Assembly: GCA_026224825.1 (NCBI GenBank)
Contig: JAMFRO010000022.1
Span: 372,001 to 436,000, forward strand
Length of the DNA stretch: 64,000 nucleotides
Source of the DNA: a bacterium
GTDB taxonomy: Bacteria; Pseudomonadota; Alphaproteobacteria; Acetobacterales; Acetobacteraceae
Direction of reading: 5' to 3'
Shown: in pieces, positions 1 to 64,000 of the stretch
Position numbering within the stretch: position 1 is the first letter of the stretch
Layout: each line of letters starts with the position of its first letter
Made by a program: the position numbers and the translations under genes
Notes under the pieces: generated by a model
Told to the model about the DNA's origin: nothing
What the model saw: the letters and a program-made list of their open reading frames with translations, nothing else
Database searches by the model: none

Positions 1-902
1 CGGTTGCCTTTGCGGCGGCGGCTTTTGCGTTGAGCCTGTTCACCAAGCAGGATCTGCTGGTGTTTCCGTTGAGTGTTGCGCTGCACCTGCTGATGACGCG
101 CAACTGGCGGGGATTTGCTGTGTTTGCGGGAGCCGGGGTGGTGGTGGCGGGCGGGCTGCTGGCATTGTCGTATCATCTCGACGGGGTGTATTTTTTGGCC
201 GATCTGTTCCGGCCGCGGGCCTATGCGTTGCGGAATTTATCGACGGAGACGTTGCATTATCTGCTGCATTTTGCCGTGCCGCTGGTGATTGCCGTGGCGG
301 TTTTGCGGCGCGCGGAGGGATTGCCGTATCGCGGTCTTCTCATTATCCTGCTGCTTTGTTCCAATGCCGTTGCTGTTTGCTTTTCCGGCGGTGATGGTGT
401 TGCGTCCAATATTTTTTATCCGGCGTTGATTGCCGATGTGCTGGCCTGCGTGTGTGGCCTGTGCTGGCTGGAACGCGAGGGCAGGTATTTTGCCGCAGCC
501 CTCGTTGTAACGACGCTGGCGGTGGCGCTGATTGTGCCGTTTCAGCTTTATGCCGATGTGCGGGCGCAACAGCTTCTGCCTGCGGCAACGGTGCAGGTGC
601 TCCAGGCGGTTGCCTTGCTGCGGGACGCGCAGGGGCCGGCGATCTGCGAGGATCTGCTTATTTGTTACGAGTCCGGCAAGCCGATGGATTATGATCCGTA
701 TTATGTGGGGGACCAGATTCTGATAGGCCGGATAAGGGAAGATGACGTGCTGGCGATGCTGGCGGCCCAGCATTATGCGGTGATACAGACGGCTGGAAGG
801 CCTGAGGGGCGGTTTACGCCGGCGGTGGTGCGCATGATGCTGGCGCGCTACCGGCAGGTGATGGGCGGCGCTGATTATTCCGTTTTCGTGCCGCGCGCGT
901 GA
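1..902 (+). CDS. Membrane protein, 3' part (GT39/GT87-like sugar transferase)
   Basis: The frame is open to the left edge, so only the last 299 codons or so are visible. The fragment starts inside a hydrophobic segment followed by an FTKQD motif, then has several more membrane helices and a soluble C-terminal part of about 100 residues. An FTKQ-type loop between helices is common in polytopic lipid-linked sugar transferases and related uncharacterised membrane proteins, so a role in cell-surface glycosylation is possible. Without the N-terminal catalytic loop the family cannot be fixed. It ends two bases before the convergent MFS gene, with no terminator between them. Confidence 0.6.
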   Translation, partial: VAFAAAAFALSLFTKQDLLVFPLSVALHLLMTRNWRGFAVFAGAGVVVAGGLLALSYHLDGVYFLADLFRPRAYALRNLSTETLHYLLHFAVPLVIAVAVLRRAEGLPYRGLLIILLLCSNAVAVCFSGGDGVASNIFYPALIADVLACVCGLCWLEREGRYFAAALVVTTLAVALIVPFQLYADVRAQQLLPAATVQVLQAVALLRDAQGPAICEDLLICYESGKPMDYDPYYVGDQILIGRIREDDVLAMLAAQHYAVIQTAGRPEGRFTPAVVRMMLARYRQVMGGADYSVFVPRA

Positions 903-904
903 GG

Positions 905-2248
905 TTAAGGCTCCACTGCGGATAGAGGTGGGGCGATGTCTTCCAGGGATTTTTGTTCCGCATCAACACCAAGCCACGCGGCGATGAGGGCCGCTATGAT
1001 CATCAGTACGCCGGCGAAGATGTAGCCGGCGCAGATGGCGCGCGGACTTCCGCTGCCGATGAGATGGGCGAAAAGCAGCGGGGCGAGTACGCCGCCGGCG
1101 GCTGTGCCGATAGCGTAGAAGAAGGCGATGGCCGTGGCGCGTATTTCCAGGGGAAAAACCTCGCTGGCAGTGAGGTAGGCGGCACTGGCGCCGGCGGAGG
1201 CTACGAAGAAAATGGCGGACCAGGCGCAGGTTTGCGTGGTTGCGGTGAAGACGCCGTGCAGGAATAGATAGCCCGTGCCGGCCAGCAGCAGGCCGGAGAG
1301 GCCGTAGGTGACGGTGAGCATGATGCGGCGGCCGATGGTGTCGAAGAGCGGGCCGAGGAGCACCGGGCCGCAGAAATTGCCGGCGGCGAGCGGGAGCAGG
1401 TACAGACCGGCGCGGCCAGGGGAGACATGGTAGAAGCGGGTGAGCATAAGCGCGTAGGTGAAGAACAGCGCGTTGTATAAAAATGCCTGGGCGGCCATGA
1501 GCACGAAGACGAGCACGGTGCGGCTGCGGTATTTTTGGAATAATATTGGTAATATAAGGGAGAAGCCAAAACTCTCGCGGGGTTGCAGGGTTAGTTTTTT
1601 AGCCTGCCCCCCCTGCCCTCCGGCGCGGGTTTCGATGTGCTGCATCGCCACCTCGGCCGCTTTGGGGTGCCCGTGGGTGACCAGCCAGCGCGGGCTCTCG
1701 GGGATGAAATTGCGTAAGGTGAGAACAATGCTGCCGAGAATGGCGCCCAGGGCAAAGCCTAAGCGCCAGCCGAGGTTGACCGACAATATGGCGGGGTTGA
1801 GGAGCAGGATCGTGGCACCGGCACCCAAAGCCGCACCCAGCCAGTAGGTGCCGTTGACCGCGAGGCTGATGCGGCCGCGCAGGCGGGCCGGCATCAGCTC
1901 GTCCACCGCGGAATTGACCGCCGCGTATTCGCCGCCGATGCCAATGCCGGTGAGCAGGCGGAAGGCACCGAGGGACCAGGCGTTCCAGGCGAAGGCGCTG
2001 AGCGTGACGCCCAGGAGGTAGCAGGCGAGGGTAATGAAGAACATGCGGCGGCGGCCGAAACGATCCGTGAGCCAGCCGAAGACCAGCGCGCCGAGCACGG
2101 CACCGCCCACATAGCATGAGCCGATGCCGCCGAGCTGGCCCGGGGTGAGGCCGAGCGCGCGCGGGTTGGTGAGTACCGCCCCCATGGCGCCGATGATGGT
2201 GACCTCCAGACCGTCCAGCATCCAGCTTGTGCCGAGGCCCGCGAGCAA
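905..2248 (-). CDS. MFS transporter, sugar/aromatic-acid type
   Basis: A 12-helix major facilitator of the sugar-porter/AAHS type, probably an inner-membrane proton symporter for a sugar or organic acid. Signature motifs are DG-E in helix 1 (MLDGLEVT), the loop 2-3 motif LTDRFGRRR, RLLTGIGIGGEY in helix 4 and PESPRWL after helix 6. The coordinates use a TTG start, which is probably not the real N-terminus. The frame stays open to a TAG at 2348-2350 and encodes the usual pre-helix-1 segment (RLDRLLWSRFH), yet contains no ATG, GTG or TTG there. A GGAG lies 8 bases before an ATC codon (2315-2317). Substrate is unknown. Confidence 0.8.
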   Translation of the reverse strand: MLAGLGTSWMLDGLEVTIIGAMGAVLTNPRALGLTPGQLGGIGSCYVGGAVLGALVFGWLTDRFGRRRMFFITLACYLLGVTLSAFAWNAWSLGAFRLLTGIGIGGEYAAVNSAVDELMPARLRGRISLAVNGTYWLGAALGAGATILLLNPAILSVNLGWRLGFALGAILGSIVLTLRNFIPESPRWLVTHGHPKAAEVAMQHIETRAGGQGGQAKKLTLQPRESFGFSLILPILFQKYRSRTVLVFVLMAAQAFLYNALFFTYALMLTRFYHVSPGRAGLYLLPLAAGNFCGPVLLGPLFDTIGRRIMLTVTYGLSGLLLAGTGYLFLHGVFTATTQTCAWSAIFFVASAGASAAYLTASEVFPLEIRATAIAFFYAIGTAAGGVLAPLLFAHLIGSGSPRAICAGYIFAGVLMIIAALIAAWLGVDAEQKSLEDIAPPLSAVEP

Positions 2249-2496
2249 TAGAGCGTGGAAGCGGCTCCATAGGAGGCGGTCCAGCCGCGCGGGGATATCG
2301 GTGGTGATGCGGTGGATGGGATGAACTCCGGCTTTTGCTCGGCAGTGCTAGCAAAATGGGACGACCGCACCCTGTCCGGAACATGAGTTATCTTTCACAA
2401 TGGACTTTCTTGCTAACTAGCCACGGCATGCGGGGTTGTCCTCGAGCTTGCCAATGCAAACATCCCAGATGCTGGTGAACAAAGGGAAGAGATGGC

Positions 2497-4353
2497 ATGG
2501 CCAGTTTGATTGAGGATTATGCCATCATCGGCAATTGCGAGACCGCTGCCTTGGTGGGGCGCGATGGCGCGATCGACTGGCTGTGTCTGCCGCGATTTGA
2601 TAGTTCGGCCTGTTTTGCGGCTTTGCTCGGCGGTGAGGGCAACGGGCGGTTTGTTATAAGCCCGGTGGGGGAGGCTGTTGGCTCGCGTGCTTACCATAAG
2701 CATAGCTTGATTCTGGAAACGGTCTTTGAGACCTCGACCGGTGTGGTGAAACTGATCGATTTCATGACGCGGCAGGGGGAGGAGAGCCATCTGATCCGGC
2801 GTGTGCAGGGGGTAAGCGGCACGGTGGCGATGCGACTCGATCTGGTTGTGCGGTTTGATTATGGCACCTCCATACCTTGGGTGTCGCGCAATGCGGATGG
2901 GCGCATTGAGTTTGTTACGGGGCCAGATCGGCTTATGCTGCAGGCGGGGCTGGAGGTTGATAACCGTGACTTGCGGACCGAGGCCGCGTTTGAGGTGGTT
3001 GGGGGGCAGGAGATTGATATCGCGTTGAGCTGGTCTAAATCCTACCGGCCGGTGCCGCCGCCGCTGGTGATCGGGCCGATGCAGGCGGCTTCTGAAAAAC
3101 GCTGGCGGGAATGGGTGGAGCGGTTTCAGGGTGATGGGGAATATTCCGAGATTGTGACGCGCTCGCTGATCACTTTGAAGGCGCTGACGCATTTCGAGAC
3201 GGGGGGGATTGTGGCGGCGGCCACGACCTCGTTGCCGGAGCAGATCGGCGGGCCGCGCAACTGGGATTACCGGTTCTGCTGGCTGCGGGATGCAACGCTG
3301 ACGCTCTATGCACTGCTGGAATGCGATTTTGTAGAAGAGGCCATCGCCTGGCGGCAATGGCTGATCCGGGCTGCGGCCGGCAGCCCTGAGCAGTTGCAGA
3401 TTATGTATGGGGTTGCGGGAGAGCGCCAGCTTGCTGAATGGGAGGTTGGCTGGCTCGCGGGGTATGAAAACTCCGTGCCGGTGCGCATTGGTAATGCGGC
3501 GGCGGGGCAGCTTCAATTGGATGTGTACGGCGAAATTCTGGATGCGATGTATTATGCCCGGACCAAGGGCATTCCGGCGGATGACACGGCCTGGGGGCTG
3601 GAATGCGCGCTGGTGGCGCGTCTCACAAAAATCTGGCGGGAGCCAGATGACGGGATTTGGGAACAGCGTGGCGGGCGCAAGCAGTTTACGCATTCCAAGA
3701 TCATGGCCTGGGTGGCGGTGGACCGGGCCATACGCTCGGCCGAGGAGTTTGATTTACCCGGGCCGTTGGATGAGTGGCGGGCGTTGCGGGGGCTGATACA
3801 TGAGGTGGTGTGCGCTGAAGGGTATGATGCGGCGCTGGGCTCGTTTGTGCAGGTTTTTGGGACGAAAAATCTGGATGCTGCACTGCTGATGATCCCTCTG
3901 CTGGGGTTTCTGCCGGCGGAGGATCCGCGGGTGATCGGCACTGTCGCGGCGATTGAAAAGCAGTTGCTGGTGGGCGGATTTGTGCGGCGTTACCAGAACC
4001 AGATTGCGGGGGATGGGCTGCCGGGCTCGGAGGGTGTGTTTCTGGCGTGCAGCTTCTGGCTGGCGGATAATTACATTCTGCAGGGGCGCGTTGATGAGGC
4101 CCGGGAATTATTTGAGCGGCTGGCTGGGCTGTGCAATGATGTTGGACTGCTATCAGAAGAATATGATCCGCATTTGAAACGCATGGTGGGTAATTTTCCG
4201 CAGGCATTTTCACATCTCTGCCTGATTACCACGGCGCTTAACTTGAGCCGGGCGACCGGCCCGGCCAGGCACCGGGGGAGATGCGGGGAAACTAACCCTG
4301 CTCGAGAGCCCGTAGCTTTGCCAGCCGCCGCTGGTGCCGGGCCGCGCCGCTGA
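2497..4353 (+). CDS. Glycoside hydrolase family 15 protein (glucoamylase/trehalase-like)
   Basis: A 618-residue GH15 enzyme. This family cleaves glucose from alpha-glucans or trehalose with inversion. The N-terminal beta-sandwich begins with the typical IEDYAIIGNCETAALVGRDG and IDWLCLPRFDS segments. The (alpha/alpha)6 catalytic barrel has NWDYRFCWLRDATLTLYAL near residue 250 and the C-terminal GNFPQAFSHL motif. No signal peptide is visible, so it is probably cytosolic. The start has AAGGGAAGAG just upstream. The last 62 bases overlap the convergent rpiB. Its position beside rpiB, pgl, glk, gnd and zwf suggests it supplies glucose to the pentose-phosphate route. Trehalase and glucoamylase activities cannot be told apart here. 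Confidence 0.88.
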   Translation: MASLIEDYAIIGNCETAALVGRDGAIDWLCLPRFDSSACFAALLGGEGNGRFVISPVGEAVGSRAYHKHSLILETVFETSTGVVKLIDFMTRQGEESHLIRRVQGVSGTVAMRLDLVVRFDYGTSIPWVSRNADGRIEFVTGPDRLMLQAGLEVDNRDLRTEAAFEVVGGQEIDIALSWSKSYRPVPPPLVIGPMQAASEKRWREWVERFQGDGEYSEIVTRSLITLKALTHFETGGIVAAATTSLPEQIGGPRNWDYRFCWLRDATLTLYALLECDFVEEAIAWRQWLIRAAAGSPEQLQIMYGVAGERQLAEWEVGWLAGYENSVPVRIGNAAAGQLQLDVYGEILDAMYYARTKGIPADDTAWGLECALVARLTKIWREPDDGIWEQRGGRKQFTHSKIMAWVAVDRAIRSAEEFDLPGPLDEWRALRGLIHEVVCAEGYDAALGSFVQVFGTKNLDAALLMIPLLGFLPAEDPRVIGTVAAIEKQLLVGGFVRRYQNQIAGDGLPGSEGVFLACSFWLADNYILQGRVDEARELFERLAGLCNDVGLLSEEYDPHLKRMVGNFPQAFSHLCLITTALNLSRATGPARHRGRCGETNPAREPVALPAAAGAGPRR

Positions 4354-4738
4354 AGCTTGCGGCCAGGTATATGCGGATGAGCTCGGCGGCAAGCGAGGCG
4401 CCGCAGATGCGGGCACCGAGGCAGAGCAGGTTCATGTCGTCATCCTCCACGCCTTGATGGGCGGAGAAGGAATCATGGATGAGGGCGGCGCGGATGGTCG
4501 GGATTTTATTGGCAACGATGCAGGCGCCGACGCCGCTGCCGCAGATGGCGATGCCGCGCTCCACCTCCTGCGCCGCGATGGCCCTGGCCAGAGGGATGAC
4601 GAAATCGGGGTAGTCATCAGCGAGGTCGAGCTGGAAGGCACCGAAGTCTTCGACCTCGTGGCCTTCGCTGCGCAGGAGTTGGAGGATTTCGGATTTCAAC
4701 GTGAAGCCACCGTGGTCCGCTGCAATGCCGATGCGCAT
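4292..4738 (-). CDS. rpiB: Ribose-5-phosphate isomerase B
   Basis: A 148-residue RpiB/LacA-family enzyme that interconverts ribose 5-phosphate and ribulose 5-phosphate in the non-oxidative pentose-phosphate pathway. Visible motifs are the N-terminal IAADHGGFTLK, which binds phosphate, the catalytic CGSGVGACIVANK loop with its cysteine, and ALIHDSFSAHQGVEDDD-MNLLCLGAR, which replaces the usual SR-HNDANVL segment. The ATG overlaps the pgl stop codon as TAATG, so the two genes are translationally coupled. The C-terminus overlaps the convergent GH15 gene. Confidence 0.93.
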   Translation of the reverse strand: MRIGIAADHGGFTLKSEILQLLRSEGHEVEDFGAFQLDLADDYPDFVIPLARAIAAQEVERGIAICGSGVGACIVANKIPTIRAALIHDSFSAHQGVEDDDMNLLCLGARICGASLAAELIRIYLAASFSGAARHQRRLAKLRALEQG

Positions 4739-5451
4739 TATTCTGCTCCCGCCGCGTCATCCGCGAAAATATGGAGTTGGCCTGCTGGTTTCAGGCGGGC
4801 GGCGGGCAGAGATTGGTCGCCGGCGCGCAGGCGCTGGAGGATGCCGCGTTTGTCCTGGCCCTGGACGAGGAATGCGGCGTGGCGGCTGCTCTCGAGCGTT
4901 GGGTAGGTGAGTGTGATACGGGGTTCGGCTTTTGCACCGATGACTGCCGCGGCCCAGAGGTTTCGCTCCGCGAGCACGGCGGTTTGCGGGAAGAGTGAGG
5001 CGGTGTGGCCGTCTTCGCCCAGCCCTAAAAATGTGACGTCGAAGAGGGGGCGGGCTGGGTCGAGCTGGTTTGAACCGTAGAAGGATTTTAACGCGCGTTC
5101 GTAGGCTGAGGCGGCTGCATCCGGGCTCAGCCCTGTGGTGGGGATGGGGTGGATGTTAAGCGCGGGGATGGGGATCTTTGCGAGCAGGGCCTCATTCACC
5201 ATGCGGTAATTGCTCAGCGCGTCGTCATGCGGCACGAAGCGCTCGTCGCCCCAGAACAGGTGGGTGCGCTGCCAGGGGAAATTGTTTCTGGTGGCCAATT
5301 GCTCATAAAGGCGGCGGGGGGTGGTGCCGCCGGAGAGGCAGATGGTAAAGGTGCCGGTTGATGCTGTGGCGAGGGCCAGCAGCCAGTCCGCTACCTGGCC
5401 TGGGAGGGCATCCGGCGTGGTAATCGTCTGTTTTGTGCTCGGCATTAGCAT
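4738..5451 (-). CDS. pgl: 6-phosphogluconolactonase
   Basis: A 237-residue cytosolic hydrolase of the NagB/RpiA/DevB superfamily that opens 6-phosphogluconolactone, the product of Zwf. Key segments are CLSGGTTPRRLYEQLA, the WGDERFVPHDDALSNYRM motif, FDVTFLGLGEDGHTASLFP and RITLTYPTLESS. Length is normal. It is the first gene of the two-gene pgl-rpiB unit and lies back to back with glk-gnd-zwf across a gap of about 250 bases, so both halves of the oxidative branch may share a control region. Confidence 0.94.
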   Translation of the reverse strand: MLMPSTKQTITTPDALPGQVADWLLALATASTGTFTICLSGGTTPRRLYEQLATRNNFPWQRTHLFWGDERFVPHDDALSNYRMVNEALLAKIPIPALNIHPIPTTGLSPDAAASAYERALKSFYGSNQLDPARPLFDVTFLGLGEDGHTASLFPQTAVLAERNLWAAAVIGAKAEPRITLTYPTLESSRHAAFLVQGQDKRGILQRLRAGDQSLPAARLKPAGQLHIFADDAAGAE

Positions 5452-5590
5452 AACTCACATTCAACATGACCATTGCAGGCCGGGGGATGGCATACCACCT
5501 AATCTAGGCACAGCAAAAAACTGTGCCACTCGACGCCGGTGGAATTGTCATGAATATTACGAATTATAAATTTATGCGGAGGGAAATGCC

Positions 5591-5689
5591 ATGCTGCCTG
5601 TAACCATGTTTTTACTGAGCATGATTTTTGCCAGCGCGGTTTTGGCACGTAAGCCAGCGCGGGTTGTGCCCATCCGCATTTCACGCTGA
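5591..5689 (+). CDS. Possible 32-residue hydrophobic microprotein upstream of glk
   Basis: A short open frame of 32 codons with a strong Shine-Dalgarno (GGAGGG, 7 bases before the ATG). The peptide starts [20 protein letters not shown] and continues with a basic tail rich in Arg, Val and Pro. This resembles a signal peptide or a single short membrane helix. It ends 11 bases before the glk ATG, which itself has no good ribosome binding site. The micro-ORF may therefore deliver ribosomes to glk by re-initiation, or encode a tiny membrane protein. No family is recognised. Confidence 0.45.
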
Positions 5690-5700
5690 GCTGCGGCACG

Positions 5701-6693
5701 ATGCTGATTGCTGGCGATATCGGTGGGACCTCGGCGCGGCTTGTTTTGGTGTCGCGCAAGGGTGGGGCGCGGAAAATAATTGCGCGGCATGAGGTACGCA
5801 GTGGTGATTTCACGGGGCTGACACCGATTGTTGAGGCGTTTCTGGCGGCGAACAAGGCACGGGCGACGGCGGCATGTTTTGGTGTGCCGGGGCCGGTGAT
5901 CGATGGGCGGGCGCATCTGACCAATTTGCCGTGGGAGTTGGATGAGGCGGGGTTGCGTAAGAGTTTGAAGTTGGAGCGGGTGGATCTGTTGAATGATCTG
6001 CAGGCGATCGCGCATGCGGTGCCGCAATTACTGCCTACGGAAATGCTGGAGATCAATCCGGGCAAGGCTGTGAAGAATGGTGCGATTGCGGTGCTGGCGC
6101 CTGGTACGGGGCTGGGCGAGGCGTTTCTGGTGTGGGACGGGGCGCGCTATGTGCCCTGCCCTTCCGAAGGCGGCCATGCTGATTTTGCGCCGGCCAACCA
6201 TGTGCAGGCGGGGCTGTGGCGGTTTCTGACGGATCGTTTTGGTCATGCGTCGTATGAACGTGTGTGTGCCGGGTCCGGCGTGCCGAATGTGTATGATTAT
6301 CTGCGCTCGTTGGATCCGGCGTCCGAGAGCCCGGGGTTCGCGGCCGCCTTGCAGTCCGCGCCGGACCGAACACCGCTGATTATGGAGGCGGCGTTGGATA
6401 AGACCGAGCAAAACCCGCTGGCGGCGGCGACGTTGCGCATTATGGTTGACGTGTGGGGAGCGGAGGCGGGAAATCTGGCGCTGAAGGTGATGGCCATGGG
6501 CGGGGTGTATCTGGGCGGCGGCATGCCGGTGCGGGTGCTGCCGCAATTGCAGGATGGCGCGTTCATGCGTGCTTTCAGCGACAAGGGACGGTTTGCGGCA
6601 TTGCTCGGCAATGTGCCGGTGCGTGTCATTACGGTAAACGCGGCTTTGCTCGGCGCGACGCTGTACGGGCTGGAGCGGGCAAAGGAGACATAG
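5701..6693 (+). CDS. glk: Glucokinase
   Basis: A 330-residue bacterial hexokinase of the Glk type that phosphorylates glucose with ATP to glucose 6-phosphate. Visible features are the phosphate-1 loop [16 protein letters not shown] at the N-terminus, [20 protein letters not shown], the [13 protein letters not shown] segment with the catalytic Asp, APGTGLGEA and the C-terminal GGVYLGGG motif. It is followed after two bases by gnd, then zwf, in one operon. No strong ribosome binding site precedes the ATG; the upstream micro-ORF may supply coupling. Confidence 0.94.
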
Positions 6694-6695
6694 CG

Positions 6696-7712
6696 ATGCA
6701 GTTGGGGATGATCGGGCTCGGCCGGATGGGCGGCAATATGGTGACGCGGTTGAGCAAAGCCGGGCATGAATGTGTGGTTTATGACTCGCACCAGCAGGCG
6801 GTGGAGGCACAGGCGAAGAATGGCGTGAAGGGTACGGCCAGCCTGCAGGATTTCGTGAAGATGCTGAGCAAACCACGGCTTGTGTGGTTCATGCTGCCGG
6901 CGGGGGCGGTAGATTCCGTGCTGGAGGTGCTGACGCCGCTGTTGGAAGAGGGGGATATCGTCGTTGATGGCGGAAACTCGCATTATCATGATGATATCCG
7001 CCGCGCCGAGGCGTTGAAGGAGCATGGACTGCATTATGTGGATGTGGGGGTGAGCGGCGGCGTGTGGGGGCTGGAACGGGGGTATTGCCATATGATCGGC
7101 GGTGAGGATGGGGTGGTGAAACATCTTGATCCGATTTTCCGTTCGCTGGCGCCTGGGGTTGGTGAGATTGCGCGTACGGGAGGTGCTGAGGGTGAGCCGA
7201 GCAGCGCCGAGCTTGGGTATTTGCATTGCGGGAAGAATGGGGCCGGGCATTTCGTGAAGATGGTTCATAATGGTATCGAATATGGGATGATGGCGGCTTA
7301 TGCCGAGGGGTTCAATATTTTACGCCATGCGAATATTGGGCTGGATAAGCAGGAGGCGGATGCAGAGACGACGCCGCTGCGCAACCCTGAGCATTTCCAG
7401 TATGATATTGATGTGGGTGCGGTGGCGGAGGTTTGGCGGCGGGGGAGCGTTGTCGCGTCGTGGCTGCTGGATTTGACCGCGAGCGCGTTGAAGAAGAATC
7501 CGGAGTTAAAAGATTTCTCCGGCCAAGTTTCGGATTCTGGCGAGGGACGATGGACCTTGCAAGCGGCCATCGAGGAGGGCGTGCCGGCGCCGGTTATTTC
7601 GGCGGCATTGTTCTCGCGCTTCAGCTCGCGCGGTGAGGATGATTATGCGAACAGGCTGCTCTCCGCGATGCGGTTTGAGTTTGGCGGCCATGTTGAGAAA
7701 GCGAAGTCATGA
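6696..7712 (+). CDS. gnd: 6-phosphogluconate dehydrogenase, short (YqeC/GndA-like) form
   Basis: A 338-residue decarboxylating 6-phosphogluconate dehydrogenase giving ribulose 5-phosphate, CO2 and NAD(P)H. The ATG at 6696 is chosen because AAGGAGA lies just upstream and the Rossmann motif GLGRMGGNMV follows directly. Other motifs are VDGGNSHYHDD, the substrate-binding GVSGGVWGLERG and the catalytic Lys/Asn segment KMVHNGIEYGMM. The protein lacks the long duplicated C-terminal helical domain of the 470-residue enzyme. Short forms are often NAD-linked, which is family knowledge and not read from this sequence. Its stop overlaps the zwf start as ATGA. Confidence 0.93.
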   Translation: MQLGMIGLGRMGGNMVTRLSKAGHECVVYDSHQQAVEAQAKNGVKGTASLQDFVKMLSKPRLVWFMLPAGAVDSVLEVLTPLLEEGDIVVDGGNSHYHDDIRRAEALKEHGLHYVDVGVSGGVWGLERGYCHMIGGEDGVVKHLDPIFRSLAPGVGEIARTGGAEGEPSSAELGYLHCGKNGAGHFVKMVHNGIEYGMMAAYAEGFNILRHANIGLDKQEADAETTPLRNPEHFQYDIDVGAVAEVWRRGSVVASWLLDLTASALKKNPELKDFSGQVSDSGEGRWTLQAAIEEGVPAPVISAALFSRFSSRGEDDYANRLLSAMRFEFGGHVEKAKS

Positions 7713-9091
7713 GCGGCGCTCCTTCCGACGCGTTGGTCATTTTCGGTGTCACCGGGGACCTGGCGTATAAGCAGATATTTTCCTCGCTGTTGGGGCTGGT
7801 GCGTGATGAGGCGCTGGATGTGCCGATTATCGGCGTGGCGCATTCCGGCTGGAGCATCGCCAAATTGCGGGCGCATGCCAAGGAGGCCCTGGCGCAGCAT
7901 GGGCCGGTGGATGACAAGGCGGAGCAAAAACTCTTGTCGCTGCTGCGGTATGTGGATGGCGATTATGCGGACCCGGCATTGTTTGAGAAATTAAAGAAGG
8001 AGCTGGGGAAGGCGCGCCGGCCTTTGTATTATCTGGCGGTGCCGCCAAGTTTTTTTGGCACTGTGGCGGAGGCGCTGGCGAAATCTAACCCGGCGGGAGA
8101 TGCGCGGCTGGTGATCGAGAAGCCGTTTGGTCATGACCGTGCCTCCTCGCGGCGGTTGAACGATGTGGTGCGGCAGAATTTTGCGGAGGAAAACATTTTC
8201 CGCATCGACCATTTTCTCGGTAAGGAGCCGGTGCAGAATCTGCTGTATACGCGGTTTGCCAATCCGATGTTCGAGCCGATCTGGAACCGGCATTATGTGC
8301 GCAGCATTCAGATCACCATGGCTGAGACTTTCGGCATGGAGAATCGCGCGGGGTTTTACGATGCGACCGGGGCCAACCGGGACGTGCTGCAGAACCATCT
8401 GCTGCAGGTGCTGGCGCATGTGATGATGGACCCGCCGACGGGCGAGGAAAGCGAGGCGCTGCGCGACCAGAAGGCCAGCCTGCTGAAGGCGGTGCGGCCG
8501 ATTGATCCTAATGATGTGGTGCGCGGGCAGTATCGCGGGTATCGGGATATTCCGGGGGTGCGGCCGGGCTCGACCACGGAGAGTTTTATTGCCGTAAAAC
8601 TGTTTATCGAGAGCTGGCGCTGGGAGGGTGTGCCGATTTATATCCGCACGGGCAAGAAAATGCCTGTGACAGCCACGGAGGTTTTCGTGCAATTCCACCG
8701 GCCGCCGCGTGAGACATTTGGCGAGATGGTGCCGAATGATTCGGCACATATGCGTTTCCGGCTGAGCCCCGATACGGCGATCGGCATGGGGCTGCGGGTG
8801 AAGCAAGGTGGCGACAGGATGATGGGGCGCGATATGGAGCTGATGCTGACCTCGCGCGCCGCCGCCAACCGCCCACCCTACCAACGGCTGCTGGGCGATG
8901 CCATGCATGGCAAGAACGACCTGTTCGGGCGTGAGGACATTGTGGATGCACAATGGCGCATCGTGCAGGATATTCTGGATGACGCCACGCCGCTGTATTA
9001 TTACGAACCAGGCAGTTGGGGCCCAAATGAGGCGTTGCAGCTCATCAGCCCAGATGGGACGTGGCGAAATCCTGTGGTGACCTCAGGGTGA
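7709..9091 (+). CDS. zwf: Glucose-6-phosphate dehydrogenase
   Basis: A 460-residue enzyme that oxidises glucose 6-phosphate to 6-phosphogluconolactone. Motifs are the N-terminal dinucleotide fold FGVTGDLAYKQIFSSL, VIEKPFGHD, the catalytic RIDHFLGKEPVQN and IRTGKKMP. The fold motif reads GVTGDLAYKQ where many homologues read GASGDLAKRK. This change in the cofactor-binding loop could affect NADP versus NAD preference. It is last in the glk-gnd-zwf operon and ends overlapping the convergent isomerase gene by 9 bases. Confidence 0.94.
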   Translation: MSGAPSDALVIFGVTGDLAYKQIFSSLLGLVRDEALDVPIIGVAHSGWSIAKLRAHAKEALAQHGPVDDKAEQKLLSLLRYVDGDYADPALFEKLKKELGKARRPLYYLAVPPSFFGTVAEALAKSNPAGDARLVIEKPFGHDRASSRRLNDVVRQNFAEENIFRIDHFLGKEPVQNLLYTRFANPMFEPIWNRHYVRSIQITMAETFGMENRAGFYDATGANRDVLQNHLLQVLAHVMMDPPTGEESEALRDQKASLLKAVRPIDPNDVVRGQYRGYRDIPGVRPGSTTESFIAVKLFIESWRWEGVPIYIRTGKKMPVTATEVFVQFHRPPRETFGEMVPNDSAHMRFRLSPDTAIGMGLRVKQGGDRMMGRDMELMLTSRAAANRPPYQRLLGDAMHGKNDLFGREDIVDAQWRIVQDILDDATPLYYYEPGSWGPNEALQLISPDGTWRNPVVTSG

Positions 9092-9721
9092 GCGCTGCAC
9101 GGCGGCCGGCAGGGTACGCAGGCGCTGCATTTCTTCTGTGGTGAAGAAGCTGGGGTTCGCCAGGTATTCGAGCAGCATTTCGGTGGTGTCTTCGCCCCAG
9201 AATATTTCCGTGCCGACCAGGGTGGTGGGGACGCCGAAGATGCCTTGGGCGATGGCGGTGTCGGTGTTGGTGCGGAGTTGCTGTTTTACGTCTGCTTGGG
9301 AGATGGCGGCGGCGACGTCTGTGAGGCCGTGGGCGCGGCCGATTTCATCGAGGACGGCCGGGTTTGAGATATCCTGGCCGGTGGCGAAAGCTGCGTCGAA
9401 GACGGCGTCGACCGCCGCATCGGTGGTGCCTAGGGCGATGATGAGGCGCAAAGCGGCGATGGGGTTGAAGGGGTGTGCCGGGGGGAAGCGGAAGGGAATG
9501 TTCAGCCTGGCCGCGCGCCATTGGCAGGCGCGGTAGGTGTGGAAGCGTTTGGGCGGGATTTCGGCCGGGCCTTTTTGCTCCCAATGGGTGAGCAGGGCGC
9601 CGAGAACAACCGGGACGGGACGCAGTTTGGCGTATGGGGCGAGGCGGGCGCGGGTTTTCCATTGCAGATAGGCGAAGGGGGAGATGACGTCGAAATACCA
9701 ATCGTAGGTTTGCACGTCCAT
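9083..9721 (-). CDS. DsbA-fold 2-hydroxychromene-2-carboxylate isomerase family protein
   Basis: A 212-residue kappa-class GST/DsbA-like protein. The N-terminus WYFDVISPFAYL matches the family pattern FYFDFxSPYSYL, where Ser is the glutathione-interacting residue. ALLTHWEQKGPAEIPPKR and the C-terminal GIFGVPTTLVGTEIFWGED are also typical. The family isomerises 2-hydroxychromene-2-carboxylate in naphthalene breakdown, but many members have other glutathione-dependent roles and there are no aromatic degradation genes here. It is read towards zwf. Confidence 0.82.
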   Translation of the reverse strand: MDVQTYDWYFDVISPFAYLQWKTRARLAPYAKLRPVPVVLGALLTHWEQKGPAEIPPKRFHTYRACQWRAARLNIPFRFPPAHPFNPIAALRLIIALGTTDAAVDAVFDAAFATGQDISNPAVLDEIGRAHGLTDVAAAISQADVKQQLRTNTDTAIAQGIFGVPTTLVGTEIFWGEDTTEMLLEYLANPSFFTTEEMQRLRTLPAAVQRSP

Positions 9722-9950
9722 GTCCGATCATCCTTCGTTTTGTGTTTCATATCGATTATGCCGGGCTGGTCAATTTTATATCGATCAGGCGGCCGCGGCG
9801 ATTTGCAGGATGATGCCGAGGTGTTGCCGCAGGCCGAGATGGCCGGGGGTGGCGATGTCGGCTTCCATGGCGATGTATTACATAGGGGGCGGCGAGGATG
9901 TTTCACGCTCGGCTGACACGTTTGGGCGTGGTTGGGGGTATAGGCGAAGC

Positions 9951-11348
9951 ATGACACGTACCCCTTCCTCTGCCACCGGCTGGACTATCGCTGCGGCCAG
10001 TTTCGGCTTTGTCGTGGTGCAGCTTGATGTGACGATTGTGAATGTGGCGCTGCCGACCATGGCCACCACGCTGGGTGCCAGCCTGGCTGGGCTGCAATGG
10101 GTGGTGGATGCTTATACGCTGTCCTTTGCCACGCTGCTGCTCTCGGCGGGGGTGCTGGGGGATTTGTTTGGCACCAGGCGGGCTTATCTGGCTGGGTTTG
10201 GGCTATTTGCGGTGGCCTCGCTGGCCTGCGGGCTGGCCCCGGATGCGGCATGGCTGGTGGCGGCGCGGGCGGCGCAGGGCGTGGGGGCGGCGCTGGTGGT
10301 GCCCAATTCTCTGTCGCTGTTGAACCATGCCACGGGCCATGATGCGCGGGCACGGGCGCACGCGGTCGGGCTGTGGACGGCGGCGGGCGGAATTGCGATT
10401 GGGGCGGGGCCGGTGGTGGGCGGCGCGCTGATCGCCGCGTTTGGGTGGCGCAGCATTTTTCTGGTGAATGTTCCGGTGTGTGCTGTGGGGGCGGCTTTGA
10501 CGATGGTGTGTGCGGTGGAGGCGCCGCGGCGGGCGGGCCACAGGCGGATGGATCTGCCGGGCCAGGGGCTGGCGATTCTCGCATTGTTCGGGCTGATCGG
10601 CGCGGTAATCGAGGCGCGGCCGCTGGGGTTGACGCATCCGCTGGTGCTGGGTGGCGGGGTTCTGTTTTTGGCGGCGGGCGGAGCATTTGTGGCGGTGGAG
10701 CGGCGCGCGGCGCAGCCTATGTTGCCGTTGCGGTTTTTTAGGCAGGCAAGGTTCAATGCGGCGATCGCCTTTGGGGTGGCGGTCAACCTGGCCTATTATG
10801 GCGTGCTGTTCGTGTTGGCCTTGTACCTGCAGGGTACACATGGGTGGGCGCCGTTGCGGGCCGGGCTGGCGCTGCTGCCGCTGACGGCCACGTTTATCCT
10901 CTCCAACGTGCTGAGCGGGCCGATGATTGCGCGGTTCGGGGTGCGGCTGCCGATGGTGCTGGGTGGGGCAATAGGGGCGGTTGGGTATTTGCTGCTGCTC
11001 ACCCTGGGCAAAGGGACGGTTTTTTGGGCGATGCTGCCGGTGTTTTTCCTGATCCCCTTCGGCATGGGGCTGGGGGTGCCGGCGATGACGACCTCGATAC
11101 TCGCGAGTGTGGATAAAGAATTTTCCGGCACGGCCTCGGCGGTGCTGAATGCGGCGCGTCAGGCGGCGGCGGCCATGGGGGTGGCGGTGTTCGGGGCTTT
11201 GGCCGCTGGGGGGCGGGTTGTGCCGGGACTGCATGTGGCGGCGGTGGTTTCAGCGGGTTTGATGCTGGGCGGCGCGGTTGTGGCCTGGGTTTACATCGGC
11301 GGGGCGGCGGCGAAAGAACCAGTCGCCAAAGGGGTGAAAACGCATTAA
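9951..11348 (+). CDS. MFS drug-efflux transporter, DHA2 (EmrB/QacA) family
   Basis: A 465-residue inner-membrane transporter with about 14 predicted helices. The start at 9951 is chosen because the conserved helix-1 motif DVTIVNVALPTM begins about 25 residues later; the in-frame region upstream is not conserved in appearance. Other motifs are QWVVDAYTLSFA, LGDLFGTRR, the helix 4-5 signature RAAQGVGAALVVPNSLSLL and GPVVGGALIAAFGWRSIFLVNVP (motif C region). Such pumps export lipophilic drugs by proton antiport. The next gene starts 12 bases after its stop, so the thioesterases may be co-transcribed. Confidence 0.9.
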   Translation: MTRTPSSATGWTIAAASFGFVVVQLDVTIVNVALPTMATTLGASLAGLQWVVDAYTLSFATLLLSAGVLGDLFGTRRAYLAGFGLFAVASLACGLAPDAAWLVAARAAQGVGAALVVPNSLSLLNHATGHDARARAHAVGLWTAAGGIAIGAGPVVGGALIAAFGWRSIFLVNVPVCAVGAALTMVCAVEAPRRAGHRRMDLPGQGLAILALFGLIGAVIEARPLGLTHPLVLGGGVLFLAAGGAFVAVERRAAQPMLPLRFFRQARFNAAIAFGVAVNLAYYGVLFVLALYLQGTHGWAPLRAGLALLPLTATFILSNVLSGPMIARFGVRLPMVLGGAIGAVGYLLLLTLGKGTVFWAMLPVFFLIPFGMGLGVPAMTTSILASVDKEFSGTASAVLNAARQAAAAMGVAVFGALAAGGRVVPGLHVAAVVSAGLMLGGAVVAWVYIGGAAAKEPVAKGVKTH

Positions 11349-11359
11349 TCCCTCACGCC

Positions 11360-11809
11360 ATGAGTGCCATTCTCGACATGCCTCTGGAGACATTCCAGAA
11401 ATATTTTATTGAATCCGTGCCGCAGTATCGTGCGCTTAAATTGCGGGCCGTGGAGCGTGGGCTGGGGTATCTGTGCTACGACATGCCCTATGATGAGACG
11501 TTGATCGGCGACCCCGCGACCGGGGAGGTGCATGAATTCGCCATTACCACGCTGATCGATGCGGCTTGTGCCACCGCGATACAGACGCGGCTGGATAAAT
11601 CTTTCCGTACGGCGACGCTGGATCTGCGGGTGGATTTCATGCGCAAGAGCCGGGCTGGGTGCACCGTGCGGTGTGAGGCGGAATGCCTGCGGCTGGATGA
11701 TAATACGGCGGTGGTGCGGGCGGTAGCGCATGAGGGCGACAAGGGTGATCCACTGGCAATCTCGACCGGGAGTTTTGCGATTATCAGCCTGCGCAAGGTG
11801 GCGCCATGA
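11360..11809 (+). CDS. PaaI-like hotdog thioesterase
   Basis: A 149-residue single-hotdog protein of the PaaI/YdiI thioesterase group, which hydrolyses acyl-CoA esters as an oligomer. The segment HEFAITTLIDAACATAIQTRL is the usual central helix, although the common HGG is replaced by HEF. TATLDLRVDFMRKSRAG is the following beta strand. The stop overlaps the start of a second, dissimilar hotdog gene (ATGA), so the two probably form a hetero-oligomer or act in sequence. The substrate is unknown. Confidence 0.8.
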   Translation: MSAILDMPLETFQKYFIESVPQYRALKLRAVERGLGYLCYDMPYDETLIGDPATGEVHEFAITTLIDAACATAIQTRLDKSFRTATLDLRVDFMRKSRAGCTVRCEAECLRLDDNTAVVRAVAHEGDKGDPLAISTGSFAIISLRKVAP

Positions 11810-12222
11810 GTGTGGCATTTGTGGAGGTCCGGCAGGCGATATTGCGGCTGCCTTATGTGCGGATGCTGGGGTTTGACGTGAGTTGTGAGGACGGGTTGCG
11901 TGGGGAGCTGCCTTTTGCGGAGCATCTGATCGGCAATCCGCTGGTGCCGGCGCTGCATGGCGGGGTGATTGCGGCGTTACTGCATTTTACCGCCGCAGCG
12001 CAGTTGATGCTGGAGATGGAGGCGTTGAGGATTCCGCAGGTTTTTGGTTGCACGATTGAATATCTGGCCTCGCCTGAGCTGCGGGATAGTTATGCCACGG
12101 CCAGCATCATTTCGCAGAGCCGGCGGTTTGCCAATGTCCGGGTTTCGGCTTGGCAGCCGCATTCGGCCAAGCCGATAAGCGCTGCGACCATGCAGTTCCG
12201 GCTGATTCACGCGGCTGGTTGA
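11806..12222 (+). CDS. PaaI-like hotdog thioesterase (second of a pair)
   Basis: A 138-residue hotdog-fold protein. It keeps the classical motif PALHGGVIAALLHFTAA, with the HGG turn at the start of the hotdog helix, followed by a strand typical of the family (GCTIEYLASP). It is translationally coupled to the preceding thioesterase by a four-base overlap. Its first partner lacks the HGG, so each could contribute different residues to a shared active site. No ribosome binding site beyond the coupling is obvious. Confidence 0.82.
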   Translation: MSVAFVEVRQAILRLPYVRMLGFDVSCEDGLRGELPFAEHLIGNPLVPALHGGVIAALLHFTAAAQLMLEMEALRIPQVFGCTIEYLASPELRDSYATASIISQSRRFANVRVSAWQPHSAKPISAATMQFRLIHAAG

Positions 12223-12442
12223 GGCGGGGTTAGTCTCGCGGTAATAGGCTGTGTCGAACGCAAGCCCGGGGGCGAGTGGCAGCAGTTTTGGCAGCGCCTC
12301 AGCCGCGTGGCGAGATGGGCCGCTCCAGCCGGTCCATCCACACGCCGCCAGTCGTGGCATTGCAGCTCATGCGCCGCGCCTATGGCAAGGCGGCCTACCA
12401 CACAATGTTACATTTTATGACTTCATTATGACTTTTACCGGC

Positions 12443-14038
12443 TCAGAGCACCGGCAGTTTGGCAAGCTCCGCATCGGCGGCGTCGAGTGCCTCGCCGGTG
12501 AACATCTCCGGCGCAAACTTCTGCACGCGGCGGAAGGTCATGCCTTTGGCCAGGCCGATGCGCGTGTCGCCGGTGACGCCGGGGAAGTATTTATCCAGCA
12601 CGGCGCGGGCGGCCGGGTCTGCCAGCAAAGCGCCGATCTTGGTGTCCGCTGTCGAATAGGCAGCGGGGGCGGCCGGTTTTTCCGCCTTGCCAAAGAGGGA
12701 CGCGAAGAATCCCTTGCCCTTGGGTTTTTCAGGGGCCGCGGGTTTGGCTGGTTTAACGCCGGCCAGCGCCGCCGAGGGAGCGAGCTTGAGATGCAGCGCC
12801 GACAGGCCACGGATGATGAAGCTGGAGTCATAATCCATGGTCCGCGCCCCGGCCGGGCCGTGCTTTTCCGCGGCCAGGTCGATATTGGCGGTATGCTCGA
12901 GGAATTTTTCGAGGAGAACCCGCACTTCCACCCGCGCGAGCGGGGCGCCGACGCAGACATGCGCGCCACGGCCGAAGGCGAGATGCTCCTTGATACGCGG
13001 GCGGTCCAGGATGAATTCCTGCGGATTTTCCCAACGGCGCGGGTCGCGATTGCCGGCCGCCAAAGCCAGCATCACCTTGGTGCCGGCGGGCACCTGCAGA
13101 TGGCCGACATTCGTGTCCTTGCGGGCAAGGCGGGCGGTCATCTTGGTTGAACCTTCGAGGCGCAGCACCTCTTCCAGCATCGCCGGGATCAGCGACGGGT
13201 TTTCACGCAATTTCTGCTGCAGGCCGGGCTCATCGATGATGAATTTCATCGCATTGCCGAGGAGTTTGGCGCTGGTGTCCTGCCCGGCGCCGAACAGGAA
13301 GGTGCCGAGGCGGACGATCTCCATCGCATCCGGGGTGGTGCCGTCCGGGTAGGTCGCGTTGGCGAGTTCGGAGATGATGTCGGGGCGCGGGTTTTCACGG
13401 CGCTCCATGACATATTCGGCGAAATACATGCCCATCAGCACCAGCGGCGCATTCTGCGCGACGAGGTCGTCGGCATTCAGGCTGCCGGGCGGCACGCCGG
13501 CATCGATGGCATCCATGAAGGTCTGTCGATCATCGGCCGGGACGCCAAGGAGATCGGCGATCACCATGGTCACGAAGGGGGTGGCGATCTCCTTCATGAG
13601 ATCGCAGCCGCCGTTGATGACGGCATTTTTCACCAGCTCGTCGGAATAATCGGCGATGAACTGTTCGTTGGCCTTGAGGCGGGAGGGGGTAAACAGCCGG
13701 CTGAGCAGCGCGCGCGACTGGTTGTGCTGGCTGCCGTCATAAGCCACCAGCAGATCGCCGCCGATGAAGCTGGTGCGGTGCTCTTCAATTTGCGGGGTGA
13801 TATCCGAACCCTGCGGCTCGAAGGGCAACGCAGCGGCGGGGCCTTGCGGGGCGATGGCGGAGGAAAAATCCTCGGTGTTCTTGAGCACGTCGAGGATCTC
13901 GTCAAAGCCGGTGACCACAACGATGCCGTTGGGCAACTGGTAGATCGGCCCTTTGGCGCGGATAGCCTCGAAATAGGCGTAGGGGTCCTTCAGAATCTCG
14001 TGGTCGCTGAAGTAGTCGCGCTCTGCCAGGCTATCCAT
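12443..14038 (-). CDS. Cytochrome P450 with extra C-terminal helical domain
   Basis: A 531-residue soluble bacterial P450. The start at 14038 has GGAGAG 4 bases upstream. The oxygen-activating helix I motif AGQDTS lies at about 251-256, ExxR at about 290-293 (EEVLR) and the haem-thiolate loop FGRGAHVCVG has Cys at about 362. The P450 core ends near residue 420. It is followed by a linker of about 45 residues rich in Pro, Ala and Lys, then a compact C-terminal domain (about 466-531) with IGALLADPAARAVLDKYFPG and GMTFRRVQKFAPEMF. No ferredoxin or reductase gene is adjacent. Substrate is unknown. Confidence 0.9.
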   Translation of the reverse strand: MDSLAERDYFSDHEILKDPYAYFEAIRAKGPIYQLPNGIVVVTGFDEILDVLKNTEDFSSAIAPQGPAAALPFEPQGSDITPQIEEHRTSFIGGDLLVAYDGSQHNQSRALLSRLFTPSRLKANEQFIADYSDELVKNAVINGGCDLMKEIATPFVTMVIADLLGVPADDRQTFMDAIDAGVPPGSLNADDLVAQNAPLVLMGMYFAEYVMERRENPRPDIISELANATYPDGTTPDAMEIVRLGTFLFGAGQDTSAKLLGNAMKFIIDEPGLQQKLRENPSLIPAMLEEVLRLEGSTKMTARLARKDTNVGHLQVPAGTKVMLALAAGNRDPRRWENPQEFILDRPRIKEHLAFGRGAHVCVGAPLARVEVRVLLEKFLEHTANIDLAAEKHGPAGARTMDYDSSFIIRGLSALHLKLAPSAALAGVKPAKPAAPEKPKGKGFFASLFGKAEKPAAPAAYSTADTKIGALLADPAARAVLDKYFPGVTGDTRIGLAKGMTFRRVQKFAPEMFTGEALDAADAELAKLPVL

Positions 14039-14184
14039 AGGTCTCTCCGAATGTGGCGCAGGGAACAAGTTGTGCGCCATACTGTCGCATAACTCCGATC
14101 CGGCAGCGGCGTCAAGCCTGACGCCCCTGCCCATCCGTGCACCCGAATTATTCCCGCTTATCCGTTTAGCCGCTAAGGTCAGGC

Positions 14185-15654
14185 ATGACTGATCCGTTGG
14201 TGCAGCTTCTGCTTGCGACGATTTTAATGTTTGCCGTGCTGCTGCTGCCGCAGGCCCGCAAGGGCTGGCCATTATGGCTGCGGGCGGCCTGGTCCGTGGG
14301 CATTTTCATCGGGCTCACTCTGGTGCTGCGCCAGCTCATTGGCTCACCGCTGCGCCCGCATTTTGAGATGGCCCAGCCGGCCGTGGCACTTTGGGAAAAG
14401 CTGATCGAGGCCGGGTGGTGGCTGATGGGTGCGCGCGGGGCCATTGGGCTGATGCGACTGGTGGTGGTGCTGGAGCACCGCCCGCGGGAGACGCAGATCG
14501 TCTCGGATCTTGTGGCCGGAGCCATCTATATCACCACCGGGCTGGCGATTGTTGATTATGTGTTTGCCGTGCCTATTGGCGGGCTGCTGGCCACCTCAGG
14601 CATTATCGCGATCGTGCTTGGCCTGGCCTTGCAAAGTACGCTGGCGGATGTGTTTTCCGGCATCGCCGTGGGGCTGGAACGCCCGTACCGCGCCGGGGAT
14701 CTTATCTGGGTGGAAGGCGATATTGAGGGCCAGGTGCTGCAGGTGACCTGGCGCTCGACGCAGATTGCCACCGGGCAGAATAACATTGCCATTGTACCGA
14801 ACAGCGTCATGGCCAAGGCGCGCATCATCAACCGCAGCCGGCCGACGATGGTGCGCGGGGCAACACTCAACGTGCGGCTGGACCCCGGCATTCCGCCGGA
14901 ACGCTGCCAGGCGGCGTTGATGGCCGCGGCGCGGTCCTGCAGCCTGGCGCTGAAGGCACCGGTGCCGGAGGTGGCATGCACGGGGCTGAATGGCGATGGC
15001 GCGACCTATCAGCTCAGCTTTTCGGTGGCCACCAGCAGCCAGTTGGCACTGGCGCAGCATGAGTTGCTGACGCATGTGCATCGCCACCTGCGCCATGCCG
15101 GAATAGCCCTTGCCGTAGCCGGAACCGCCACATCCCCTGCCCCGCCGGCGCCATCTCCAGCGCAGATGCTGGAGCAGTCCGATCTGTTCGGGGTGATAGA
15201 ACAGGCGCAGCGCGATTTGCTGGCCGGGCATTTCAAAACCATCTGGCTGCAGCCTGAGGAAACGCTGATCAAACAAGGAGCTGAGCCGGATGCGCTTTAT
15301 GTGCTGGCGTCCGGTGCGGTGGAGATCAGCATTGCCGAGGCCAGTAGCACACGTGTGGTGCACCATTTGCGGCCCGGAGAGAGCCTGGGTGCGATCGGGC
15401 TGATTACCGGCGCGCATTATGCCGCCACGGCAACGGCGCTGACGCCGGTGAAAGCCTACCGGCTCGACAAGGATGCGATTGCGGCGGCGATTAAAGTACA
15501 GCCGGCGCTGGCCAAGGGGCTGGAAGCCCTGGCGCAGCGTGGCCGCGCCGCACTGGCCGAGGATGCCGCCGCGCATGCGGAAGACCGGCTGGGGCAGTCC
15601 GACATGTTCCTATCCAGGCTGCGGAATTTGATTCACGTGTTGCAAAGCCGCTAG
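14185..15654 (+). CDS. MscS-family mechanosensitive channel with cyclic-nucleotide-binding domain
   Basis: A 489-residue inner-membrane protein. The N-terminal third has about four hydrophobic helices ending in the pore-lining region GLLATSGIIAIVLGLALQST. It is followed by the MscS beta domain (GLERPYRAGDLIWVEG, then VTWRSTQIATG) and the alpha/beta vestibule. From about residue 330 a CRP-like cyclic-nucleotide-binding domain follows, with LIKQGAEPDALYVLASGAVEI and RPGESLGAIGLITG. The canonical cAMP phosphate cassette RxA is not obvious. The family releases ions under osmotic stress; here gating may respond to a ligand. Confidence 0.88.
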   Translation: MTDPLVQLLLATILMFAVLLLPQARKGWPLWLRAAWSVGIFIGLTLVLRQLIGSPLRPHFEMAQPAVALWEKLIEAGWWLMGARGAIGLMRLVVVLEHRPRETQIVSDLVAGAIYITTGLAIVDYVFAVPIGGLLATSGIIAIVLGLALQSTLADVFSGIAVGLERPYRAGDLIWVEGDIEGQVLQVTWRSTQIATGQNNIAIVPNSVMAKARIINRSRPTMVRGATLNVRLDPGIPPERCQAALMAAARSCSLALKAPVPEVACTGLNGDGATYQLSFSVATSSQLALAQHELLTHVHRHLRHAGIALAVAGTATSPAPPAPSPAQMLEQSDLFGVIEQAQRDLLAGHFKTIWLQPEETLIKQGAEPDALYVLASGAVEISIAEASSTRVVHHLRPGESLGAIGLITGAHYAATATALTPVKAYRLDKDAIAAAIKVQPALAKGLEALAQRGRAALAEDAAAHAEDRLGQSDMFLSRLRNLIHVLQSR

Positions 15655-15660
15655 TACATA

Positions 15661-16746
15661 TCACGAGGTTTTCGTGGTCCAGGAGAGTTTCTGTGCCAGT
15701 GCCGGGCGGCGGCCAAGCCGGCGGCGCAAAGGTTCGTCGTATAACACCAGCGCCAGCCAGGAGAGCAGCACCACGCCCAGCGTTGCGGCGCAGGTTATGG
15801 CAACCAGGGGTAGACCATGCCTGGCGTGAAAGAGATGGTATGAATTGCGAACCAGTAGCGGGAAATGCAGTACATAGAGAGGATAGGAGATGCGGCCGAG
15901 CCATAAGGCCGCGGGGACGAAAAATGGGGAAAGACTGCCCTGGTCCAGCCCCAGCAGCAGGATGAGCGGGAACAGGAAAAATATGCCTAGCAGGTTATAG
16001 ATCCAGTCCCCATGGAATTGCGGGACCGAAAAGAGTAGCAACAATGCCAGCCCCAGCCAGAGGCCGGAGACGCGCGGCAGCCGGACAAATGCGCTGCGCT
16101 GCCATAGGCGGAACATGAGCACACCGGCAAAAAATGAGAACATCACGCGCGACAGGCCCGGCACAACCTGCGTTCCACCGGCGCCGTGGCCTGTCTCGCC
16201 GGTTGTATAGCCGGCATAGGCGATGCCCAAAGCAGCGATGGCGATGATGAGGTAGAGGCGTCTATCGGTCAGATGTTTGAGCAGCGCCGCGTAGAAAATA
16301 TTGGCGACCATCTCATAGAACAAGGACCAGGCCGGTGGATTGAGAGGAAAGACCTGGTCCGCGCCGGAGACCAGCGCCGGTATGAGCAGAAGGCCCAGAA
16401 CGAGCTGTTCCGTGAATGTTATATTTGTGGCGGCATTCAAAATACCCCCATGGGTTTTGAGCAGCAGGTCGGCAAATCCAAGACATGCGCCGCAGATGAT
16501 CAATGGGTAGAGGCGAACCACCCGGATGCGCAGAAAGGCCTGGAAATTCATTGTGTTTTGCAGCTTGATTTCGTAGGATTTGGCGATCACGAAACCGCTC
16601 AGCGCAAAGAAGAAATCAACCGCGAGATAGGCATGCGGGAAAATATTGCGCGGCCAGTAATAGCTGAGATGAAACAACACCACCGAAATAGCGGCGATGC
16701 CACGCAAGCCATCGAGTGTGGCCAGATGCCCGTGAGGTTTCTCCAT
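15661..16746 (-). CDS. Membrane acyltransferase (acyltransferase-3 family)
   Basis: A polytopic acyltransferase of the OafA/ExoZ type, which adds acetyl or other acyl groups to surface sugars. The N-terminal signature LDGLRGIAAISVVLFHLSYY is present, followed by FFFALSGFVIAKSYE, with the catalytic His in the first motif. About ten helices follow. The ATG at 16746 is used; a TTG at 16788 would add 14 residues and neither has a convincing ribosome binding site. Its place at the edge of the polysaccharide locus suggests it acylates that polymer. Confidence 0.82.
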   Translation of the reverse strand: MEKPHGHLATLDGLRGIAAISVVLFHLSYYWPRNIFPHAYLAVDFFFALSGFVIAKSYEIKLQNTMNFQAFLRIRVVRLYPLIICGACLGFADLLLKTHGGILNAATNITFTEQLVLGLLLIPALVSGADQVFPLNPPAWSLFYEMVANIFYAALLKHLTDRRLYLIIAIAALGIAYAGYTTGETGHGAGGTQVVPGLSRVMFSFFAGVLMFRLWQRSAFVRLPRVSGLWLGLALLLLFSVPQFHGDWIYNLLGIFFLFPLILLLGLDQGSLSPFFVPAALWLGRISYPLYVLHFPLLVRNSYHLFHARHGLPLVAITCAATLGVVLLSWLALVLYDEPLRRRLGRRPALAQKLSWTTKTS

Positions 16747-17237
16747 GCGCGCAAGGAACAACAGCGACAGGATGTGGCGCAACCCCAAAAACTCAAACTT
16801 TACAAAACTTAACGAGGCCGACAGGCTGGCGTTGGGCTGGAGAGATTTCCAGGATCACCAGCTATTTTTACAGAAGATTAAATTGCAGGGATTGGGATTC
16901 TGAGGTTTAGTACCCCTTTCGCGGGTCGTAGTCTGGCACCAGGCGCCAAAACCGATATGACGTCCACGAAGCTTCATAATAAACAAAGAAGTAGCCTTCG
17001 AACGGCCCCCGAATCGGCCTATCATCCGAGGGGGAGTTGACCTTTTTTGTAACGGCTTCGTCATGGGCTGCAGAATATCGACTCGACCTAACATAGTCTC
17101 TTCATTTCTGCATGAGGTCTTTCGGACAAGCCACCCGAAATCTCGCTGTTCGATTTTTAAAACCTTAGTCGAAACGGGATTTCGTGTCTGCCTGTTTGAG
17201 AGATCTATTTTGCAACATCAGGCCGGCACAGGCGATC
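16747..17237. other. Non-coding gap at the left edge of the polysaccharide locus
   Basis: About 490 bases, clearly richer in A+T than the flanking genes, lie between the acyltransferase and the first polysaccharide gene. Short open frames occur on both strands but none has a ribosome binding site with a family-like sequence. I see no tRNA, insertion sequence or riboswitch. The stretch probably holds control sequences and perhaps remnants of transferred DNA. Confidence 0.5.
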
Positions 17238-17266
17238 TTACCGCGTTTCTTACACAATCTTATTAT
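17238..17266 (+). promoter_or_regulatory. Candidate promoter for the polysaccharide operon
   Basis: TTACCG (-35 like) and TATTAT (-10 like) are separated by 17 bases in a locally A+T-rich stretch. They lie about 135 bases upstream of the first polysaccharide gene. This was judged by eye only. A second TTGACT lies at 17275 without a good -10 at the right distance. Confidence 0.35.
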
Positions 17267-17400
17267 ATATATTGTTGACTTGTGCAGCGCAGCAAACAAA
17301 GTATAGCTCAGGTTGCCGCCCCGCGTGGCAGGGTTGTGGGCTACCCAATATGGCCGCGCAATTGCTGCTCACAGTAATGATATCGTATCGACGGAGCGTA

Positions 17401-18891
17401 ATGATGGATTATGCAACGACTTTTTGTGATTATGCAGAGCTCAACAATATGGCGTGGCAGAAAACCTCCAAACATCTGGAGAGGTTTCCGCCCGCAGTTA
17501 GCCTGAAGACAATCGTCAACATCTCCACAACGCTGCAGATGGCCGGGTTATGGTGCATTTTTGCGATCGGCCTTGGCATTTTGTCTGGCGGCCATGCTCG
17601 GCTGCAGCATCTGTTTACCGGCCTGTTGCTGGCCATAGTGCTTGGCCTGTATTGGCATGCCGCAGGGTTGTTCAGCCCCGGCAGGCTGGTGGACAACCGC
17701 CGGCAGCGCCTGCCTGTTGCCGCCCTGCTCAATAGTTTTGCCGGCGCCGCGCTGGCCATTTTTATTCTCACCGGGCTGGAACACCGGCCAGGAGCCGAGA
17801 TGGCGCGTGACGGGCTGCTCGCCGGCATTGCCATTCTGCTGCTGGCAGCCAGCGCCGGCGGCGTTACCCGGGGGTTCCTGCGCCATGCCATGCGGCGCCA
17901 ACGCCTGGCTTGCGATATCATATTGGCGGGCAAGCCGACGGCCATGCACGGCTTCATCCGCCAGATGCGGGAACACCATGCCGCCGTGCATATCTGCGCG
18001 GCATTCACCCTCACCCCCACCGCTGCACCGGGAGAGATCGAGGGGGTACCGATGCGGGGTGGTATATCAGATCTGCTCAGCTATCATGCGCGTTTTCCGA
18101 AACCACGCGTGGTGATTGTGGCACCCGTGGAGATGGTATTGTCCGATGAACATCTGGCACCTCTGCGCATGCAACCTTTACATGTTCTGGCTCTTTCCGA
18201 GCCGGTTAGCGCCAGAGATTTTGCAACGCGCATCTGCGCCGCGGGCGTGCCGGGGGTGTTGCTCACCCCGGTACTCACCCCGCCATTGCGCCCGATCGAT
18301 CATCTACTCAAGGGCATATTCGACCGCCTGGCCGGGGTTGTGGCGTTCCTATTATTCGCGCCGGTGATGCTGGGCTGCGCTGTGATGATCAAGCTGACGA
18401 GCCCGGGGCCTGTGCTCTACCGCCAAAAACGCATCGGATACCGGAACAACATGTTCAATGTCTATAAATTCCGTTCGATGCATCTAACCGACTGCAACAA
18501 GATAACGCTGACACAGCGGGGCGATGCGCGGGTGTTTGCCTTCGGGCATCTGATGCGCCGGCTGAGCCTTGATGAGTTGCCGCAATTGTTCAATGTCATC
18601 CGCGGCGAAATGTCGCTGGTGGGCCCGCGGCCGCATATGCGCGAGGCCAAGGCGGGCGACCAACTCTATTATGATGTCGTACTGGACTATGCCTCACGCC
18701 ATCGGGTGAAACCCGGCATCACCGGCTGGGCGCAGGTGAATGGCTGGCGCGGGCCGACCGAAACCGACCATGCCATTCGCACCCGGGTCGAGCATGATCT
18801 CTATTACATTGAAAACTGGTCTTTCTGGCTTGACCTTAAAATCCTGTTTCGTACCGTCACCGGCGGGTTCTCTGGGAGCAATGCATTTTAG
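17401..18891 (+). CDS. Undecaprenyl-phosphate sugar phosphotransferase (exopolysaccharide initiation)
   Basis: About 496 residues, similar in layout to WcaJ/GumD/AceA proteins, which transfer glucose 1-phosphate from UDP-glucose to undecaprenyl phosphate and start repeat-unit synthesis. Several N-terminal helices are followed by a nucleotide-sugar-binding-like domain. From about residue 300 the bacterial sugar transferase domain follows, with KGIFDRLAGVVAFLLFAPVM, GPVLYRQKRIG, YKFRSMH, RLSLDELPQLFNV, GEMSLVGPRPH and PGITGWAQVNGWRG. The start at 17401 has CGGAG 5 bases upstream; ATG at 17404 is the alternative. First gene of the polysaccharide operon. Confidence 0.9.
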   Translation: MMDYATTFCDYAELNNMAWQKTSKHLERFPPAVSLKTIVNISTTLQMAGLWCIFAIGLGILSGGHARLQHLFTGLLLAIVLGLYWHAAGLFSPGRLVDNRRQRLPVAALLNSFAGAALAIFILTGLEHRPGAEMARDGLLAGIAILLLAASAGGVTRGFLRHAMRRQRLACDIILAGKPTAMHGFIRQMREHHAAVHICAAFTLTPTAAPGEIEGVPMRGGISDLLSYHARFPKPRVVIVAPVEMVLSDEHLAPLRMQPLHVLALSEPVSARDFATRICAAGVPGVLLTPVLTPPLRPIDHLLKGIFDRLAGVVAFLLFAPVMLGCAVMIKLTSPGPVLYRQKRIGYRNNMFNVYKFRSMHLTDCNKITLTQRGDARVFAFGHLMRRLSLDELPQLFNVIRGEMSLVGPRPHMREAKAGDQLYYDVVLDYASRHRVKPGITGWAQVNGWRGPTETDHAIRTRVEHDLYYIENWSFWLDLKILFRTVTGGFSGSNAF

Positions 18892-18892
18892 C

Positions 18893-19975
18893 ATGAAAAT
18901 CATTTCAATAAGGAAAATTCGAAATCTTCGGGTTACTACCGTAATGGCGATGGCGGTTGCTTTGACCGGCTGTGCGGGTAACAACAATACGCCGGTCACG
19001 GTAAAAAACGTGCCGCCGCCGACCGCCGTGGTTTCCGTGGAGACGCAGACGCTGACGCCGGATGAGATCGCCCAAGTTACCGGTGGTGCCGATAATGGTG
19101 CCTATGTGCTCGGCCCCTCCGACGTTATTTCCGTGAACGTCTATTCGCATCCCGACCTCAGCGTGCCGAATCCGCTGCAATATGGCAATTCCGGCGGTGC
19201 GCTGATTACCAGCGACGGCACCGTGCAACTACCGCTAATCGGCAATGCTGCGGTCGGTGGCCTGACCTTGCCGCAGGCGCAGCAAAAACTTCAGGTGCAA
19301 TATGCAACCTATGTCGTGAATCCCAAAGTGGCAATCGAGATTCAGGAGGCGCAAAGCTTCCGCTATTATCTGCTTGGTGCCTTCACATCGCCGGGCGTGA
19401 AATATCCGGCACATCCCCTGCATCTGCTCGATGCGCTGGCCCTGGGCGGCAGTGTCGATATCTCCGGCGCCGATCTCTATCAAGCCTATGTCGCGCAAAA
19501 CTCGGTGAAACTGCCGGTCGATCTACACGCGTTGCTGGTGAATGGCGACATGTCCCAGAATGTCACGCTGGCACCGGGAGATGCGATCGTGATTCCGACT
19601 TCGGCAAATGAGAATGCCTTCGTGTTCGGCTCTATCAGCAAGCCAGGTGCCGTGCCATTCCAATCCGGTGGGCTCTCGCTGTTGCAGGCGCTGAGCGATG
19701 CCGGGCTGGATCTCCCCTCGATGACCAACGGCAAACTGGCCCAGGTACGGGTGATCCGCAGCCAGGGGGCGACCGCGCAGTATTTTGTCGTGAATGCCGC
19801 GATGATCGAGGATGGCAAGGCAGCCCCCTTCCAGTTGCAGCCTGGCGATGTTGTGTATGTCCCGGCAAACGCAATTGGCACATGGAATCAGGCGATCTCC
19901 GCTTTGCTTCCATCTCTGCAAGCGGTGTCAGGTATTCTCAACCCCTTCGTCGATATAAAATATCTGCGGCAATAA
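18893..19975 (+). CDS. Outer-membrane polysaccharide export lipoprotein (Wza/GumB type)
   Basis: A 360-residue secreted lipoprotein. The N-terminal signal peptide ends in the lipobox LTGC with Cys at residue 27. The polysaccharide export domain begins with YVLGPSDVISVNVYSHPDLS, followed by SLBB-type repeats (FRYYLLGAFTSPG, NAFVFGSISKPG). Such proteins form the octameric channel that exports polymer across the outer membrane. The start may also be the ATG at 18881, which lies inside the previous gene; GGGAG sits between the two options at unusual distances. It is followed by the co-polymerase gene. Confidence 0.88.
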   Translation: MKIISIRKIRNLRVTTVMAMAVALTGCAGNNNTPVTVKNVPPPTAVVSVETQTLTPDEIAQVTGGADNGAYVLGPSDVISVNVYSHPDLSVPNPLQYGNSGGALITSDGTVQLPLIGNAAVGGLTLPQAQQKLQVQYATYVVNPKVAIEIQEAQSFRYYLLGAFTSPGVKYPAHPLHLLDALALGGSVDISGADLYQAYVAQNSVKLPVDLHALLVNGDMSQNVTLAPGDAIVIPTSANENAFVFGSISKPGAVPFQSGGLSLLQALSDAGLDLPSMTNGKLAQVRVIRSQGATAQYFVVNAAMIEDGKAAPFQLQPGDVVYVPANAIGTWNQAISALLPSLQAVSGILNPFVDIKYLRQ

Positions 19976-19993
19976 TGGATGAAATGGTGAATT

Positions 19994-22384
19994 ATGACGC
20001 TTGCCGCAACAGATATTGATACGCCGGTTCTGGACTCTTTTGAGATTGGCGAGATTGGTTCCGCCGTTCTACGGCGCTGGCGCTTCATCGCCGCTATGGC
20101 GGGAATTGGCCTGGTGCTGGCGCTGTATTTTGTGATGACGGCTTCGCCGAAATTCACCGTCAGCGGCTCGATGTATCTCGGCGACCGTGCCGCGGGAGGA
20201 GGCGACGCCGATGGAAATTTTCTGACGGCCTATCAGGATTCCAACACTGTGAACACGCTGGTCAGCCTGCTGCAGTCCCGCGCCTTGGTGGAGAAGGCGA
20301 TATTGGAAACCGGGCTCAATGCCAGCGTAACGCCGATGCATGCCCCCAGCCTGCCCTATTGGCGTTGGAAATATCAATATGGAAGAGCAATTGAAGCATT
20401 TGCGCCGGCGCAGGGTGCGCTCGTGGCTCTGGATGCGGTCATCTCCGATCCTGGCAGTGCCAGATTCAATGCCGTTATCACGTTTAACGACAATGACCAT
20501 TTTACCGCGACGACCCAGGGAAGTTTTTGGCATCCAGCAAATATCCTGTTCACCGGCACCTTGGGTCAGCCGATTTCCGAATCCGGTATCAGCATGGTTT
20601 TGAAATCCGCGAATGATGTGATGCCGCCGGCAGCCGGCAGCCGCTACATGCTTTCCGTCGCCCCGGCCAAGGCTGTGGCAGACCAGGTACTGGGCGGCGC
20701 GCTCACGGCAAATGCCGGGGCCGGCATTGCAGACCCGACCCAGGTCGCGAATTTGCGGTTGCTTTGGCAGAACCCATATCAGGGCGCGGCATTTCTCAAT
20801 CAGTTGATGCAAGATTTCATTGCGATGCAATTATCCTGGAATACGGAAGCAGCCTCCAACACCGAAGCATTCGTGACCAGCGAGCTGAGCAAGGTGCAGA
20901 CGCAGATGCAGGGCGCCGACAAGGCGCTGGCGGATTATCAGGCCAAAACGGGAATCCTCGATGTATCGGGCTCGTCCCAGGCGCTGATCAACCAGCTCTC
21001 GCAGTATGAGATGCAGCGGACGTCCCTACTGCTGAAACAGCAGGCATTAACACAGGTGCTCGCCGCAATCCATGACGACCATAGCTCCGATCCATATCTG
21101 ATCAGCGAGATCGACGACCCGGTACTGACCACACTCGCCAATTCACTGGCGACGGCACAAACCCAACTCAGTGCGCAAAGCGTGACTTTGACCGGTGCGG
21201 CACCGGAGGTACAGACATTGCAAGAATCGGTCTCAAGCCTGCGACGCTCGGTATATGCGCTGCTTTCCAACGATCAGAAGATCGCAACACAGAGCCTGAA
21301 GAATATCAATAATGTGATCGCCCAGGCGCAGACAACGCAGCAGACAATGCCGGCAGAATCTCTGCAGGTAAATGCGCTGACACGGGCGAGCGATGTGTCC
21401 GGCCGGCTATATGTCATGCTGATGCAGAAAGAAGAGGAGGCCGAGGTTTCGAAGGCGGCGACGATCGTTGCCAGCCGTGTCATAAGCCCGGCGGAAGTGC
21501 CTCTTGCGGCAACCACACCCAAGGCGACGGTGACGATGCTTGGCGGTATTTTGTTCGGACTGTTGCTGGGTGTGTCTTCTGTATTGGCGCGCCGGGCTTT
21601 CTCCGGCCGGTTTCAGAGCTACGAAGAAGTCCGCCGCTTCGCCCCGGCTGAGATCTTCGGCATGGTACCATTGGTGCCGCAGATGGAGCGTGCAGCACCA
21701 CGTCTCGGCCATGACAAGCAGACGCCATTTTGCGAGTCCATCCGCATGCTGCGTAGCAGCCTCTACCAAAATTATGGTGGCCCGGGGGCGAAAATTATTA
21801 ACATCACATCGGCAACGGTTGGTGATGGTAAATCCACCGTTGCGGTCAATCTTGCCCGCATGCTAGCCGAGGATGGCAAACGCACGGTGCTGGTGGATGC
21901 AGATTTGCACCAGGGAAGGTTGCATGAATTTCTCGGTTTGCCGCAGGCGCCCGGGATAAGCGATTATGTTATGGGTCGCACTGCTATGCAGCACCATGTG
22001 CCTGGAGAGCGATTTGTCCTGATCTCTTGCGGTACCGCTTCGGCCAACGCATCAGAGCTGGTGAACATGCCGCGGCTGGACGAATTGTTTGAAAAATTGC
22101 GGGAAAAATTCGACTATATCATTACCGACTGCCCTCCCCTCCCCGTGGTGGCCGATACGCTGGCATTGGCTCGCTTTGCCGATATCGTGCTTTCCGTTGT
22201 CTATATAGACAGAACATCGCGGCACAATTTCGCGCTGCATCTGAGTGCGCTGCGCGCGCGCCACCGCCCGCATGGGGTGATTGTGAACGGTGTGGCCAAT
22301 GCAAACACCATATATGGCTATGCGCATAGCCGGCGTGGAAACCTTCTGACGCGCGCACGGCAGATTGTGGCGTCGGCATTATGA
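19994..22384 (+). CDS. Polysaccharide co-polymerase with tyrosine-kinase domain (Wzc/GumC type)
   Basis: A 796-residue inner-membrane protein. Helix 1 is near residues 32-50, followed by a large periplasmic Wzz domain with coiled-coil segments, helix 2 near 510-530 and a cytoplasmic BY-kinase domain. Walker A is SATVGDGKST at about 605-615, Walker A' is VLVDADL and Walker B is IITDCPP. The C-terminus ends soon after IYGYAHSRRG, with only two nearby tyrosines instead of the usual tyrosine cluster, so autophosphorylation may be limited. It controls chain length and couples polymerisation to export. It overlaps the next gene by four bases. Confidence 0.9.
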   Translation: MTLAATDIDTPVLDSFEIGEIGSAVLRRWRFIAAMAGIGLVLALYFVMTASPKFTVSGSMYLGDRAAGGGDADGNFLTAYQDSNTVNTLVSLLQSRALVEKAILETGLNASVTPMHAPSLPYWRWKYQYGRAIEAFAPAQGALVALDAVISDPGSARFNAVITFNDNDHFTATTQGSFWHPANILFTGTLGQPISESGISMVLKSANDVMPPAAGSRYMLSVAPAKAVADQVLGGALTANAGAGIADPTQVANLRLLWQNPYQGAAFLNQLMQDFIAMQLSWNTEAASNTEAFVTSELSKVQTQMQGADKALADYQAKTGILDVSGSSQALINQLSQYEMQRTSLLLKQQALTQVLAAIHDDHSSDPYLISEIDDPVLTTLANSLATAQTQLSAQSVTLTGAAPEVQTLQESVSSLRRSVYALLSNDQKIATQSLKNINNVIAQAQTTQQTMPAESLQVNALTRASDVSGRLYVMLMQKEEEAEVSKAATIVASRVISPAEVPLAATTPKATVTMLGGILFGLLLGVSSVLARRAFSGRFQSYEEVRRFAPAEIFGMVPLVPQMERAAPRLGHDKQTPFCESIRMLRSSLYQNYGGPGAKIINITSATVGDGKSTVAVNLARMLAEDGKRTVLVDADLHQGRLHEFLGLPQAPGISDYVMGRTAMQHHVPGERFVLISCGTASANASELVNMPRLDELFEKLREKFDYIITDCPPLPVVADTLALARFADIVLSVVYIDRTSRHNFALHLSALRARHRPHGVIVNGVANANTIYGYAHSRRGNLLTRARQIVASAL

Positions 22385-23451
22385 ATCCGCCACTCGGCGT
22401 GCCCCCGATCTTTGTGAATGGACGATTTCTCACGCAGCCGATGACCGGGGTACAGCGCGTGGCGCATGAGGTGACGGAGGCCTTACGTACACGATATGGC
22501 AGCCGGCTCAGCGTTCTGGGCCCGGCACGGGGGGCGGTTCCAGATGCTGCGCGTGCGACGCGTGTAGGTCGCAATGCCGGGCAGTTTTGGGAACAGATCG
22601 ACTTGCCACGCCATGCGCGCAGCGGAATTTTGCTCAATCTCGGCAATACCGCACCGCTGGCCCATCGGCGGCAACTGGTGATGATCCATGACGCCGGCAT
22701 TTTTTCAACACCAGAGGCCTATTCAAGGAAATTTCGTGCCTGGTATCGCTTTCTACAGGGGGTTCTGGGGCGCAATGGCACAGGCATCGTAACCGTTTCG
22801 GAATTTTCAAAGAGCGAGTTAGTACGAAATCTGAATCTGGAACCGGCAAATGTTCATGTGGTCCGTCCCGGCACAGATCATATGGCACGGTTGGCTGCCG
22901 ACAAGGAAATTCTGACGCGCTATGGGCTGAGGCAGGATGGTTTCGTACTGGTTGTCGGCACGCTGGCCGTGCATAAAAATCTCGCCGCGTTGAATGTTCT
23001 GGCCGAGGCATTGGCCGCACGCAGCATGCCATTCGCCATTACCGGCACGGCCGGGGGAGCGGCGTTCAGTGCCAAAGGACCAGCGCGTCTGCCGACGCCG
23101 GCTCTGTATCTGGGGCGCGTGACGGATGAGCAGTTGAAGGCACTTTATGAAAATGCGGCATGCTTCATTATGCCTTCTTTGTACGAAGGGTTTGGCCTGC
23201 CTGCGGTTGAGGCGATGATGTGCGGCTGCCCGGTCATTGCTGCCGATATTCCCGCATTGCGGGAAACCTGTGGAAATGCCGCATTATTCTGCAACCCGCG
23301 CGCGCCGGAGGACATCGCACAGGTGACGTTGGCGTTATTGGATAACGCACCATTGCGCGCGCAAATGCGCGAACTGGCATCGCGACATAGCTCAGGAATG
23401 ACGTGGCAGAGATCTGCTGATACGCTCGCCAATATCATCGCCGGGCTTTAG
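22381..23451 (+). CDS. Glycosyltransferase, GT4 family
   Basis: A 356-residue GT-B glycosyltransferase. The N-terminal part carries FVNGRFLTQPMTGVQRVAHE, typical of family 4 transferases acting on lipid-linked oligosaccharides. The C-terminal nucleotide-sugar domain has VGTLAVHKNL and the ExxxxxxxE region PSLYEGFGLPAVEAMMCGCPV. It probably adds one sugar to the repeat unit on the cytoplasmic face. It starts within the stop codon of the co-polymerase gene, so the two are coupled. Confidence 0.88.
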   Translation: MNPPLGVPPIFVNGRFLTQPMTGVQRVAHEVTEALRTRYGSRLSVLGPARGAVPDAARATRVGRNAGQFWEQIDLPRHARSGILLNLGNTAPLAHRRQLVMIHDAGIFSTPEAYSRKFRAWYRFLQGVLGRNGTGIVTVSEFSKSELVRNLNLEPANVHVVRPGTDHMARLAADKEILTRYGLRQDGFVLVVGTLAVHKNLAALNVLAEALAARSMPFAITGTAGGAAFSAKGPARLPTPALYLGRVTDEQLKALYENAACFIMPSLYEGFGLPAVEAMMCGCPVIAADIPALRETCGNAALFCNPRAPEDIAQVTLALLDNAPLRAQMRELASRHSSGMTWQRSADTLANIIAGL

Positions 23452-23465
23452 GGGAAGAGGGTGTG

Positions 23466-24350
23466 ATGGAAGAGGGCGAAATGGATATTGCGGTGATCAT
23501 TGCTTCGACCGGCCGCGCGGCCGAGATCGAGGATTTGATCACCTGCCTGGCCCGGCAGACCAAGGCCCCGAGCGCGGTGATATTATCCGTTGCCAGTGTC
23601 GCGGATGTGCCAGACAACTTGCCGCCCTGGGTTGAAATTCTCATCGGCGAGAAGGGGCTGACCAAGCAGCGTAACCGTGGGTTGGAAGCGGTTCTGCATC
23701 GCAGCGATGTCATTTTATTCTATGATGATGACTTCATCCCCGATCAATTTTCCCTCGCTGGGATCGAGAATCTTTTTACACGGTATCCGCATATCGTCAG
23801 TGCGACAGGGGCCGTGCTGGCAGATGGGGTGAAATCCGGGGGGATCGGATTTGCCGCCGGCTTCGCGCTGGTGCGTGAGCATGAAGCAGTACCACCGCAA
23901 GCGCTGGTGGTTGATGAAATTCTCTGGGCCTATGGCTGCAACATGGCATTTCGTACCAGCGCGGTGCAGGATCTACGGTTCGATGAAAATCTTATCCTGC
24001 ATGGTTGGCAAGAGGACATGGATTACGTGGCACGAATTGCCAAGCGCGGTACGGTGGTGAAGACGAATGCGTTTCACGGCGTGCATCGCGGCGTGAACAA
24101 GGGGCGCAGTTCCGGCGTGCCGCTTGGCTTCGCGCAAATCGTGAATCCAGCCTATCTCGTACGCAAAGGTGCCATGACGTATCAGAAGGCGGCGACACTG
24201 ATGCTCCGAAATTTCCTGGCAAATCATGGCAAGCTTTTCCGCCCGGAACCGTTCATCGACAGGCGCGGACGGGCCTTGGGCAATTGGCGGGGCGTGCTGC
24301 ATTTACTGAGCGGGCGCGCCGACCCCAAAGACGTATTGAGGATGCTTTGA
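23466..24350 (+). CDS. Glycosyltransferase, GT2 family
   Basis: About 294 residues with a GT-A fold. AVIIASTGRAAEIEDLITCL starts the nucleotide-binding domain and LFYDDDFIPDQ carries the metal-binding DxD. WQEDMDYVARIAKRG is the acceptor-side motif with the ED catalytic pair. The ATG at 23466 has AAGAGGG upstream, but the ATG at 23481 also has AGAGGG and is plausible. It belongs to the polysaccharide operon and probably adds a sugar to the repeat unit. Confidence 0.85.
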   Translation: MEEGEMDIAVIIASTGRAAEIEDLITCLARQTKAPSAVILSVASVADVPDNLPPWVEILIGEKGLTKQRNRGLEAVLHRSDVILFYDDDFIPDQFSLAGIENLFTRYPHIVSATGAVLADGVKSGGIGFAAGFALVREHEAVPPQALVVDEILWAYGCNMAFRTSAVQDLRFDENLILHGWQEDMDYVARIAKRGTVVKTNAFHGVHRGVNKGRSSGVPLGFAQIVNPAYLVRKGAMTYQKAATLMLRNFLANHGKLFRPEPFIDRRGRALGNWRGVLHLLSGRADPKDVLRML

Positions 24351-24369
24351 CGCGGTTGAACTACATATC

Positions 24370-25794
24370 ATGACGATACCCGTGCTTCTCGTGTGGCTGG
24401 CAATTCTCGGGACACTCGCGATGCGGCGAGACATGATGTTGTTTTTGTTCAATGGCAGCATTGCGTTTGGCGGCATGACATTATTACCGACCGGGCTGAC
24501 CGGCGGGCTGAATCTACCGGCGCAAACCGTATGCGCGTTGGTGCTGATCGGGATGTGTTTGTTCGACCCACCCATACGGGCGCGCATCGCACTCTGGGCG
24601 CTGGATATTCAGAAGCTTGGGCTGCTGGCGTTATTCGGCGTGTTTGCTGCATTCAGCGCAATGATATTACCCAGGCTGTTTGCTGGAACCATCCAGGTTT
24701 ATTCACTGAACGCTGCCGGTACCGAGAGCCTGCTCTATCCGAGCTCCGCTAATTTCTCGCAGACAGTTTATATTTTTGTGTCCATAGGCATGGTCTTTGC
24801 CATTGCCGCCTGCGCATCGCAGGCGGGGTTCTTGCAGCGCTACCTGAATTCAGTGGCAGTGGCTGGAATCATGCTTGTGCTCTCGGGCCTTGTTGACTTC
24901 GCATTTGGCGTGGCCGGGCACGAGGATCTGCTCGCCGGTTTCCATAATGCCAGCTATAATCTTCTTGACAATGAAATGATCGCCGGCACCAAGCGCATTG
25001 TTGGCTTCATGCCGGAAGCCTCGGTATATGGCCAGGCTTGTTGCTCCATCCTAAGTTTTCTGCTGTTCAACCATTCACTCTACACACGCCGGATGCGACG
25101 CCTGGTGCTGCCCATGGTGATCATCCTGCTGATCATTCTGGCCGTTGAATCGACGGCATCGACCGGCTATCTTGGACTATTCGCGATCGGTAGCATTCAG
25201 GCCTTGCGTTTATTCGCACGCATAAATTTCGTACGCTGGACCGGTGGCCGGCGGTTTGGTTTAACGCAATATTTTCTCGGCGGGTTTATGCTCATTTCAT
25301 TCCTCATTATTGCTGTGCCTGCAAGCTGGTGGGCACATTTGCAGATTCTGCTTAATCTTATGCTATTCCAAAAAACCGCAACCAGTTCGTATCTTGAGCG
25401 TTCGTCCTGGACACAGGCCGGTTGGAATGCATTTTATGCGACTCACGGCATTGGCGCCGGCATCGGCTCCGTTCGCACATCAAACTGGTTTGTTAATCTG
25501 GCAGCCAGCACGGGGGTTGTCGGTGTACTCTTGTTTTCACTGTTCGTGCTGCGCGCTGTCATGCCGGCCAAACGGGAGATTGCCGAGCCGCTGCGCCGGC
25601 TGCAGCGTGGTACAATTCTCTCGCTTATTCCTGCGGCTCTGATGATCGCCGCATCTGGCACGACACCGGATCCGGGCGTGTGGATCATGTCACTATTCGG
25701 CATATTATATGGCATTAAGTTCAGCCCACATCTGGTCAGCGCCACTGTACCGCGCGCCACCATGCCTTTGGTGCGGGAGGGTGCTGCTACATGA
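24370..25794 (+). CDS. Polysaccharide polymerase, Wzy/O-antigen-ligase-like membrane protein
   Basis: A 474-residue protein with about 11-12 hydrophobic helices and a large loop between late helices (about 315-365), the layout of Wzy polymerases and WaaL ligases. THGIGAGIGSVRTSNW lies after the large loop, where this superfamily has a conserved G-rich motif. Next to a Wzc-type protein and a Wzx-type flippase, polymerase is the most likely role. The sequence is poorly conserved in such proteins, so this rests mainly on topology and context. Its stop overlaps the next start (ATGA). Confidence 0.78.
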   Translation: MTIPVLLVWLAILGTLAMRRDMMLFLFNGSIAFGGMTLLPTGLTGGLNLPAQTVCALVLIGMCLFDPPIRARIALWALDIQKLGLLALFGVFAAFSAMILPRLFAGTIQVYSLNAAGTESLLYPSSANFSQTVYIFVSIGMVFAIAACASQAGFLQRYLNSVAVAGIMLVLSGLVDFAFGVAGHEDLLAGFHNASYNLLDNEMIAGTKRIVGFMPEASVYGQACCSILSFLLFNHSLYTRRMRRLVLPMVIILLIILAVESTASTGYLGLFAIGSIQALRLFARINFVRWTGGRRFGLTQYFLGGFMLISFLIIAVPASWWAHLQILLNLMLFQKTATSSYLERSSWTQAGWNAFYATHGIGAGIGSVRTSNWFVNLAASTGVVGVLLFSLFVLRAVMPAKREIAEPLRRLQRGTILSLIPAALMIAASGTTPDPGVWIMSLFGILYGIKFSPHLVSATVPRATMPLVREGAAT

Positions 25795-26798
25795 ATGACA
25801 AGCCCTTGCCTCTGATTTCAGTGATCATCGCCGCATATAATGCAGCCACCTATATTGCTACCTCAATACAATCTGTACTACGGCAAAGCCATACAAGACT
25901 CGAGGTTATCGTTATCGACGACGGCTCCAAGGATGCCACCGCCGAGATTGTCCGCACATTCGCGCAGCAGGATGAGCGGGTGGTGTTACTCACCGGCCAC
26001 GCCAATGAGGGTGTCTCCGCTGCACGAAACCGCGGGCTGACGTACGCGCGTGGCGACTGGGTGGCTATCCTCGATGCCGATGATTTATTTCATGAAAATC
26101 GCCTCGAATTGCTGCTCACTTTTGCGGCCACTCATGTGCTGGACGTGGCAGCGGATAATCTGGAAATGCGCAATTTTGGGACAGGTGCACCGCGTGGCAA
26201 GGCATTTCCAGATGCATGGATGGACCCCACAACTGACATCACCATCGTGGATTTTCTGGAACGGGATCTGCCCGGCATGTTCGTGCGCGAACTTGGCTTC
26301 ATCAAACCAATCATCCGTGCAGAATTTTTACGCGCACATGGCATAAGTTACGATCCGTCGATCTGGGCGGGAGAGGATTTTCTGTTGTATCTTGATTGCC
26401 TGAAAGCCGGCGCACGCTTTCGACTTATGACGGATGCATTGTATATCTATCATTTGCGGGAAGGCTCGGCATCGTCGGGGCGAAATGCGAGTCTGGAATT
26501 GCAGCGCGGCAATGCACTCCTGCTTGAGAGGCTGGCACCTTCCGACCCGGCCATACGGGATCTGCTGCTGCTGCGACGGATGCTAATCTATTATGAGTTA
26601 TTCAATTGGCGGCTTAAGAGCCGCGATATGGTGAAGGCAGCGGCTGCGGCTTCGCAGTTACCTGTCTGGTTTCTGTGCAGCAAGCTTTCCACCGCCCTGC
26701 TGCGGCGGTTGGGCGTGGTGGCCGGCAATCCGTCATTACGGGCATTGCAACGGTTACGCCAACGCCGTGCCAGTAGCGCTATGAATGTTCCAACGTAG
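25791..26798 (+). CDS. Glycosyltransferase, GT2 family
   Basis: A 335-residue GT-A transferase. Diagnostic segments are PLISVIIAAYNAATYI, VIVIDDGSKDATAEIV, AARNRGLTYARGDWVAILDADDL (with DAD as the metal-binding motif) and WAGEDFLLYLDCLKAG, where the ED pair is the likely base. It is coupled to the polymerase gene by a four-base overlap and its end overlaps the convergent glycosyltransferase by 20 bases. The sugar is not predictable from sequence alone. Confidence 0.88.
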   Translation: MNDKPLPLISVIIAAYNAATYIATSIQSVLRQSHTRLEVIVIDDGSKDATAEIVRTFAQQDERVVLLTGHANEGVSAARNRGLTYARGDWVAILDADDLFHENRLELLLTFAATHVLDVAADNLEMRNFGTGAPRGKAFPDAWMDPTTDITIVDFLERDLPGMFVRELGFIKPIIRAEFLRAHGISYDPSIWAGEDFLLYLDCLKAGARFRLMTDALYIYHLREGSASSGRNASLELQRGNALLLERLAPSDPAIRDLLLLRRMLIYYELFNWRLKSRDMVKAAAAASQLPVWFLCSKLSTALLRRLGVVAGNPSLRALQRLRQRRASSAMNVPT

Positions 26799-27672
26799 GC
26801 GTCCCGCCGGCGGCTAACGAAGCAGGTGGCGTATGGGGGTTTGCAAGTAGACCATGCAGGCGCCCATGCAGGGTTTTCAGGTAGTAATGAGCGGCCAGCC
26901 ATCGCGCCTGAAATATGGCCAACAGCATGCCGCCAAGCGGACGAACAAGATAACGCAGGATCGTTATTTTCGGAATGACTTCCATATGTTTGCGCAAAAC
27001 ACGGCCAAATCCCGTGCCGTAAATATGGGCACGTTGTACTGCCAGTGGTGTCAGCGCTTTGTCAGGATGGATAACATAAAGATCGAAATCGTAGAACAAC
27101 AGGGCACCTGCACGCTTAAGCCTAATGGCGAGATCCACACCTTCAGCCGAACCAAAACGCGCGCCAACACCCAGCTCCTCATCGAAGCGCAGCACCGGCG
27201 GCAGCGTCGCACGATGGAAGAACATGTTGAACTCGATGATGCTCGTCCAGATATTTCTGTAATCGGGTACGCCGCTGTGCGTCGCCCAGCGGCCGGAGCC
27301 AAGCGCCCCACCCGGTGCGCGGGCGGGGCCGGTGAGCAGACCAAGTGCCGGGGCTGCGATAAAATGCTGGTCTACCCGTGGAAGAAGCGCGTCGGGGTAG
27401 AGGCAATCATCATCGGGGAATGCAAGTATCTCGCCTTGTGCCTCGGCGATTCCGAGGTTGCGCGCATGCGAGCTGTTGGCGATCGACGAACGCAGCCAGT
27501 GAATGGAAAAATCCTTCGTATAGGACGAAATAACTGGCTGCAGCCTGTCATCTTCGTTCTGGTCGACGATGATCACCTCAAAATCCGTCATGTTCTGGCG
27601 TTTCAGGGAGTCAAGGAAAGCACCGAGTTCCGTGGTTCTACCTTTGGTCGCGACGATCAGGGAAAAGCGCAT
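26779..27672 (-). CDS. Glycosyltransferase, GT2 family
   Basis: About 297 residues, read against the surrounding polysaccharide genes. MRFSLIVATKGRTTELGAFL starts the GT-A domain; VIIVDQNEDD and FPDDDCLYPDALL carry the nucleotide- and metal-binding acidic residues. The ATG at 27672 is chosen because GGAG lies 6 bases upstream; a TTG at 27693 is less likely. Two hydrophobic stretches near the C-terminus may anchor it to the membrane. The last 20 bases overlap the plus-strand GT2 gene. Confidence 0.85.
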   Translation of the reverse strand: MRFSLIVATKGRTTELGAFLDSLKRQNMTDFEVIIVDQNEDDRLQPVISSYTKDFSIHWLRSSIANSSHARNLGIAEAQGEILAFPDDDCLYPDALLPRVDQHFIAAPALGLLTGPARAPGGALGSGRWATHSGVPDYRNIWTSIIEFNMFFHRATLPPVLRFDEELGVGARFGSAEGVDLAIRLKRAGALLFYDFDLYVIHPDKALTPLAVQRAHIYGTGFGRVLRKHMEVIPKITILRYLVRPLGGMLLAIFQARWLAAHYYLKTLHGRLHGLLANPHTPPASLAAGGTPTLEHS

Positions 27673-27780
27673 GGCGGACTCCAAATTGTTCAAACTATAC
27701 GCTAATTCATCGAGGAATTCATTGAAGATCGATTATATAGGGATGACATGCCATGCATGCATCAGAGGAGTCCTGCTTAG

Positions 27781-28770
27781 ATGACGAGTTTTGCTATTCT
27801 GTTCAAGACACATTTCTGGGACGATTTTGCTGCGCGGCAATTGCAGCGGTTGCAGGCGCATAGCCGAAGCGGTGCGGTGATCGCGGTGATCGATGAGACG
27901 ATGGAGATCGTGCCGCCGACCACGGCACCCCGGGAAATCCGGATTCATGAAGATGATCTCACGCGGTTGAACCTGGCCCGCGTGACAACACATGGCTCGA
28001 TCATCTGGTACAATACGGATTACCCGAATTACGTTGCTTTCGATCAGCTTGAGGCTTTCGATTATTATGTGTGCATTGAGTATGATGCCTGCGTGACGCT
28101 GGACCTTAGCCGGCTGGTGGAGGATCTGGCACGGGATGGGGTCGATTATCTCGGCTTTCCGATCCGCAAATCCAGCCAGGATTGGCCTTGGTATGAGCTG
28201 CACCGGGAAAGCTATGGCGATGAGATGCTCGTTTATCTCTCCTGCCTGGGTGTGTTCTCGCATCGTGCCATGGCGCTGCTGCTGCGGCGCAGGCAGGAAA
28301 TGGCGCAGCTTTTTGCAGAGAAAAAATTGCAGTTCTGGCCGAACAATGAGGCGTTCATTCCGAATGAAATCCATAATGCCGGCATGAGGCTGGCCAGTCT
28401 CGAGGATTATGGCGATGTCTCGGGATATGATTGGTGGCCCCCTTGTGAGGAGCATGATCTGGTGCAGGTACAAAGCGGGGCGTTCACCCACCCCGTGCTG
28501 GCCGGCATGCGCTATGCGCGTAGCGTGGTGCATCATGAGCCCTCACTATGGTCTTTCTTCAACCCGGCGAGCGCGCTGCACCGGCGGTTGCGCGATATAC
28601 CGGTGCGGGCCCGCAGGCTATTGCTGCGGCAGGAAGTTCTGCGCCGGGCACGGGCGTTTGCAACACGCAAGATGGCGGCGGCGGGGCTGAAGCAGCAATG
28701 GTATGAGAATGCGAAGACCGAGACTGCCACCTCCCGGCAGACGCAATCAACGCACAACAGCGCGGGCTGA
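27781..28770 (+). CDS. Putative glycosyltransferase-like protein in the polysaccharide locus
   Basis: A 329-residue soluble protein not assigned to a family with certainty. In the middle, FDYYVCIEYDACVTLDLSRL followed by DYLGFPI resembles the nucleotide-sugar/metal site of DUF5672-like transferases. WPNNEAFIPNEIHNAGMRL could hold the catalytic acid. Its position between two glycosyltransferase genes supports a sugar-transfer role. It ends overlapping the convergent GT4 gene by 24 bases. Function is inferred from context and a loose motif match. Confidence 0.55.
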   Translation: MTSFAILFKTHFWDDFAARQLQRLQAHSRSGAVIAVIDETMEIVPPTTAPREIRIHEDDLTRLNLARVTTHGSIIWYNTDYPNYVAFDQLEAFDYYVCIEYDACVTLDLSRLVEDLARDGVDYLGFPIRKSSQDWPWYELHRESYGDEMLVYLSCLGVFSHRAMALLLRRRQEMAQLFAEKKLQFWPNNEAFIPNEIHNAGMRLASLEDYGDVSGYDWWPPCEEHDLVQVQSGAFTHPVLAGMRYARSVVHHEPSLWSFFNPASALHRRLRDIPVRARRLLLRQEVLRRARAFATRKMAAAGLKQQWYENAKTETATSRQTQSTHNSAG

Positions 28771-29961
28771 GGCAGTACGCCCGGCCGCCACGATGGCATT
28801 GGCCACCAACTCGCTCATCGCCGCCTGAAATTGTGCCAGGCTGAAATTTTCTGCCCAGGCGCGGCAGGCGGCGGGGGCGATGTTCGCTGCTTCAAACCGT
28901 GCCACTGCGTTTGCGATGGCCTCCGGTTCCTGCTGGTAGAATAACACACCTGTGGCGTCGGCACCTGTGGCGTTGTCGATATCCACCACGGTTTCCAATG
29001 CGCCGCCCTTGCCATAGGCAATCACCGGCGTGCCGCAGGCTTGCGCTTCCACCGGCAGGATTCCGAAATCTTCTTCCGCCGCGAAGATAAAGGCCTGGGC
29101 GCGTTGCAGATACTGCCGCATCACCTCATCCGGCTGATAGCCGAGAAATTGCACATTGGGTCCGCCAAGTTTTTCGATTTTGCTTCGCTCCGGACCGTCG
29201 CCTATGACGATGAGTTTTTGGTTCGGCAGATGGCGAAACGCTTCGACGATAAGATCCATGCGTTTATAAGGTACCATGCGTGAGGCGGTGAGATAGAATT
29301 TTTCTCGCGTACCATCTGGCGTAAAATAATTCGTGTCGACCGGCGGGTAGATGGTCGTGGCGTCGCGGCCGTAGATGCGGCGGACGCGGCGGGCGACGTA
29401 GTTTGAATTTGTGACGAAGTGATCGACACCGTTGGTGGTGCGCACATCCCAGATGCGGATATAATGCAGCATCAGCCTGGCCAGAATGCTTTTCAACCCA
29501 CGATCAAGCCCGCTTTCCTTCAAATAACGGTGCTGCAGATCCCAGGCATAGCGCACCGGCGTGTGGCAATAGCAGATATGCAACTGGTCCGGGCCGGTGA
29601 TGACGCCTTTGGCGACAGCATGACTGCTGGAAATGATGATATCGTATGCGGATAGATCGAATTGCTCGACCGCGAGGGGCATGAGAGGGAAATAGGAGCG
29701 GTAGCGCCGGCGGGCGAAGGGGAGTTTCTGCACGAAGGATGTCCGGGCCACTTTGCCGAACAGGCGCGGGCGTTCGGATTCAGGCAGAAAATCCACGAGG
29801 GAAAATAGATCCGCGCCGGGAAATAGCGTGAGCAATGCTGCTACCACGCGTTCCGAGCCGGCGTAAGTCACCAGCCAGTCATGCACGATGGCGACGCGCG
29901 GAGGGATTGGGGAACGATGTGCTGTGCGGGTTTCGTCAAACTGCGTATCTGCCGTCGGCAT
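28747..29961 (-). CDS. Glycosyltransferase, GT4 family (possible mannosyltransferase)
   Basis: About 404 residues. The N-terminus carries VAIVHDWLVTYAGSERVV, and CYCHTPVRYAWDLQHRYL is a motif shared with GDP-mannose-dependent transferases of acetan/xanthan-type loci (AceC/GumH group). The nucleotide-sugar site has TASRMVPYKRMDLIVEAF and the acidic motif EEDFGILPVEAQACGTPVIA. The ATG at 29961 has AAGGAG 10 bases upstream; a TTG six bases earlier is an alternative. Mannose specificity is an inference from the family. Confidence 0.85.
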   Translation of the reverse strand: MPTADTQFDETRTAHRSPIPPRVAIVHDWLVTYAGSERVVAALLTLFPGADLFSLVDFLPESERPRLFGKVARTSFVQKLPFARRRYRSYFPLMPLAVEQFDLSAYDIIISSSHAVAKGVITGPDQLHICYCHTPVRYAWDLQHRYLKESGLDRGLKSILARLMLHYIRIWDVRTTNGVDHFVTNSNYVARRVRRIYGRDATTIYPPVDTNYFTPDGTREKFYLTASRMVPYKRMDLIVEAFRHLPNQKLIVIGDGPERSKIEKLGGPNVQFLGYQPDEVMRQYLQRAQAFIFAAEEDFGILPVEAQACGTPVIAYGKGGALETVVDIDNATGADATGVLFYQQEPEAIANAVARFEAANIAPAACRAWAENFSLAQFQAAMSELVANAIVAAGRTASARAVVR

Positions 29962-30041
29962 GGTCAAAATTCTCCTTGCCCATAAGCGAGCAGGCTAGCA
30001 ATTTTTGGTGCGGGTTGAAATTAATATATCGTAGCCCGGGC

Positions 30042-30836
30042 TCAATGTTCCTGGGTATAGGCGCGGATGGCGCGGATCTGCATTATTCGCGGCGAGAACA
30101 AATCGGCATAGGGCCAACCGCCGCCGATGGCGAGATCGGCGAGCAGATACATGGGCTGATTATATTCGGGCGGGGTTGGTGTGCGCCAGACTTCTACGCC
30201 GTTGAAATAGAAGATCGTCGTCTGCGGCGTGATGGCGACACCGTATGTGTTGTATTTTGTTGTGAGTATGCCACCGGGCACAGTGACGATATGCCAGGCG
30301 CCCAGAGTGTCCTGGCCGTGGATCCAGTAATGCTCGGTGATGTGATATTCACCTGGTGCATGACCGTAATATTCCATCACATCGATTTCCGAGGTGCCGC
30401 TTCGCTTGTCGGCACCCTCCAGCCAGAAGGCAGGCCAGACGCCGGCGCCGGCGGGGAGTTTTGCCGTCATTTCAAAATAGCCGTATTTTTGGCTGAATCC
30501 TCTGGCGCCGGGACCGTCCCGGTCTACCGAGCAGATCAACCCGCCATGCCATTTTCCTGTTGCATCTTTCCGTGCGGTGATGGCGAGCCCCTCCTTTGAG
30601 AATGAAAATGCCGAGTGCGGGCCTGGATCATCGAAGACATCGTCGCCGAAATCGCCGTTCCATGGTGTGTGCGCGGTCCAGACGCTCCCCTGGCCGCCAT
30701 GTGCCGTGATGTCGTGATGCGTGAAATTATCTTCGAAACTGGGCTGGTATTGGGTCATATCCAACGGCGCGCCGCGGGCCGTGCCGGCAACCATGGCCCA
30801 GATGCCTAACGCGACATGCAGAAGACGGAGAGGCAT
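30042..30836 (-). CDS. Secreted glycoside hydrolase family 16 protein
   Basis: A 264-residue protein with a signal peptide (cleavage likely after about residue 22, ARGA). The GH16 jelly-roll catalytic motif is EIDVMEYYG, where the first Glu is the nucleophile and the last the acid/base. The family cleaves beta-1,3 or beta-1,4 glucans or galactans, or transfers chains. Within a polysaccharide locus it most likely trims, releases or clears polymer in the periplasm or outside the cell, as ExoK does in Rhizobium. Its ATG lies one base after the flippase stop, so the two are coupled. Confidence 0.88.
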   Translation of the reverse strand: MPLRLLHVALGIWAMVAGTARGAPLDMTQYQPSFEDNFTHHDITAHGGQGSVWTAHTPWNGDFGDDVFDDPGPHSAFSFSKEGLAITARKDATGKWHGGLICSVDRDGPGARGFSQKYGYFEMTAKLPAGAGVWPAFWLEGADKRSGTSEIDVMEYYGHAPGEYHITEHYWIHGQDTLGAWHIVTVPGGILTTKYNTYGVAITPQTTIFYFNGVEVWRTPTPPEYNQPMYLLADLAIGGGWPYADLFSPRIMQIRAIRAYTQEH

Positions 30837-30837
30837 T

Positions 30838-32367
30838 TTATTCTCCTGCCGCGATGCTGGGGCGCAGAACCGACGTCAGGCTCCGCAGGCGATGCATGCC
30901 GTCCACCACCAGCCGCCGGCCGCCGGGGGTGATGCAGAGGCCGGCAGCGAAGATGGCATAGGAGCCGATGGCCTGCACACCCAGGGCCCAGAGCGTGCCG
31001 GGGAGGTGAGCGTGCAAGGCCAGCAGGAGCAAAAAACTGGCGGGGAGTGCGACGAGGAAAGGCAGCAGCACGGCGAGAAAATCGCGCTCACGCAGCGGGC
31101 CACGGCGGGTGGCGATTTTCCAGAGGAAGGAGATTTCGATGAAACCGGAAATAGCATAGGCGGCGGCGACGCCGCGCGGGCCCCAATGCAGGCCAATGGC
31201 AAAACCGGCGACGAAGATGAGCGAGGCGAGGATGCCCCAGTCACGCATCTCACGCGTGCGGCCCTGGCTGACGAACAGCCAGCCGAAACTGTTGCCGATG
31301 GGGGAGACCAGCGCATCGAAACCCAGCAGCGCGAAAATCGGCGCGACAGCAGCCCAGCGCGCGCCCAGGGCCAGCACGACGAGGTCGTGGCTGCAGATGA
31401 TCATGAAGGCGATGCCGGGGTAGAGCAGGACCAGCACCGCCTCCAGCATGCGGCGATAGGCGCGGCGGTAGAATTCCGGCTGCCCCACGGATTTTGCCAG
31501 GAGCGGTAAGGCAACATCGGAAAAGGGCGCGGAAATCTGGCCAAAGGGCAGAAGCATCAATTTGAAGGCGCGGTCGTACAGGCCAAGCGGTTGCGGGCCG
31601 CAAAAACGGCCGATGAGGATGTTGTCGCTGTTGCGCGAGAAGAAGTTGACGATGTTGAATCCTGTGATGTTGCCGCCAAAGTTCAGCAGCGGGCGCATCT
31701 CGGCGAAGCGGCCCGGCAGGCCGGGGACCCAGCGAGTGGCGGCCCAGGCCATTACCAATGCCACCAAAGTGGAGACTCCTTGGTTGATGACGATGGACCA
31801 GTACCCTGCCCCGGCCCAAGCCGCGCCCAACCCTGCCAAAGCACCGACGATGAAATTGGTGATGTCGATGATACCCAGCGCGCGGTAATTCATGCGCCGG
31901 TACAGCAGCGCCATGTGCTGGCTGTAGCAGCCAGTGAGGAACAGCATGCCGCCGAGGGCCATCATCACTGTGGTAAGCCGGGGCTCGTGGTAAAACCGCG
32001 CCACCAAAGGGGCTGCCAGTGTGCTGATGATAGCAAAAATCAGCCCGGCCGTGAGGCTGACCCAGAACAGGAAGCTGAGCTGCTTCTGGTTAATCTCCTT
32101 CTGCTGGATGGTGGCCTGGGAGAGACCTAGATCCGTAAAAAGCTGAATAAAACTGATGGCGGGGCCAGCCATCGCGACCAGGCCAAAATCCTTGGGGAGC
32201 AGCAGCCGGGCGATGAGCACCTGATAGCCGAAGCGCAGGAAAAACCGCAGGAGCTGGGTGGACATGGTAATGGCGATGCCGCGCATGGAGCGGCTGCGTA
32301 AGCGGGTGCGCTCGGCTTCCAGCTCCTCCTCATTCAACTGTTCGGCCGGGGATTCCGTATATTCCAT
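30838..32367 (-). CDS. Polysaccharide flippase, Wzx/WzxC-type (MOP superfamily)
   Basis: A 509-residue membrane protein with about 14 helices. The N-terminal segment includes FGYQVLIARLLLPKDFGLVAM and ATIQQKEINQKQLSFLFW, typical of the WzxC/AmsL group. It is expected to flip lipid-linked repeat units to the periplasm. It is transcribed from the glycosyltransferase gene upstream (3 bases apart) towards GH16. With the initiating transferase, polymerase, co-polymerase and export lipoprotein it completes a Wzx/Wzy pathway. Confidence 0.88.
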   Translation of the reverse strand: MEYTESPAEQLNEEELEAERTRLRSRSMRGIAITMSTQLLRFFLRFGYQVLIARLLLPKDFGLVAMAGPAISFIQLFTDLGLSQATIQQKEINQKQLSFLFWVSLTAGLIFAIISTLAAPLVARFYHEPRLTTVMMALGGMLFLTGCYSQHMALLYRRMNYRALGIIDITNFIVGALAGLGAAWAGAGYWSIVINQGVSTLVALVMAWAATRWVPGLPGRFAEMRPLLNFGGNITGFNIVNFFSRNSDNILIGRFCGPQPLGLYDRAFKLMLLPFGQISAPFSDVALPLLAKSVGQPEFYRRAYRRMLEAVLVLLYPGIAFMIICSHDLVVLALGARWAAVAPIFALLGFDALVSPIGNSFGWLFVSQGRTREMRDWGILASLIFVAGFAIGLHWGPRGVAAAYAISGFIEISFLWKIATRRGPLRERDFLAVLLPFLVALPASFLLLLALHAHLPGTLWALGVQAIGSYAIFAAGLCITPGGRRLVVDGMHRLRSLTSVLRPSIAAGE

Positions 32368-32370
32368 GGA

Positions 32371-33699
32371 TCAACTATCGCAGGCGAGACTCTGCCGTGG
32401 CGCTGCCGCCGCACCCAGCAGATCGCGCATGCCGTCCATGATCACCTCCGGGCCATAATGGCGTTGCTGGAATGCGCGGGCCTGGGCGGCGATGGTGCGG
32501 CGCAATTCCGCTTCACGCGCCAGGCGCAGCAAGGCCTGGCCGACACCCGGCATGTCCGGGGCCAGGAGGATTTCCGCGCCATCGCGTAAGCCCAGCCCGT
32601 CCGCCCCAACCTCGGTGGAGACCACGGGGCGGCCATACGCCATGGCTTCAAGGATTTTGATACGCGTGCCGCTGCCGAACAGGATCGGGCAGATCACCGC
32701 GTCACATGCTTCGTAATAGGGGCGTACGCTCGGCACATTGGCGTGCAGCGGAATCCCGAGTGCGGAAAGCTCCACCGCCAGAGCGGGCGGCGGGTTGATG
32801 CCGACCACCTCCAGCGCAACCTCAGGAATGTTCTGCTTCAGCCATGGCCAAACCTCTTTCAAAAATGTGGTGAGTCCTGCTGTGTTGGCGGAAAAACCGA
32901 GATTACCGATGAACAACAGACGAAAACGCCCGTCAGGCGCGCGTTCCGGCAGCAGCTCGCGGTTGACGATATTGGGCAGTTTGACCGCATGCGTCTCCGG
33001 CGAGGTGGCACGTAAAGCGGCCACATCCTCATCCGTACACACGCTTATGCCACGCCAGTCCTGCGCAATGCGCCGCTCGGCCCGGGCGATGATGCGCGAG
33101 TCCAGCCGTGCCAGAAGCCGGCCCTGGTGGCCAAGCGAGCCGCCGGAATTGCGGACCTGCAAAGCGCGGAATTTCGACATCAGATCGTCGAAATCCACCA
33201 CGCGCTCGGCAGATGCCAGCAGCTCATGGTCGATCAGCGCCTGAGCGATGACGGCAGCGCAGAGCCTCCCGGCGAAAATCAGGTCCGGCCGCAGGATCGG
33301 CAGTTGCGCGGCGATGGCGGCAAGGGCGGCGGCGGAGAAACGCGGGGCTTCAGGGCTGCGCATTTTGAAGAATTCGCCGATGCCGGGGTGGAAAACGCCG
33401 AACTGGCGGCCATGGATGCCGCGCCATTGCGGGATCTCGATGCGGGTGATGCTCTTCACCAGCGGCGTCAGCGGGTCCAGCGCGGTGGTGACACAATCAT
33501 GGTCCTGGTTGCGGTAGAGCAGCACGAAATGCACATCGCCATGCGGCCGCAGGGCCTGCACCAGATGCCAGGCGCGCTGTGAGCCGCCATGGCCATTGGG
33601 GTCCGGCGGCATGCGCATAAAGCAGAGAATCTGTCTGGGTGTAGATATATGGATGGCGGCGGCTCCGGGCTGTGACCCGCCTACGCTAAGGGCATACAT
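32371..33699 (-). CDS. Glycosyltransferase, GT4 family (TIGR03087-like)
   Basis: A 442-residue GT-B protein. The N-terminal QILCFMRMPPDPNGHGGSQR resembles the sugar transferase group found with exosortase-linked polysaccharide loci. The C-terminal half has LLFIGNLGFSANTAGL and FGSGTRIKILEAMAYGRPVV, the nucleotide-sugar site. ATG at 33699 is preceded by AGAGG. It is the first gene of the minus-strand unit GT-flippase-GH16. No exosortase gene is in the window, so that link is not supported here. Confidence 0.84.
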   Translation of the reverse strand: MYALSVGGSQPGAAAIHISTPRQILCFMRMPPDPNGHGGSQRAWHLVQALRPHGDVHFVLLYRNQDHDCVTTALDPLTPLVKSITRIEIPQWRGIHGRQFGVFHPGIGEFFKMRSPEAPRFSAAALAAIAAQLPILRPDLIFAGRLCAAVIAQALIDHELLASAERVVDFDDLMSKFRALQVRNSGGSLGHQGRLLARLDSRIIARAERRIAQDWRGISVCTDEDVAALRATSPETHAVKLPNIVNRELLPERAPDGRFRLLFIGNLGFSANTAGLTTFLKEVWPWLKQNIPEVALEVVGINPPPALAVELSALGIPLHANVPSVRPYYEACDAVICPILFGSGTRIKILEAMAYGRPVVSTEVGADGLGLRDGAEILLAPDMPGVGQALLRLAREAELRRTIAAQARAFQQRHYGPEVIMDGMRDLLGAAAAPRQSLACDS

Positions 33700-33716
33700 C
33701 TGCCTCTGGCCTTATG

Positions 33717-33735
33717 GAATATTTAAATAATATTC
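33717..33735. repeat. Perfect 7-base inverted repeat upstream of the glycosyltransferase unit
   Basis: GAATATT and AATATTC flank a 5-base A/T centre. It lies 18 bases before the start codon of the GT4 gene, between it and the small frame at 33746. It could be an operator or a weak hairpin; its symmetry and A+T content stand out in a G+C-rich genome. Confidence 0.4.
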
Positions 33736-33745
33736 AGTGTTGCGT

Positions 33746-33856
33746 CTATCGAATCCTTCGCGCGATGAAGCCAACCAGTGGAATCAGCATGATGGATACG
33801 GCGCACCAAGCGGCGAGCAGCAGCAAAATCAACCCCCAGTGATGAAAAATGAACAT
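33746..33856 (-). CDS. Possible 36-residue single-helix membrane protein
   Basis: A frame of 36 codons with AAGG 5 bases before the ATG. The product starts MFIFHHWGLILLLLAAWC, is almost entirely hydrophobic to residue 31 and ends with basic ARRIR, which suits a single helix with the C-terminus in the cytoplasm. It sits upstream of the flippase unit and downstream of the Hint gene. No family is recognised; small membrane subunits occur in some polysaccharide synthesis complexes. Confidence 0.4.
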   Translation of the reverse strand: MFIFHHWGLILLLLAAWCAVSIMLIPLVGFIARRIR

Positions 33857-33923
33857 CCAACCTTACGCATTATTCTGACTATACGAAGATTAAGTTGTTG
33901 GTGAGTTAACGGCAACCCAAGGA

Positions 33924-36032
33924 TCAGGCCGCTGTGGCGAGTGCAGCCTCCGTGAGGGGCAAAACCGCCTGGTCGGCGGCGCGGCGCACCTCGACGCGCC
34001 CGGCGCGCGGCAGGCGCAGCTCGAAGCCGTGGATGCCGCTGCCAAGCCCGGCGGAGCGCAGATCGGCACGGTAACGATTGGCGAGCAGGCTGGTAAGGTA
34101 GGTACCGTCGAGCAACACATCCAGGCAGACCGGCACTTCCGGCGTGGCCTCGCATTGCGCCCAGCCGGTCAGTATGTGCGGCCCGGCGACATCCACAAAA
34201 CCGCGCAGTTTTTGTGCCTCGGGCAGGCCAGCCAGCCCTGCCCGCGCCCACAGCCGGCGCTGGATGTGCTGCAGATGGAAACCATCCTCCAGCCGGGGCA
34301 GCGGCGCGGACGAGCGAAAGGATGGACGATGCGAGGCCGCGTTCTGGAACATCCGCCGGCTACCCTCGTCGTAATAGCTCTCGGCCAGGCAGTTTTCGGC
34401 GAATAATAAAGCATGCTCCGCCAGTTCGAGATGGAGGTAATCCACCGGGGTTCCGCGTTCCGGCTGGATGATGCTGACGCCATTAACCAGGCGCCAGGCC
34501 GGCACCAGCATGCCATCGATCCAAATACCATGGCCGGGGGAAACCCAGAGATCGCGCCCCGGCACAGCTTCCGCCAGCGCGCCGCGGCGGATGCAGACCG
34601 GGAGCATGAGCGGATTGCCGGCAATGGCGGCGGCGGCATAGCTGCGCCGGCCGATCCATTCGACCGCACGCGGTCCCGCCGGGGTCATCACCGCATCGCC
34701 GATGACGATATCCTCCACCCTCGCCTCGCCGCTCGCCGTGCGGATATATGTGCCGGCGGCGAAGCAGAGCGCGTTTCCACCCGGCGGCGGGTCACCGCCG
34801 GAGATCTCCAAAGAGACCTCCAATAGGATGGGATGATCGGTGAGTGACAAAGTCACGCGCGAGGTATCTGTGAATGTCTCGATCGCGGTGGTGCCGACCA
34901 CCGGATCGTACAGCGAGAGCGTGGCGTAAACAGCATCCAGCGAGACGGTAACGGTCTCAGTTGGTGGGCTGAGCTGGGTATCCGTGGCATTGTCCCATAA
35001 TTGCGGTTCGGCCCAGAGCACGATGACATCCGCGCCGTCAGGCTTGACCAGCAGCATGGAACTGCCACCGGCGGGCAGATTGCCGACGGAATAGCCGAGG
35101 CCGCCAGCCGGCATACCCGCGCCGCCGGCAATGGTGTCTTGCAAGATGGTTGTAAGGTTATGGATGCCGACCGCAACCGGCTTGGGTGCGCCTGTATCGT
35201 CGAACAGCCCGTAGCCATCGTCGCCTTGCGGCGAACCGGGGGCGTAGGCGTCCAGCAGATCATACAGATCCGTATGCGCGATGCCCTGCTGTGCGGTGTC
35301 CATCAGCAGGTCCAGAGTATACACCTCCTGCACGTAAGGGCTGACATTGTCGGTGGAATAGCCGGTTTCCGTATAGACGGCCGGGGTGTTGGCGGAAGAG
35401 GCATTACCGAGGGCGGCGGCGCGGCTCACCCAATAGGCCGGCGCCTCATTTCCGTTCGGGTAAGGGTGCTGGGTATCGTAATCGGCCAGGCCGGCGGTGG
35501 TGGACAAATCCGGCCCGATGCCCACTGTACCAGCGCCATAGCCCGTAAAATAATCCACCGCGACACCGGCGAGTGCTGGGTCCGCCTTCACATCCGCATA
35601 GAGTGCGGCCTGCATCGCAAGCGCGCCCTGCAGCCCACTGGTGCCATCAAACGTGACCGGCCAATTATTGATCTCATTCGCCCCCTCGATGGCGATGACG
35701 CTGCCAGGCACGGCCTGTTGCACGGCCGAGATCTCCACCAGCTCGGCCTCGATATCGGCATTGCTCTCGACCCCGGTGCCGACGAGGAAGGTGAATTTTT
35801 CGCCCGCCTCAGCAATTTCAATGTAATGCGAGAGCGGTGCACTGCCCCCTGCACCATCCGAGATGCCATCCCGCAGTTCGTCTATGCCGAGATATTCTAG
35901 ATCTGAAATGATTAGCGAAACAGAAGCATATTCGCCATCGGTATAAGGAATATGCGTGTTGACGCCCAGGCCATCAAGGAAGGTCGCCGAAGACAAGGTG
36001 ACAAACGGATCGGACAAACGAGCTCCACGCAT
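33924..36032 (-). CDS. Glycosidase-like (clan GH-A) domain fused to a Hedgehog/intein (Hint) module
   Basis: A 702-residue protein without an evident signal peptide. Residues 1-310 resemble a clan GH-A TIM barrel. AIEGANEINNW (Glu120) fits the acid/base position and AVYTETGYST (Glu222) the nucleophile. A beta-sandwich-like stretch follows to about 410. The Hint domain starts at CFAAGTYIRT (Cys423), with SPGHGIWIDGMLVPAWRLVNG further on. The last 120 residues include ANRYRADLRSAGLGSG, a segment also found in the protein at 49392. Hint domains self-cleave or transfer acyl groups in other families; activity here is unproven. Substrate may be the locus polysaccharide. Confidence 0.8.
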   Translation of the reverse strand: MRGARLSDPFVTLSSATFLDGLGVNTHIPYTDGEYASVSLIISDLEYLGIDELRDGISDGAGGSAPLSHYIEIAEAGEKFTFLVGTGVESNADIEAELVEISAVQQAVPGSVIAIEGANEINNWPVTFDGTSGLQGALAMQAALYADVKADPALAGVAVDYFTGYGAGTVGIGPDLSTTAGLADYDTQHPYPNGNEAPAYWVSRAAALGNASSANTPAVYTETGYSTDNVSPYVQEVYTLDLLMDTAQQGIAHTDLYDLLDAYAPGSPQGDDGYGLFDDTGAPKPVAVGIHNLTTILQDTIAGGAGMPAGGLGYSVGNLPAGGSSMLLVKPDGADVIVLWAEPQLWDNATDTQLSPPTETVTVSLDAVYATLSLYDPVVGTTAIETFTDTSRVTLSLTDHPILLEVSLEISGGDPPPGGNALCFAAGTYIRTASGEARVEDIVIGDAVMTPAGPRAVEWIGRRSYAAAAIAGNPLMLPVCIRRGALAEAVPGRDLWVSPGHGIWIDGMLVPAWRLVNGVSIIQPERGTPVDYLHLELAEHALLFAENCLAESYYDEGSRRMFQNAASHRPSFRSSAPLPRLEDGFHLQHIQRRLWARAGLAGLPEAQKLRGFVDVAGPHILTGWAQCEATPEVPVCLDVLLDGTYLTSLLANRYRADLRSAGLGSGIHGFELRLPRAGRVEVRRAADQAVLPLTEAALATAA

Positions 36033-36164
36033 CAGGCCTCGGCGGCTGGATAAATACCCAGGTTACGCCAAGCACGGCAGAAAGATAAAAAATTCGTAAG
36101 TCAACGAATAGTTGTCCGCCACACCAAATACAACCGCTGATATATTAAATTTGTCATTCACCTT

Positions 36165-37331
36165 TTAAACCGCGCAGGGTTGCGCTGTCCTGGCTGCCAA
36201 TGCTTCCAGCGCCGCCCGCATCCTGGGCCCCATGCGGTTAGTGGATGGCGTGAAATACTCAAGCAGCGGTACGATGAGGCGCACGACATGCAGCGGGGCG
36301 TCAGCCGGGGTATAAACCACCCGGTAGATCGGCCGCTCGATGACGCGGCGCAAACAGTTTATCGCCACGGCCCATTCCGCCTCCAACCCCGCAGCCGGGG
36401 GTAATTGTGGAATATCCGTGAAGCGGGTCGAGGGTGTCCTGCTCGAAATAGCCTCGATCTGCCGGCTCACGCGTTCGGCTTCATCCCCCGGAATTTTTGA
36501 TTTTTCCGGCTCGCACAGGCCGGAGCGAAATGCCAGCCGGCTTTGCGCCGCTTCCGTGACGGCGCTCATCAGCGCCACCTCACGCTGGGCATGGCACCCC
36601 CAGCCGCCATTGAACAAGCGGCGCTCGGGCCTATCCGGCGCGCACAGGAATGCAGCGAAAAACGGCAGGCCGTAATCATTGGGAACATAACGGATGATCA
36701 GGCGCAGGCCATTAAGGGCGGCAACCTCGGCGACGCGCCGGGCGTCGCCTGGCAGATCGGCAGGATCGACCCAGGCCGCGTGATTGCGAATGAATTCGAG
36801 GGACCAGATATCACGCTCGATCAACTCGTAAAGCGCGTGGATGCTGGCTTCCAGCACGCTATTGCCGGACGCCAGCCCATTGCTTGACGCACCAAAGAGC
36901 GATGCGCCGGCATCCGAGGGCGCCGGATTGAAAACCAGCTCCGCCGGAAGCCAGACTTTTGCGCCACTCTCCACATTCTCCGCAACGACGAGCAAGAGTG
37001 GTTGCACTGGATCGGCTTGCTTGCCAAGCTTTGGCGCGAATTCCAGTATGGGACCACAGTCACAGGGACTCCCCAAGCGTGTCTGCAACGATGCGCTACC
37101 TGGCTCGGAGAAATAGGATTCGATCGCCTCCATATAAGCGCCGATTTCCGCATCGAGCGGCACACGCCCCTTGCCGAATGAATATGGATAGGCCGCAGGG
37201 CTTCGTTCGCTGACAAACACCGGAACACCGAGACAATCCAATGCCGTGATGTCGCGCACCGATTGAATGCCGGCCACTTCCGTCCAGGCTTTGGCATGGC
37301 GCAACGTAATGTGCGGCGGAATGATACGCAT
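36165..37331 (-). CDS. YcaO-family enzyme of the hydrogenase-like locus
   Basis: About 388 residues. YcaO enzymes use ATP to activate peptide backbone amides, giving azolines, thioamides or amidines. The ATP-site signature SNGLASGNSVLEASIHALYE followed by LIERD is clear near residue 145-170, and EAAQSRLAF follows later. The ATG at 37331 has GAAGGG 4 bases upstream. The C-terminus (AARTAQPCAV) lacks the PxPxP ending of many azoline-forming members, and no TfuA or E1-like partner is nearby. It lies 80 bases downstream of a 36-residue peptide gene and in line with the hydrogenase-like gene. That peptide, or the hydrogenase homologue itself, is the probable substrate. Confidence 0.88.
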   Translation of the reverse strand: MRIIPPHITLRHAKAWTEVAGIQSVRDITALDCLGVPVFVSERSPAAYPYSFGKGRVPLDAEIGAYMEAIESYFSEPGSASLQTRLGSPCDCGPILEFAPKLGKQADPVQPLLLVVAENVESGAKVWLPAELVFNPAPSDAGASLFGASSNGLASGNSVLEASIHALYELIERDIWSLEFIRNHAAWVDPADLPGDARRVAEVAALNGLRLIIRYVPNDYGLPFFAAFLCAPDRPERRLFNGGWGCHAQREVALMSAVTEAAQSRLAFRSGLCEPEKSKIPGDEAERVSRQIEAISSRTPSTRFTDIPQLPPAAGLEAEWAVAINCLRRVIERPIYRVVYTPADAPLHVVRLIVPLLEYFTPSTNRMGPRMRAALEALAARTAQPCAV

Positions 37332-37411
37332 ACTGCCCTTCAATACAAAGCGAGGCGGACCAGCATGTGATCCGCCTCTCCTCGGTTAACAGCCCGTCTG
37401 GGTGATCGGAT

Positions 37412-37522
37412 CTATTTCTCGCGGCGCTCTTCTTCCTCTTTGTCCTTTTTACAATGCATGCCGGTTGCATCGGCGCGGGAGATGAGGAGTTGCTGCAGTA
37501 TGTTCAGTGCTTCATCAGACAT
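37412..37522 (-). CDS. 36-residue peptide between YcaO and hydrogenase-like genes
   Basis: A small gene with a good Shine-Dalgarno (GGAGAG, 4 bases before ATG). The N-terminal half (MSDEALNILQQLLISR) would form an amphipathic helix. It is followed by ADATGMHC with the only cysteine at residue 24, then a highly charged Lys/Glu/Arg tail. It lies 72 bases after the hydrogenase-like gene and 80 before ycaO, all on the same strand. It is a plausible substrate for YcaO, perhaps at Thr20-Cys24, or a small structural subunit. The charged tail is unlike typical RiPP core regions, so the precursor idea is an inference. Confidence 0.6.
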   Translation of the reverse strand: MSDEALNILQQLLISRADATGMHCKKDKEEEERREK

Positions 37523-37594
37523 GATACTCTCCATTGTGGAATCATATTCATTGTGGGCCAGGGTGCACGATTCAGCTTGCACGACGAATCCGAT

Positions 37595-39412
37595 TTAAAT
37601 AGATCCATCGGTATTCACCTCTATGGTTGAAGCAAAATCGGTGCCTTCGAAGATCAGGTGCAGTTTGCAGGGCATGCAGGGGTCAAAACTCTGCGCCACC
37701 CGCACCAGATCTATGCCGCGAAAACCGGCCGGGCCAGACCAGTTTGATTCGATGATGGGCGTATTGAGCAGCGCCTGCTCGCACGGGCCCAATGCCCCCC
37801 ATGGGGTGCGCGGGCCGCCATTGATGCGCGACGGCACTGCGATTTGATAATTGCTGATCGTGCCACCATCGAGAACCACCCAATGCGCCAGCAGCCCGCG
37901 CCCGGCGCCCCCGAAGCCGACCCCGAGCCGGGTTCCACTTGCGGGAATTTCAAATTCTGTCTTCATCGACTGATCGCCGCGTGCGAGCAACGCCTTGGCA
38001 CGATTGGTGCTCTCAAAGGTTACCATCAAGCTGAATGCGAGCGCATAGGCGCGGGCGCGATTACGTTCGAAACTGTTCCAGACCGGCGGCACAATCCATT
38101 CAAGACGTTCAGCCTGCAATTTGCCGTCTGGCACGTGGAATACCACGCTATGGCCGGTGGCTTCAACAAACGCGCTGTCCGGCATTTTCCGGGCCAGCGC
38201 GCTGATATAAAGCCTGGTATAGGCGCCGACCTCAAACACATTGCGATCCCAGGCTATGGATGTCGCCCAGCTATATGCTGCACCGGAATGTTTTTCCGGA
38301 TTGCGGTTCATGGTCTTGTTCCATGGATGTTGCTGCGCCAGCGGATTCCCGGCGGGATCCGTGCGATACGGGTAGCCGCACCAAGGATCATAGAAAGAAC
38401 TATCGACAAACTCCTCAATGCCGCTGTTCAGACGGGACAGATCGGTCGTAACGAGCGCGCCATCGATAACCGCGCCCGGCGTCGACCAGCGTTTCTCACC
38501 CCAAAGGTCACAGTTTTCATAGCACCCATCGTAATAATCTTCATGATCCCATAGCCCAAAATCGACCATATTCGCAGGTGCCCGGCCAAGGTCACGAAAT
38601 GCCGGAGCGACGGCGTAGAGAAAATCGAAGATATCGTCCCAGATTCGGGCACAGCGCTTGGTATAATCGATAAACGGCCGCAATGTTGTCAGAAAGCCAT
38701 CGAGCTGCGCCTCATGCAACGAGAACGAAACCCCACCGGGGCAGATCGATTCGGAATGAGGATATTTTCCACCGAGCAGGCGATAGGCCTCGCGCGCGAT
38801 CCGCATCATCTCCAGCGCCTCAGCGAAGAGTTTCGCCCCACGGTTCAAATCCGTCATGATCGCGCCGATGGTGGCATAGCCGTGCGTGCCGGCATAAGCG
38901 GCGGGCGCGGTCTGCGCCTTGGCCCAGATCTCAGGATTCGTGGCCCGCACCGCCTCCTCGGCATAATCCGGCCCGCACAGCACGAAAAGATGCATGGCGT
39001 TGTCGCTGAGATACTGGCAGCTCAGCAGCAGATTGCGCGCGACTATGGCCAAAGGCGGCGGTTTTATCCCCAGAGCCATTTCCAGGCACTGCGCGGATGT
39101 CGCCGCATGCACGCCGCCGCAAATACCCGAGGCGGTGGAGCTGATCAGCCCGGCCTCTTCGAGACTCCGGCCAGGCAGCAGGGTTTCATAACCGCGATAC
39201 ATTGTGCCGACGGAAGCGACATCGGACAATTGATGCGTCACTAGATCGATGCTGCAGTGCAACGCAAGACCACCACCGATGCGTTGTAACGGGTCAGCGC
39301 TGGTAAAGGACTGCAGCCCGTTCATGAGCTCAACCTGCGCCCATAACTCATTGCCGGAGCGCGTTGCGCGCGGCATATCAGCGACCAGTAACGGGCTCGT
39401 CATATCGCGCAT
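37595..39412 (-). CDS. [NiFe]-hydrogenase large-subunit homologue with altered active site
   Basis: About 605 residues. It keeps YRGYETLLPGR, the region GRGLLAHWVVLDGG-TISNYQIAVPS, the GPRTPWG loop and the C-terminal SFDPCMPCKLH (Cys579, Cys582, His585). A 20-residue tail follows, as in unprocessed large subunits. The N-terminal Cys motif is changed: SGICGGVHAATS has Cys98, but RICGxCxxxH is shortened and the second Cys is gone. The usual EGH motif reads QRIGGG, so the proton-relay Glu is missing. The ATG at 39412 is chosen; GTG at 39445 is possible. No small subunit is present. A hydrogenase-derived Fe or NiFe protein with another function is likely. Confidence 0.85.
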   Translation of the reverse strand: MRDMTSPLLVADMPRATRSGNELWAQVELMNGLQSFTSADPLQRIGGGLALHCSIDLVTHQLSDVASVGTMYRGYETLLPGRSLEEAGLISSTASGICGGVHAATSAQCLEMALGIKPPPLAIVARNLLLSCQYLSDNAMHLFVLCGPDYAEEAVRATNPEIWAKAQTAPAAYAGTHGYATIGAIMTDLNRGAKLFAEALEMMRIAREAYRLLGGKYPHSESICPGGVSFSLHEAQLDGFLTTLRPFIDYTKRCARIWDDIFDFLYAVAPAFRDLGRAPANMVDFGLWDHEDYYDGCYENCDLWGEKRWSTPGAVIDGALVTTDLSRLNSGIEEFVDSSFYDPWCGYPYRTDPAGNPLAQQHPWNKTMNRNPEKHSGAAYSWATSIAWDRNVFEVGAYTRLYISALARKMPDSAFVEATGHSVVFHVPDGKLQAERLEWIVPPVWNSFERNRARAYALAFSLMVTFESTNRAKALLARGDQSMKTEFEIPASGTRLGVGFGGAGRGLLAHWVVLDGGTISNYQIAVPSRINGGPRTPWGALGPCEQALLNTPIIESNWSGPAGFRGIDLVRVAQSFDPCMPCKLHLIFEGTDFASTIEVNTDGSI

Positions 39413-39445
39413 AATCAACGAAATCCTCAACTGAAGCTTCGCCAC

Positions 39446-39711
39446 CTGAACGCACGCCAGGCCGCCTTAACGCACACCGAGAGTCAAGTACGAATGCCAC
39501 CCAAACGAGCTTGATTGGTTACCATTGTCGTGTGAAAAACTAGCATGGCGCTGGACAGCAGGCAACAGCTTGTGATAGTGATTCCGGGGTCAAACACAAC
39601 TTTTAATTTTAAGACCGCGAAACGTTTTGTGGCCCCTATAAGCATCTTGTGATGGCTAGCTTGTGGTCAGCGGGCGAATGTTCTGAACAATCGGGATAAG
39701 GTCGGGGGCAC
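39446..39711. promoter_or_regulatory. Divergent control region of the hydrogenase-like/hyp locus
   Basis: About 265 bases, A+T-richer than the genes, separate the start of the hydrogenase-like gene (minus) from hypF (plus). Promoters for both directions must lie here or just inside the genes. I could not find a convincing -10/-35 or sigma-54 pair by eye; TGGCAT-N7-TTGA on the minus strand is only a loose sigma-54 match. Confidence 0.4.
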
Positions 39712-42102
39712 ATGTACGGAAGCGCGCGCACCCGGGAGGGGGAGCAATCTGACAGCCTACAAACGGTTGAGATTCGCATCCGCGGTACGGTGCAGGGCGT
39801 AGGCTTCAGGCCGGCGGTATGGCGCCTGGCGCAGGAAAATGACCTTGTCGGACATGTATTTAACGACAGCCAGGGTGTCTTTATCAGAACGACAGGGGAA
39901 CAGAAGCAGATCGATCATTTTTTGAGCTGCCTCGAAACAAATCCACCACCGCTGTCGTATATTGAAACGGTCGAAATCCAACCGCTCAAGCAGGTTGTGT
40001 GCTTCCAAGGCTTTGAAATTGCCCCGAGTATCGGTGGTCAGACACGAACCAGCGTCACCGCCGATGCGGCCACCTGCCGGGCGTGCTGGGAGGAGATGCT
40101 CGACCCGCGCGAGCGGCGATACCTGTACCCTTTCACGAACTGCACGCATTGCGGACCGCGCATATCAATTGTCACCGGAGTGCCATATGACCGGAAACAC
40201 ACGACCATGGCCGCTTTCGCCATGTGCGACGATTGTACGGCCGAGTATCGCGATCCAACCGACCGACGCTTTCATGCCCAGCCGATCGCCTGCCCGGCCT
40301 GTGGGCCGCAGCTATGGCTCGAGTCCTTAAATAATACGCTCACAAACGATGACATGTCAGTTACACCTCTGGATGCAGCCGTACGCCTGCTGAAGGACGG
40401 GAAAATTCTCGCCATACGCGGTCTCGGCGGGTTTCATCTGGCATGCGATGCGGCCAATGCGGAGGCGGTGCATCGATTGCGCGCGCGTAAGCAAAGGTTC
40501 GGCAAGCCGTTTGCGCTGATGGCGCGGGATACCGCGGTTATACAGCGTTTTGCATCGATCTCCCCGCTTGAAATCGCGCTCCTGCAAAGCCCAGCCGCAC
40601 CGATTGTGCTTCTGCCCGCTGACGGACCGCAGCGCCTGCCCGGGAGCGTGGTACCAGGGCTGGCGACATTGGGCTTCATGCTGCCCTATACGCCGCTGCA
40701 CAGGCTGATCCTGGCGGCGTTCGACGTGCCGTTGGTCATGACCAGCGGCAATATCGCCCATGAGCCCCAGCTTACGGATAATGCGGCGGCGCGGGTCAAG
40801 CTCGCCGGCATTGCCGATGCCGTGCTTTGCCATGACCGGGAGATCGCCGGGCGGATCGATGATTCCGTCGTACGGATCATGTCCGGGCGCGTCCGGATTT
40901 TGCGGCGGGCGCGGGGCTATGCGCCAAAACCTGTCACCTTGCCGAAGAGCTTTGCGGACGCACCGGAGATCCTGGCTTTCGGCGGGGAGGTGAAGTCCAC
41001 TTTCTGTCTGATCAAGGATGGTGCTGCCATACTCTCCCCGCACCAAGGGGATTTGGAGAACCCTGCGACGTTGGATGACTACCACAGGAACATGGAGCTA
41101 TACTCAGCACTTTATGATTCCAGCGCGCGCGTTTATGCGGCCGATCTCCATCCGGAATATTTATCCAGTAAGATGGCCAGGCAGAGAGCTGCGGATGGTG
41201 TACTGCATGAGATTCAGCATCATCACGCGCATATCGCCAGCGCGCTGGCGGAAAACCACCGGGAGCTGGATGCGCCGCCCGTGCTAGGGGTGGTGCTGGA
41301 TGGGCTCGGCTACGGCGCGGACGCAAGCATCTGGGGCGGCGAGTTTTTACGCGCAGATTATTACGGCTACACCCGCCTGGCGGCATTCAAGCCGGTGGCG
41401 ATGATCGGCGGGGCACAGGCGATTCACGAGCCGTGGCGCAACCTCTATGCCCATCTGGTTGCGGCGTTTGGCTGGGACGGGTTCCAGCACGCGTTTGGTG
41501 GGCTGGAGATCGCACAATATCTTGCGGCCAAGCCGCGCGCGATGATCGACCGCATGCTGGAAAACGGAATGAACGTGCCTTTGGCCAGCTCCTCTGGACG
41601 GCTGTTCGATGCCGTGGCCGCGGCGGCGGGGCATTGCCGGGACAAAGTGCTGTTCGAAGGTCAGGCCGCGATGGAATTGGAAGACCGCGTCGATGATGCT
41701 GCGCGCACCGCCGCGAAGGCGCGCGGGGTTTATGAATTTGCACCGACGTTGTCAGACAGCGGCTTGGAAATTCTGGAGCCACGGCCAATGTGGCGCGCCT
41801 TGCTCGCAGATCTGCAAACGGAAACACCGGTCCCCGTCATCTCCGCCCGGTTCCATCTCGGGCTCGCGGCGGCGGTCGCGGATATGGCGGTGCGGCTCGC
41901 CACGCAATCGCAGCTCGGCACCATCGTGCTGACGGGCGGGTGTTTCCAGAACAAAACTTTGTTCGAAGCCTGCGTACGCCACATCGAGGACAGCGGGCTG
42001 ACCTGCCTGACGCAATCGCAGGTGCCGATGAATGACGGTGGGCTTGCACTGGGCCAAGCCGCCATTGCGGCGGCAAGAGAGATTAAAACGCGGGCCGGCT
42101 GA
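39712..42102 (+). CDS. hypF: Carbamoyltransferase HypF
   Basis: A 796-residue HypF, which uses carbamoyl phosphate and ATP to load a carbamoyl group on HypE as the source of the cyanide ligands of the NiFe-hydrogenase iron. Domain order is N-terminal acylphosphatase (IRGTVQGVGFRPAVW), two zinc fingers (CRACWEEML to CTHCGPR, and CDDCTAEY to CPACGP), a YrdC-like domain (LAIRGLGGFHLACDA), then the Kae1-like carbamoyltransferase with HHHAHIASALAEN. All parts look intact. It opens a five- or six-gene plus-strand operon divergent from the hydrogenase-like gene. Confidence 0.95.
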   Translation: MYGSARTREGEQSDSLQTVEIRIRGTVQGVGFRPAVWRLAQENDLVGHVFNDSQGVFIRTTGEQKQIDHFLSCLETNPPPLSYIETVEIQPLKQVVCFQGFEIAPSIGGQTRTSVTADAATCRACWEEMLDPRERRYLYPFTNCTHCGPRISIVTGVPYDRKHTTMAAFAMCDDCTAEYRDPTDRRFHAQPIACPACGPQLWLESLNNTLTNDDMSVTPLDAAVRLLKDGKILAIRGLGGFHLACDAANAEAVHRLRARKQRFGKPFALMARDTAVIQRFASISPLEIALLQSPAAPIVLLPADGPQRLPGSVVPGLATLGFMLPYTPLHRLILAAFDVPLVMTSGNIAHEPQLTDNAAARVKLAGIADAVLCHDREIAGRIDDSVVRIMSGRVRILRRARGYAPKPVTLPKSFADAPEILAFGGEVKSTFCLIKDGAAILSPHQGDLENPATLDDYHRNMELYSALYDSSARVYAADLHPEYLSSKMARQRAADGVLHEIQHHHAHIASALAENHRELDAPPVLGVVLDGLGYGADASIWGGEFLRADYYGYTRLAAFKPVAMIGGAQAIHEPWRNLYAHLVAAFGWDGFQHAFGGLEIAQYLAAKPRAMIDRMLENGMNVPLASSSGRLFDAVAAAAGHCRDKVLFEGQAAMELEDRVDDAARTAAKARGVYEFAPTLSDSGLEILEPRPMWRALLADLQTETPVPVISARFHLGLAAAVADMAVRLATQSQLGTIVLTGGCFQNKTLFEACVRHIEDSGLTCLTQSQVPMNDGGLALGQAAIAAAREIKTRAG

Positions 42103-42128
42103 GGCAGCGCACAAAAGGGAGCAGCGCC

Positions 42129-42404
42129 ATGTGTTTGGGAATTCCGGGGCAGATCGTGAAAATCACTGATGCACAGCGCAAACTTGCGCTGGTGGACGTG
42201 AGCGGCGTGCAGCGTGAGGTGAACGTGGCCTGCGTCATCGAGGAGGGCAGACCGGTGGAAGACTGCATCGGCTATTGGGTTCTAGTGCATGTAGGGTTCG
42301 CCATGAGCCGTATCGATGAAGCCGAGGCGGCGGCGACTTTACGCGTGCTGATTGAACTCGGCGAAGTGCAGCAGGAGCTGGCGGCCATGGCGGGTGCTGC
42401 CTGA
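42129..42404 (+). CDS. hypC: Hydrogenase maturation chaperone HypC
   Basis: A 91-residue HypC/HybG-type protein. It begins MCLGIPGQIV; after removal of Met the N-terminal Cys2 binds the Fe(CN)2CO unit with HypD and carries it to the large subunit. GYWVLVHVGFAMSRIDEAEA is also typical. It has only one homologue in the window and lies 26 bases after hypF and 32 before hypD. Its retained Cys2 suggests that iron-cofactor delivery is functional in this locus. Confidence 0.95.
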   Translation: MCLGIPGQIVKITDAQRKLALVDVSGVQREVNVACVIEEGRPVEDCIGYWVLVHVGFAMSRIDEAEAAATLRVLIELGEVQQELAAMAGAA

Positions 42405-42436
42405 ATAGCGGTGAGCGGTAAAAAGGAGGGGGCAAC

Positions 42437-43600
42437 ATGAAATACGCCGATGAATTCAGAGATCCTGAAAAAGCCAAGACTCTGCTGCGCGAAATCAACA
42501 GCCTGGCGGTGAAATTGCGCAAGGGCAAGACACGCCCCCTGCAGATCATGGAGGTCTGCGGCGGGCATACCCATGCGATCTTCCGTTATGGCATTGAAAC
42601 CATGCTGCCGGATGAGATCGAGCTGGTGCACGGGCCGGGCTGCCCTGTATGCGTGCTGCCAATGGGCCGGGTAGATGATTGCGTGAAACTGGCGCAAATC
42701 CCCGGCCTCATCCTCACCACTTTCGGCGATGCCATGCGCGTGCCCGGCTCCGAGAAAAGCCTGCTGCAGGCCAAGGGCGAAGGTGCCGATATCCGCATGG
42801 TCTATTCGCCGCTTGATGCGCTGCGCATCGCGCGCGAGAATCCGGAGCGCGAGGTCGTGTTCTTCGCGCTCGGTTTCGAGACGACCATGCCGAGCACGGC
42901 CATGACCGTGCTCAACGCCGAGGCCGAGGGCATCAAGAATTTTTCGCTGTTCTGTAACCATATCACCATCCCCGCCACGATGAAGGCCATTCTCGACTCC
43001 CCCGAGCTAGAGCTCGACGGATTTCTCGGGCCAGGACATGTCAGCATGGTGATCGGCAACGGGATCTACAACTTCATCGCCCAGGATTACGGCAAACCGC
43101 TCGTGGTCACCGGCTTCGAGCCGCTCGACGTGCTGCAGGCGCTGTGGATGGTTCTGAAGCAGCTCGATGAAGGGCGCGCCGAAGTGGAAAACCAATATGC
43201 GCGCGTCGTGCCCGATAACGGCAATGCCGTGGCGCTTGGTGCCATCGAGAAGGTTTTCGAATTGCGCGAATTCTTCGAATGGCGCGGGCTGGGTTCGATC
43301 GATCATTCCGGGGTACGGATGCGCAAACCCTATCAGGCCTATGACGCCGAAACAAAATTCGGCATCCGCACGGTCAAGATCGAAGATCCGGCGGCATGTC
43401 AATGTGGCGATGTGCTGAAAGGGATCATCAAGCCCTGGGAATGCAAAGTGTTCGGCACATCCTGCACGCCGGAAATGCCATTGGGCGCGCTCATGGTATC
43501 GTCCGAAGGCTCCTGCGCCGCCTATTATCAGTTCGGCGATGTCGAGAAGATCCATAACAAACGGGCCCAGGCTCAACGCGCCGAGGGGGTCGCACCATGA
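42437..43600 (+). CDS. hypD: Hydrogenase maturation protein HypD
   Basis: A 387-residue HypD, the [4Fe-4S] scaffold on which the Fe(CN)2CO group is assembled together with HypC. Motifs are the N-terminal MEVCGGHTHAIFRYG with the catalytic cysteine, HGPGCPVCVLP with a thiol pair, GFETTMPSTA, and the C-terminal cluster-binding cysteines in CQCGDVLKG, CKVFGTSCTPEMP and GSCAAYYQ. A ribosome binding site (AAGGAGG) precedes the ATG. It overlaps hypE by four bases (ATGA). Everything needed for function appears present. Confidence 0.95.
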   Translation: MKYADEFRDPEKAKTLLREINSLAVKLRKGKTRPLQIMEVCGGHTHAIFRYGIETMLPDEIELVHGPGCPVCVLPMGRVDDCVKLAQIPGLILTTFGDAMRVPGSEKSLLQAKGEGADIRMVYSPLDALRIARENPEREVVFFALGFETTMPSTAMTVLNAEAEGIKNFSLFCNHITIPATMKAILDSPELELDGFLGPGHVSMVIGNGIYNFIAQDYGKPLVVTGFEPLDVLQALWMVLKQLDEGRAEVENQYARVVPDNGNAVALGAIEKVFELREFFEWRGLGSIDHSGVRMRKPYQAYDAETKFGIRTVKIEDPAACQCGDVLKGIIKPWECKVFGTSCTPEMPLGALMVSSEGSCAAYYQFGDVEKIHNKRAQAQRAEGVAP

Positions 43601-44676
43601 GCAGCGTGCAACTGGCCCCTGCCCCCCTCCACCGCCGGAGATTGGGGCGTGTCCAACTGCCCAAGGTGACCATGGCGCATGGCGGCGGCGGCAAGGCGAT
43701 GCGCGATCTCATCGATGATGTATTCGTGTCGGCATTCGATAATGATCTGCTTTCGACCGGAGAAGACCAGGCGCGATTTCACCTCCGTGACCTGGCCGCC
43801 TATGGCGACCGGCTGGCGATGACAACCGATTCTTACGTGATCCATCCTCTGCGCTTCCCCGGCGGTGATATCGGCAAGCTCGCGGTCTGCGGCACGATCA
43901 ACGATCTGGCGGTCGGCGGCGCAAAACCGCTGTATCTGAGCTGCGCGGTCATCATCGAAGAAGGGTTCGAGGTCGAGACTTTGCGCGAGATCGCGCAATC
44001 GATGGCGCGCACCGCCCTTGCCGCCGGGGTTTCAATCGTTACCGGTGATACCAAGGTCGTTAACCGCGGTGCCTGCGACAAATTATTCATCAACACCACC
44101 GGTATCGGCGTAATCCGCGAAGGTCTCGAACTTGGCGCCGGCAATGTGCGGCCGGGCGATGCGATACTGGTCAACGGACTCATGGGCGACCATGGCGCGG
44201 CGATTCTGTGCGCGCGCGGTGACATGGCCCTCTCCACACCAATAGAGAGCGATTGCGCGGCCTTGCATGGGCTGATCGACACGCTGCTCACCGCCGCCCC
44301 CGGCACAAGGTTTCTGCGCGATGCCACACGGGGCGGGCTCGCCACGGTGCTCAATGAAGTCGCCGATGCATCGCAAATCGGCATACTCATCGATGAAAAT
44401 CTCGTACCGCTGCGCGCGGAGGTGAAAGGATTTTGCGAAATCCTCGGCCTCGATCCGCTCTATCTCGCCAATGAGGGCAAGATCGTCTGCGCCGTGCCGC
44501 CCGAACAGGCGCCGGCGGCTTTGGCCGCAATGCGCGGACATGTACATGGCCGGGAAAGTGCCATCATCGGCCATGCCACCAATGAGCGGCCGGGCCGCGT
44601 GGTGATGCAGACCGTGCTCGGCGGGCGGCGCATCGTGGACATGCTGGTGGGTGAGCAATTGCCTAGGATCTGCTGA
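43597..44676 (+). CDS. hypE: Hydrogenase maturation protein HypE
   Basis: A 359-residue PurM-like ATPase that dehydrates the thiocarbamate on its C-terminal cysteine to a thiocyanate, the CN donor. The C-terminus is LPRIC with the essential terminal Cys. HGGGGKAMRDLIDDVF near the start and the central PurM features (GDIGKLAVCGTINDLAVGGA, VTGDTKVV) are intact. It is translationally coupled to hypD. The N-terminal extension of about 15 residues before LPKVTMAHGGGG is longer than usual. Confidence 0.95.
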   Translation: MSSVQLAPAPLHRRRLGRVQLPKVTMAHGGGGKAMRDLIDDVFVSAFDNDLLSTGEDQARFHLRDLAAYGDRLAMTTDSYVIHPLRFPGGDIGKLAVCGTINDLAVGGAKPLYLSCAVIIEEGFEVETLREIAQSMARTALAAGVSIVTGDTKVVNRGACDKLFINTTGIGVIREGLELGAGNVRPGDAILVNGLMGDHGAAILCARGDMALSTPIESDCAALHGLIDTLLTAAPGTRFLRDATRGGLATVLNEVADASQIGILIDENLVPLRAEVKGFCEILGLDPLYLANEGKIVCAVPPEQAPAALAAMRGHVHGRESAIIGHATNERPGRVVMQTVLGGRRIVDMLVGEQLPRIC

Positions 44677-44694
44677 CATCAAGGAGAAACCATA

Positions 44695-45339
44695 ATGCAC
44701 GACAAAAATTCCATCGCACCTGTCGAGGAAACCACGGTCCGGATCCAGGATCAGGGCACCATCGTGGAGCTGGATTATAACGGTGCCATGACCGCGCATC
44801 GGGGCTCCTTATGGTGGGGCACAGCCGTTGGCTACCGCGCCATGCAGGCCGCCGCCGAGGCCTTGTCGCAGAACGGGCTGTGGAGCCGTGACGAACTCTA
44901 TGTCGTCGGCGCGCATCCAGGGCCTGGGGTGCGCGATGCGATTAACTATGTGACCAACACTGTTGGACGAGACCGTTACAAAGTCGTGACCGAGGCCGAT
45001 TGCGGCATGAAATGCAACAGCTCGATGAAGTTCGAATGGTGGGTCAGCGATGGCCATAAAACGGCGTTCGTGAAATTGCGCGAGGATTTCGTACCGCTAT
45101 CCTTCTACGAATTATCCGACCGGCTCGGCACGGATGCCGAAACCAAGGAAGACGACCGGCTGTTTGAGATTTTTAAAGTTACACTCTCCACCAAAATATG
45201 GGCGGCACCGCTGGAGCGGAATTTCAGCGTGGTGGTGAGCGAGCAGCCGCTGGCGGTGGGCGATGTGCCGGCTGAGGCACAACGCGCCGATTACTGGAAC
45301 GATCTGAAAGCAAAACAAATAGAGGACGCGCAGAGCTAG
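44695..45339 (+). CDS. FmdE-like domain protein in the hyp operon
   Basis: A 214-residue soluble protein. The segment HRGSLWWGTAVGYRAMQAAA followed by DAINYVTNTV has the spacing of FmdE domains (HGHxCPGxxxGyRaa, then cavDaiqxxtG). FmdE domains are found with molybdenum or tungsten formylmethanofuran dehydrogenases and with many uncharacterised redox clusters. The usual metal-binding Cys in the first motif is absent here, whereas EADCGMKCNSS provides a CxxxC pair. AAGGAG precedes the start by 8 bases. Its position in the operon suggests a role in cofactor handling or as a partner of the hydrogenase-like protein. Confidence 0.55.
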   Translation: MHDKNSIAPVEETTVRIQDQGTIVELDYNGAMTAHRGSLWWGTAVGYRAMQAAAEALSQNGLWSRDELYVVGAHPGPGVRDAINYVTNTVGRDRYKVVTEADCGMKCNSSMKFEWWVSDGHKTAFVKLREDFVPLSFYELSDRLGTDAETKEDDRLFEIFKVTLSTKIWAAPLERNFSVVVSEQPLAVGDVPAEAQRADYWNDLKAKQIEDAQS

Positions 45340-45378
45340 CGCCTTCCCATCAACTAATTTTTAAGCAGAGAGGACAGA

Positions 45379-47352
45379 ATGAAGTACATACGTGAAACTT
45401 TGAGAAAAACCGCCGGGCTTGCAACCCTGGTGACGAGCCTGGCCGTTGGCTATGCGGGCACCGCCTCAGCCCAGGTGCTCCCCGTCAGCCCGCCGCCCGA
45501 TTCGACCTGCGTTGCACCGCCCGCGATTTTCAACGGCTGGTTCCAATCCGGCCATCCCGGTCTCAACCTGCCGGTAAACCCGGCCGACAGCATCACCTTC
45601 CAGTCCAGCAGCAATTGCAATTTCTATCTCTGGTCGGAGCAGATGTATCTATGGCTAACCTCGCCGGCAACCGGTGCCTATGTGGGTGGCCATGTGTTCG
45701 ATTCACAGGTTTTCTATCAGGTCAGCGGCGGCAATCTGGTGCAGCAGGGCGGCCTTTTGGCGAACGGCCAACCAAAACCTCTGAACCTCTCGCTACGCGC
45801 CGCACAGGCCGGGCCGGATGGCCTGCCGGTCGTGATCGACAGCAAAGGCGATCTGCGTGAATTCGTCACAGCACCCAGCACATCGGGCATCAGCCTGCTC
45901 AGCGCCACGAGCGGTGCGAAGCTGGCCCATGTCGCCGAGGTCAAAACCGCCAGCGACGGCAAGGCATTGTTCCTTGACAGCGCGGGCAAGAGTGTCGCCT
46001 TCTCGCCCAAGGTGACTGCCGACATGCTGCCCGCAACGCTCGGCCGGCTGGCACCTCTGGCCACACCGCCGAAGGGACTCACAGCGCTGAGTGTCACGAG
46101 CGAGCGCGCGCAGATCGCCGCTGCGCTCACCGCCAAGAACGTGCTGATTCAGGTCATCACCAAAACCGGCCCCGTCTTCGTTGAAGCCGGCACCGGCATC
46201 GTCGAGGGGCTCGAGCCGGGACAGGCCGGCAGGAGCAGCGGCGTGCTGATCTCGCAGAATAATTCGGTGATCTATTACGAAACCCTCGTCAACGACGTCT
46301 ATGCCTGGTACCTCACCGGCCGTAAAACGCCGGGCGGCATCGCGCCGTTGTACAACGGCAATGTTGCAGCCACTTACGGTCTGTTCCCCACCACGGCAGC
46401 GGATCTGCAATCGATCACCAACTTCTCATCAACCCATGGCGGACCGTCCAGCTTCCCGGATGGCGATGCACTGGCCTTCGAAGCCAAGCTTTCCTGGGTG
46501 GATGCAAGCACTCTGCCCAATGGCGCGCAGGGTTACATCACCATGCCGGCCTTTGTGCCGCTATATGACAAGAGCAACCCTGTAAATTGGAAGCTTCTGC
46601 CGCAGTCCAAGTTCACCACTGTGGCACTCATCGGCGTGCATGTCGTGGGCAGTGTCGCTGGTCATCCCGAAATGGTCTGGGCCACCTTCGAACATCAGGA
46701 CAACACACCGCTTGCCACCTATCAATATAATTCAGGCGGCCAGCCGGTTACCGTGAATCAGAACACCACGGGCAACTGGTTGTTCTCCTCGAATGGCGGC
46801 CCCGGGCCTTATAACACCCAGTTGGGCACATATTGCTCCAACCCCAGCTCCCCCCCGGCGCCCTGCACATCGAGCAACCCCGCCGGGACCATTGTCGCCA
46901 CGTCGCCGCCAACGCCAATCGGAAAGAGCGATATTCTGCGTGAAAAACCCTGGGGTGTCGGCACCGGCCCAAATCCTCCCAATCAGGAGGATGCGACGGA
47001 TGCCGCCTCAAATACAGAAGTTATCTCGCTCGATACCAACGTGCGTTCGCAGCTTGCCGCCGCAGGGGCCAGTGCCGACACACGCTACAACTATCTCTTC
47101 ATCGGCTCCACCTGGACTTTTGGCGGCGGCGAGCCCAATGGCATCTATCCCCTCAATCCCCAGGTGAACGACGAGATCGGCACCAGCGTGCTGCTCAACA
47201 GCACGATGGAAACGTATCAGCAAGGCAACAGTACAGCCTATGGCACAGGCACGAATTGCTTCGGCTGCCATACCGCCTCGGGCTCAGACCGAAAGGTAAA
47301 GGCTGACACGGAGGTCAGTCACATCTTCGGCTCGATCAACGCGTTGCCATAA
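45379..47352 (+). CDS. Secreted large protein with one C-terminal c-type haem site
   Basis: A 657-residue exported protein with a signal peptide (cleavage likely after ASAQ, about residue 31). Most of it is beta-rich and Gly/Ser/Thr-rich without a recognised domain. Near the C-terminus (about residues 630-634) TNCFGCHTAS gives a single CxxCH haem-attachment motif, followed by SHIFG. It is the last gene before a strong terminator and lies 39 bases after the FmdE-like gene, so it belongs to the hyp operon. It could be the periplasmic electron carrier or catalytic partner of the hydrogenase-like system. Confidence 0.7.
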   Translation: MKYIRETLRKTAGLATLVTSLAVGYAGTASAQVLPVSPPPDSTCVAPPAIFNGWFQSGHPGLNLPVNPADSITFQSSSNCNFYLWSEQMYLWLTSPATGAYVGGHVFDSQVFYQVSGGNLVQQGGLLANGQPKPLNLSLRAAQAGPDGLPVVIDSKGDLREFVTAPSTSGISLLSATSGAKLAHVAEVKTASDGKALFLDSAGKSVAFSPKVTADMLPATLGRLAPLATPPKGLTALSVTSERAQIAAALTAKNVLIQVITKTGPVFVEAGTGIVEGLEPGQAGRSSGVLISQNNSVIYYETLVNDVYAWYLTGRKTPGGIAPLYNGNVAATYGLFPTTAADLQSITNFSSTHGGPSSFPDGDALAFEAKLSWVDASTLPNGAQGYITMPAFVPLYDKSNPVNWKLLPQSKFTTVALIGVHVVGSVAGHPEMVWATFEHQDNTPLATYQYNSGGQPVTVNQNTTGNWLFSSNGGPGPYNTQLGTYCSNPSSPPAPCTSSNPAGTIVATSPPTPIGKSDILREKPWGVGTGPNPPNQEDATDAASNTEVISLDTNVRSQLAAAGASADTRYNYLFIGSTWTFGGGEPNGIYPLNPQVNDEIGTSVLLNSTMETYQQGNSTAYGTGTNCFGCHTASGSDRKVKADTEVSHIFGSINALP

Positions 47353-47367
47353 CCCTGACAAAATAGC

Positions 47368-47402
47368 GCTCCTGGCAGGTCCGCCTGCCAGGAGCACTTT
47401 TT
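47368..47402 (+). terminator. Rho-independent terminator of the hyp operon
   Basis: A perfect 12-base-pair stem (GCTCCTGGCAGG and its complement) with a 4-base loop TCCG is followed by ACTTTTT. It lies 16 bases after the stop of the haem protein gene and before the dipeptidase-like gene. It marks the right end of the hypF-to-haem-protein transcript. Confidence 0.9.
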
Positions 47403-47417
47403 CAAACCGAACAGACC

Positions 47418-48215
47418 ATGCCCATTCTCGATCTTGCTTATGAAGTGCCGGTCATCGCACCGGAGCGCTGTACTGGAAGCTACGCTTCCATCCCCTGCGA
47501 TACCACGGACCCGCGCTGGCATGAGCCTCTGGTCCCGTTGGAAACCGTCGGTGTGGCGTATGAATCGCACCATGCGCGCAAAGACGGTGAAAACTGGCCG
47601 TATCTCGCGCCAGTGCCCGGCGCCCGCCAGCCTATATGGCTGCGTCAAACCGTCGCCGCGAAACTGGCCAGGGTCAATACCCGGCTGAAACAATTCGGTA
47701 CAGAGCTGATCGTGCTGGACGGGTATCGCACCATGGCCTGCCAGCAGGGGCTGTGGGATTTTTACGCCCGCGAGGCTGTCCGCGCGCTGCCGGAGGGAAC
47801 CCCGCCACTATGGCGGCGGTGGGCCGCGCGACATGCCAGTGATCCGGGCGATTTCCGCGAAGACGACCCGGCAACATGGCTGGCCCATGCCACAGGCGGC
47901 GCGGTGGATCTGTCCCTGCGCGACCTCAATTCCGGAGCGTATTGCAATCTCGGCGGCCGCTTCGAGGAGATCGACGACATCGCCGTGACAGATTATTTCG
48001 AGCGGCAGTTAGCAACGGGCGCGATTGCCGCCAGCGATCCACGGCTGCAATACCGGCGCCTGCTGCATTGGGCGATGTGCTGCGAGGGTTTCGAGAATGA
48101 CCCCTCCACCTTCTGGCATTATGACTGGGGCAACCAGCTCTATGTGAAAACGGCACAAGCCCTGCGCACCAATGCGGCACGTGCCGCCTGGTACGGCTAT
48201 ATCACCCCGCCATGA
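47418..48215 (+). CDS. VanX/M15D-type D-Ala-D-Ala dipeptidase homologue
   Basis: A 265-residue protein of peptidase family M15D, which hydrolyses D-Ala-D-Ala or related dipeptides with zinc. LIVLDGYRTMACQQGLW and LAHATGGAVDLSL (zinc ligands His and Asp) fit the family, and FWHYDWGNQ holds the third zinc ligand His. The residue two before WH, Glu in the EWWH motif of VanX (catalytic base), reads Thr here (STFWHY), so catalysis may be weakened or a different residue may serve. It is separated from the hyp operon by a terminator. No signal peptide is seen. Confidence 0.75.
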   Translation: MPILDLAYEVPVIAPERCTGSYASIPCDTTDPRWHEPLVPLETVGVAYESHHARKDGENWPYLAPVPGARQPIWLRQTVAAKLARVNTRLKQFGTELIVLDGYRTMACQQGLWDFYAREAVRALPEGTPPLWRRWAARHASDPGDFREDDPATWLAHATGGAVDLSLRDLNSGAYCNLGGRFEEIDDIAVTDYFERQLATGAIAASDPRLQYRRLLHWAMCCEGFENDPSTFWHYDWGNQLYVKTAQALRTNAARAAWYGYITPP

Positions 48216-48216
48216 G

Positions 48217-49287
48217 CTATCCGTTGCCAAGCTCCGCGATCAGCGCGGCCATCAGCCTGCTTGCGGGCAGGGCACGGGCCAGAGGCGCGCCCTGCCCTGC
48301 CCATTGCGCGCCATAGCCAAATTCTCCGCCCGTTTTTGCGCCAGCATGCAGCGCCTTCCCGGCATCATAGGCAATCGGGTAGGCTGGAATCTCACCTAAG
48401 GGAATCCCGGCACCCAAGGCGGTAAAGCGGTTGGCCAGGCTGCGCGCGGGGCGGCCCGAGATGGCGCGCGTCATCACCGTGTGCTGCGCGGCATCGCCGG
48501 CGAGTGCCGCGCGATACCCCGCATCGGCGGCGGATTCATCGGTGAGGACAAAAGCGGTGCCGAGTTGCGCGGCAGCGGCACCAAGCCGCAGTGCAGCGGC
48601 AATCCCCGCACCATCCATGATGCCGCCGGCAGCGATCACCGGCAGATCGAGCGTACGGCTTAAAATCCGCACCAGTGCGAATGTGCCGAGCTGCGTATCC
48701 TCGCCATCGGGCTCGAAAATACCGCGATGTCCGCCCGCCTCATAGCCTTGCGCGACCACGCCATGCACACCCGCCGCTGCCGCAAGCCGCGCCTCATGCA
48801 GGCTGGTGGCCGAGCCGAGGAGTATGATGCCGGCATCGCGCAATGCTTTTATCCAATCGGCCGGCGGCAGGCCGAAATGGAAGCTCACCACCTTCGGCCT
48901 TGTTGCCAGCAGGAGCAAAAACATCTCCTCATCCACGAGAAAACTCTTGTAGATTTCACGCAATTCGGCAGGTGGCACGGCGCCGACACCAGAAAATTCC
49001 GGGCCCAGCCGGGTAAGCCACGCCGCCTCGCGCGCCGGCTCAGCCTGCGCCGGCTGGTGGCAGAACAGATTTACATTGAACGAACGGTTGGTGCGCTCCC
49101 GCACAGCGGCGATCATCTCACCCGCGACGGCGGCATTCACCGCCCCCACGCCGATCGAGCCCAGCCCACCGGCATTGGCAACAGCCGCGGCCATCGCCGG
49201 TGTCGAGGTGCCCGCCATGGGCGCCTGGATGATCGGCCAATCGACCTGCAGCAGGTCAAGCAGCTTCCGTGAGGATGCGAAGGTCAT
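48217..49287 (-). CDS. Nitronate monooxygenase-like FMN-dependent enzyme (NMO/enoyl reductase II family)
   Basis: A 356-residue TIM-barrel flavoprotein. PIIQAPMAGTSTPAMAAAVA begins the domain; VVAQGYEAGGHRG carries the catalytic His region of nitronate monooxygenases and LPVIAAGGIMDG the FMN phosphate-binding loop. Such enzymes oxidise alkyl nitronates, including toxic propionate 3-nitronate, or act as other flavin oxidoreductases. It is convergent with the dipeptidase-like gene (one base apart) and faces away from the next Hint gene. Substrate is uncertain. Confidence 0.86.
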   Translation of the reverse strand: MTFASSRKLLDLLQVDWPIIQAPMAGTSTPAMAAAVANAGGLGSIGVGAVNAAVAGEMIAAVRERTNRSFNVNLFCHQPAQAEPAREAAWLTRLGPEFSGVGAVPPAELREIYKSFLVDEEMFLLLLATRPKVVSFHFGLPPADWIKALRDAGIILLGSATSLHEARLAAAAGVHGVVAQGYEAGGHRGIFEPDGEDTQLGTFALVRILSRTLDLPVIAAGGIMDGAGIAAALRLGAAAAQLGTAFVLTDESAADAGYRAALAGDAAQHTVMTRAISGRPARSLANRFTALGAGIPLGEIPAYPIAYDAGKALHAGAKTGGEFGYGAQWAGQGAPLARALPASRLMAALIAELGNG

Positions 49288-49391
49288 GGAAATCCTCCCG
49301 TGCGCGCGTCAGGGTTTGGCCGAGGCTATGCCGATCTGCGGGATGGTCAGTGCCTGGGACAGATTATCCATCCGAAATTCTGCGCAAGCAA

Positions 49392-51470
49392 CTATCCCGC
49401 GCGCCTTGCCGCTTGAACCGCGCCCAGCACGGCGCCATCACTCACCCGGCGTAAGGAGACGGCCCCCCCCAGCCCCGGCAAGCCCAGTTCAAACGCATGG
49501 CAGCCCGAGCCCAGCCCGGCGGCGCGTAGATCCTCCCGGTAGCGATTGGCGAGGAAGCGCAGCACGGGCTGACCGTCGCACAACAGCTCCAACTCCACCG
49601 GTGCCTCGGGCGCCACCACATCCTGGGCCCAGCCACGCAAACGCGGCCCGGCTTCATCAATATGCCCTTGCAGGCCGCCCGGCACGGCGCCACGCGTTGC
49701 AATCCCCGCCCGGGCATCAATCCGCGCTTTAAGCCGGGCGAGATAATACCCATCCCCCACCCGCGGCAGGCATGAGACTTGCGGCCCCTGCACGGGCGTG
49801 CCCTGCGCATCCTGGAAACGCGCACGGCATTCGGCATCGAGAAAACTCTCCACCGGCGTGTTATTGGCAAAAATCACCGCATGGCTGTCGAGCTCGATGT
49901 GGAAATAATCCACCCGCTCCACCGCCTTGGCCTGGGTGATGGAAACCCCATTGATGAAGCGCCAGGCGTAGACCAGCACGCCCCCCTCGCATAAGGAATG
50001 ATCCGGCGACAGATATAAATCCCGCGACGGCACGTTGCGCCCAAGAGCATGGCGGCGAATGCATACCGGCAGCGCCATCTGGTTTCCGGCGATGAACCGC
50101 CCGTCATAGCTGCGCGTGCCAATCCAGCGTATAGGCTGCATCTCGCCCGTGGCGGTTTTCACGAGCTCGCCAATCTTCAGGCGTTCCACGGGCACATTGC
50201 CGCGCGCCGTCGCTATGCGCGTGCCCACGCAAAAGCAGGGTGCCGTGGCGATCACCGTATTGCCGGCTATCGTCTCCACCACAACGCCGGGCGCCGACAA
50301 ACCTGCGGCAATATCCAGCGTCTCACTTATAGTTCCGTTGGAGAGTACAAGCCCGGTGCCGGAGATGAAACTCTCGGAGGTGGCGGTAAAACCCTCAAGC
50401 ACGATCGTATCGCCCGCGCCAAATCCAGAAATCGTTTCACCACCGGCAAGTTCCGCGACATCGCCTTCCAAAGTCCATGTTGTTCCCGGGTCGAACATAA
50501 TTTGCGAGAACCCGCTGAAGGTGGTCCCCATATTCAATATGCCGGCACCACCGCCACCCAGGATCAGCGTGCCATGCTTGCTTTCGTCCTCCACCAGCCC
50601 AGCGAAATTCCCACCCGCATCGACGATTAAAGTGAGCGCCACGCTCGCGTTTGAAGCAAGAACAGCAACATCGCCGCTGGAGATACTGCCGGCATTGGTC
50701 ACAATGCCGCCGCTCCCCAGCCCGATGCCGGTGTCGCTGCCATAGATACTGCCGGAATTGAAAATCGTCGCGCCGCCCTCTGCATCGACGCCGGTCAATA
50801 TATCATTGATGGTGCCCGAATTTATAAGCGTACCGCCGCTGAGGTTGAGGCCCGTGAAGCTGCCGTCGATGTTGCCGGCATTGGTGATGAGTGCATTACC
50901 CGTGCCGATGAGGCCGACGTCTTCCCCATGAATGGTGCCACTATTGATAATACTGGTGCCATTGGCCAGCACACCGTACAAACCGGATATCGTGCCCTTG
51001 TTGTTGAGCGTACCACCGGAGAAATCCACACCATCATGTACAAAGGCTGAGCCGCCTCCGGTTTGCAGGATTGTGCCTGTATTCAGCACATACCCGCCGT
51101 AAAGCGCGTAAATCCCGGCAGCGCCGCCCTCGATCAGACCTGCATTGCTGGCACTGCCTGAGCGCCCGAGATCGATGCCGATATGTCCGCCAATGATCTG
51201 GCCGGTGTTTATAGCCGAATCGCCGAAAAAGAAGGATACGGCGGTCGCTGCCGTAATCTGCCCGGCGTTGGTCAGCGCGTCGTTGGTGTAGAACGAGACC
51301 TCGCCGCCGATGCTACCAAAATTTGTAACATTGACAGCCAATGCCTGAGCCAGGATGGCATCCGGCAGGCTTTCAATGGCCCCGGTCGTGGCAATGGTCA
51401 GCGCCGACGCATAACTTCCACTGCCGGGTGACACCGTTGTTGTCACGGTCCCGGTTATCGTGCTGATCAT
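49392..51470 (-). CDS. Beta-helix repeat protein with Hint module
   Basis: A 692-residue protein. Residues about 20-400 consist of imperfect repeats of about 20 residues with cores such as NAGTI, NSGTI and NTGTI followed by GG-rich turns, as in autotransporter beta-helices. No standard signal peptide is visible. The Hint domain starts at CFCVGTRIAT (Cys412), continues with SPDHSLCEGGVLVYAWRFIN, and the last 120 residues hold ANRYREDLRAAGLGSG, as in the protein at 33924. An AAGGG ribosome binding site lies 7 bases before the ATG. It may be a self-processing, surface-exposed or secreted protein. Confidence 0.82.
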   Translation of the reverse strand: MISTITGTVTTTVSPGSGSYASALTIATTGAIESLPDAILAQALAVNVTNFGSIGGEVSFYTNDALTNAGQITAATAVSFFFGDSAINTGQIIGGHIGIDLGRSGSASNAGLIEGGAAGIYALYGGYVLNTGTILQTGGGSAFVHDGVDFSGGTLNNKGTISGLYGVLANGTSIINSGTIHGEDVGLIGTGNALITNAGNIDGSFTGLNLSGGTLINSGTINDILTGVDAEGGATIFNSGSIYGSDTGIGLGSGGIVTNAGSISSGDVAVLASNASVALTLIVDAGGNFAGLVEDESKHGTLILGGGGAGILNMGTTFSGFSQIMFDPGTTWTLEGDVAELAGGETISGFGAGDTIVLEGFTATSESFISGTGLVLSNGTISETLDIAAGLSAPGVVVETIAGNTVIATAPCFCVGTRIATARGNVPVERLKIGELVKTATGEMQPIRWIGTRSYDGRFIAGNQMALPVCIRRHALGRNVPSRDLYLSPDHSLCEGGVLVYAWRFINGVSITQAKAVERVDYFHIELDSHAVIFANNTPVESFLDAECRARFQDAQGTPVQGPQVSCLPRVGDGYYLARLKARIDARAGIATRGAVPGGLQGHIDEAGPRLRGWAQDVVAPEAPVELELLCDGQPVLRFLANRYREDLRAAGLGSGCHAFELGLPGLGGAVSLRRVSDGAVLGAVQAARRAG

Positions 51471-51481
51471 GATTATGCCCT

Positions 51482-51515
51482 TGCATACTGCTTATTTTTG
51501 CATACTGCTTATTTT
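51482..51515. repeat. Tandem 17-base direct repeat in the Hint gene leader
   Basis: TGCATACTGCTTATTTT occurs twice in a row without mismatch (51482-51498 and 51499-51515). It begins 12 bases upstream of the Hint gene start, overlapping or adjoining the ribosome binding region. Copy number changes could alter expression. Confidence 0.8.
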
Positions 51516-51546
51516 GGGTGATGCTGGTGGTCGCGATGCGCCGATA

Positions 51547-51567
51547 ATATTGTTATAGAAACAATAT
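51547..51567. repeat. 8-base inverted repeat in the Hint gene upstream region
   Basis: ATATTGTT and AACAATAT flank ATAGA. The symmetry suggests a regulator-binding site or a small hairpin about 80-100 bases upstream of the Hint gene start. Confidence 0.5.
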
Positions 51568-51854
51568 ATCGTAGACAGCATCGGTGCTAATTGAAATTAC
51601 ACCCGAGAACAGGCCGCATCACAGCCGCCCTCCATGGGTGCATCAATATAGCTGATGGTAAAAAGTGAATTGCCAAAAAATGGAAATATGACCTTGCTCC
51701 CGGCACATACCGGCAAGAGGCACATTCCCTTAATCGTACTTCATTGACCTGAACTCCTCTAGTCTGAGTTGCAGTAAAGGGCCAATATCATCAGTGTGCA
51801 ACTTAAATTTTTTTATAGCTAAGCTTTTCGTCGCGGTACGTGCATGCTGCGCCG

Positions 51855-53321
51855 CTACGGCGCGTCCGTCAGCCTATCGCGGATGATGAACGCCTGGGCT
51901 GCGGGCGGGTATACCAATACAAATGGCGTGATCGGCCCTGCCTGGCAGGAGGAGACTGGCCGGGTCCAGAAACACACATCCGGCTTGCGCTGTTTGAACG
52001 GGATCCAGCCCTCTCGGGCGCAGGATTGCCGTATAAAGCCGGGCGGGATTGAAGCCGTGCCCTCAGCCGCGACGATGGCATCGGGCTCTACATCACCAAT
52101 GCCCGTTGCCGCGCCGGTGAATCGCGTTGCCGCATCGAACACGGGCAGAATGGGCCAAAATCCTCGGTCCCAGTGCTGGATGCTGACGACGCATGGATGT
52201 CTGGCCGCCAGTTGGGCATACAGGCGGAAGGCATTCTCCTGCCACGGCAGCATCATGTAGAGCATCGGGCTCATATAAGGTCCGGTCAAAAGCCCTGCTG
52301 TCAGCAAGGCTTTTTGCCACATCGTCCGGTTGGCGCACAGGCCGGCCAGGCCTACGCCCGCCAGAGGCACGAGCAATGCCACCGCCGGAAAAATAAACCG
52401 CAGCTCCTTATGCGCGATGCAACAATGCACGGCGATGGTGGCAACGGCCGCCAGCCCGGCCACAGGCAGTTTACGCGCGCCGCACCAGGCGAAATACCCA
52501 AGAAACAACGCGCCCCATAGCCAATCGTAAAGCAGGTTGAATAAATAATAGCTCGGCGGGGCGGAATCGAAGTAACTCCCGGCCACGCCGAGAATGACGT
52601 TCAGATAGATGTTCATCCAGAAACTGCGGAACATTTCCCCCCAGGTGAACCAATCCAGCAGCCCGGCGCATAACACCGGAAGTGCCGCCATGGGGAGGGC
52701 GAGCAGCCAGCGTCTGGCATTCCGCCCGCATAGATAAACCCCGGCCACAGCAACCGCCGGTGCCAGTTGTTCGCGCAAGGCGAATGTCAGCCCCAGTAAA
52801 ACCCCGGCCAGCGCAACATGCCGCAAATCCCCACGCCCACGGCTTGCCTCCACCAGATAGATCGCCGGCACGAGGAGATCGGCCGACAATGCTTCTTCCA
52901 GCGGATGCGGTGCCATAAGCCATAGATCAGGCCAGAGGGCGGTCAGCAGCCCGGCAATCCAGGCGCCCTGGGTGCCATGGAAGCGCCCCCCCCATTTTGT
53001 GGCGCAATAGACAATGGGCAATGAGGCGATGCAGAGCAGGATGCGAATCAGCACCAACCCGGCCAGAGGTGACGGGGTAAAGCAATGCGCCAGTGCCATG
53101 GGGGCCGCGAGAGCCAAGGGAATCACCCAGGAGCGCAGGCCGGTCTGGAACTCCCACGGCACATAACCCTGACCGAAAACCAGGCGGTGTGCCTGCTCGA
53201 TATACTGAAAGACCTCGTCCGGCGCATAATAGTTCGGGAACCCAACGGCGATGCCCAGCCGTAGGACAAGTGCCGCGCTCAGGCTGACCATCAACGGAGT
53301 CGCTAAACGTACTGGCTGCAT
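51855..53321 (-). CDS. Alg9-like mannosyltransferase (GT22 family) membrane protein
   Basis: About 488 residues, polytopic. The first extracytoplasmic loop has YAPDEVFQYIEQAH followed by WEFQTGLRSW, matching the HPDE and WE-RS motifs of GT22 polyprenyl-phosphate-mannose-dependent transferases (Alg9/PigB). HKELRFIFPAV is the second hallmark. Bacterial members add mannose or similar sugars outside the cytoplasm. The ATG at 53321 has GGAG 11 bases upstream; an ATG at 53381 would add 20 residues. It has no obvious glycan partners nearby. Confidence 0.8.
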   Translation of the reverse strand: MQPVRLATPLMVSLSAALVLRLGIAVGFPNYYAPDEVFQYIEQAHRLVFGQGYVPWEFQTGLRSWVIPLALAAPMALAHCFTPSPLAGLVLIRILLCIASLPIVYCATKWGGRFHGTQGAWIAGLLTALWPDLWLMAPHPLEEALSADLLVPAIYLVEASRGRGDLRHVALAGVLLGLTFALREQLAPAVAVAGVYLCGRNARRWLLALPMAALPVLCAGLLDWFTWGEMFRSFWMNIYLNVILGVAGSYFDSAPPSYYLFNLLYDWLWGALFLGYFAWCGARKLPVAGLAAVATIAVHCCIAHKELRFIFPAVALLVPLAGVGLAGLCANRTMWQKALLTAGLLTGPYMSPMLYMMLPWQENAFRLYAQLAARHPCVVSIQHWDRGFWPILPVFDAATRFTGAATGIGDVEPDAIVAAEGTASIPPGFIRQSCAREGWIPFKQRKPDVCFWTRPVSSCQAGPITPFVLVYPPAAQAFIIRDRLTDAP

Positions 53322-53490
53322 GAAGGCGAAGACTCCGGCGCGGTGGGATGGGATCGAATATGCTCCCACCCAGTGCCGCATCGGCCGCCCGCGTCAATCC
53401 TTTACCATGGCCGGCCGAGACATTATCTCGGTCCAGGAGGTTGTTTCAAAAATCCGACTGTTCGAAGGACCGGTCTGCGTGTTCGAAGTG

Positions 53491-55131
53491 CTATAGGCCC
53501 TTATCGTTCAGCTCATCGATCAGCACACGAATATTCTCGGCATAATCCACCGGCACGACAACAAGCTGCACCCCATTTTCGGCAAAGGCGTCCCGCAACG
53601 CCGGCGCAAGCCCTTCCGCATCGGCCACGCGCCTTCCCTTGGCACCATAGGCGGCAGCATATTGCACGAAATCCGGGTTACCAAATGTCATCCCATGATC
53701 CGGAAAATGATCCACCGCCTGCTTCCAACGGATCATGCCATAAGCATGATCTTCCAGAATCAGCACAACCAGGTTGAGCTTCAGTCGTATGGCGGTCTCC
53801 AGCTCCTGCGCATTCATCATAAATCCGCCATCGCCGCACACCGCAAGCACACGCTTGTCCGGATTCAACATGGAAGCCATCATCGCCGAGGGCAGCCCCG
53901 CCCCCATCGTCGCCAAGGCATTGTCCAGCAGCAACGTATTCGCCGTCTGCGTGCGGTAATTGCGCGCGAACCATATCTTATACATGCCGTTATCCAGCGC
54001 CACGATACCATCCTCCGGCATCGCCTCACGCACATCATGCACAATACGCTGCGGCGTCAACGGAAACCGGCTCTCCGTCGCACGGTCCGCGACATGCGCG
54101 ATCACCTCATCCTTCAGCGCCAGAAACGCCGTATCCTGCGTCAGCCTGCCTTCCAGCAAATCCGCCAGCCGCAACAGCCCAGGCCCAACATCGCCGATAA
54201 TTTCCGTATCCGGAAAATACACCCGCTCCACCGTCGCCGGCATGAACCCCACATGAATGACATGCTGCGCCGGCGTCATCAGAAAAGGCGGTTTCTCCAC
54301 CGTATCATGACCAATCGCAATAATCAGATCCGACCGGTCGATCATGCGATGGATATAGTCACGCTCGGAAAGTGCCGCCGTGCCGATATACAGCTCCGAA
54401 CACCCCGTCACAGCACCTTTACCCATCTGCGTATTGAAAAACGGAATCTTGCTCCGCTTGACGAAAGCCGAGAGCGCTTCCGTCAGCGCCACACGATTGG
54501 CACCCGCCCCCAACATCACCAGAGGCCGCTTGGCCGCGACAATCAACGCAGCAGCACGCGCCAAAGTCGCCTCAGAGGCCACAGGCAGCGGGCTCTCATG
54601 CGGCGGAATCCCCCCCGTATGCTCCGTCATCTCCCGTGCAATATCCTCAGGCAATTCCAAATGCACCGGTCCGGGCCGCTCCTCGCGGGTAATGCGGAAC
54701 GCCTCGCGCACAATCGCCAGAATGCCGGCCGCACTCACAATCTGCTGCGAATGTTTCGTCAACGGCCGCATGGTGTTCACGATATCGACAATCTGAAACC
54801 GCGCCTGGCGGCTGCTCAATATCGGCTTCTGCCCCGTAATCAGCAGCATCGGCATCGCACCCAGCAACGCATAGGCCGCACCTGTCACCAGGTTCAACGC
54901 CCCCGGCCCAAGCGTACTAAGGCACACACCGGGCCGCCCCGTCAGCCGCCCATAGGTAGCCGCCATAAACGCCGCCGGCTGCTCATGCCGCGTCACCACA
55001 AGCTTGATGGAAGAGGTCCGCAGCGATTCCACAAAATCCAGATTTTCCTCGCCAGGCACACCGAAAATATGGGTAACCCCCTCATTCTCAAGTGCTGCAA
55101 CCAGAAGATCCGATGCCTTGATCACCGCCAT
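53491..55131 (-). CDS. Acetolactate synthase-like thiamine diphosphate enzyme
   Basis: A 546-residue TPP enzyme. GVPGEENLDFVESL and the catalytic Glu in TRHEQPAAFMAATYG start the PYR domain; the PP domain has GDGGFMMNAQELETAIRLKL followed by NLVVLILEDHAYGM, giving the GDG-N TPP/Mg site. It resembles catabolic AlsS-like enzymes, and no regulatory IlvH subunit is nearby. A clear GGAGG ribosome binding site overlaps the end of the upstream aldehyde dehydrogenase gene, so the two form an operon. The pair may act on an aldehyde or 2-oxo acid in sequence; the substrate is not read from sequence. Confidence 0.86.
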   Translation of the reverse strand: MAVIKASDLLVAALENEGVTHIFGVPGEENLDFVESLRTSSIKLVVTRHEQPAAFMAATYGRLTGRPGVCLSTLGPGALNLVTGAAYALLGAMPMLLITGQKPILSSRQARFQIVDIVNTMRPLTKHSQQIVSAAGILAIVREAFRITREERPGPVHLELPEDIAREMTEHTGGIPPHESPLPVASEATLARAAALIVAAKRPLVMLGAGANRVALTEALSAFVKRSKIPFFNTQMGKGAVTGCSELYIGTAALSERDYIHRMIDRSDLIIAIGHDTVEKPPFLMTPAQHVIHVGFMPATVERVYFPDTEIIGDVGPGLLRLADLLEGRLTQDTAFLALKDEVIAHVADRATESRFPLTPQRIVHDVREAMPEDGIVALDNGMYKIWFARNYRTQTANTLLLDNALATMGAGLPSAMMASMLNPDKRVLAVCGDGGFMMNAQELETAIRLKLNLVVLILEDHAYGMIRWKQAVDHFPDHGMTFGNPDFVQYAAAYGAKGRRVADAEGLAPALRDAFAENGVQLVVVPVDYAENIRVLIDELNDKGL

Positions 55132-55140
55132 ATCCGCCTC

Positions 55141-56523
55141 CTAAAATTTCAGCACGATCATCTTCTCATGCGACATATCGCGCATGGTGTAGGGAATCCC
55201 GCCCGTGCCGTAACCCGATTGCCGTTGCCCGGCAAAAGGCATCCAATCGGTGCGGAACGCCGTATGGTCATTGATCATCACGGCCGACCCCGCCAGCGTT
55301 CTGGCAGCATGCAGCGCGGCATTTATGTCAGTGGAAAATACCGAGGCCTGGAAAGCAAAGTTCAGGCTGTTGGCGCGGGCAATCGCCTCATCCATATCGC
55401 CATAACCATAAACACAGGTCACCGGCCCAAAAACCTCTTTGGTCGAGACACGCACATCCTCTGGCGGTTCCACCAGCACCGTGGGCGCATACACGCGCTC
55501 ACTGATCCGCGCCCCCCCGGTTGCGATTTTCGCCCCCGCAGCGGCAGCCTCCTTCACCCATTCCTCAACCCGCGCCACTTCCTTCGGCAAAATCAACGGC
55601 CCCACCTCGGTTTCCGCCAACACCGGATCGCCAACCCGCAAAGCCTCAACTGCCGCCGTGAATTTTTCGAGAAACGCTTCCTTAATATCCTGATGCACGA
55701 ATATCCGCTGCACAGAGACACAAACCTGCCCGGCATGATAATAGCCGCCCTTCACCAGCGGCGTAATAATCGCCGCCAGATCAGCCGAGCGGTCGACAAT
55801 CACCGGCGCCGCACCGCCATGCTCCAGCGCACAGCGCGTACCCGGCGGCAATTTAGAGCGCAGATACCACCCCACAACCGGCGAGCCGATAAAGCTCAAA
55901 AACGCCACACGCGGATCGATCACCAGCCGCTCCGCCAGAGCATTACCCTCCGGCAGCGCAAACTGGCACCATTCCGGCGGCAGCCCGGCCTCATGCACCA
56001 AACCCACGAAATGCCTGCAGCTCAACGGCGTGGTGGAGGCCGGCTTGATGATAATCGGACAACCCGTGGCAATGGCCGGCACCACCTGATGCACAATCAA
56101 ATTAAGCGGATGGTTGAAGGCGGAAATCGCCGCCACCACGCCAATCGGCTCGCGCGTGGTAAACGCCAGCCGGTGCTCGCTGGCCGGTGTCAGCCCCATG
56201 GGAATTTCCACCCCGGCCAGATGCTCCAGCTCACCCGCCGCCCCATCCACCCCATTCACCGCGCGCGCCACCTCAATCCGCGCATCGGTCAGCGGCTTGC
56301 CCCCCTCACGCGCGATCAACAACGCAAAAATCTCAAAATCCCGCTGCACAAGCCGCGCCAGCCGGCGCAGAATCTCAATCCGCCGATGCGCCGGCAGCCA
56401 GCCTGCCCTGTTCCGGTAAAGCCCCGCCGCGCGCGCCAGCATGGCATCAATCTCGCCCTCGCTATGCGTGGGCAATTCCATGATCGGCGCGCCGTCAAAT
56501 GCCTGTGTCACCAACATTGCCAT
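55141..56523 (-). CDS. Aldehyde dehydrogenase family protein
   Basis: A 460-residue NAD(P)-dependent aldehyde dehydrogenase. Motifs are SAFNHPLNLIVHQVVPAIA, the cofactor-site SFIGSPVVGWYL, EHGGAAPVIV with the general base Glu, and GYYHAGQVCVSVQRI with the nucleophilic Cys. The common ELGGKNP reads EHGGAAP, an alteration seen in some subfamilies. An AGGGGGG stretch precedes the ATG. It is directly upstream of the TPP enzyme on the same strand, with a 9-base gap. Confidence 0.88.
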   Translation of the reverse strand: MAMLVTQAFDGAPIMELPTHSEGEIDAMLARAAGLYRNRAGWLPAHRRIEILRRLARLVQRDFEIFALLIAREGGKPLTDARIEVARAVNGVDGAAGELEHLAGVEIPMGLTPASEHRLAFTTREPIGVVAAISAFNHPLNLIVHQVVPAIATGCPIIIKPASTTPLSCRHFVGLVHEAGLPPEWCQFALPEGNALAERLVIDPRVAFLSFIGSPVVGWYLRSKLPPGTRCALEHGGAAPVIVDRSADLAAIITPLVKGGYYHAGQVCVSVQRIFVHQDIKEAFLEKFTAAVEALRVGDPVLAETEVGPLILPKEVARVEEWVKEAAAAGAKIATGGARISERVYAPTVLVEPPEDVRVSTKEVFGPVTCVYGYGDMDEAIARANSLNFAFQASVFSTDINAALHAARTLAGSAVMINDHTAFRTDWMPFAGQRQSGYGTGGIPYTMRDMSHEKMIVLKF

Positions 56524-56651
56524 GCCCCCCTGCCTAACTCTTCACCTACCGCCCAAAACGGTCAAGCGCAGCACACACCTGCGCACTCAGGCGGATCGCA
56601 GCCCCCCGATCAATCCTACCATCGTATCGTAATACCTTGGCCCTAGCCCCC

Positions 56652-57032
56652 TTATACCCGCAGATGCGCCAGCTTCTGCGGATTACGCACCACATAAATC
56701 GCGGCGATCCGCTCACCATCGGCCACAATGCTCAGCACCTGCTCCACCACCCCGCCGCTGGAACTCACCACGCCAAGCGCCCCATTCACCATCCGCGCCT
56801 CGGACTGCATTGCCACGTCTCGCCCGGCGAATTTGCGCGCGCCCCCCAACAGAAAACGCGCAATCCGCGCACCCCCGAGAATCGGGTTCAGTGCCGCCCT
56901 CTTTATACCCCCGCCATCGGACAGCAGCACCGCATCCTCCCGCAGCAACGCCGTCAACGCCGACACATCGCCACTCGCCACGGCCGCACCCACGCCTGGT
57001 TGAGCCGCGACCCCGCCATCGCCCCGCATCAT
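56652..57032 (-). pseudogene. Orphan NTF2-like domain of an ECF41-type sigma factor
   Basis: About 126 residues that match the C-terminal extension of ECF41 sigma factors: a GD-sALtaLLREDAVLLSDGGG segment, then a central ARIARFLLG helix and the C-terminal YVVRNPQKLAHLRV. The sigma-2 and sigma-4 domains that should precede it are absent; only about 40 bases separate its start from the divergent dioxygenase gene. It may be a decayed sigma gene or a free-standing SnoaL-like protein with its own start. No obvious ribosome binding site was found. Confidence 0.6.
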
Positions 57033-57074
57033 CTCCTGCTGTAATACAACGCCATACCCATCCGGAGTTCCCCC

Positions 57075-57482
57075 ATGGCGGTCCAGCCGATCGACACAAT
57101 CCAGAGCTATCACGCGCATGTCTATTTCGACGGCCCGGCGCAGCGCCAAACCGCCGAAACTTTACGCGAACAGATCGCCGCCCGCTTCACCATCCTCATC
57201 GGCCGCTGGCACGACAAGCTCGTCGGCCCCCACACCAGACCGATGTACCAGCTCGCCTTCCCAGCCGCCGAATTCGCCCGGCTCGTGCCCTGGCTCATGC
57301 TCAACCGCTACGATCTCGCCGTGCTGATCCACCCCAATACCGGCCACCCCCGGCGCGACCATCTGACCAATGCGATGTGGCTGGGCGAAATCCTCGCCAT
57401 CAACGCCGGCCCCTTGCCCGAGCATGAGTCAGAGCACGCCCCAGAGATCATTCCCAACACCAACCCAACGATACAGCCCTGA
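57075..57482 (+). CDS. DOPA 4,5-dioxygenase family protein
   Basis: A 135-residue small protein of the DOPA 4,5-dioxygenase-like family. ESYHAHVYFD-type sequence (IQSYHAHVYFD) with the HxH metal ligands, HTRPMYQLAFP and WLMLNRYDLAVLIHPNTG are the conserved blocks. In fungi and plants the family opens catechol rings; bacterial members have mostly unknown roles. GGAG lies 8 bases before the ATG. It is divergent from the sigma-factor remnant, with no other aromatic pathway gene near. Confidence 0.85.
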   Translation: MAVQPIDTIQSYHAHVYFDGPAQRQTAETLREQIAARFTILIGRWHDKLVGPHTRPMYQLAFPAAEFARLVPWLMLNRYDLAVLIHPNTGHPRRDHLTNAMWLGEILAINAGPLPEHESEHAPEIIPNTNPTIQP

Positions 57483-57839
57483 CAAAAGCGCAGCCGGTCT
57501 GGACTTTCCCTCAGCCCGGCCGCCCCTCTCCGCCCCCCGTGTTCACGCGGGCCAAAACCGCCGCTTGACCCAGCAAAAAATCAACGATGGAGAGCAACGC
57601 CAAAGCGCCCAGCATCCCGGCGATACACTCCAGCCCCGGTGCCAGCGATATTGCGGGCCCCCAATCCTGCACCGTGGTTAAAATTAGCGCGATGGCCGCT
57701 TGCAGCCCGGCAACGGTGAGACCCTATGGGCTGCTTTGCAACAGCGCCGCAACGCCCACCGCGCCTATGACCCCCAACAACCGGGAGGCAAGGTAGCTCT
57801 GCCTGAAATTAGCGATGATCCGGCTGAGGGCTGCTAAAC
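57483..57839. other. Non-coding gap before the tRNA genes
   Basis: About 350 bases without a supported gene. On the minus strand a hydrophobic frame (GLQAAIALILTTVQDWG and following) resembles a membrane-protein fragment but is cut by an in-frame TAG near its start, so it may be a decayed gene. No terminator or mobile element is evident. Confidence 0.45.
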
Positions 57840-57926
57840 TGGTGCGGGCGGTCGGAATCGAACCGACACTCTATCACTAGAACCGGATTTTGAGTCCGGC
57901 GCGTCTACCAGTTCCACCACGCCCGC
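57840..57926 (-). tRNA. tRNA-Leu (CAA)
   Basis: An 87-base tRNA with a 7-base-pair acceptor stem (GCGGGCG/CGCCCGC), an anticodon loop CTCAAAA giving anticodon CAA, a long variable arm as expected for leucine, the GGTTCGATTCC T-arm and an encoded CCA end. It reads UUG codons. Confidence 0.95.
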
Positions 57927-58034
57927 AACGCGCTCCGTTCTGTAGAGAAGCCCCGCCCGAAAATCAACCAGCCAGATAAAAACACCACCCCGGCTTGCGT
58001 CCCTCTTTCGCTTTGGCTATAGCCGCGCGACCGG

Positions 58035-58110
58035 TCCCGAATAGCTCAGCTGGTAGAGCAAGCGACTGTTAATCGCTCGGTCGTAGGTTCGAGTCCTACT
58101 TCGGGAGCCA
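58035..58110 (+). tRNA. tRNA-Asn (GTT)
   Basis: A 76-base tRNA with acceptor stem TCCCGAA/TTCGGGA, D-arm TAGCTCAGCTGGTAGAGCA, anticodon loop CTGTTAA (anticodon GTT), T-arm GTAGGTTCGAGTCCTAC and an encoded CCA end. It lies 108 bases from the tRNA-Leu gene on the opposite strand. Confidence 0.97.
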
Positions 58111-58135
58111 GCTCCCCCCGGTCCCCAAATCCCCA

Positions 58136-59221
58136 CTAAACCCGCAAAACCGCCATCATCGCCACGGCGAACTCATGCCAGCCAGGCGGCGCCGCGTCAG
58201 CCACCCCCGCCGCGTCAGCCACCCCCTGCGCCGCGCGCAGCCGGGTCAGCAGCGCCTCCAGCCCGGCGGCAATGGCCCCAGGCTCCGGCGCGCACAGCAG
58301 CGCCCCCGGCAGCCCGCCCAGTTGCTCCGGCAGCCCGCCCACATTCGTCGCCAGCACATGGCGCCCCGCGGCAATCGCCATCGCCGCCACGCCGGACTGG
58401 CTGGCCTCCCGGTAGGGCAGCACCAGCCCCCCGGCCCAGCTCAGCAGCCCTGGCAGCTCGGCATCGTTGAACCACCGATTCTCCACCGTCACCCCCGGCA
58501 TTGCTGCAAGCCGCGACAACGCGCTGGACTGCGGCCCCTCGCCGCAGATCCGCAGCTCGAAATCCCGCTCCCCCAGCAGCGCCATGGCATCCGCCAGCAG
58601 GTCCAGCCCCTTGTAAGGCAGCAACCGGCCAAAATGCAGCACGCGCGGCCGTGGCATCGCTGCCACTGGCACCAAATCCTCGTCAAACCCAATCGGCGGA
58701 AGCCATAATTTCGTCAGCCCCTGCCCGCCCACCCCATAGCCCTGGCGCCGCAGCCCCTCCTCCACATGCGCGCTCAGGCAAAACAAATGCTTTGCCCCCC
58801 GCAACGCCTGGCGCTGGTCCAGCGCATGAAAACTCAATCCATCCCCAGGGTGCGCCGTCGCATCATGCACAATCACCGCATAGGGAATGCCAAGCCGCCG
58901 CAGCCCCGCCAGCATCCGCGCATCCAGCAGCGCCGGCATGGCACATACCGCCATCTCCGGTGCCAGCTCCCGCAAATGCCGCCTGGTCCGCCCCCCCACC
59001 AGCGGCGTCAGCAGCCGCTGCCGTAAATACCCCAACCGTGTCTCATAGGTCGGCTCAGCCCATGCGCAGCGCGGTGCCCCCGGCCCCCTCAGTATCTCCG
59101 CCGTCTGCGGCAGAGAGAGTGCCGCCTCCTGCCCCGGCAACCCGGCAATGGCTCCGGCCAGGCGCGCGGCAATAATCGGCCCAGCCCCGCGCCGCCCCCA
59201 ATGCCACACCAGAATCTTCAT
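58136..59221 (-). CDS. Glycosyltransferase, GT4-like
   Basis: A 361-residue GT-B transferase. The N-terminus ILVWHWGRRGAGPIIAARLA and the C-terminal LHFGRLLPYKGLDLLADAM with LPYREASQSGVAAMAIAAGR are typical of retaining family 4 enzymes. Its start overlaps the stop of the upstream glycosyltransferase (ATGA), so the two act together, probably on a surface glycan. A repeat of AADAAGVADA-like sequence near residue 340 looks like a small in-frame duplication. Confidence 0.84.
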   Translation of the reverse strand: MKILVWHWGRRGAGPIIAARLAGAIAGLPGQEAALSLPQTAEILRGPGAPRCAWAEPTYETRLGYLRQRLLTPLVGGRTRRHLRELAPEMAVCAMPALLDARMLAGLRRLGIPYAVIVHDATAHPGDGLSFHALDQRQALRGAKHLFCLSAHVEEGLRRQGYGVGGQGLTKLWLPPIGFDEDLVPVAAMPRPRVLHFGRLLPYKGLDLLADAMALLGERDFELRICGEGPQSSALSRLAAMPGVTVENRWFNDAELPGLLSWAGGLVLPYREASQSGVAAMAIAAGRHVLATNVGGLPEQLGGLPGALLCAPEPGAIAAGLEALLTRLRAAQGVADAAGVADAAPPGWHEFAVAMMAVLRV

Positions 59222-60444
59222 GCCACCCCCGCCGCGCGCAGCGCCGCCAGAAACGGCCCCGCCCCCAATGCCTGCCGCGCATGCGCCTGGCCCGCCGCCG
59301 CCATGGCTTCACGCCCGGCCGCATCCCCCGCCAGCCGGCGCAGTTCCACCGCCGCCGCCTCCACATCCGGCTCGGCCCACTCAGCCCCCGCCAGCGCATA
59401 GGTCCCGCGCGGGTCCTCAGCCTTAACAAGCCTATACGGCACCAGCCCGGACACCTCCGGCGTCATAAAATCCAAATTCCCCGACCACCCCGTCGCCACC
59501 ACCGCCCGCCCCAGCAGCATCGCCGTCGCCGGTATCAGCCCAAACCCTTCCGCGCGATGCAGCGACAGCACAACATCGCTCGCCCGCATCAACCCCCGCA
59601 GCCTCTCCTCGGAGATGGTCTCCGTCACAAGCCTGATATTCGGGGCATCCCCAATGGCCGCCATAATCAGCGCCACATCCCCGGGGTAGGCCTCAACATG
59701 CGAGAGCTTCAGCACAAACAGATAATCGCGACTCTTTCCAAACGCCGCCTTAAACGCCGCAATCGCCCCCAGCGGATTCTTACGCACCAGCGACGACGCC
59801 AGATTGAAAATCGTGGTCACGACAAACACATCGTCAGCCAGCCCAAAATCCGCGCGGCGCCCTTCAGCGGGTAATTCAGTCGCGGCAATGGGGTGAGGCA
59901 CCACCCGCACCCGGCCCGGCGCCAAAGCCTCCATCGCCGCCGCCGTAAAACGCGAACAGGCCCAAATCTCATGCACGAATTTCGCACCCTCGGCCCAACC
60001 CGACGGCACCACCGGCAGCTCCCAGGCCCACAGCCCGATCACGCGCCGCCCGCGCAGCGCCTTACGCCCCAGCCGCAGCAGTGAGGGTGGCAGAATCGGC
60101 CCATTCACCACCGCCAGCAGCGCCGCCCCCCGATTCTGCAGCATGGGCGCCAGCTCTGCCGGCCGCATCTCCACAAACCCCGGCAGCCCCAGCGGCAGCG
60201 CGCCCCGCGCCAGCCCATGCCGCGCCGCCACCTGGTGTAAAACCCGTGCCGACTCAGCCAGCCCGCTGCTCCCGGCAAAATCCCCCGCCACGATAATCCC
60301 ATCGCTGCGCGCCGGCGGCACACGGTCCGGCTTCGGCGCCAGTGCAGCGGAAATCCGCACCATCCCCGCCCGGCGCAGCCCGCGCGGCAGGCGGCGCCAC
60401 AACGCCTTGCCCAGCCCGCCCAATCCCTTTGCACCAGCGTTCAT
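59218..60444 (-). CDS. Glycosyltransferase, GT4-like
   Basis: A 408-residue transferase. GIIVAGDFAGSSGLAESARV near residue 50 is the acceptor-side start of one domain; FNLASSLVRKNPLGAIAAF and LSLHRAEGFGLIPATAMLLG mark the nucleotide-sugar domain. It is coupled to the following glycosyltransferase by four bases. AAAGG precedes the ATG by 8 bases. It sits beyond the two tRNA genes and is separate from the large polysaccharide locus. Confidence 0.84.
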   Translation of the reverse strand: MNAGAKGLGGLGKALWRRLPRGLRRAGMVRISAALAPKPDRVPPARSDGIIVAGDFAGSSGLAESARVLHQVAARHGLARGALPLGLPGFVEMRPAELAPMLQNRGAALLAVVNGPILPPSLLRLGRKALRGRRVIGLWAWELPVVPSGWAEGAKFVHEIWACSRFTAAAMEALAPGRVRVVPHPIAATELPAEGRRADFGLADDVFVVTTIFNLASSLVRKNPLGAIAAFKAAFGKSRDYLFVLKLSHVEAYPGDVALIMAAIGDAPNIRLVTETISEERLRGLMRASDVVLSLHRAEGFGLIPATAMLLGRAVVATGWSGNLDFMTPEVSGLVPYRLVKAEDPRGTYALAGAEWAEPDVEAAAVELRRLAGDAAGREAMAAAGQAHARQALGAGPFLAALRAAGVA

Positions 60445-60507
60445 TCCCGCGCCTTTGGGCAGAGTCGCGCCGCAGCGTCAAGAGAATCCATAAAGACAAC
60501 GAATCAA

Positions 60508-61713
60508 CTAATCAGGAGCCCGGCAGTAGGTACGCACGTAAGGTGCAAACCCCCGCTGCAGCGCGGGCAAATTCAGCTTGAACGCATCCAGCCGGTACGG
60601 CGCGTGCTTGGCATACCCCCCCTGCGGCTTGGCATTCACCGTCCGCGCCATGGCATCATAAGCATCATCCTCCAGCTCCAGCCCAAACTGCGCATAAATC
60701 CGCGCCACAGCCGCCAGAGGTGCCGCCGTCAGCTCGCTGTAATGCAGATGATATTTCCGGTCCGCCGCCACATCCACCCGCTGGTCAAACTCCACCAGCA
60801 AATTCGCCCCATGCATCCAGCGCTCAGCCACCTGCGCACCAATCTCGGCATTATCCACATTGCGCAAAAACGGCTTACGCAGCACCGCCGTCAGATGCGC
60901 CACAGACCCCAGCACCGCAATCGGGTCCCGATGCACGATCACGAACCTTGCATCCGGATAGGCCCGCAGTATCGCATCCAGCGTGAACGTATGGTCCGGG
61001 CATTTAAGCACCCAGCGCCCGCTCATATCCGCCTGCAGAAACTGCAAAAACTTTTTATGATACGCCAGCGCCCCATCATGCCCGCGCGTCTCCAGCCACT
61101 CAAAATACCCCGGCACCCGGTGCGTCGTATCAAACCGCAAACTCTGAAACACATGCGCGGTAATCTCGCTGCATTCCTGGGGGCAGTCGGCACTGGTCGG
61201 GTGCATATCCTCAAACCCCGGCGCCAGCCCCGAGAACAGCGCGAACTGCCTGTCCACCGCCCGCGCCCCTTTATCCCGCGCGGGGTCAAAATCCTTCGGC
61301 CTGGGTGCGGGATACATCGTCTGCCAATTACGCGGCACCAGATTTTCCGGGTCAGCCGCCATCAGGCTGTGCAGATAGCTCGTCCCCGAACGCGGCAGCC
61401 CCAGAATAAAAATCGGCGCCTCCACCGGCCGCCGCGCCAGCCCCGGATCGGCCGCATGCGCATCGGCCACCAATTGCGCATTCTCCAGCAGCCTTTGCAT
61501 ATCCCAGCGCAGCGCCAACCGCCCAAACAACGCCAGATCGGACTCCGCCTCAACCGAGGCCAACAACCGCTCCAGCCCCTCCACAGCCCCCGCATCGGGC
61601 CTGGCCTTGGCTGCCGCTATCAGCCTCTCCGGCGTACATCGGGGCAGCAAAAACCCCGGCACCAGCGGGTCCGCAACCCGCAGCCCCCCGGCGATGGCAT
61701 CCATCAAGCCCAT
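60508..61713 (-). CDS. Sulfotransferase family protein
   Basis: A 401-residue protein. The PAPS-binding 5'-loop is FILGLPRSGTSYLHSLMA and the 3'-loop region is ARFVIVHRDPIAVLGSVAHL. The family transfers sulfate from PAPS to hydroxyl or amino groups, although bacterial members can act on unknown small molecules or glycans. It is two bases downstream of gloA and next to two glycosyltransferases, so a sulfated glycan or lipid is possible. No PAPS synthesis genes are in the window. Confidence 0.84.
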   Translation of the reverse strand: MGLMDAIAGGLRVADPLVPGFLLPRCTPERLIAAAKARPDAGAVEGLERLLASVEAESDLALFGRLALRWDMQRLLENAQLVADAHAADPGLARRPVEAPIFILGLPRSGTSYLHSLMAADPENLVPRNWQTMYPAPRPKDFDPARDKGARAVDRQFALFSGLAPGFEDMHPTSADCPQECSEITAHVFQSLRFDTTHRVPGYFEWLETRGHDGALAYHKKFLQFLQADMSGRWVLKCPDHTFTLDAILRAYPDARFVIVHRDPIAVLGSVAHLTAVLRKPFLRNVDNAEIGAQVAERWMHGANLLVEFDQRVDVAADRKYHLHYSELTAAPLAAVARIYAQFGLELEDDAYDAMARTVNAKPQGGYAKHAPYRLDAFKLNLPALQRGFAPYVRTYCRAPD

Positions 61714-61715
61714 AA

Positions 61716-62114
61716 TCAGCCCGGCTTCCGCTCTATCAGCTCAATCTTATACCCATCCGGATCTTCAATGAACGCGATCACCGTGGTGCCGAACTTCACC
61801 GGCCCCGGCTCGCGGCTAATCTTAGCCCCCGCCGCCCGCAGCCGCTCGGTCGTGGCATATATATCCGGCACGCCCAGCGCCAGATGCCCAAACGCCGTGC
61901 CAATCTCGTATGTTTCCACACCCCAGTTATGAGTAAGCTCCAGCACCGTATGGCTCGCCTCATCGCCATACCCCAGAAACGCCAGCGTATACTTGCCCGC
62001 CGGCACCTCGGTGCGCCGCAACTCCCTCATCCCCAGCAACCCGGTATAAAACCCGATGCTCCGCTCCAAATCCCCCACGCGCAGCATCGTGTGCAGATAA
62101 GAAAATTCATTCAT
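61716..62114 (-). CDS. gloA: Lactoylglutathione lyase (glyoxalase I)
   Basis: A 132-residue vicinal-oxygen-chelate enzyme that converts the methylglyoxal-glutathione hemithioacetal to S-lactoylglutathione. [20 protein letters not shown] at the start, [19 protein letters not shown] and [14 protein letters not shown] hold the four metal ligands (His, Glu, His, Glu). AGAGGG lies 8 bases before the ATG. It is followed after one base by the sulfotransferase gene. Confidence 0.94.
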
Positions 62115-62144
62115 TAGGACAGCCCTCTTAATATTATTTGGTAT

Positions 62145-62960
62145 TTAGGGATGCACACCCAGAAGAAAAATCCCCCCCGCATCCGCAGCTTCAATCATAG
62201 CGGTTTTATTTGTCAGTAGGCTGCCCCCAGCCTCGAAGGCAATCCCCCGCAACCCCGCCGCACAGGCATTCTGAATGGTAGCCGACCCCAAAGTCGGCAA
62301 ATCCGCCCGCCGCTCCTGCCCCGGCTTGGCCAGTTTCACCAGCACACCGCCCGGCCCCGGCCGCGTCACAGCGGCAATCCTGGCCAGCATGGCGTCCGTG
62401 CCCTCAACGGCCTCCACCGCCAGCACAATCCCCTGCTGCACCACACAGGCCTGGCCAATATCCGCCGCCCCAATCACCCGCAGCACCTCCATGCCCCGCG
62501 CGATATCCGCCATCGCCTGGGCGTCTGGGGCGATTTTCGTCAGCAATCCCTCAGGCGCCAACGCATCGGTCAGCACCTCATGCGCACCGAGCAGTTTATA
62601 GCCTTCCTCTTCCAGCACACGCAGCACGGCGGACATAAGCCCGTCATCCCCCAGAAAGGCTGCCTTTCCCACTTTCGCCAGCAACCTAACCCCCTCGGCA
62701 TCCGGGCGCAGCGAGAAAATCGATGGGCGCTTCACCGGTCCGATAATCACGAGATCGGTGCAATCATGCTCACGCAAAGCCTGCCGAATGGCGCCTATCG
62801 CATCCATACGAAAATATTTATGTGGAAAGGGGGCCAGAACTGCCGGCTCGGCAAACCCCTCCAGCCCAGCAATAAAAACCTCGCGCCCGGAGCTGCGCGC
62901 CGCTTGCGCCACCTGGCCCGGCAGCGGCCCGCCGCCGGCTATGATTCCTAAGGGGGTCAA
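62145..62960 (-). CDS. lpxI: UDP-2,3-diacylglucosamine pyrophosphatase LpxI
   Basis: About 271 residues. LpxI hydrolyses UDP-2,3-diacylglucosamine to lipid X and UMP in lipid A synthesis and replaces LpxH in alphaproteobacteria. LGIIAGGGPLPGQVAQA, LVIIGPVKRP, KLLGAHEVLTD and the C-terminal RADLPTLGSATIQNA followed by GIAFEAGGSLLTNK are typical. The TTG at 62960 is used since the conserved sequence starts there. Frames further upstream (GTG 62990, TTG 62993) run through a palindromic repeat, and no ribosome binding site is clear for any. It follows lpxA on the same strand. Confidence 0.9.
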   Translation of the reverse strand: MTPLGIIAGGGPLPGQVAQAARSSGREVFIAGLEGFAEPAVLAPFPHKYFRMDAIGAIRQALREHDCTDLVIIGPVKRPSIFSLRPDAEGVRLLAKVGKAAFLGDDGLMSAVLRVLEEEGYKLLGAHEVLTDALAPEGLLTKIAPDAQAMADIARGMEVLRVIGAADIGQACVVQQGIVLAVEAVEGTDAMLARIAAVTRPGPGGVLVKLAKPGQERRADLPTLGSATIQNACAAGLRGIAFEAGGSLLTNKTAMIEAADAGGIFLLGVHP

Positions 62961-62966
62961 AAAGAA

Positions 62967-62988
62967 GCAGCTTTTTGAAAAAAGCCGC
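62967..62988 (-). terminator. Terminator-like hairpin between lpxA and lpxI
   Basis: On the minus strand GCGGCTTTTT and AAAAAGCTGC form a stem with one mismatch around a TC centre, followed by TTCTTTTT. It could end part of the lpxA transcripts or be one arm of an intergenic repeat. It lies within the longest possible lpxI reading frame. Confidence 0.5.
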
Positions 62989-63008
62989 ACCAAAAACTTT
63001 TATAAATT

Positions 63009-63064
63009 GGGCCACGGGCTGTGACTCCATGGGACGCCTCACATGAAGTCCCAGCCTCTGGCCC
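63009..63064. repeat. Palindromic intergenic element between lpxA and lpxI
   Basis: Nested inverted repeats (GGGCCA/TGGCCC outside, GGCTG/CAGCC, and TGGGAC/GTCCCA inside) give a long imperfect hairpin of about 55 bases. With the adjoining AAGCAGCTTTTT hairpin it looks like a REP-like or MITE-like element. Whether it recurs in the genome cannot be seen here. Confidence 0.6.
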
Positions 63065-63107
63065 GGTCATAAAAAGCTTGCCCTCGGCCACGGCCGGGGG
63101 AAGGCCC

Positions 63108-63917
63108 TTACTCGTCCTCACCAGCCCTCGCAACATTGGTAAGAATGCCCCAACGCGACGGGGTGGCAATAAAGTCCAGCATGTCTCTTATGTAGCTATC
63201 ATCGCCCTGCGTCTCCCGCAGTGTAGCAGCACGCTCGGCAAACACGCCGGGACCAGTGAACAGAAACTTATACGCGTTATTGACGGCATGGAGTTGGGCC
63301 TTCTCCACGCCACGGCGCTTCAGCCCAATCAAATTGAGCCCAAGCAGCTTGGCGCGGTTGCCGAAGACGCGGGCATAGGGGATGACATCGCACGTCACCC
63401 CGGTAAGCCCGCCGATAAAGGCGTTGGCGCCGATACGCACAGATTGCAGCGCCGCACTGCCCCCGCCCAGGATCACGCGGTCACCGACCTCCACATGCCC
63501 GCCCAGGGCAACATTATTGGCCATCACCACATTGTCGCCCACCACACAGTCATGCCCAACATGCGAGCAGGCCATCAGCAGGCAATCCGCGCCAATTTTG
63601 GTAATGCCGCTGCCCGTGACCGTGCCGCGATGGATGGAAGTATGTTCCCGGATCTGGGTACGCGGGCCGATCACCGTCTCGGTCTCCTCGCCCTTATACT
63701 TTAAATCCTGCGGCGCCAGGCCGATGGTGGAAAACGGATAGAGCTTCGCCCCCGCCCCAACCCGCGTGCGGCCCTCGATGGCGACATGGGAGACCAGCTC
63801 CACGCCATCCTCCAGCACCACATCGCGCCCCACCGTACAGAACGGCCCAATTTTCACGCCCAGCCCAATTTCAGCCCCGGACTCGACAATCGCCGTAGGG
63901 TGGATCTGCGTCAGCAC
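63108..63917 (-). CDS. lpxA: UDP-N-acetylglucosamine acyltransferase LpxA
   Basis: A 269-residue left-handed beta-helix acyltransferase that puts the first fatty acid on UDP-GlcNAc in lipid A synthesis. IHPTAIVESGAEIGLGVKIG begins the hexapeptide repeats; GRTRVGAGAKLYPFSTIG, the catalytic His in the MACSHVGHDCVVGD region and VIPYARVFGNRAKLLGLNLI are typical. The start is GTG with AGAGG 9 bases upstream. In many relatives fabZ precedes lpxA; the 80 bases left in the window show no fabZ end. Confidence 0.95.
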   Translation of the reverse strand: MLTQIHPTAIVESGAEIGLGVKIGPFCTVGRDVVLEDGVELVSHVAIEGRTRVGAGAKLYPFSTIGLAPQDLKYKGEETETVIGPRTQIREHTSIHRGTVTGSGITKIGADCLLMACSHVGHDCVVGDNVVMANNVALGGHVEVGDRVILGGGSAALQSVRIGANAFIGGLTGVTCDVIPYARVFGNRAKLLGLNLIGLKRRGVEKAQLHAVNNAYKFLFTGPGVFAERAATLRETQGDDSYIRDMLDFIATPSRWGILTNVARAGEDE

Positions 63918-64000
63918 GATGATAAACCTCTATTAATACCGCCCCGCTCTACGCGGGCCGCGGGCTTGCGCCAAGTCAATCATTATTTCCGAATATGTCC

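Follow-up and report, generated by a model that had tools for sequence, protein, structure and literature searches.

A hydrogenase large-subunit homologue with serine in place of a nickel cysteine, encoded with HypCDEF and, in one branch, with a YcaO enzyme and a small peptide

Fe(CN)2CO chemistry is, to our knowledge, known only from [NiFe]-hydrogenases. What does it serve at a locus where HypC, HypD, HypE and HypF are encoded beside a hydrogenase large-subunit homologue, a YcaO enzyme and a small peptide? The locus lies in a stretch of 64,000 nucleotides from a bacterium of the family Acetobacteraceae, which was analysed as a whole and is called the window here. A sequence-only reading had taken it for a new metalloprotein complex combining hydrogenase iron chemistry with peptide modification, a proposal that is partly supported by our sequence comparisons. 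All genes named in that reading, together with the terminator-like hairpin, were recovered at or very near the positions assigned to them, and the features are as follows.

36165-37343, minus strand: YcaO enzyme, starting with TTG at 37343 or ATG at 37331 (PF02624, 6e-48).
37352-37378, minus strand: hairpin with a T-containing tail in the gap between peptide and YcaO, a possible attenuator by pattern match only, such sites being no commoner than in shuffles.
37412-37522, minus strand: 36-residue precursor-like peptide with an invariant His-Cys, at the same position in 6/6 YcaO loci.
37595-39445, minus strand: HupL*, the hydrogenase large-subunit homologue, with a GTG start (PF00374, NiFeSe_Hases, 6e-55), from a 12-member clade.
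37667-37678, minus strand: L2 cysteines C590 and C593 of HupL*.
39107-39136, minus strand: L1 motif T-A-S-G-I-C-G-G-V-H of HupL*, residues 104-113, by alignment to 5aa5.
39446-39711, no strand assigned: divergent intergenic region, presumably holding both promoters, judged by position only.
39712-42102, plus strand: HypF (TIGR00143, 748.6 bits, over cut-off).
42129-42404, plus strand: HypC with Cys2 (PF01455, HupF_HypC, over cut-off).
42437-43600, plus strand: HypD with its motif cysteines (TIGR00075, over cut-off).
43597-44676, plus strand: HypE with C-terminal PRIC (TIGR02124, over cut-off).
44695-45339, plus strand: FmdE-like protein (Pfam FmdE, 0.001; its 19.6 bits fall short of the cut-off, 22.9).
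45379-47352, plus strand: secreted protein whose single haem-binding CxxCH lies close to the C-terminus (no Pfam family).
47365-47398, two-way: terminator-like hairpin of 15 pairs, the longest found.
47418-48215, plus strand: VanX-like protein, peptidase M15 (PF01427, 8e-12).

The same hydrogenase-derived protein, here called HupL*, was found in 12 genomes including that of the window. The divergent order, with YcaO, peptide and HupL* on one side and HypF, HypC, HypD, HypE and the FmdE-like protein on the other, is common to six of the 12 loci, the window among them; the other six carry the core and, in the DNA examined, no YcaO. Conservation of the unit extends beyond the window's genus and family, a check that the sequence-only reading had set, the order being kept in five further YcaO loci (the contig of one, L070, stops within HypF), and this recurrence rules out a chance cluster. 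Anti-phage defence was ruled out on PADLOC matches for none of six proteins. The locus had also been read as one unit ended by a terminator. The conserved gene set and the hairpin stand, but the unit is longer than first given, because the VanX-like gene beyond the hairpin belongs to it in relatives (10 of 12 HupL* loci). Terminator-like sites are not in excess in the stretch (11 against 12.1 in shuffles), and a promoter scan likewise gave no excess over chance.

As is established for these protein families, HypF and HypE make cyanide, and HypC and HypD assemble Fe(CN)2CO. This machinery had been called intact, and the family matches together with the motif cysteines, which are intact in all eight loci examined, bear this out.

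The strongest evidence lies in HupL* itself and had escaped the first reading. Alignment to 5aa5 places S106 where the first L1 cysteine should be, and this change is invariant: T104 and S106 (T-A-S-G-I-C) are present in 12/12 HupL*, whereas Arg and Cys (R-A-C-G-V-C) occupy these positions in 51/51 related hydrogenases. No HupL* therefore carries all four metal-binding cysteines of a [NiFe]-hydrogenase. The residue exchanged is one nickel-only cysteine, while iron-side residues are retained wherever readable. No variation is seen at C109, C590, C593, H113, R516, P538 and S539, either among nine tabulated HupL* or in any other member that can be read there. The second L1 cysteine is present in all 12, and both L2 cysteines are present in the 11 proteins in which L2 is seen (L158 ends before it; of three members added later, two have L2 intact and the third is cut off there). 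H596 at the protease site is His in 52/52 readable other hydrogenases but His, Glu, Tyr or Gln in HupL*; T540R and R585Q are further exchanges.

In a tree with nine HupL*, these proteins form one clade (support 100/100) nested in intact hydrogenases, probably of the group 1l/1h branch; the window protein is 53% identical to a protein of genome G667. Judging from dN/dS in three pairs (0.25, 0.21 and 0.13, with dS saturated in the last), HupL* is under purifying selection. An ordinary decayed hydrogenase next to leftover maturation genes would account for the lost ligand and partner genes. It is, however, at odds with the same serine in every member, the single clade, the purifying selection, the intact Hyp motifs and the shared new neighbours. 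We consider a remnant of this kind extremely improbable, and decay was rejected on the single clade and the purifying selection.

The ordinary partners had been noted as missing from the locus, and genome-wide searches agree with this for the protease and the small subunit. HycI protease (PF01750) was found in none of nine HupL* genomes, several of them MAGs, against 2/2 controls. The cognate small subunit, present in both controls, is absent from eight of the nine, and the ninth (G686, which also holds a second, frame-split hydrogenase) has a weak piece at 4e-4. The small-subunit searches covered the cognate type and PF14720; the latter gave no match over cut-off in 12 HupL* genomes, the two control hosts lying outside that search, and one weak match in G681 was rejected because it sits opposite a CheA-like gene. 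CooC-like ATPase was found in none of the 12 genomes but in both controls. The reported lack of HypA holds in that PF01155 gave no match over cut-off in nine genomes (a weak piece in G686); it is a weak argument, because the two control genomes with intact related hydrogenases likewise have no such match. Because several of the genomes are MAGs, these absences carry less weight than the counts alone would imply. The first reading had also allowed for a small subunit, HypA and a protease elsewhere in the genome serving HupL* as a normal hydrogenase, and the searches did not bear this out. We also rejected the idea that these Hyp proteins serve a normal hydrogenase encoded at another place in the window's own genome (G000); the sole other PF00374 match there (C26) is a complex-I/hydrogenase-4-like subunit that, by eye, has no CxxC motifs.

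HupL* is thus like a [NiFe]-hydrogenase large subunit in its PF00374 homology, iron-side cysteines, L2 DPCxxC, pocket residues and HypCDEF neighbours. It is unlike one in the Ser for the first L1 Cys, the Thr for its Arg, the unconserved cleavage His and, in the genomes searched, the lack of a clear cognate small subunit, HycI protease and CooC-like ATPase. Our preferred reading, to which we give a probability of about one half, is that HupL* descends from such a large subunit and is a metalloprotein without nickel, arrested at the Fe(CN)2CO-loaded, unprocessed stage, one branch adding a YcaO-modified peptide; the chemistry is what we infer from the genes. During hydrogenase maturation, Fe(CN)2CO enters the large subunit before nickel, and the C-terminal tail holds the site open until cleavage (PMC12134894). 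At the present locus, HypF and HypE would make the cyanide, HypC and HypD would assemble Fe(CN)2CO, and the group would be placed in HupL* on the iron-bridging cysteines C109 and C593. HupL* would remain open, unprocessed and iron-only, normally the state of a maturation intermediate, because one outer nickel Cys is Ser, the cleavage His is not kept and the searches gave neither HycI protease nor a clear cognate small subunit. By our reading of the numbering, C241 of E. coli HycE is presumably the first L1 cysteine. According to PMC12134894, C241 is essential for HypC binding, and ordinary Fe(CN)2CO loading may for this reason fail in HupL*. Compared with the Fe(CN)2CO-loaded apo-large subunit (PMC12134894), HupL* would similarly hold iron without nickel behind an uncleaved tail; it differs in that this would be its final state and that the cysteine needed by HycE for contact with HypC is missing.

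The same site could be read otherwise, since the serine could ligate another metal. HupL* may still be bimetallic, S106 (perhaps as alkoxide) and C590 holding nickel or another metal in an unusual hydrogenase, or a different redox enzyme, that exchanges electrons with a new partner. In its favour, HupL* retains the iron pocket and three cysteines out of four, the exchanges T540R and R585Q hint at a remodelled second shell, and there are working hydrogenases in which no tail is cleaved (PMC12134894). Against this, CooC-like ATPase (0/12), HycI protease (0/9), a clear cognate small subunit and any HypA match over cut-off are all lacking, and we regard a bimetallic site as unlikely.

The YcaO enzyme is conserved in the five relatives. 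It shares ATP-site motifs, placed by alignment, with its best PDB match, MJ1094 (6pe3). Its best NCBIfam match, the McrA-thioamidating family TIGR03266, scores 149 bits, far under the cut-off of 365, and it falls below the curated cut-off of TIGR03604 and above that of the general domain TIGR00702. Neither an E1-like nor a TfuA leader-binding partner was found among ten window proteins scanned; standalone YcaOs exist. A search of viral contigs with the window protein P0001 gave no match.

Adjoining YcaO in six of six loci is the peptide, with a conserved leader-like part and the invariant His-Cys. It occurs in eight copies, being doubled in two loci, and a GGAG ribosome-binding site is found upstream of every copy. 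Its motif, built after the peptides had been seen, is present in all six real intergenic stretches and in none of 2000 dinucleotide shuffles of each. By these comparisons the small peptide gene beside YcaO is real, and we infer that the peptide is the YcaO substrate. The first reading had made YcaO and the peptide part of the system. They do occur together in 6/6 loci, and the peptide was observed only where YcaO is; but since six of the 12 HupL* loci have neither, they are not needed for the core function. YcaO is absent genome-wide from the three YcaO-less HupL* genomes searched whole, and no substitute peptide was recognised in YcaO-less loci, two of the three scans having used the alphaproteobacterial motif only.

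In the branch that has them, YcaO and ATP would modify the peptide backbone at or near the His-Cys, and the product would most likely bind the open iron site or be joined to it, the weakest step of the scheme. We think it quite unlikely that the modified ribosomal peptide goes as far as supplying from outside the thiol (or thiazoline or thioamide sulphur) lost by the scaffold, so that a nickel-free Fe(CN)2CO site would be shared by frozen-open protein and peptide. YcaO might instead act on the backbone of HupL*, much as McrA is modified by the nearest annotated relative of the enzyme, leaving the peptide as a structural or regulatory partner. The best NCBIfam and PDB matches favour such a role, but the score so far under the family cut-off and the constant presence of the peptide, doubled in two loci, make it very unlikely.

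The FmdE-like gene is present in 11/11 loci within reach, and an AlphaFold model of its product matches the FmdE structures 2glz (8.2e-5, TM 0.51/0.69) and 2gvi. The CxxCH and the signal-peptide-like start of the secreted haem protein were judged by eye; C-F-x-C-H is kept in the four aligned copies whose ends are seen. A similar gene occurs in six of 12 loci, so that the haem protein, first taken as part of the system, is a frequent but not universal member. In the VanX-like protein, the His, Asp and His that are zinc ligands in VanX align with 1r44, but the catalytic Glu of E-W-W-H is Thr in the window copy and Thr, Val, Tyr or Leu in seven other copies aligned; the protein thus lacks the full set of residues of a VanX-type D,D-dipeptidase. 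Relatives also carry a SIS gene (10 HupL* loci) and a PRTase gene (nine), both missing at the window locus. A SIS gene is also seen at L074, where the hydrogenase is intact.

Among other observations on window proteins, plasmid homologues of P0007 lie in iron-transport operons, a third (L068) being unannotated. P0008, with a predicted structure at pLDDT 30, has no match among PDB sequences and matches 13 plasmid records, of which one examined sits in a conjugation region.

Under our preferred reading, the FmdE-like, SIS, PRTase and VanX-like proteins would be accessory factors, and the haem protein, in species that have it, would probably be a user or redox partner. The biosynthesis-like SIS and PRTase genes, together with the VanX-like and FmdE-like proteins, would also suit a HupL* that is a scaffold, passing Fe(CN)2CO on to an acceptor, either the peptide or a small organic ligand whose synthesis SIS and PRTase assist, and so yielding a diffusible organometallic cofactor or metallopeptide; an uncleaved tail would hold its site open, and the His-Cys of the peptide is invariant. 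Yet the window has neither SIS nor PRTase, the other branch has no peptide, SIS is not exclusive to HupL* loci and no acceptor is known. This role appears to us distinctly improbable.

The locus resembles YcaO-dependent RiPPs and the McrA-thioamidating YcaO (TIGR03266; MJ1094) in the ATP-site motifs, and YcaO-type RiPPs in the adjacent small leader-type peptide with an invariant Cys. It differs from them in scores below the TIGR03266 and TIGR03604 cut-offs, in the lack of E1-like or TfuA proteins among the ten scanned and in its HypCDEF neighbours. In a candidate RiPP cluster from decRiPPter, homologues of HypE and HypF are likewise encoded near a putative peptide product, together with an ATP-grasp, but no other hyp homologues were detected there, and the passage describing that cluster mentions neither a hydrogenase homologue nor YcaO (PMC7794033). 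Among the titles listed by our searches of the open-access literature, preprints excluded, none concerned HupL*, YcaO, peptide and Hyp proteins in combination.

Judged by its sequence and its gene neighbours, HupL* suggests a type of iron protein that has not been described before. If our preferred reading is true, Fe(CN)2CO chemistry would have a second use without nickel, which one branch couples to peptide backbone modification, and the search for YcaO products would gain a new target. It would also mean that a protein is naturally arrested at a step of maturation that is difficult to trap, so that HypC transfer, the function of the tail and the loss of the cysteine could be put to the test. 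Such experiments look possible, since one HupL* member belongs to a named strain, Undibacterium flavidum LX15W.

The genes described in the sequence-only reading are all present in the window. Leftward from the divergent intergenic region run the gene for the hydrogenase large-subunit homologue (HupL*; sequence handle P0002) and those for a 36-residue peptide and a YcaO enzyme. Rightward run HypF, HypC, HypD and HypE, then an FmdE-like protein and a protein that looks secreted and has one CxxCH motif, both of the latter features being judged by eye.

37595-39445, minus strand: HupL*
39446-39711: divergent intergenic region, from which both strands run outward
47365-47398, both directions: strong terminator-like hairpin (pattern search; such sites are no commoner than in shuffles)
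47418 onwards, after the hairpin: VanX-like gene

A further hairpin, as expected of an attenuator favouring precursor expression, lies between the peptide and YcaO genes (37352-37378). YcaO is adjoined by a large protein (33924-36032, minus strand) that, by eye, resembles a glycosidase in its first half and is Hint-like in its C-terminal region, and genes for tRNA-Leu (caa) and tRNA-Asn (gtt) lie on opposite strands at 57840-58110.

The HupL* unit is real and conserved. When P0002 was aligned with a 52% relative and the alignment was run once against the GTDB species genomes, 61 loci were returned, and the unit proposed from sequence recurs in five of them with the same divergent layout and YcaO (L070, L071, L072, L073 and L124; the L070 contig stops within HypF). 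Their HupL* proteins match P0002 at 62-74%, and their YcaO proteins stand at 54-63%. Three other loci (L094, L096 and L097) hold the core without YcaO. A search of 245 genomes from the family that contains the Undibacterium genome G685 returned 11 matches, namely G685, three new HupL* members (G775, G875 and G922), four intact-motif hydrogenases and three weak matches. The new members are collinear (HypF-HypC-SIS-HypD-HypE-FmdE-PRTase-VanX-HupL*), preceded by the haem protein gene in both of those whose contigs extend that far. HupL* thus totals twelve, six with YcaO and six without, the latter comprising four from one Oxalobacteraceae family, one Methyloprofundus and one unplaced proteobacterium. 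HupL* is rare: by E-values, evenly drawn samples from the window's class (385 genomes) and family (299 genomes) gave no further member, 296 genomes from the family of G680 gave just the two known members at E 1e-100, and the six other same-genus genomes listed in the family search lack it. This patchy distribution suggests transfer.

The first cysteine motif of [NiFe]-hydrogenase large subunits (L1) reads S-(S/A)-T-A-S-G-I-C-G-G-V-H in the window and in 8 of the 61 loci, and S-S-R-A-C-G-V-C-G-G-V-H in the other 51 loci covering the region, two fragments lacking it; the three later members match the first nine HupL*. S106 aligns to the first L1 cysteine of HofG (5aa5), the nickel-only ligand. 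C109, C593, C590, R516, P538, S539, H113 and D588, whose roles are assigned from hydrogenase structures, are identical in the nine HupL* and all readable others; the second motif, L2, is likewise visible in two later members, the contig of the third (L158) stopping before it. Eleven positions, eight of them without exception, set the 12 HupL* apart from the 51 others; they include R104T, C106S, T540R and R585Q and suggest a rebuilt second shell. In a tree with nine of the 12, HupL* forms a single clade (support 100/100), with long branches and odd composition flagged by the program. Three HupL* pairs gave dN/dS of 0.25, 0.21 and 0.13, with dS saturated in the last.

Hydrogenase partners were searched for in nine HupL* genomes and in two control hosts of intact relatives, with some searches extended to 12 HupL* genomes, many of the genomes searched being MAGs. 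The HycI protease was found in 0/9 HupL* genomes versus 2/2 controls, a cognate small subunit in 1/9 (a weak piece at 4e-4 in G686) versus 2/2, and a CooC-like ATPase in 0/12 versus 2/2. PF14720 exceeded its cut-off in none of the 12, the control hosts lying outside that search; one weak match in G681 is situated opposite a CheA-like gene and was rejected. The claimed lack of HypA held in all nine HupL* genomes at cut-off, but it carries no weight as an argument because both controls lack it too. In the window's own genome (4.27 Mb, 94% complete, 108 contigs), the sole other PF00374 match is a complex-I-like protein without CxxC motifs, by eye the large subunit of a Hydrogenase-4/complex-I-like operon on contig C26 (L065, 24-6534). 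The Methyloprofundus MAG G686 has a second large-subunit gene (L163, 2716-4215), split over several frames by damage or assembly error, and therefore its Hyp proteins may serve two clients. In intact relatives (L083, L074 and L103) the small- and large-subunit genes are separated by a string of four to five genes for small membrane-like proteins, and a CooC-like ATPase is also present.

HypC Cys2 and the C-terminal PRIC of HypE are kept in all eight loci examined, as are the three cysteine regions of HypD (four loci read by eye), and from the established roles of these proteins Fe(CN)2CO is therefore probably still made. In [NiFe]-hydrogenase maturation, as described in the review PMC12134894, Fe(CN)2CO goes in ahead of nickel, and the C-terminal tail keeps the site open until cleavage; the same review reports some active hydrogenases with no cleaved tail, and a requirement for C241 of HycE in HypC binding. 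By our reading C241 is the first L1 cysteine, which disfavours simple Fe(CN)2CO loading of HupL*.

Other cluster members recur as well. The FmdE-like gene is present in all 11 loci whose contigs extend to it, and its predicted model (pLDDT 82) matches structures 2glz and 2gvi. On plasmids of Methylocystis and Methylosinus, FmdE-like relatives (L066, 8941-9495; L067, 8989-9513) lie within operons for iron/siderophore transporters, a hint that FmdE-like proteins handle metals or chelates. The VanX-like gene occurs in 10 of 12 loci, the remaining two (L070 and L072) being at contig ends; since the VanX Glu is missing from its place, binding instead of cleavage is possible. The haem protein is present in the window, L071, L094, L096, L156 and L157, and was not seen beside L073, L124 or L097, nor beside L072, where 1.7 kb could be read; the L070 and L158 contigs end too soon to show it. 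SIS is encoded at 10 loci, PRTase at 9, and neither at the window locus. A SIS-like frame also lies, by eye, between hypC and hypD in the intact-hydrogenase locus L074 (17389-18087), so this protein may be a general Hyp accessory.

A short frame separates HupL* from YcaO in all six YcaO loci and is doubled in L073 and L124, giving eight copies. Each has GGAG 5' of its start codon and the same architecture: a leucine-rich leader of ~20 residues, small residues, one variable residue, His-Cys and a variable tail. The motif, built after the peptides were known, occurred in 0 of 2000 shuffles for each of six stretches. At the codon level the peptide has thin support: for L073 against L124, copy b gives a dN/dS of 0.11 (27 codons) and copy a none that can be computed, and L070 against L071 gives 0.57 (42 codons). 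YcaO is absent from G684-G686, and the DNA examined from G775, G875 and G922 showed neither YcaO nor a peptide of this kind.

By those defining features that were testable, the HupL* unit is not a hydrogenase. For its chemistry we infer that HupL* would most likely work as an Fe(CN)2CO protein that lacks nickel and is halted at a stage of maturation, to which one branch would add a YcaO-modified peptide.
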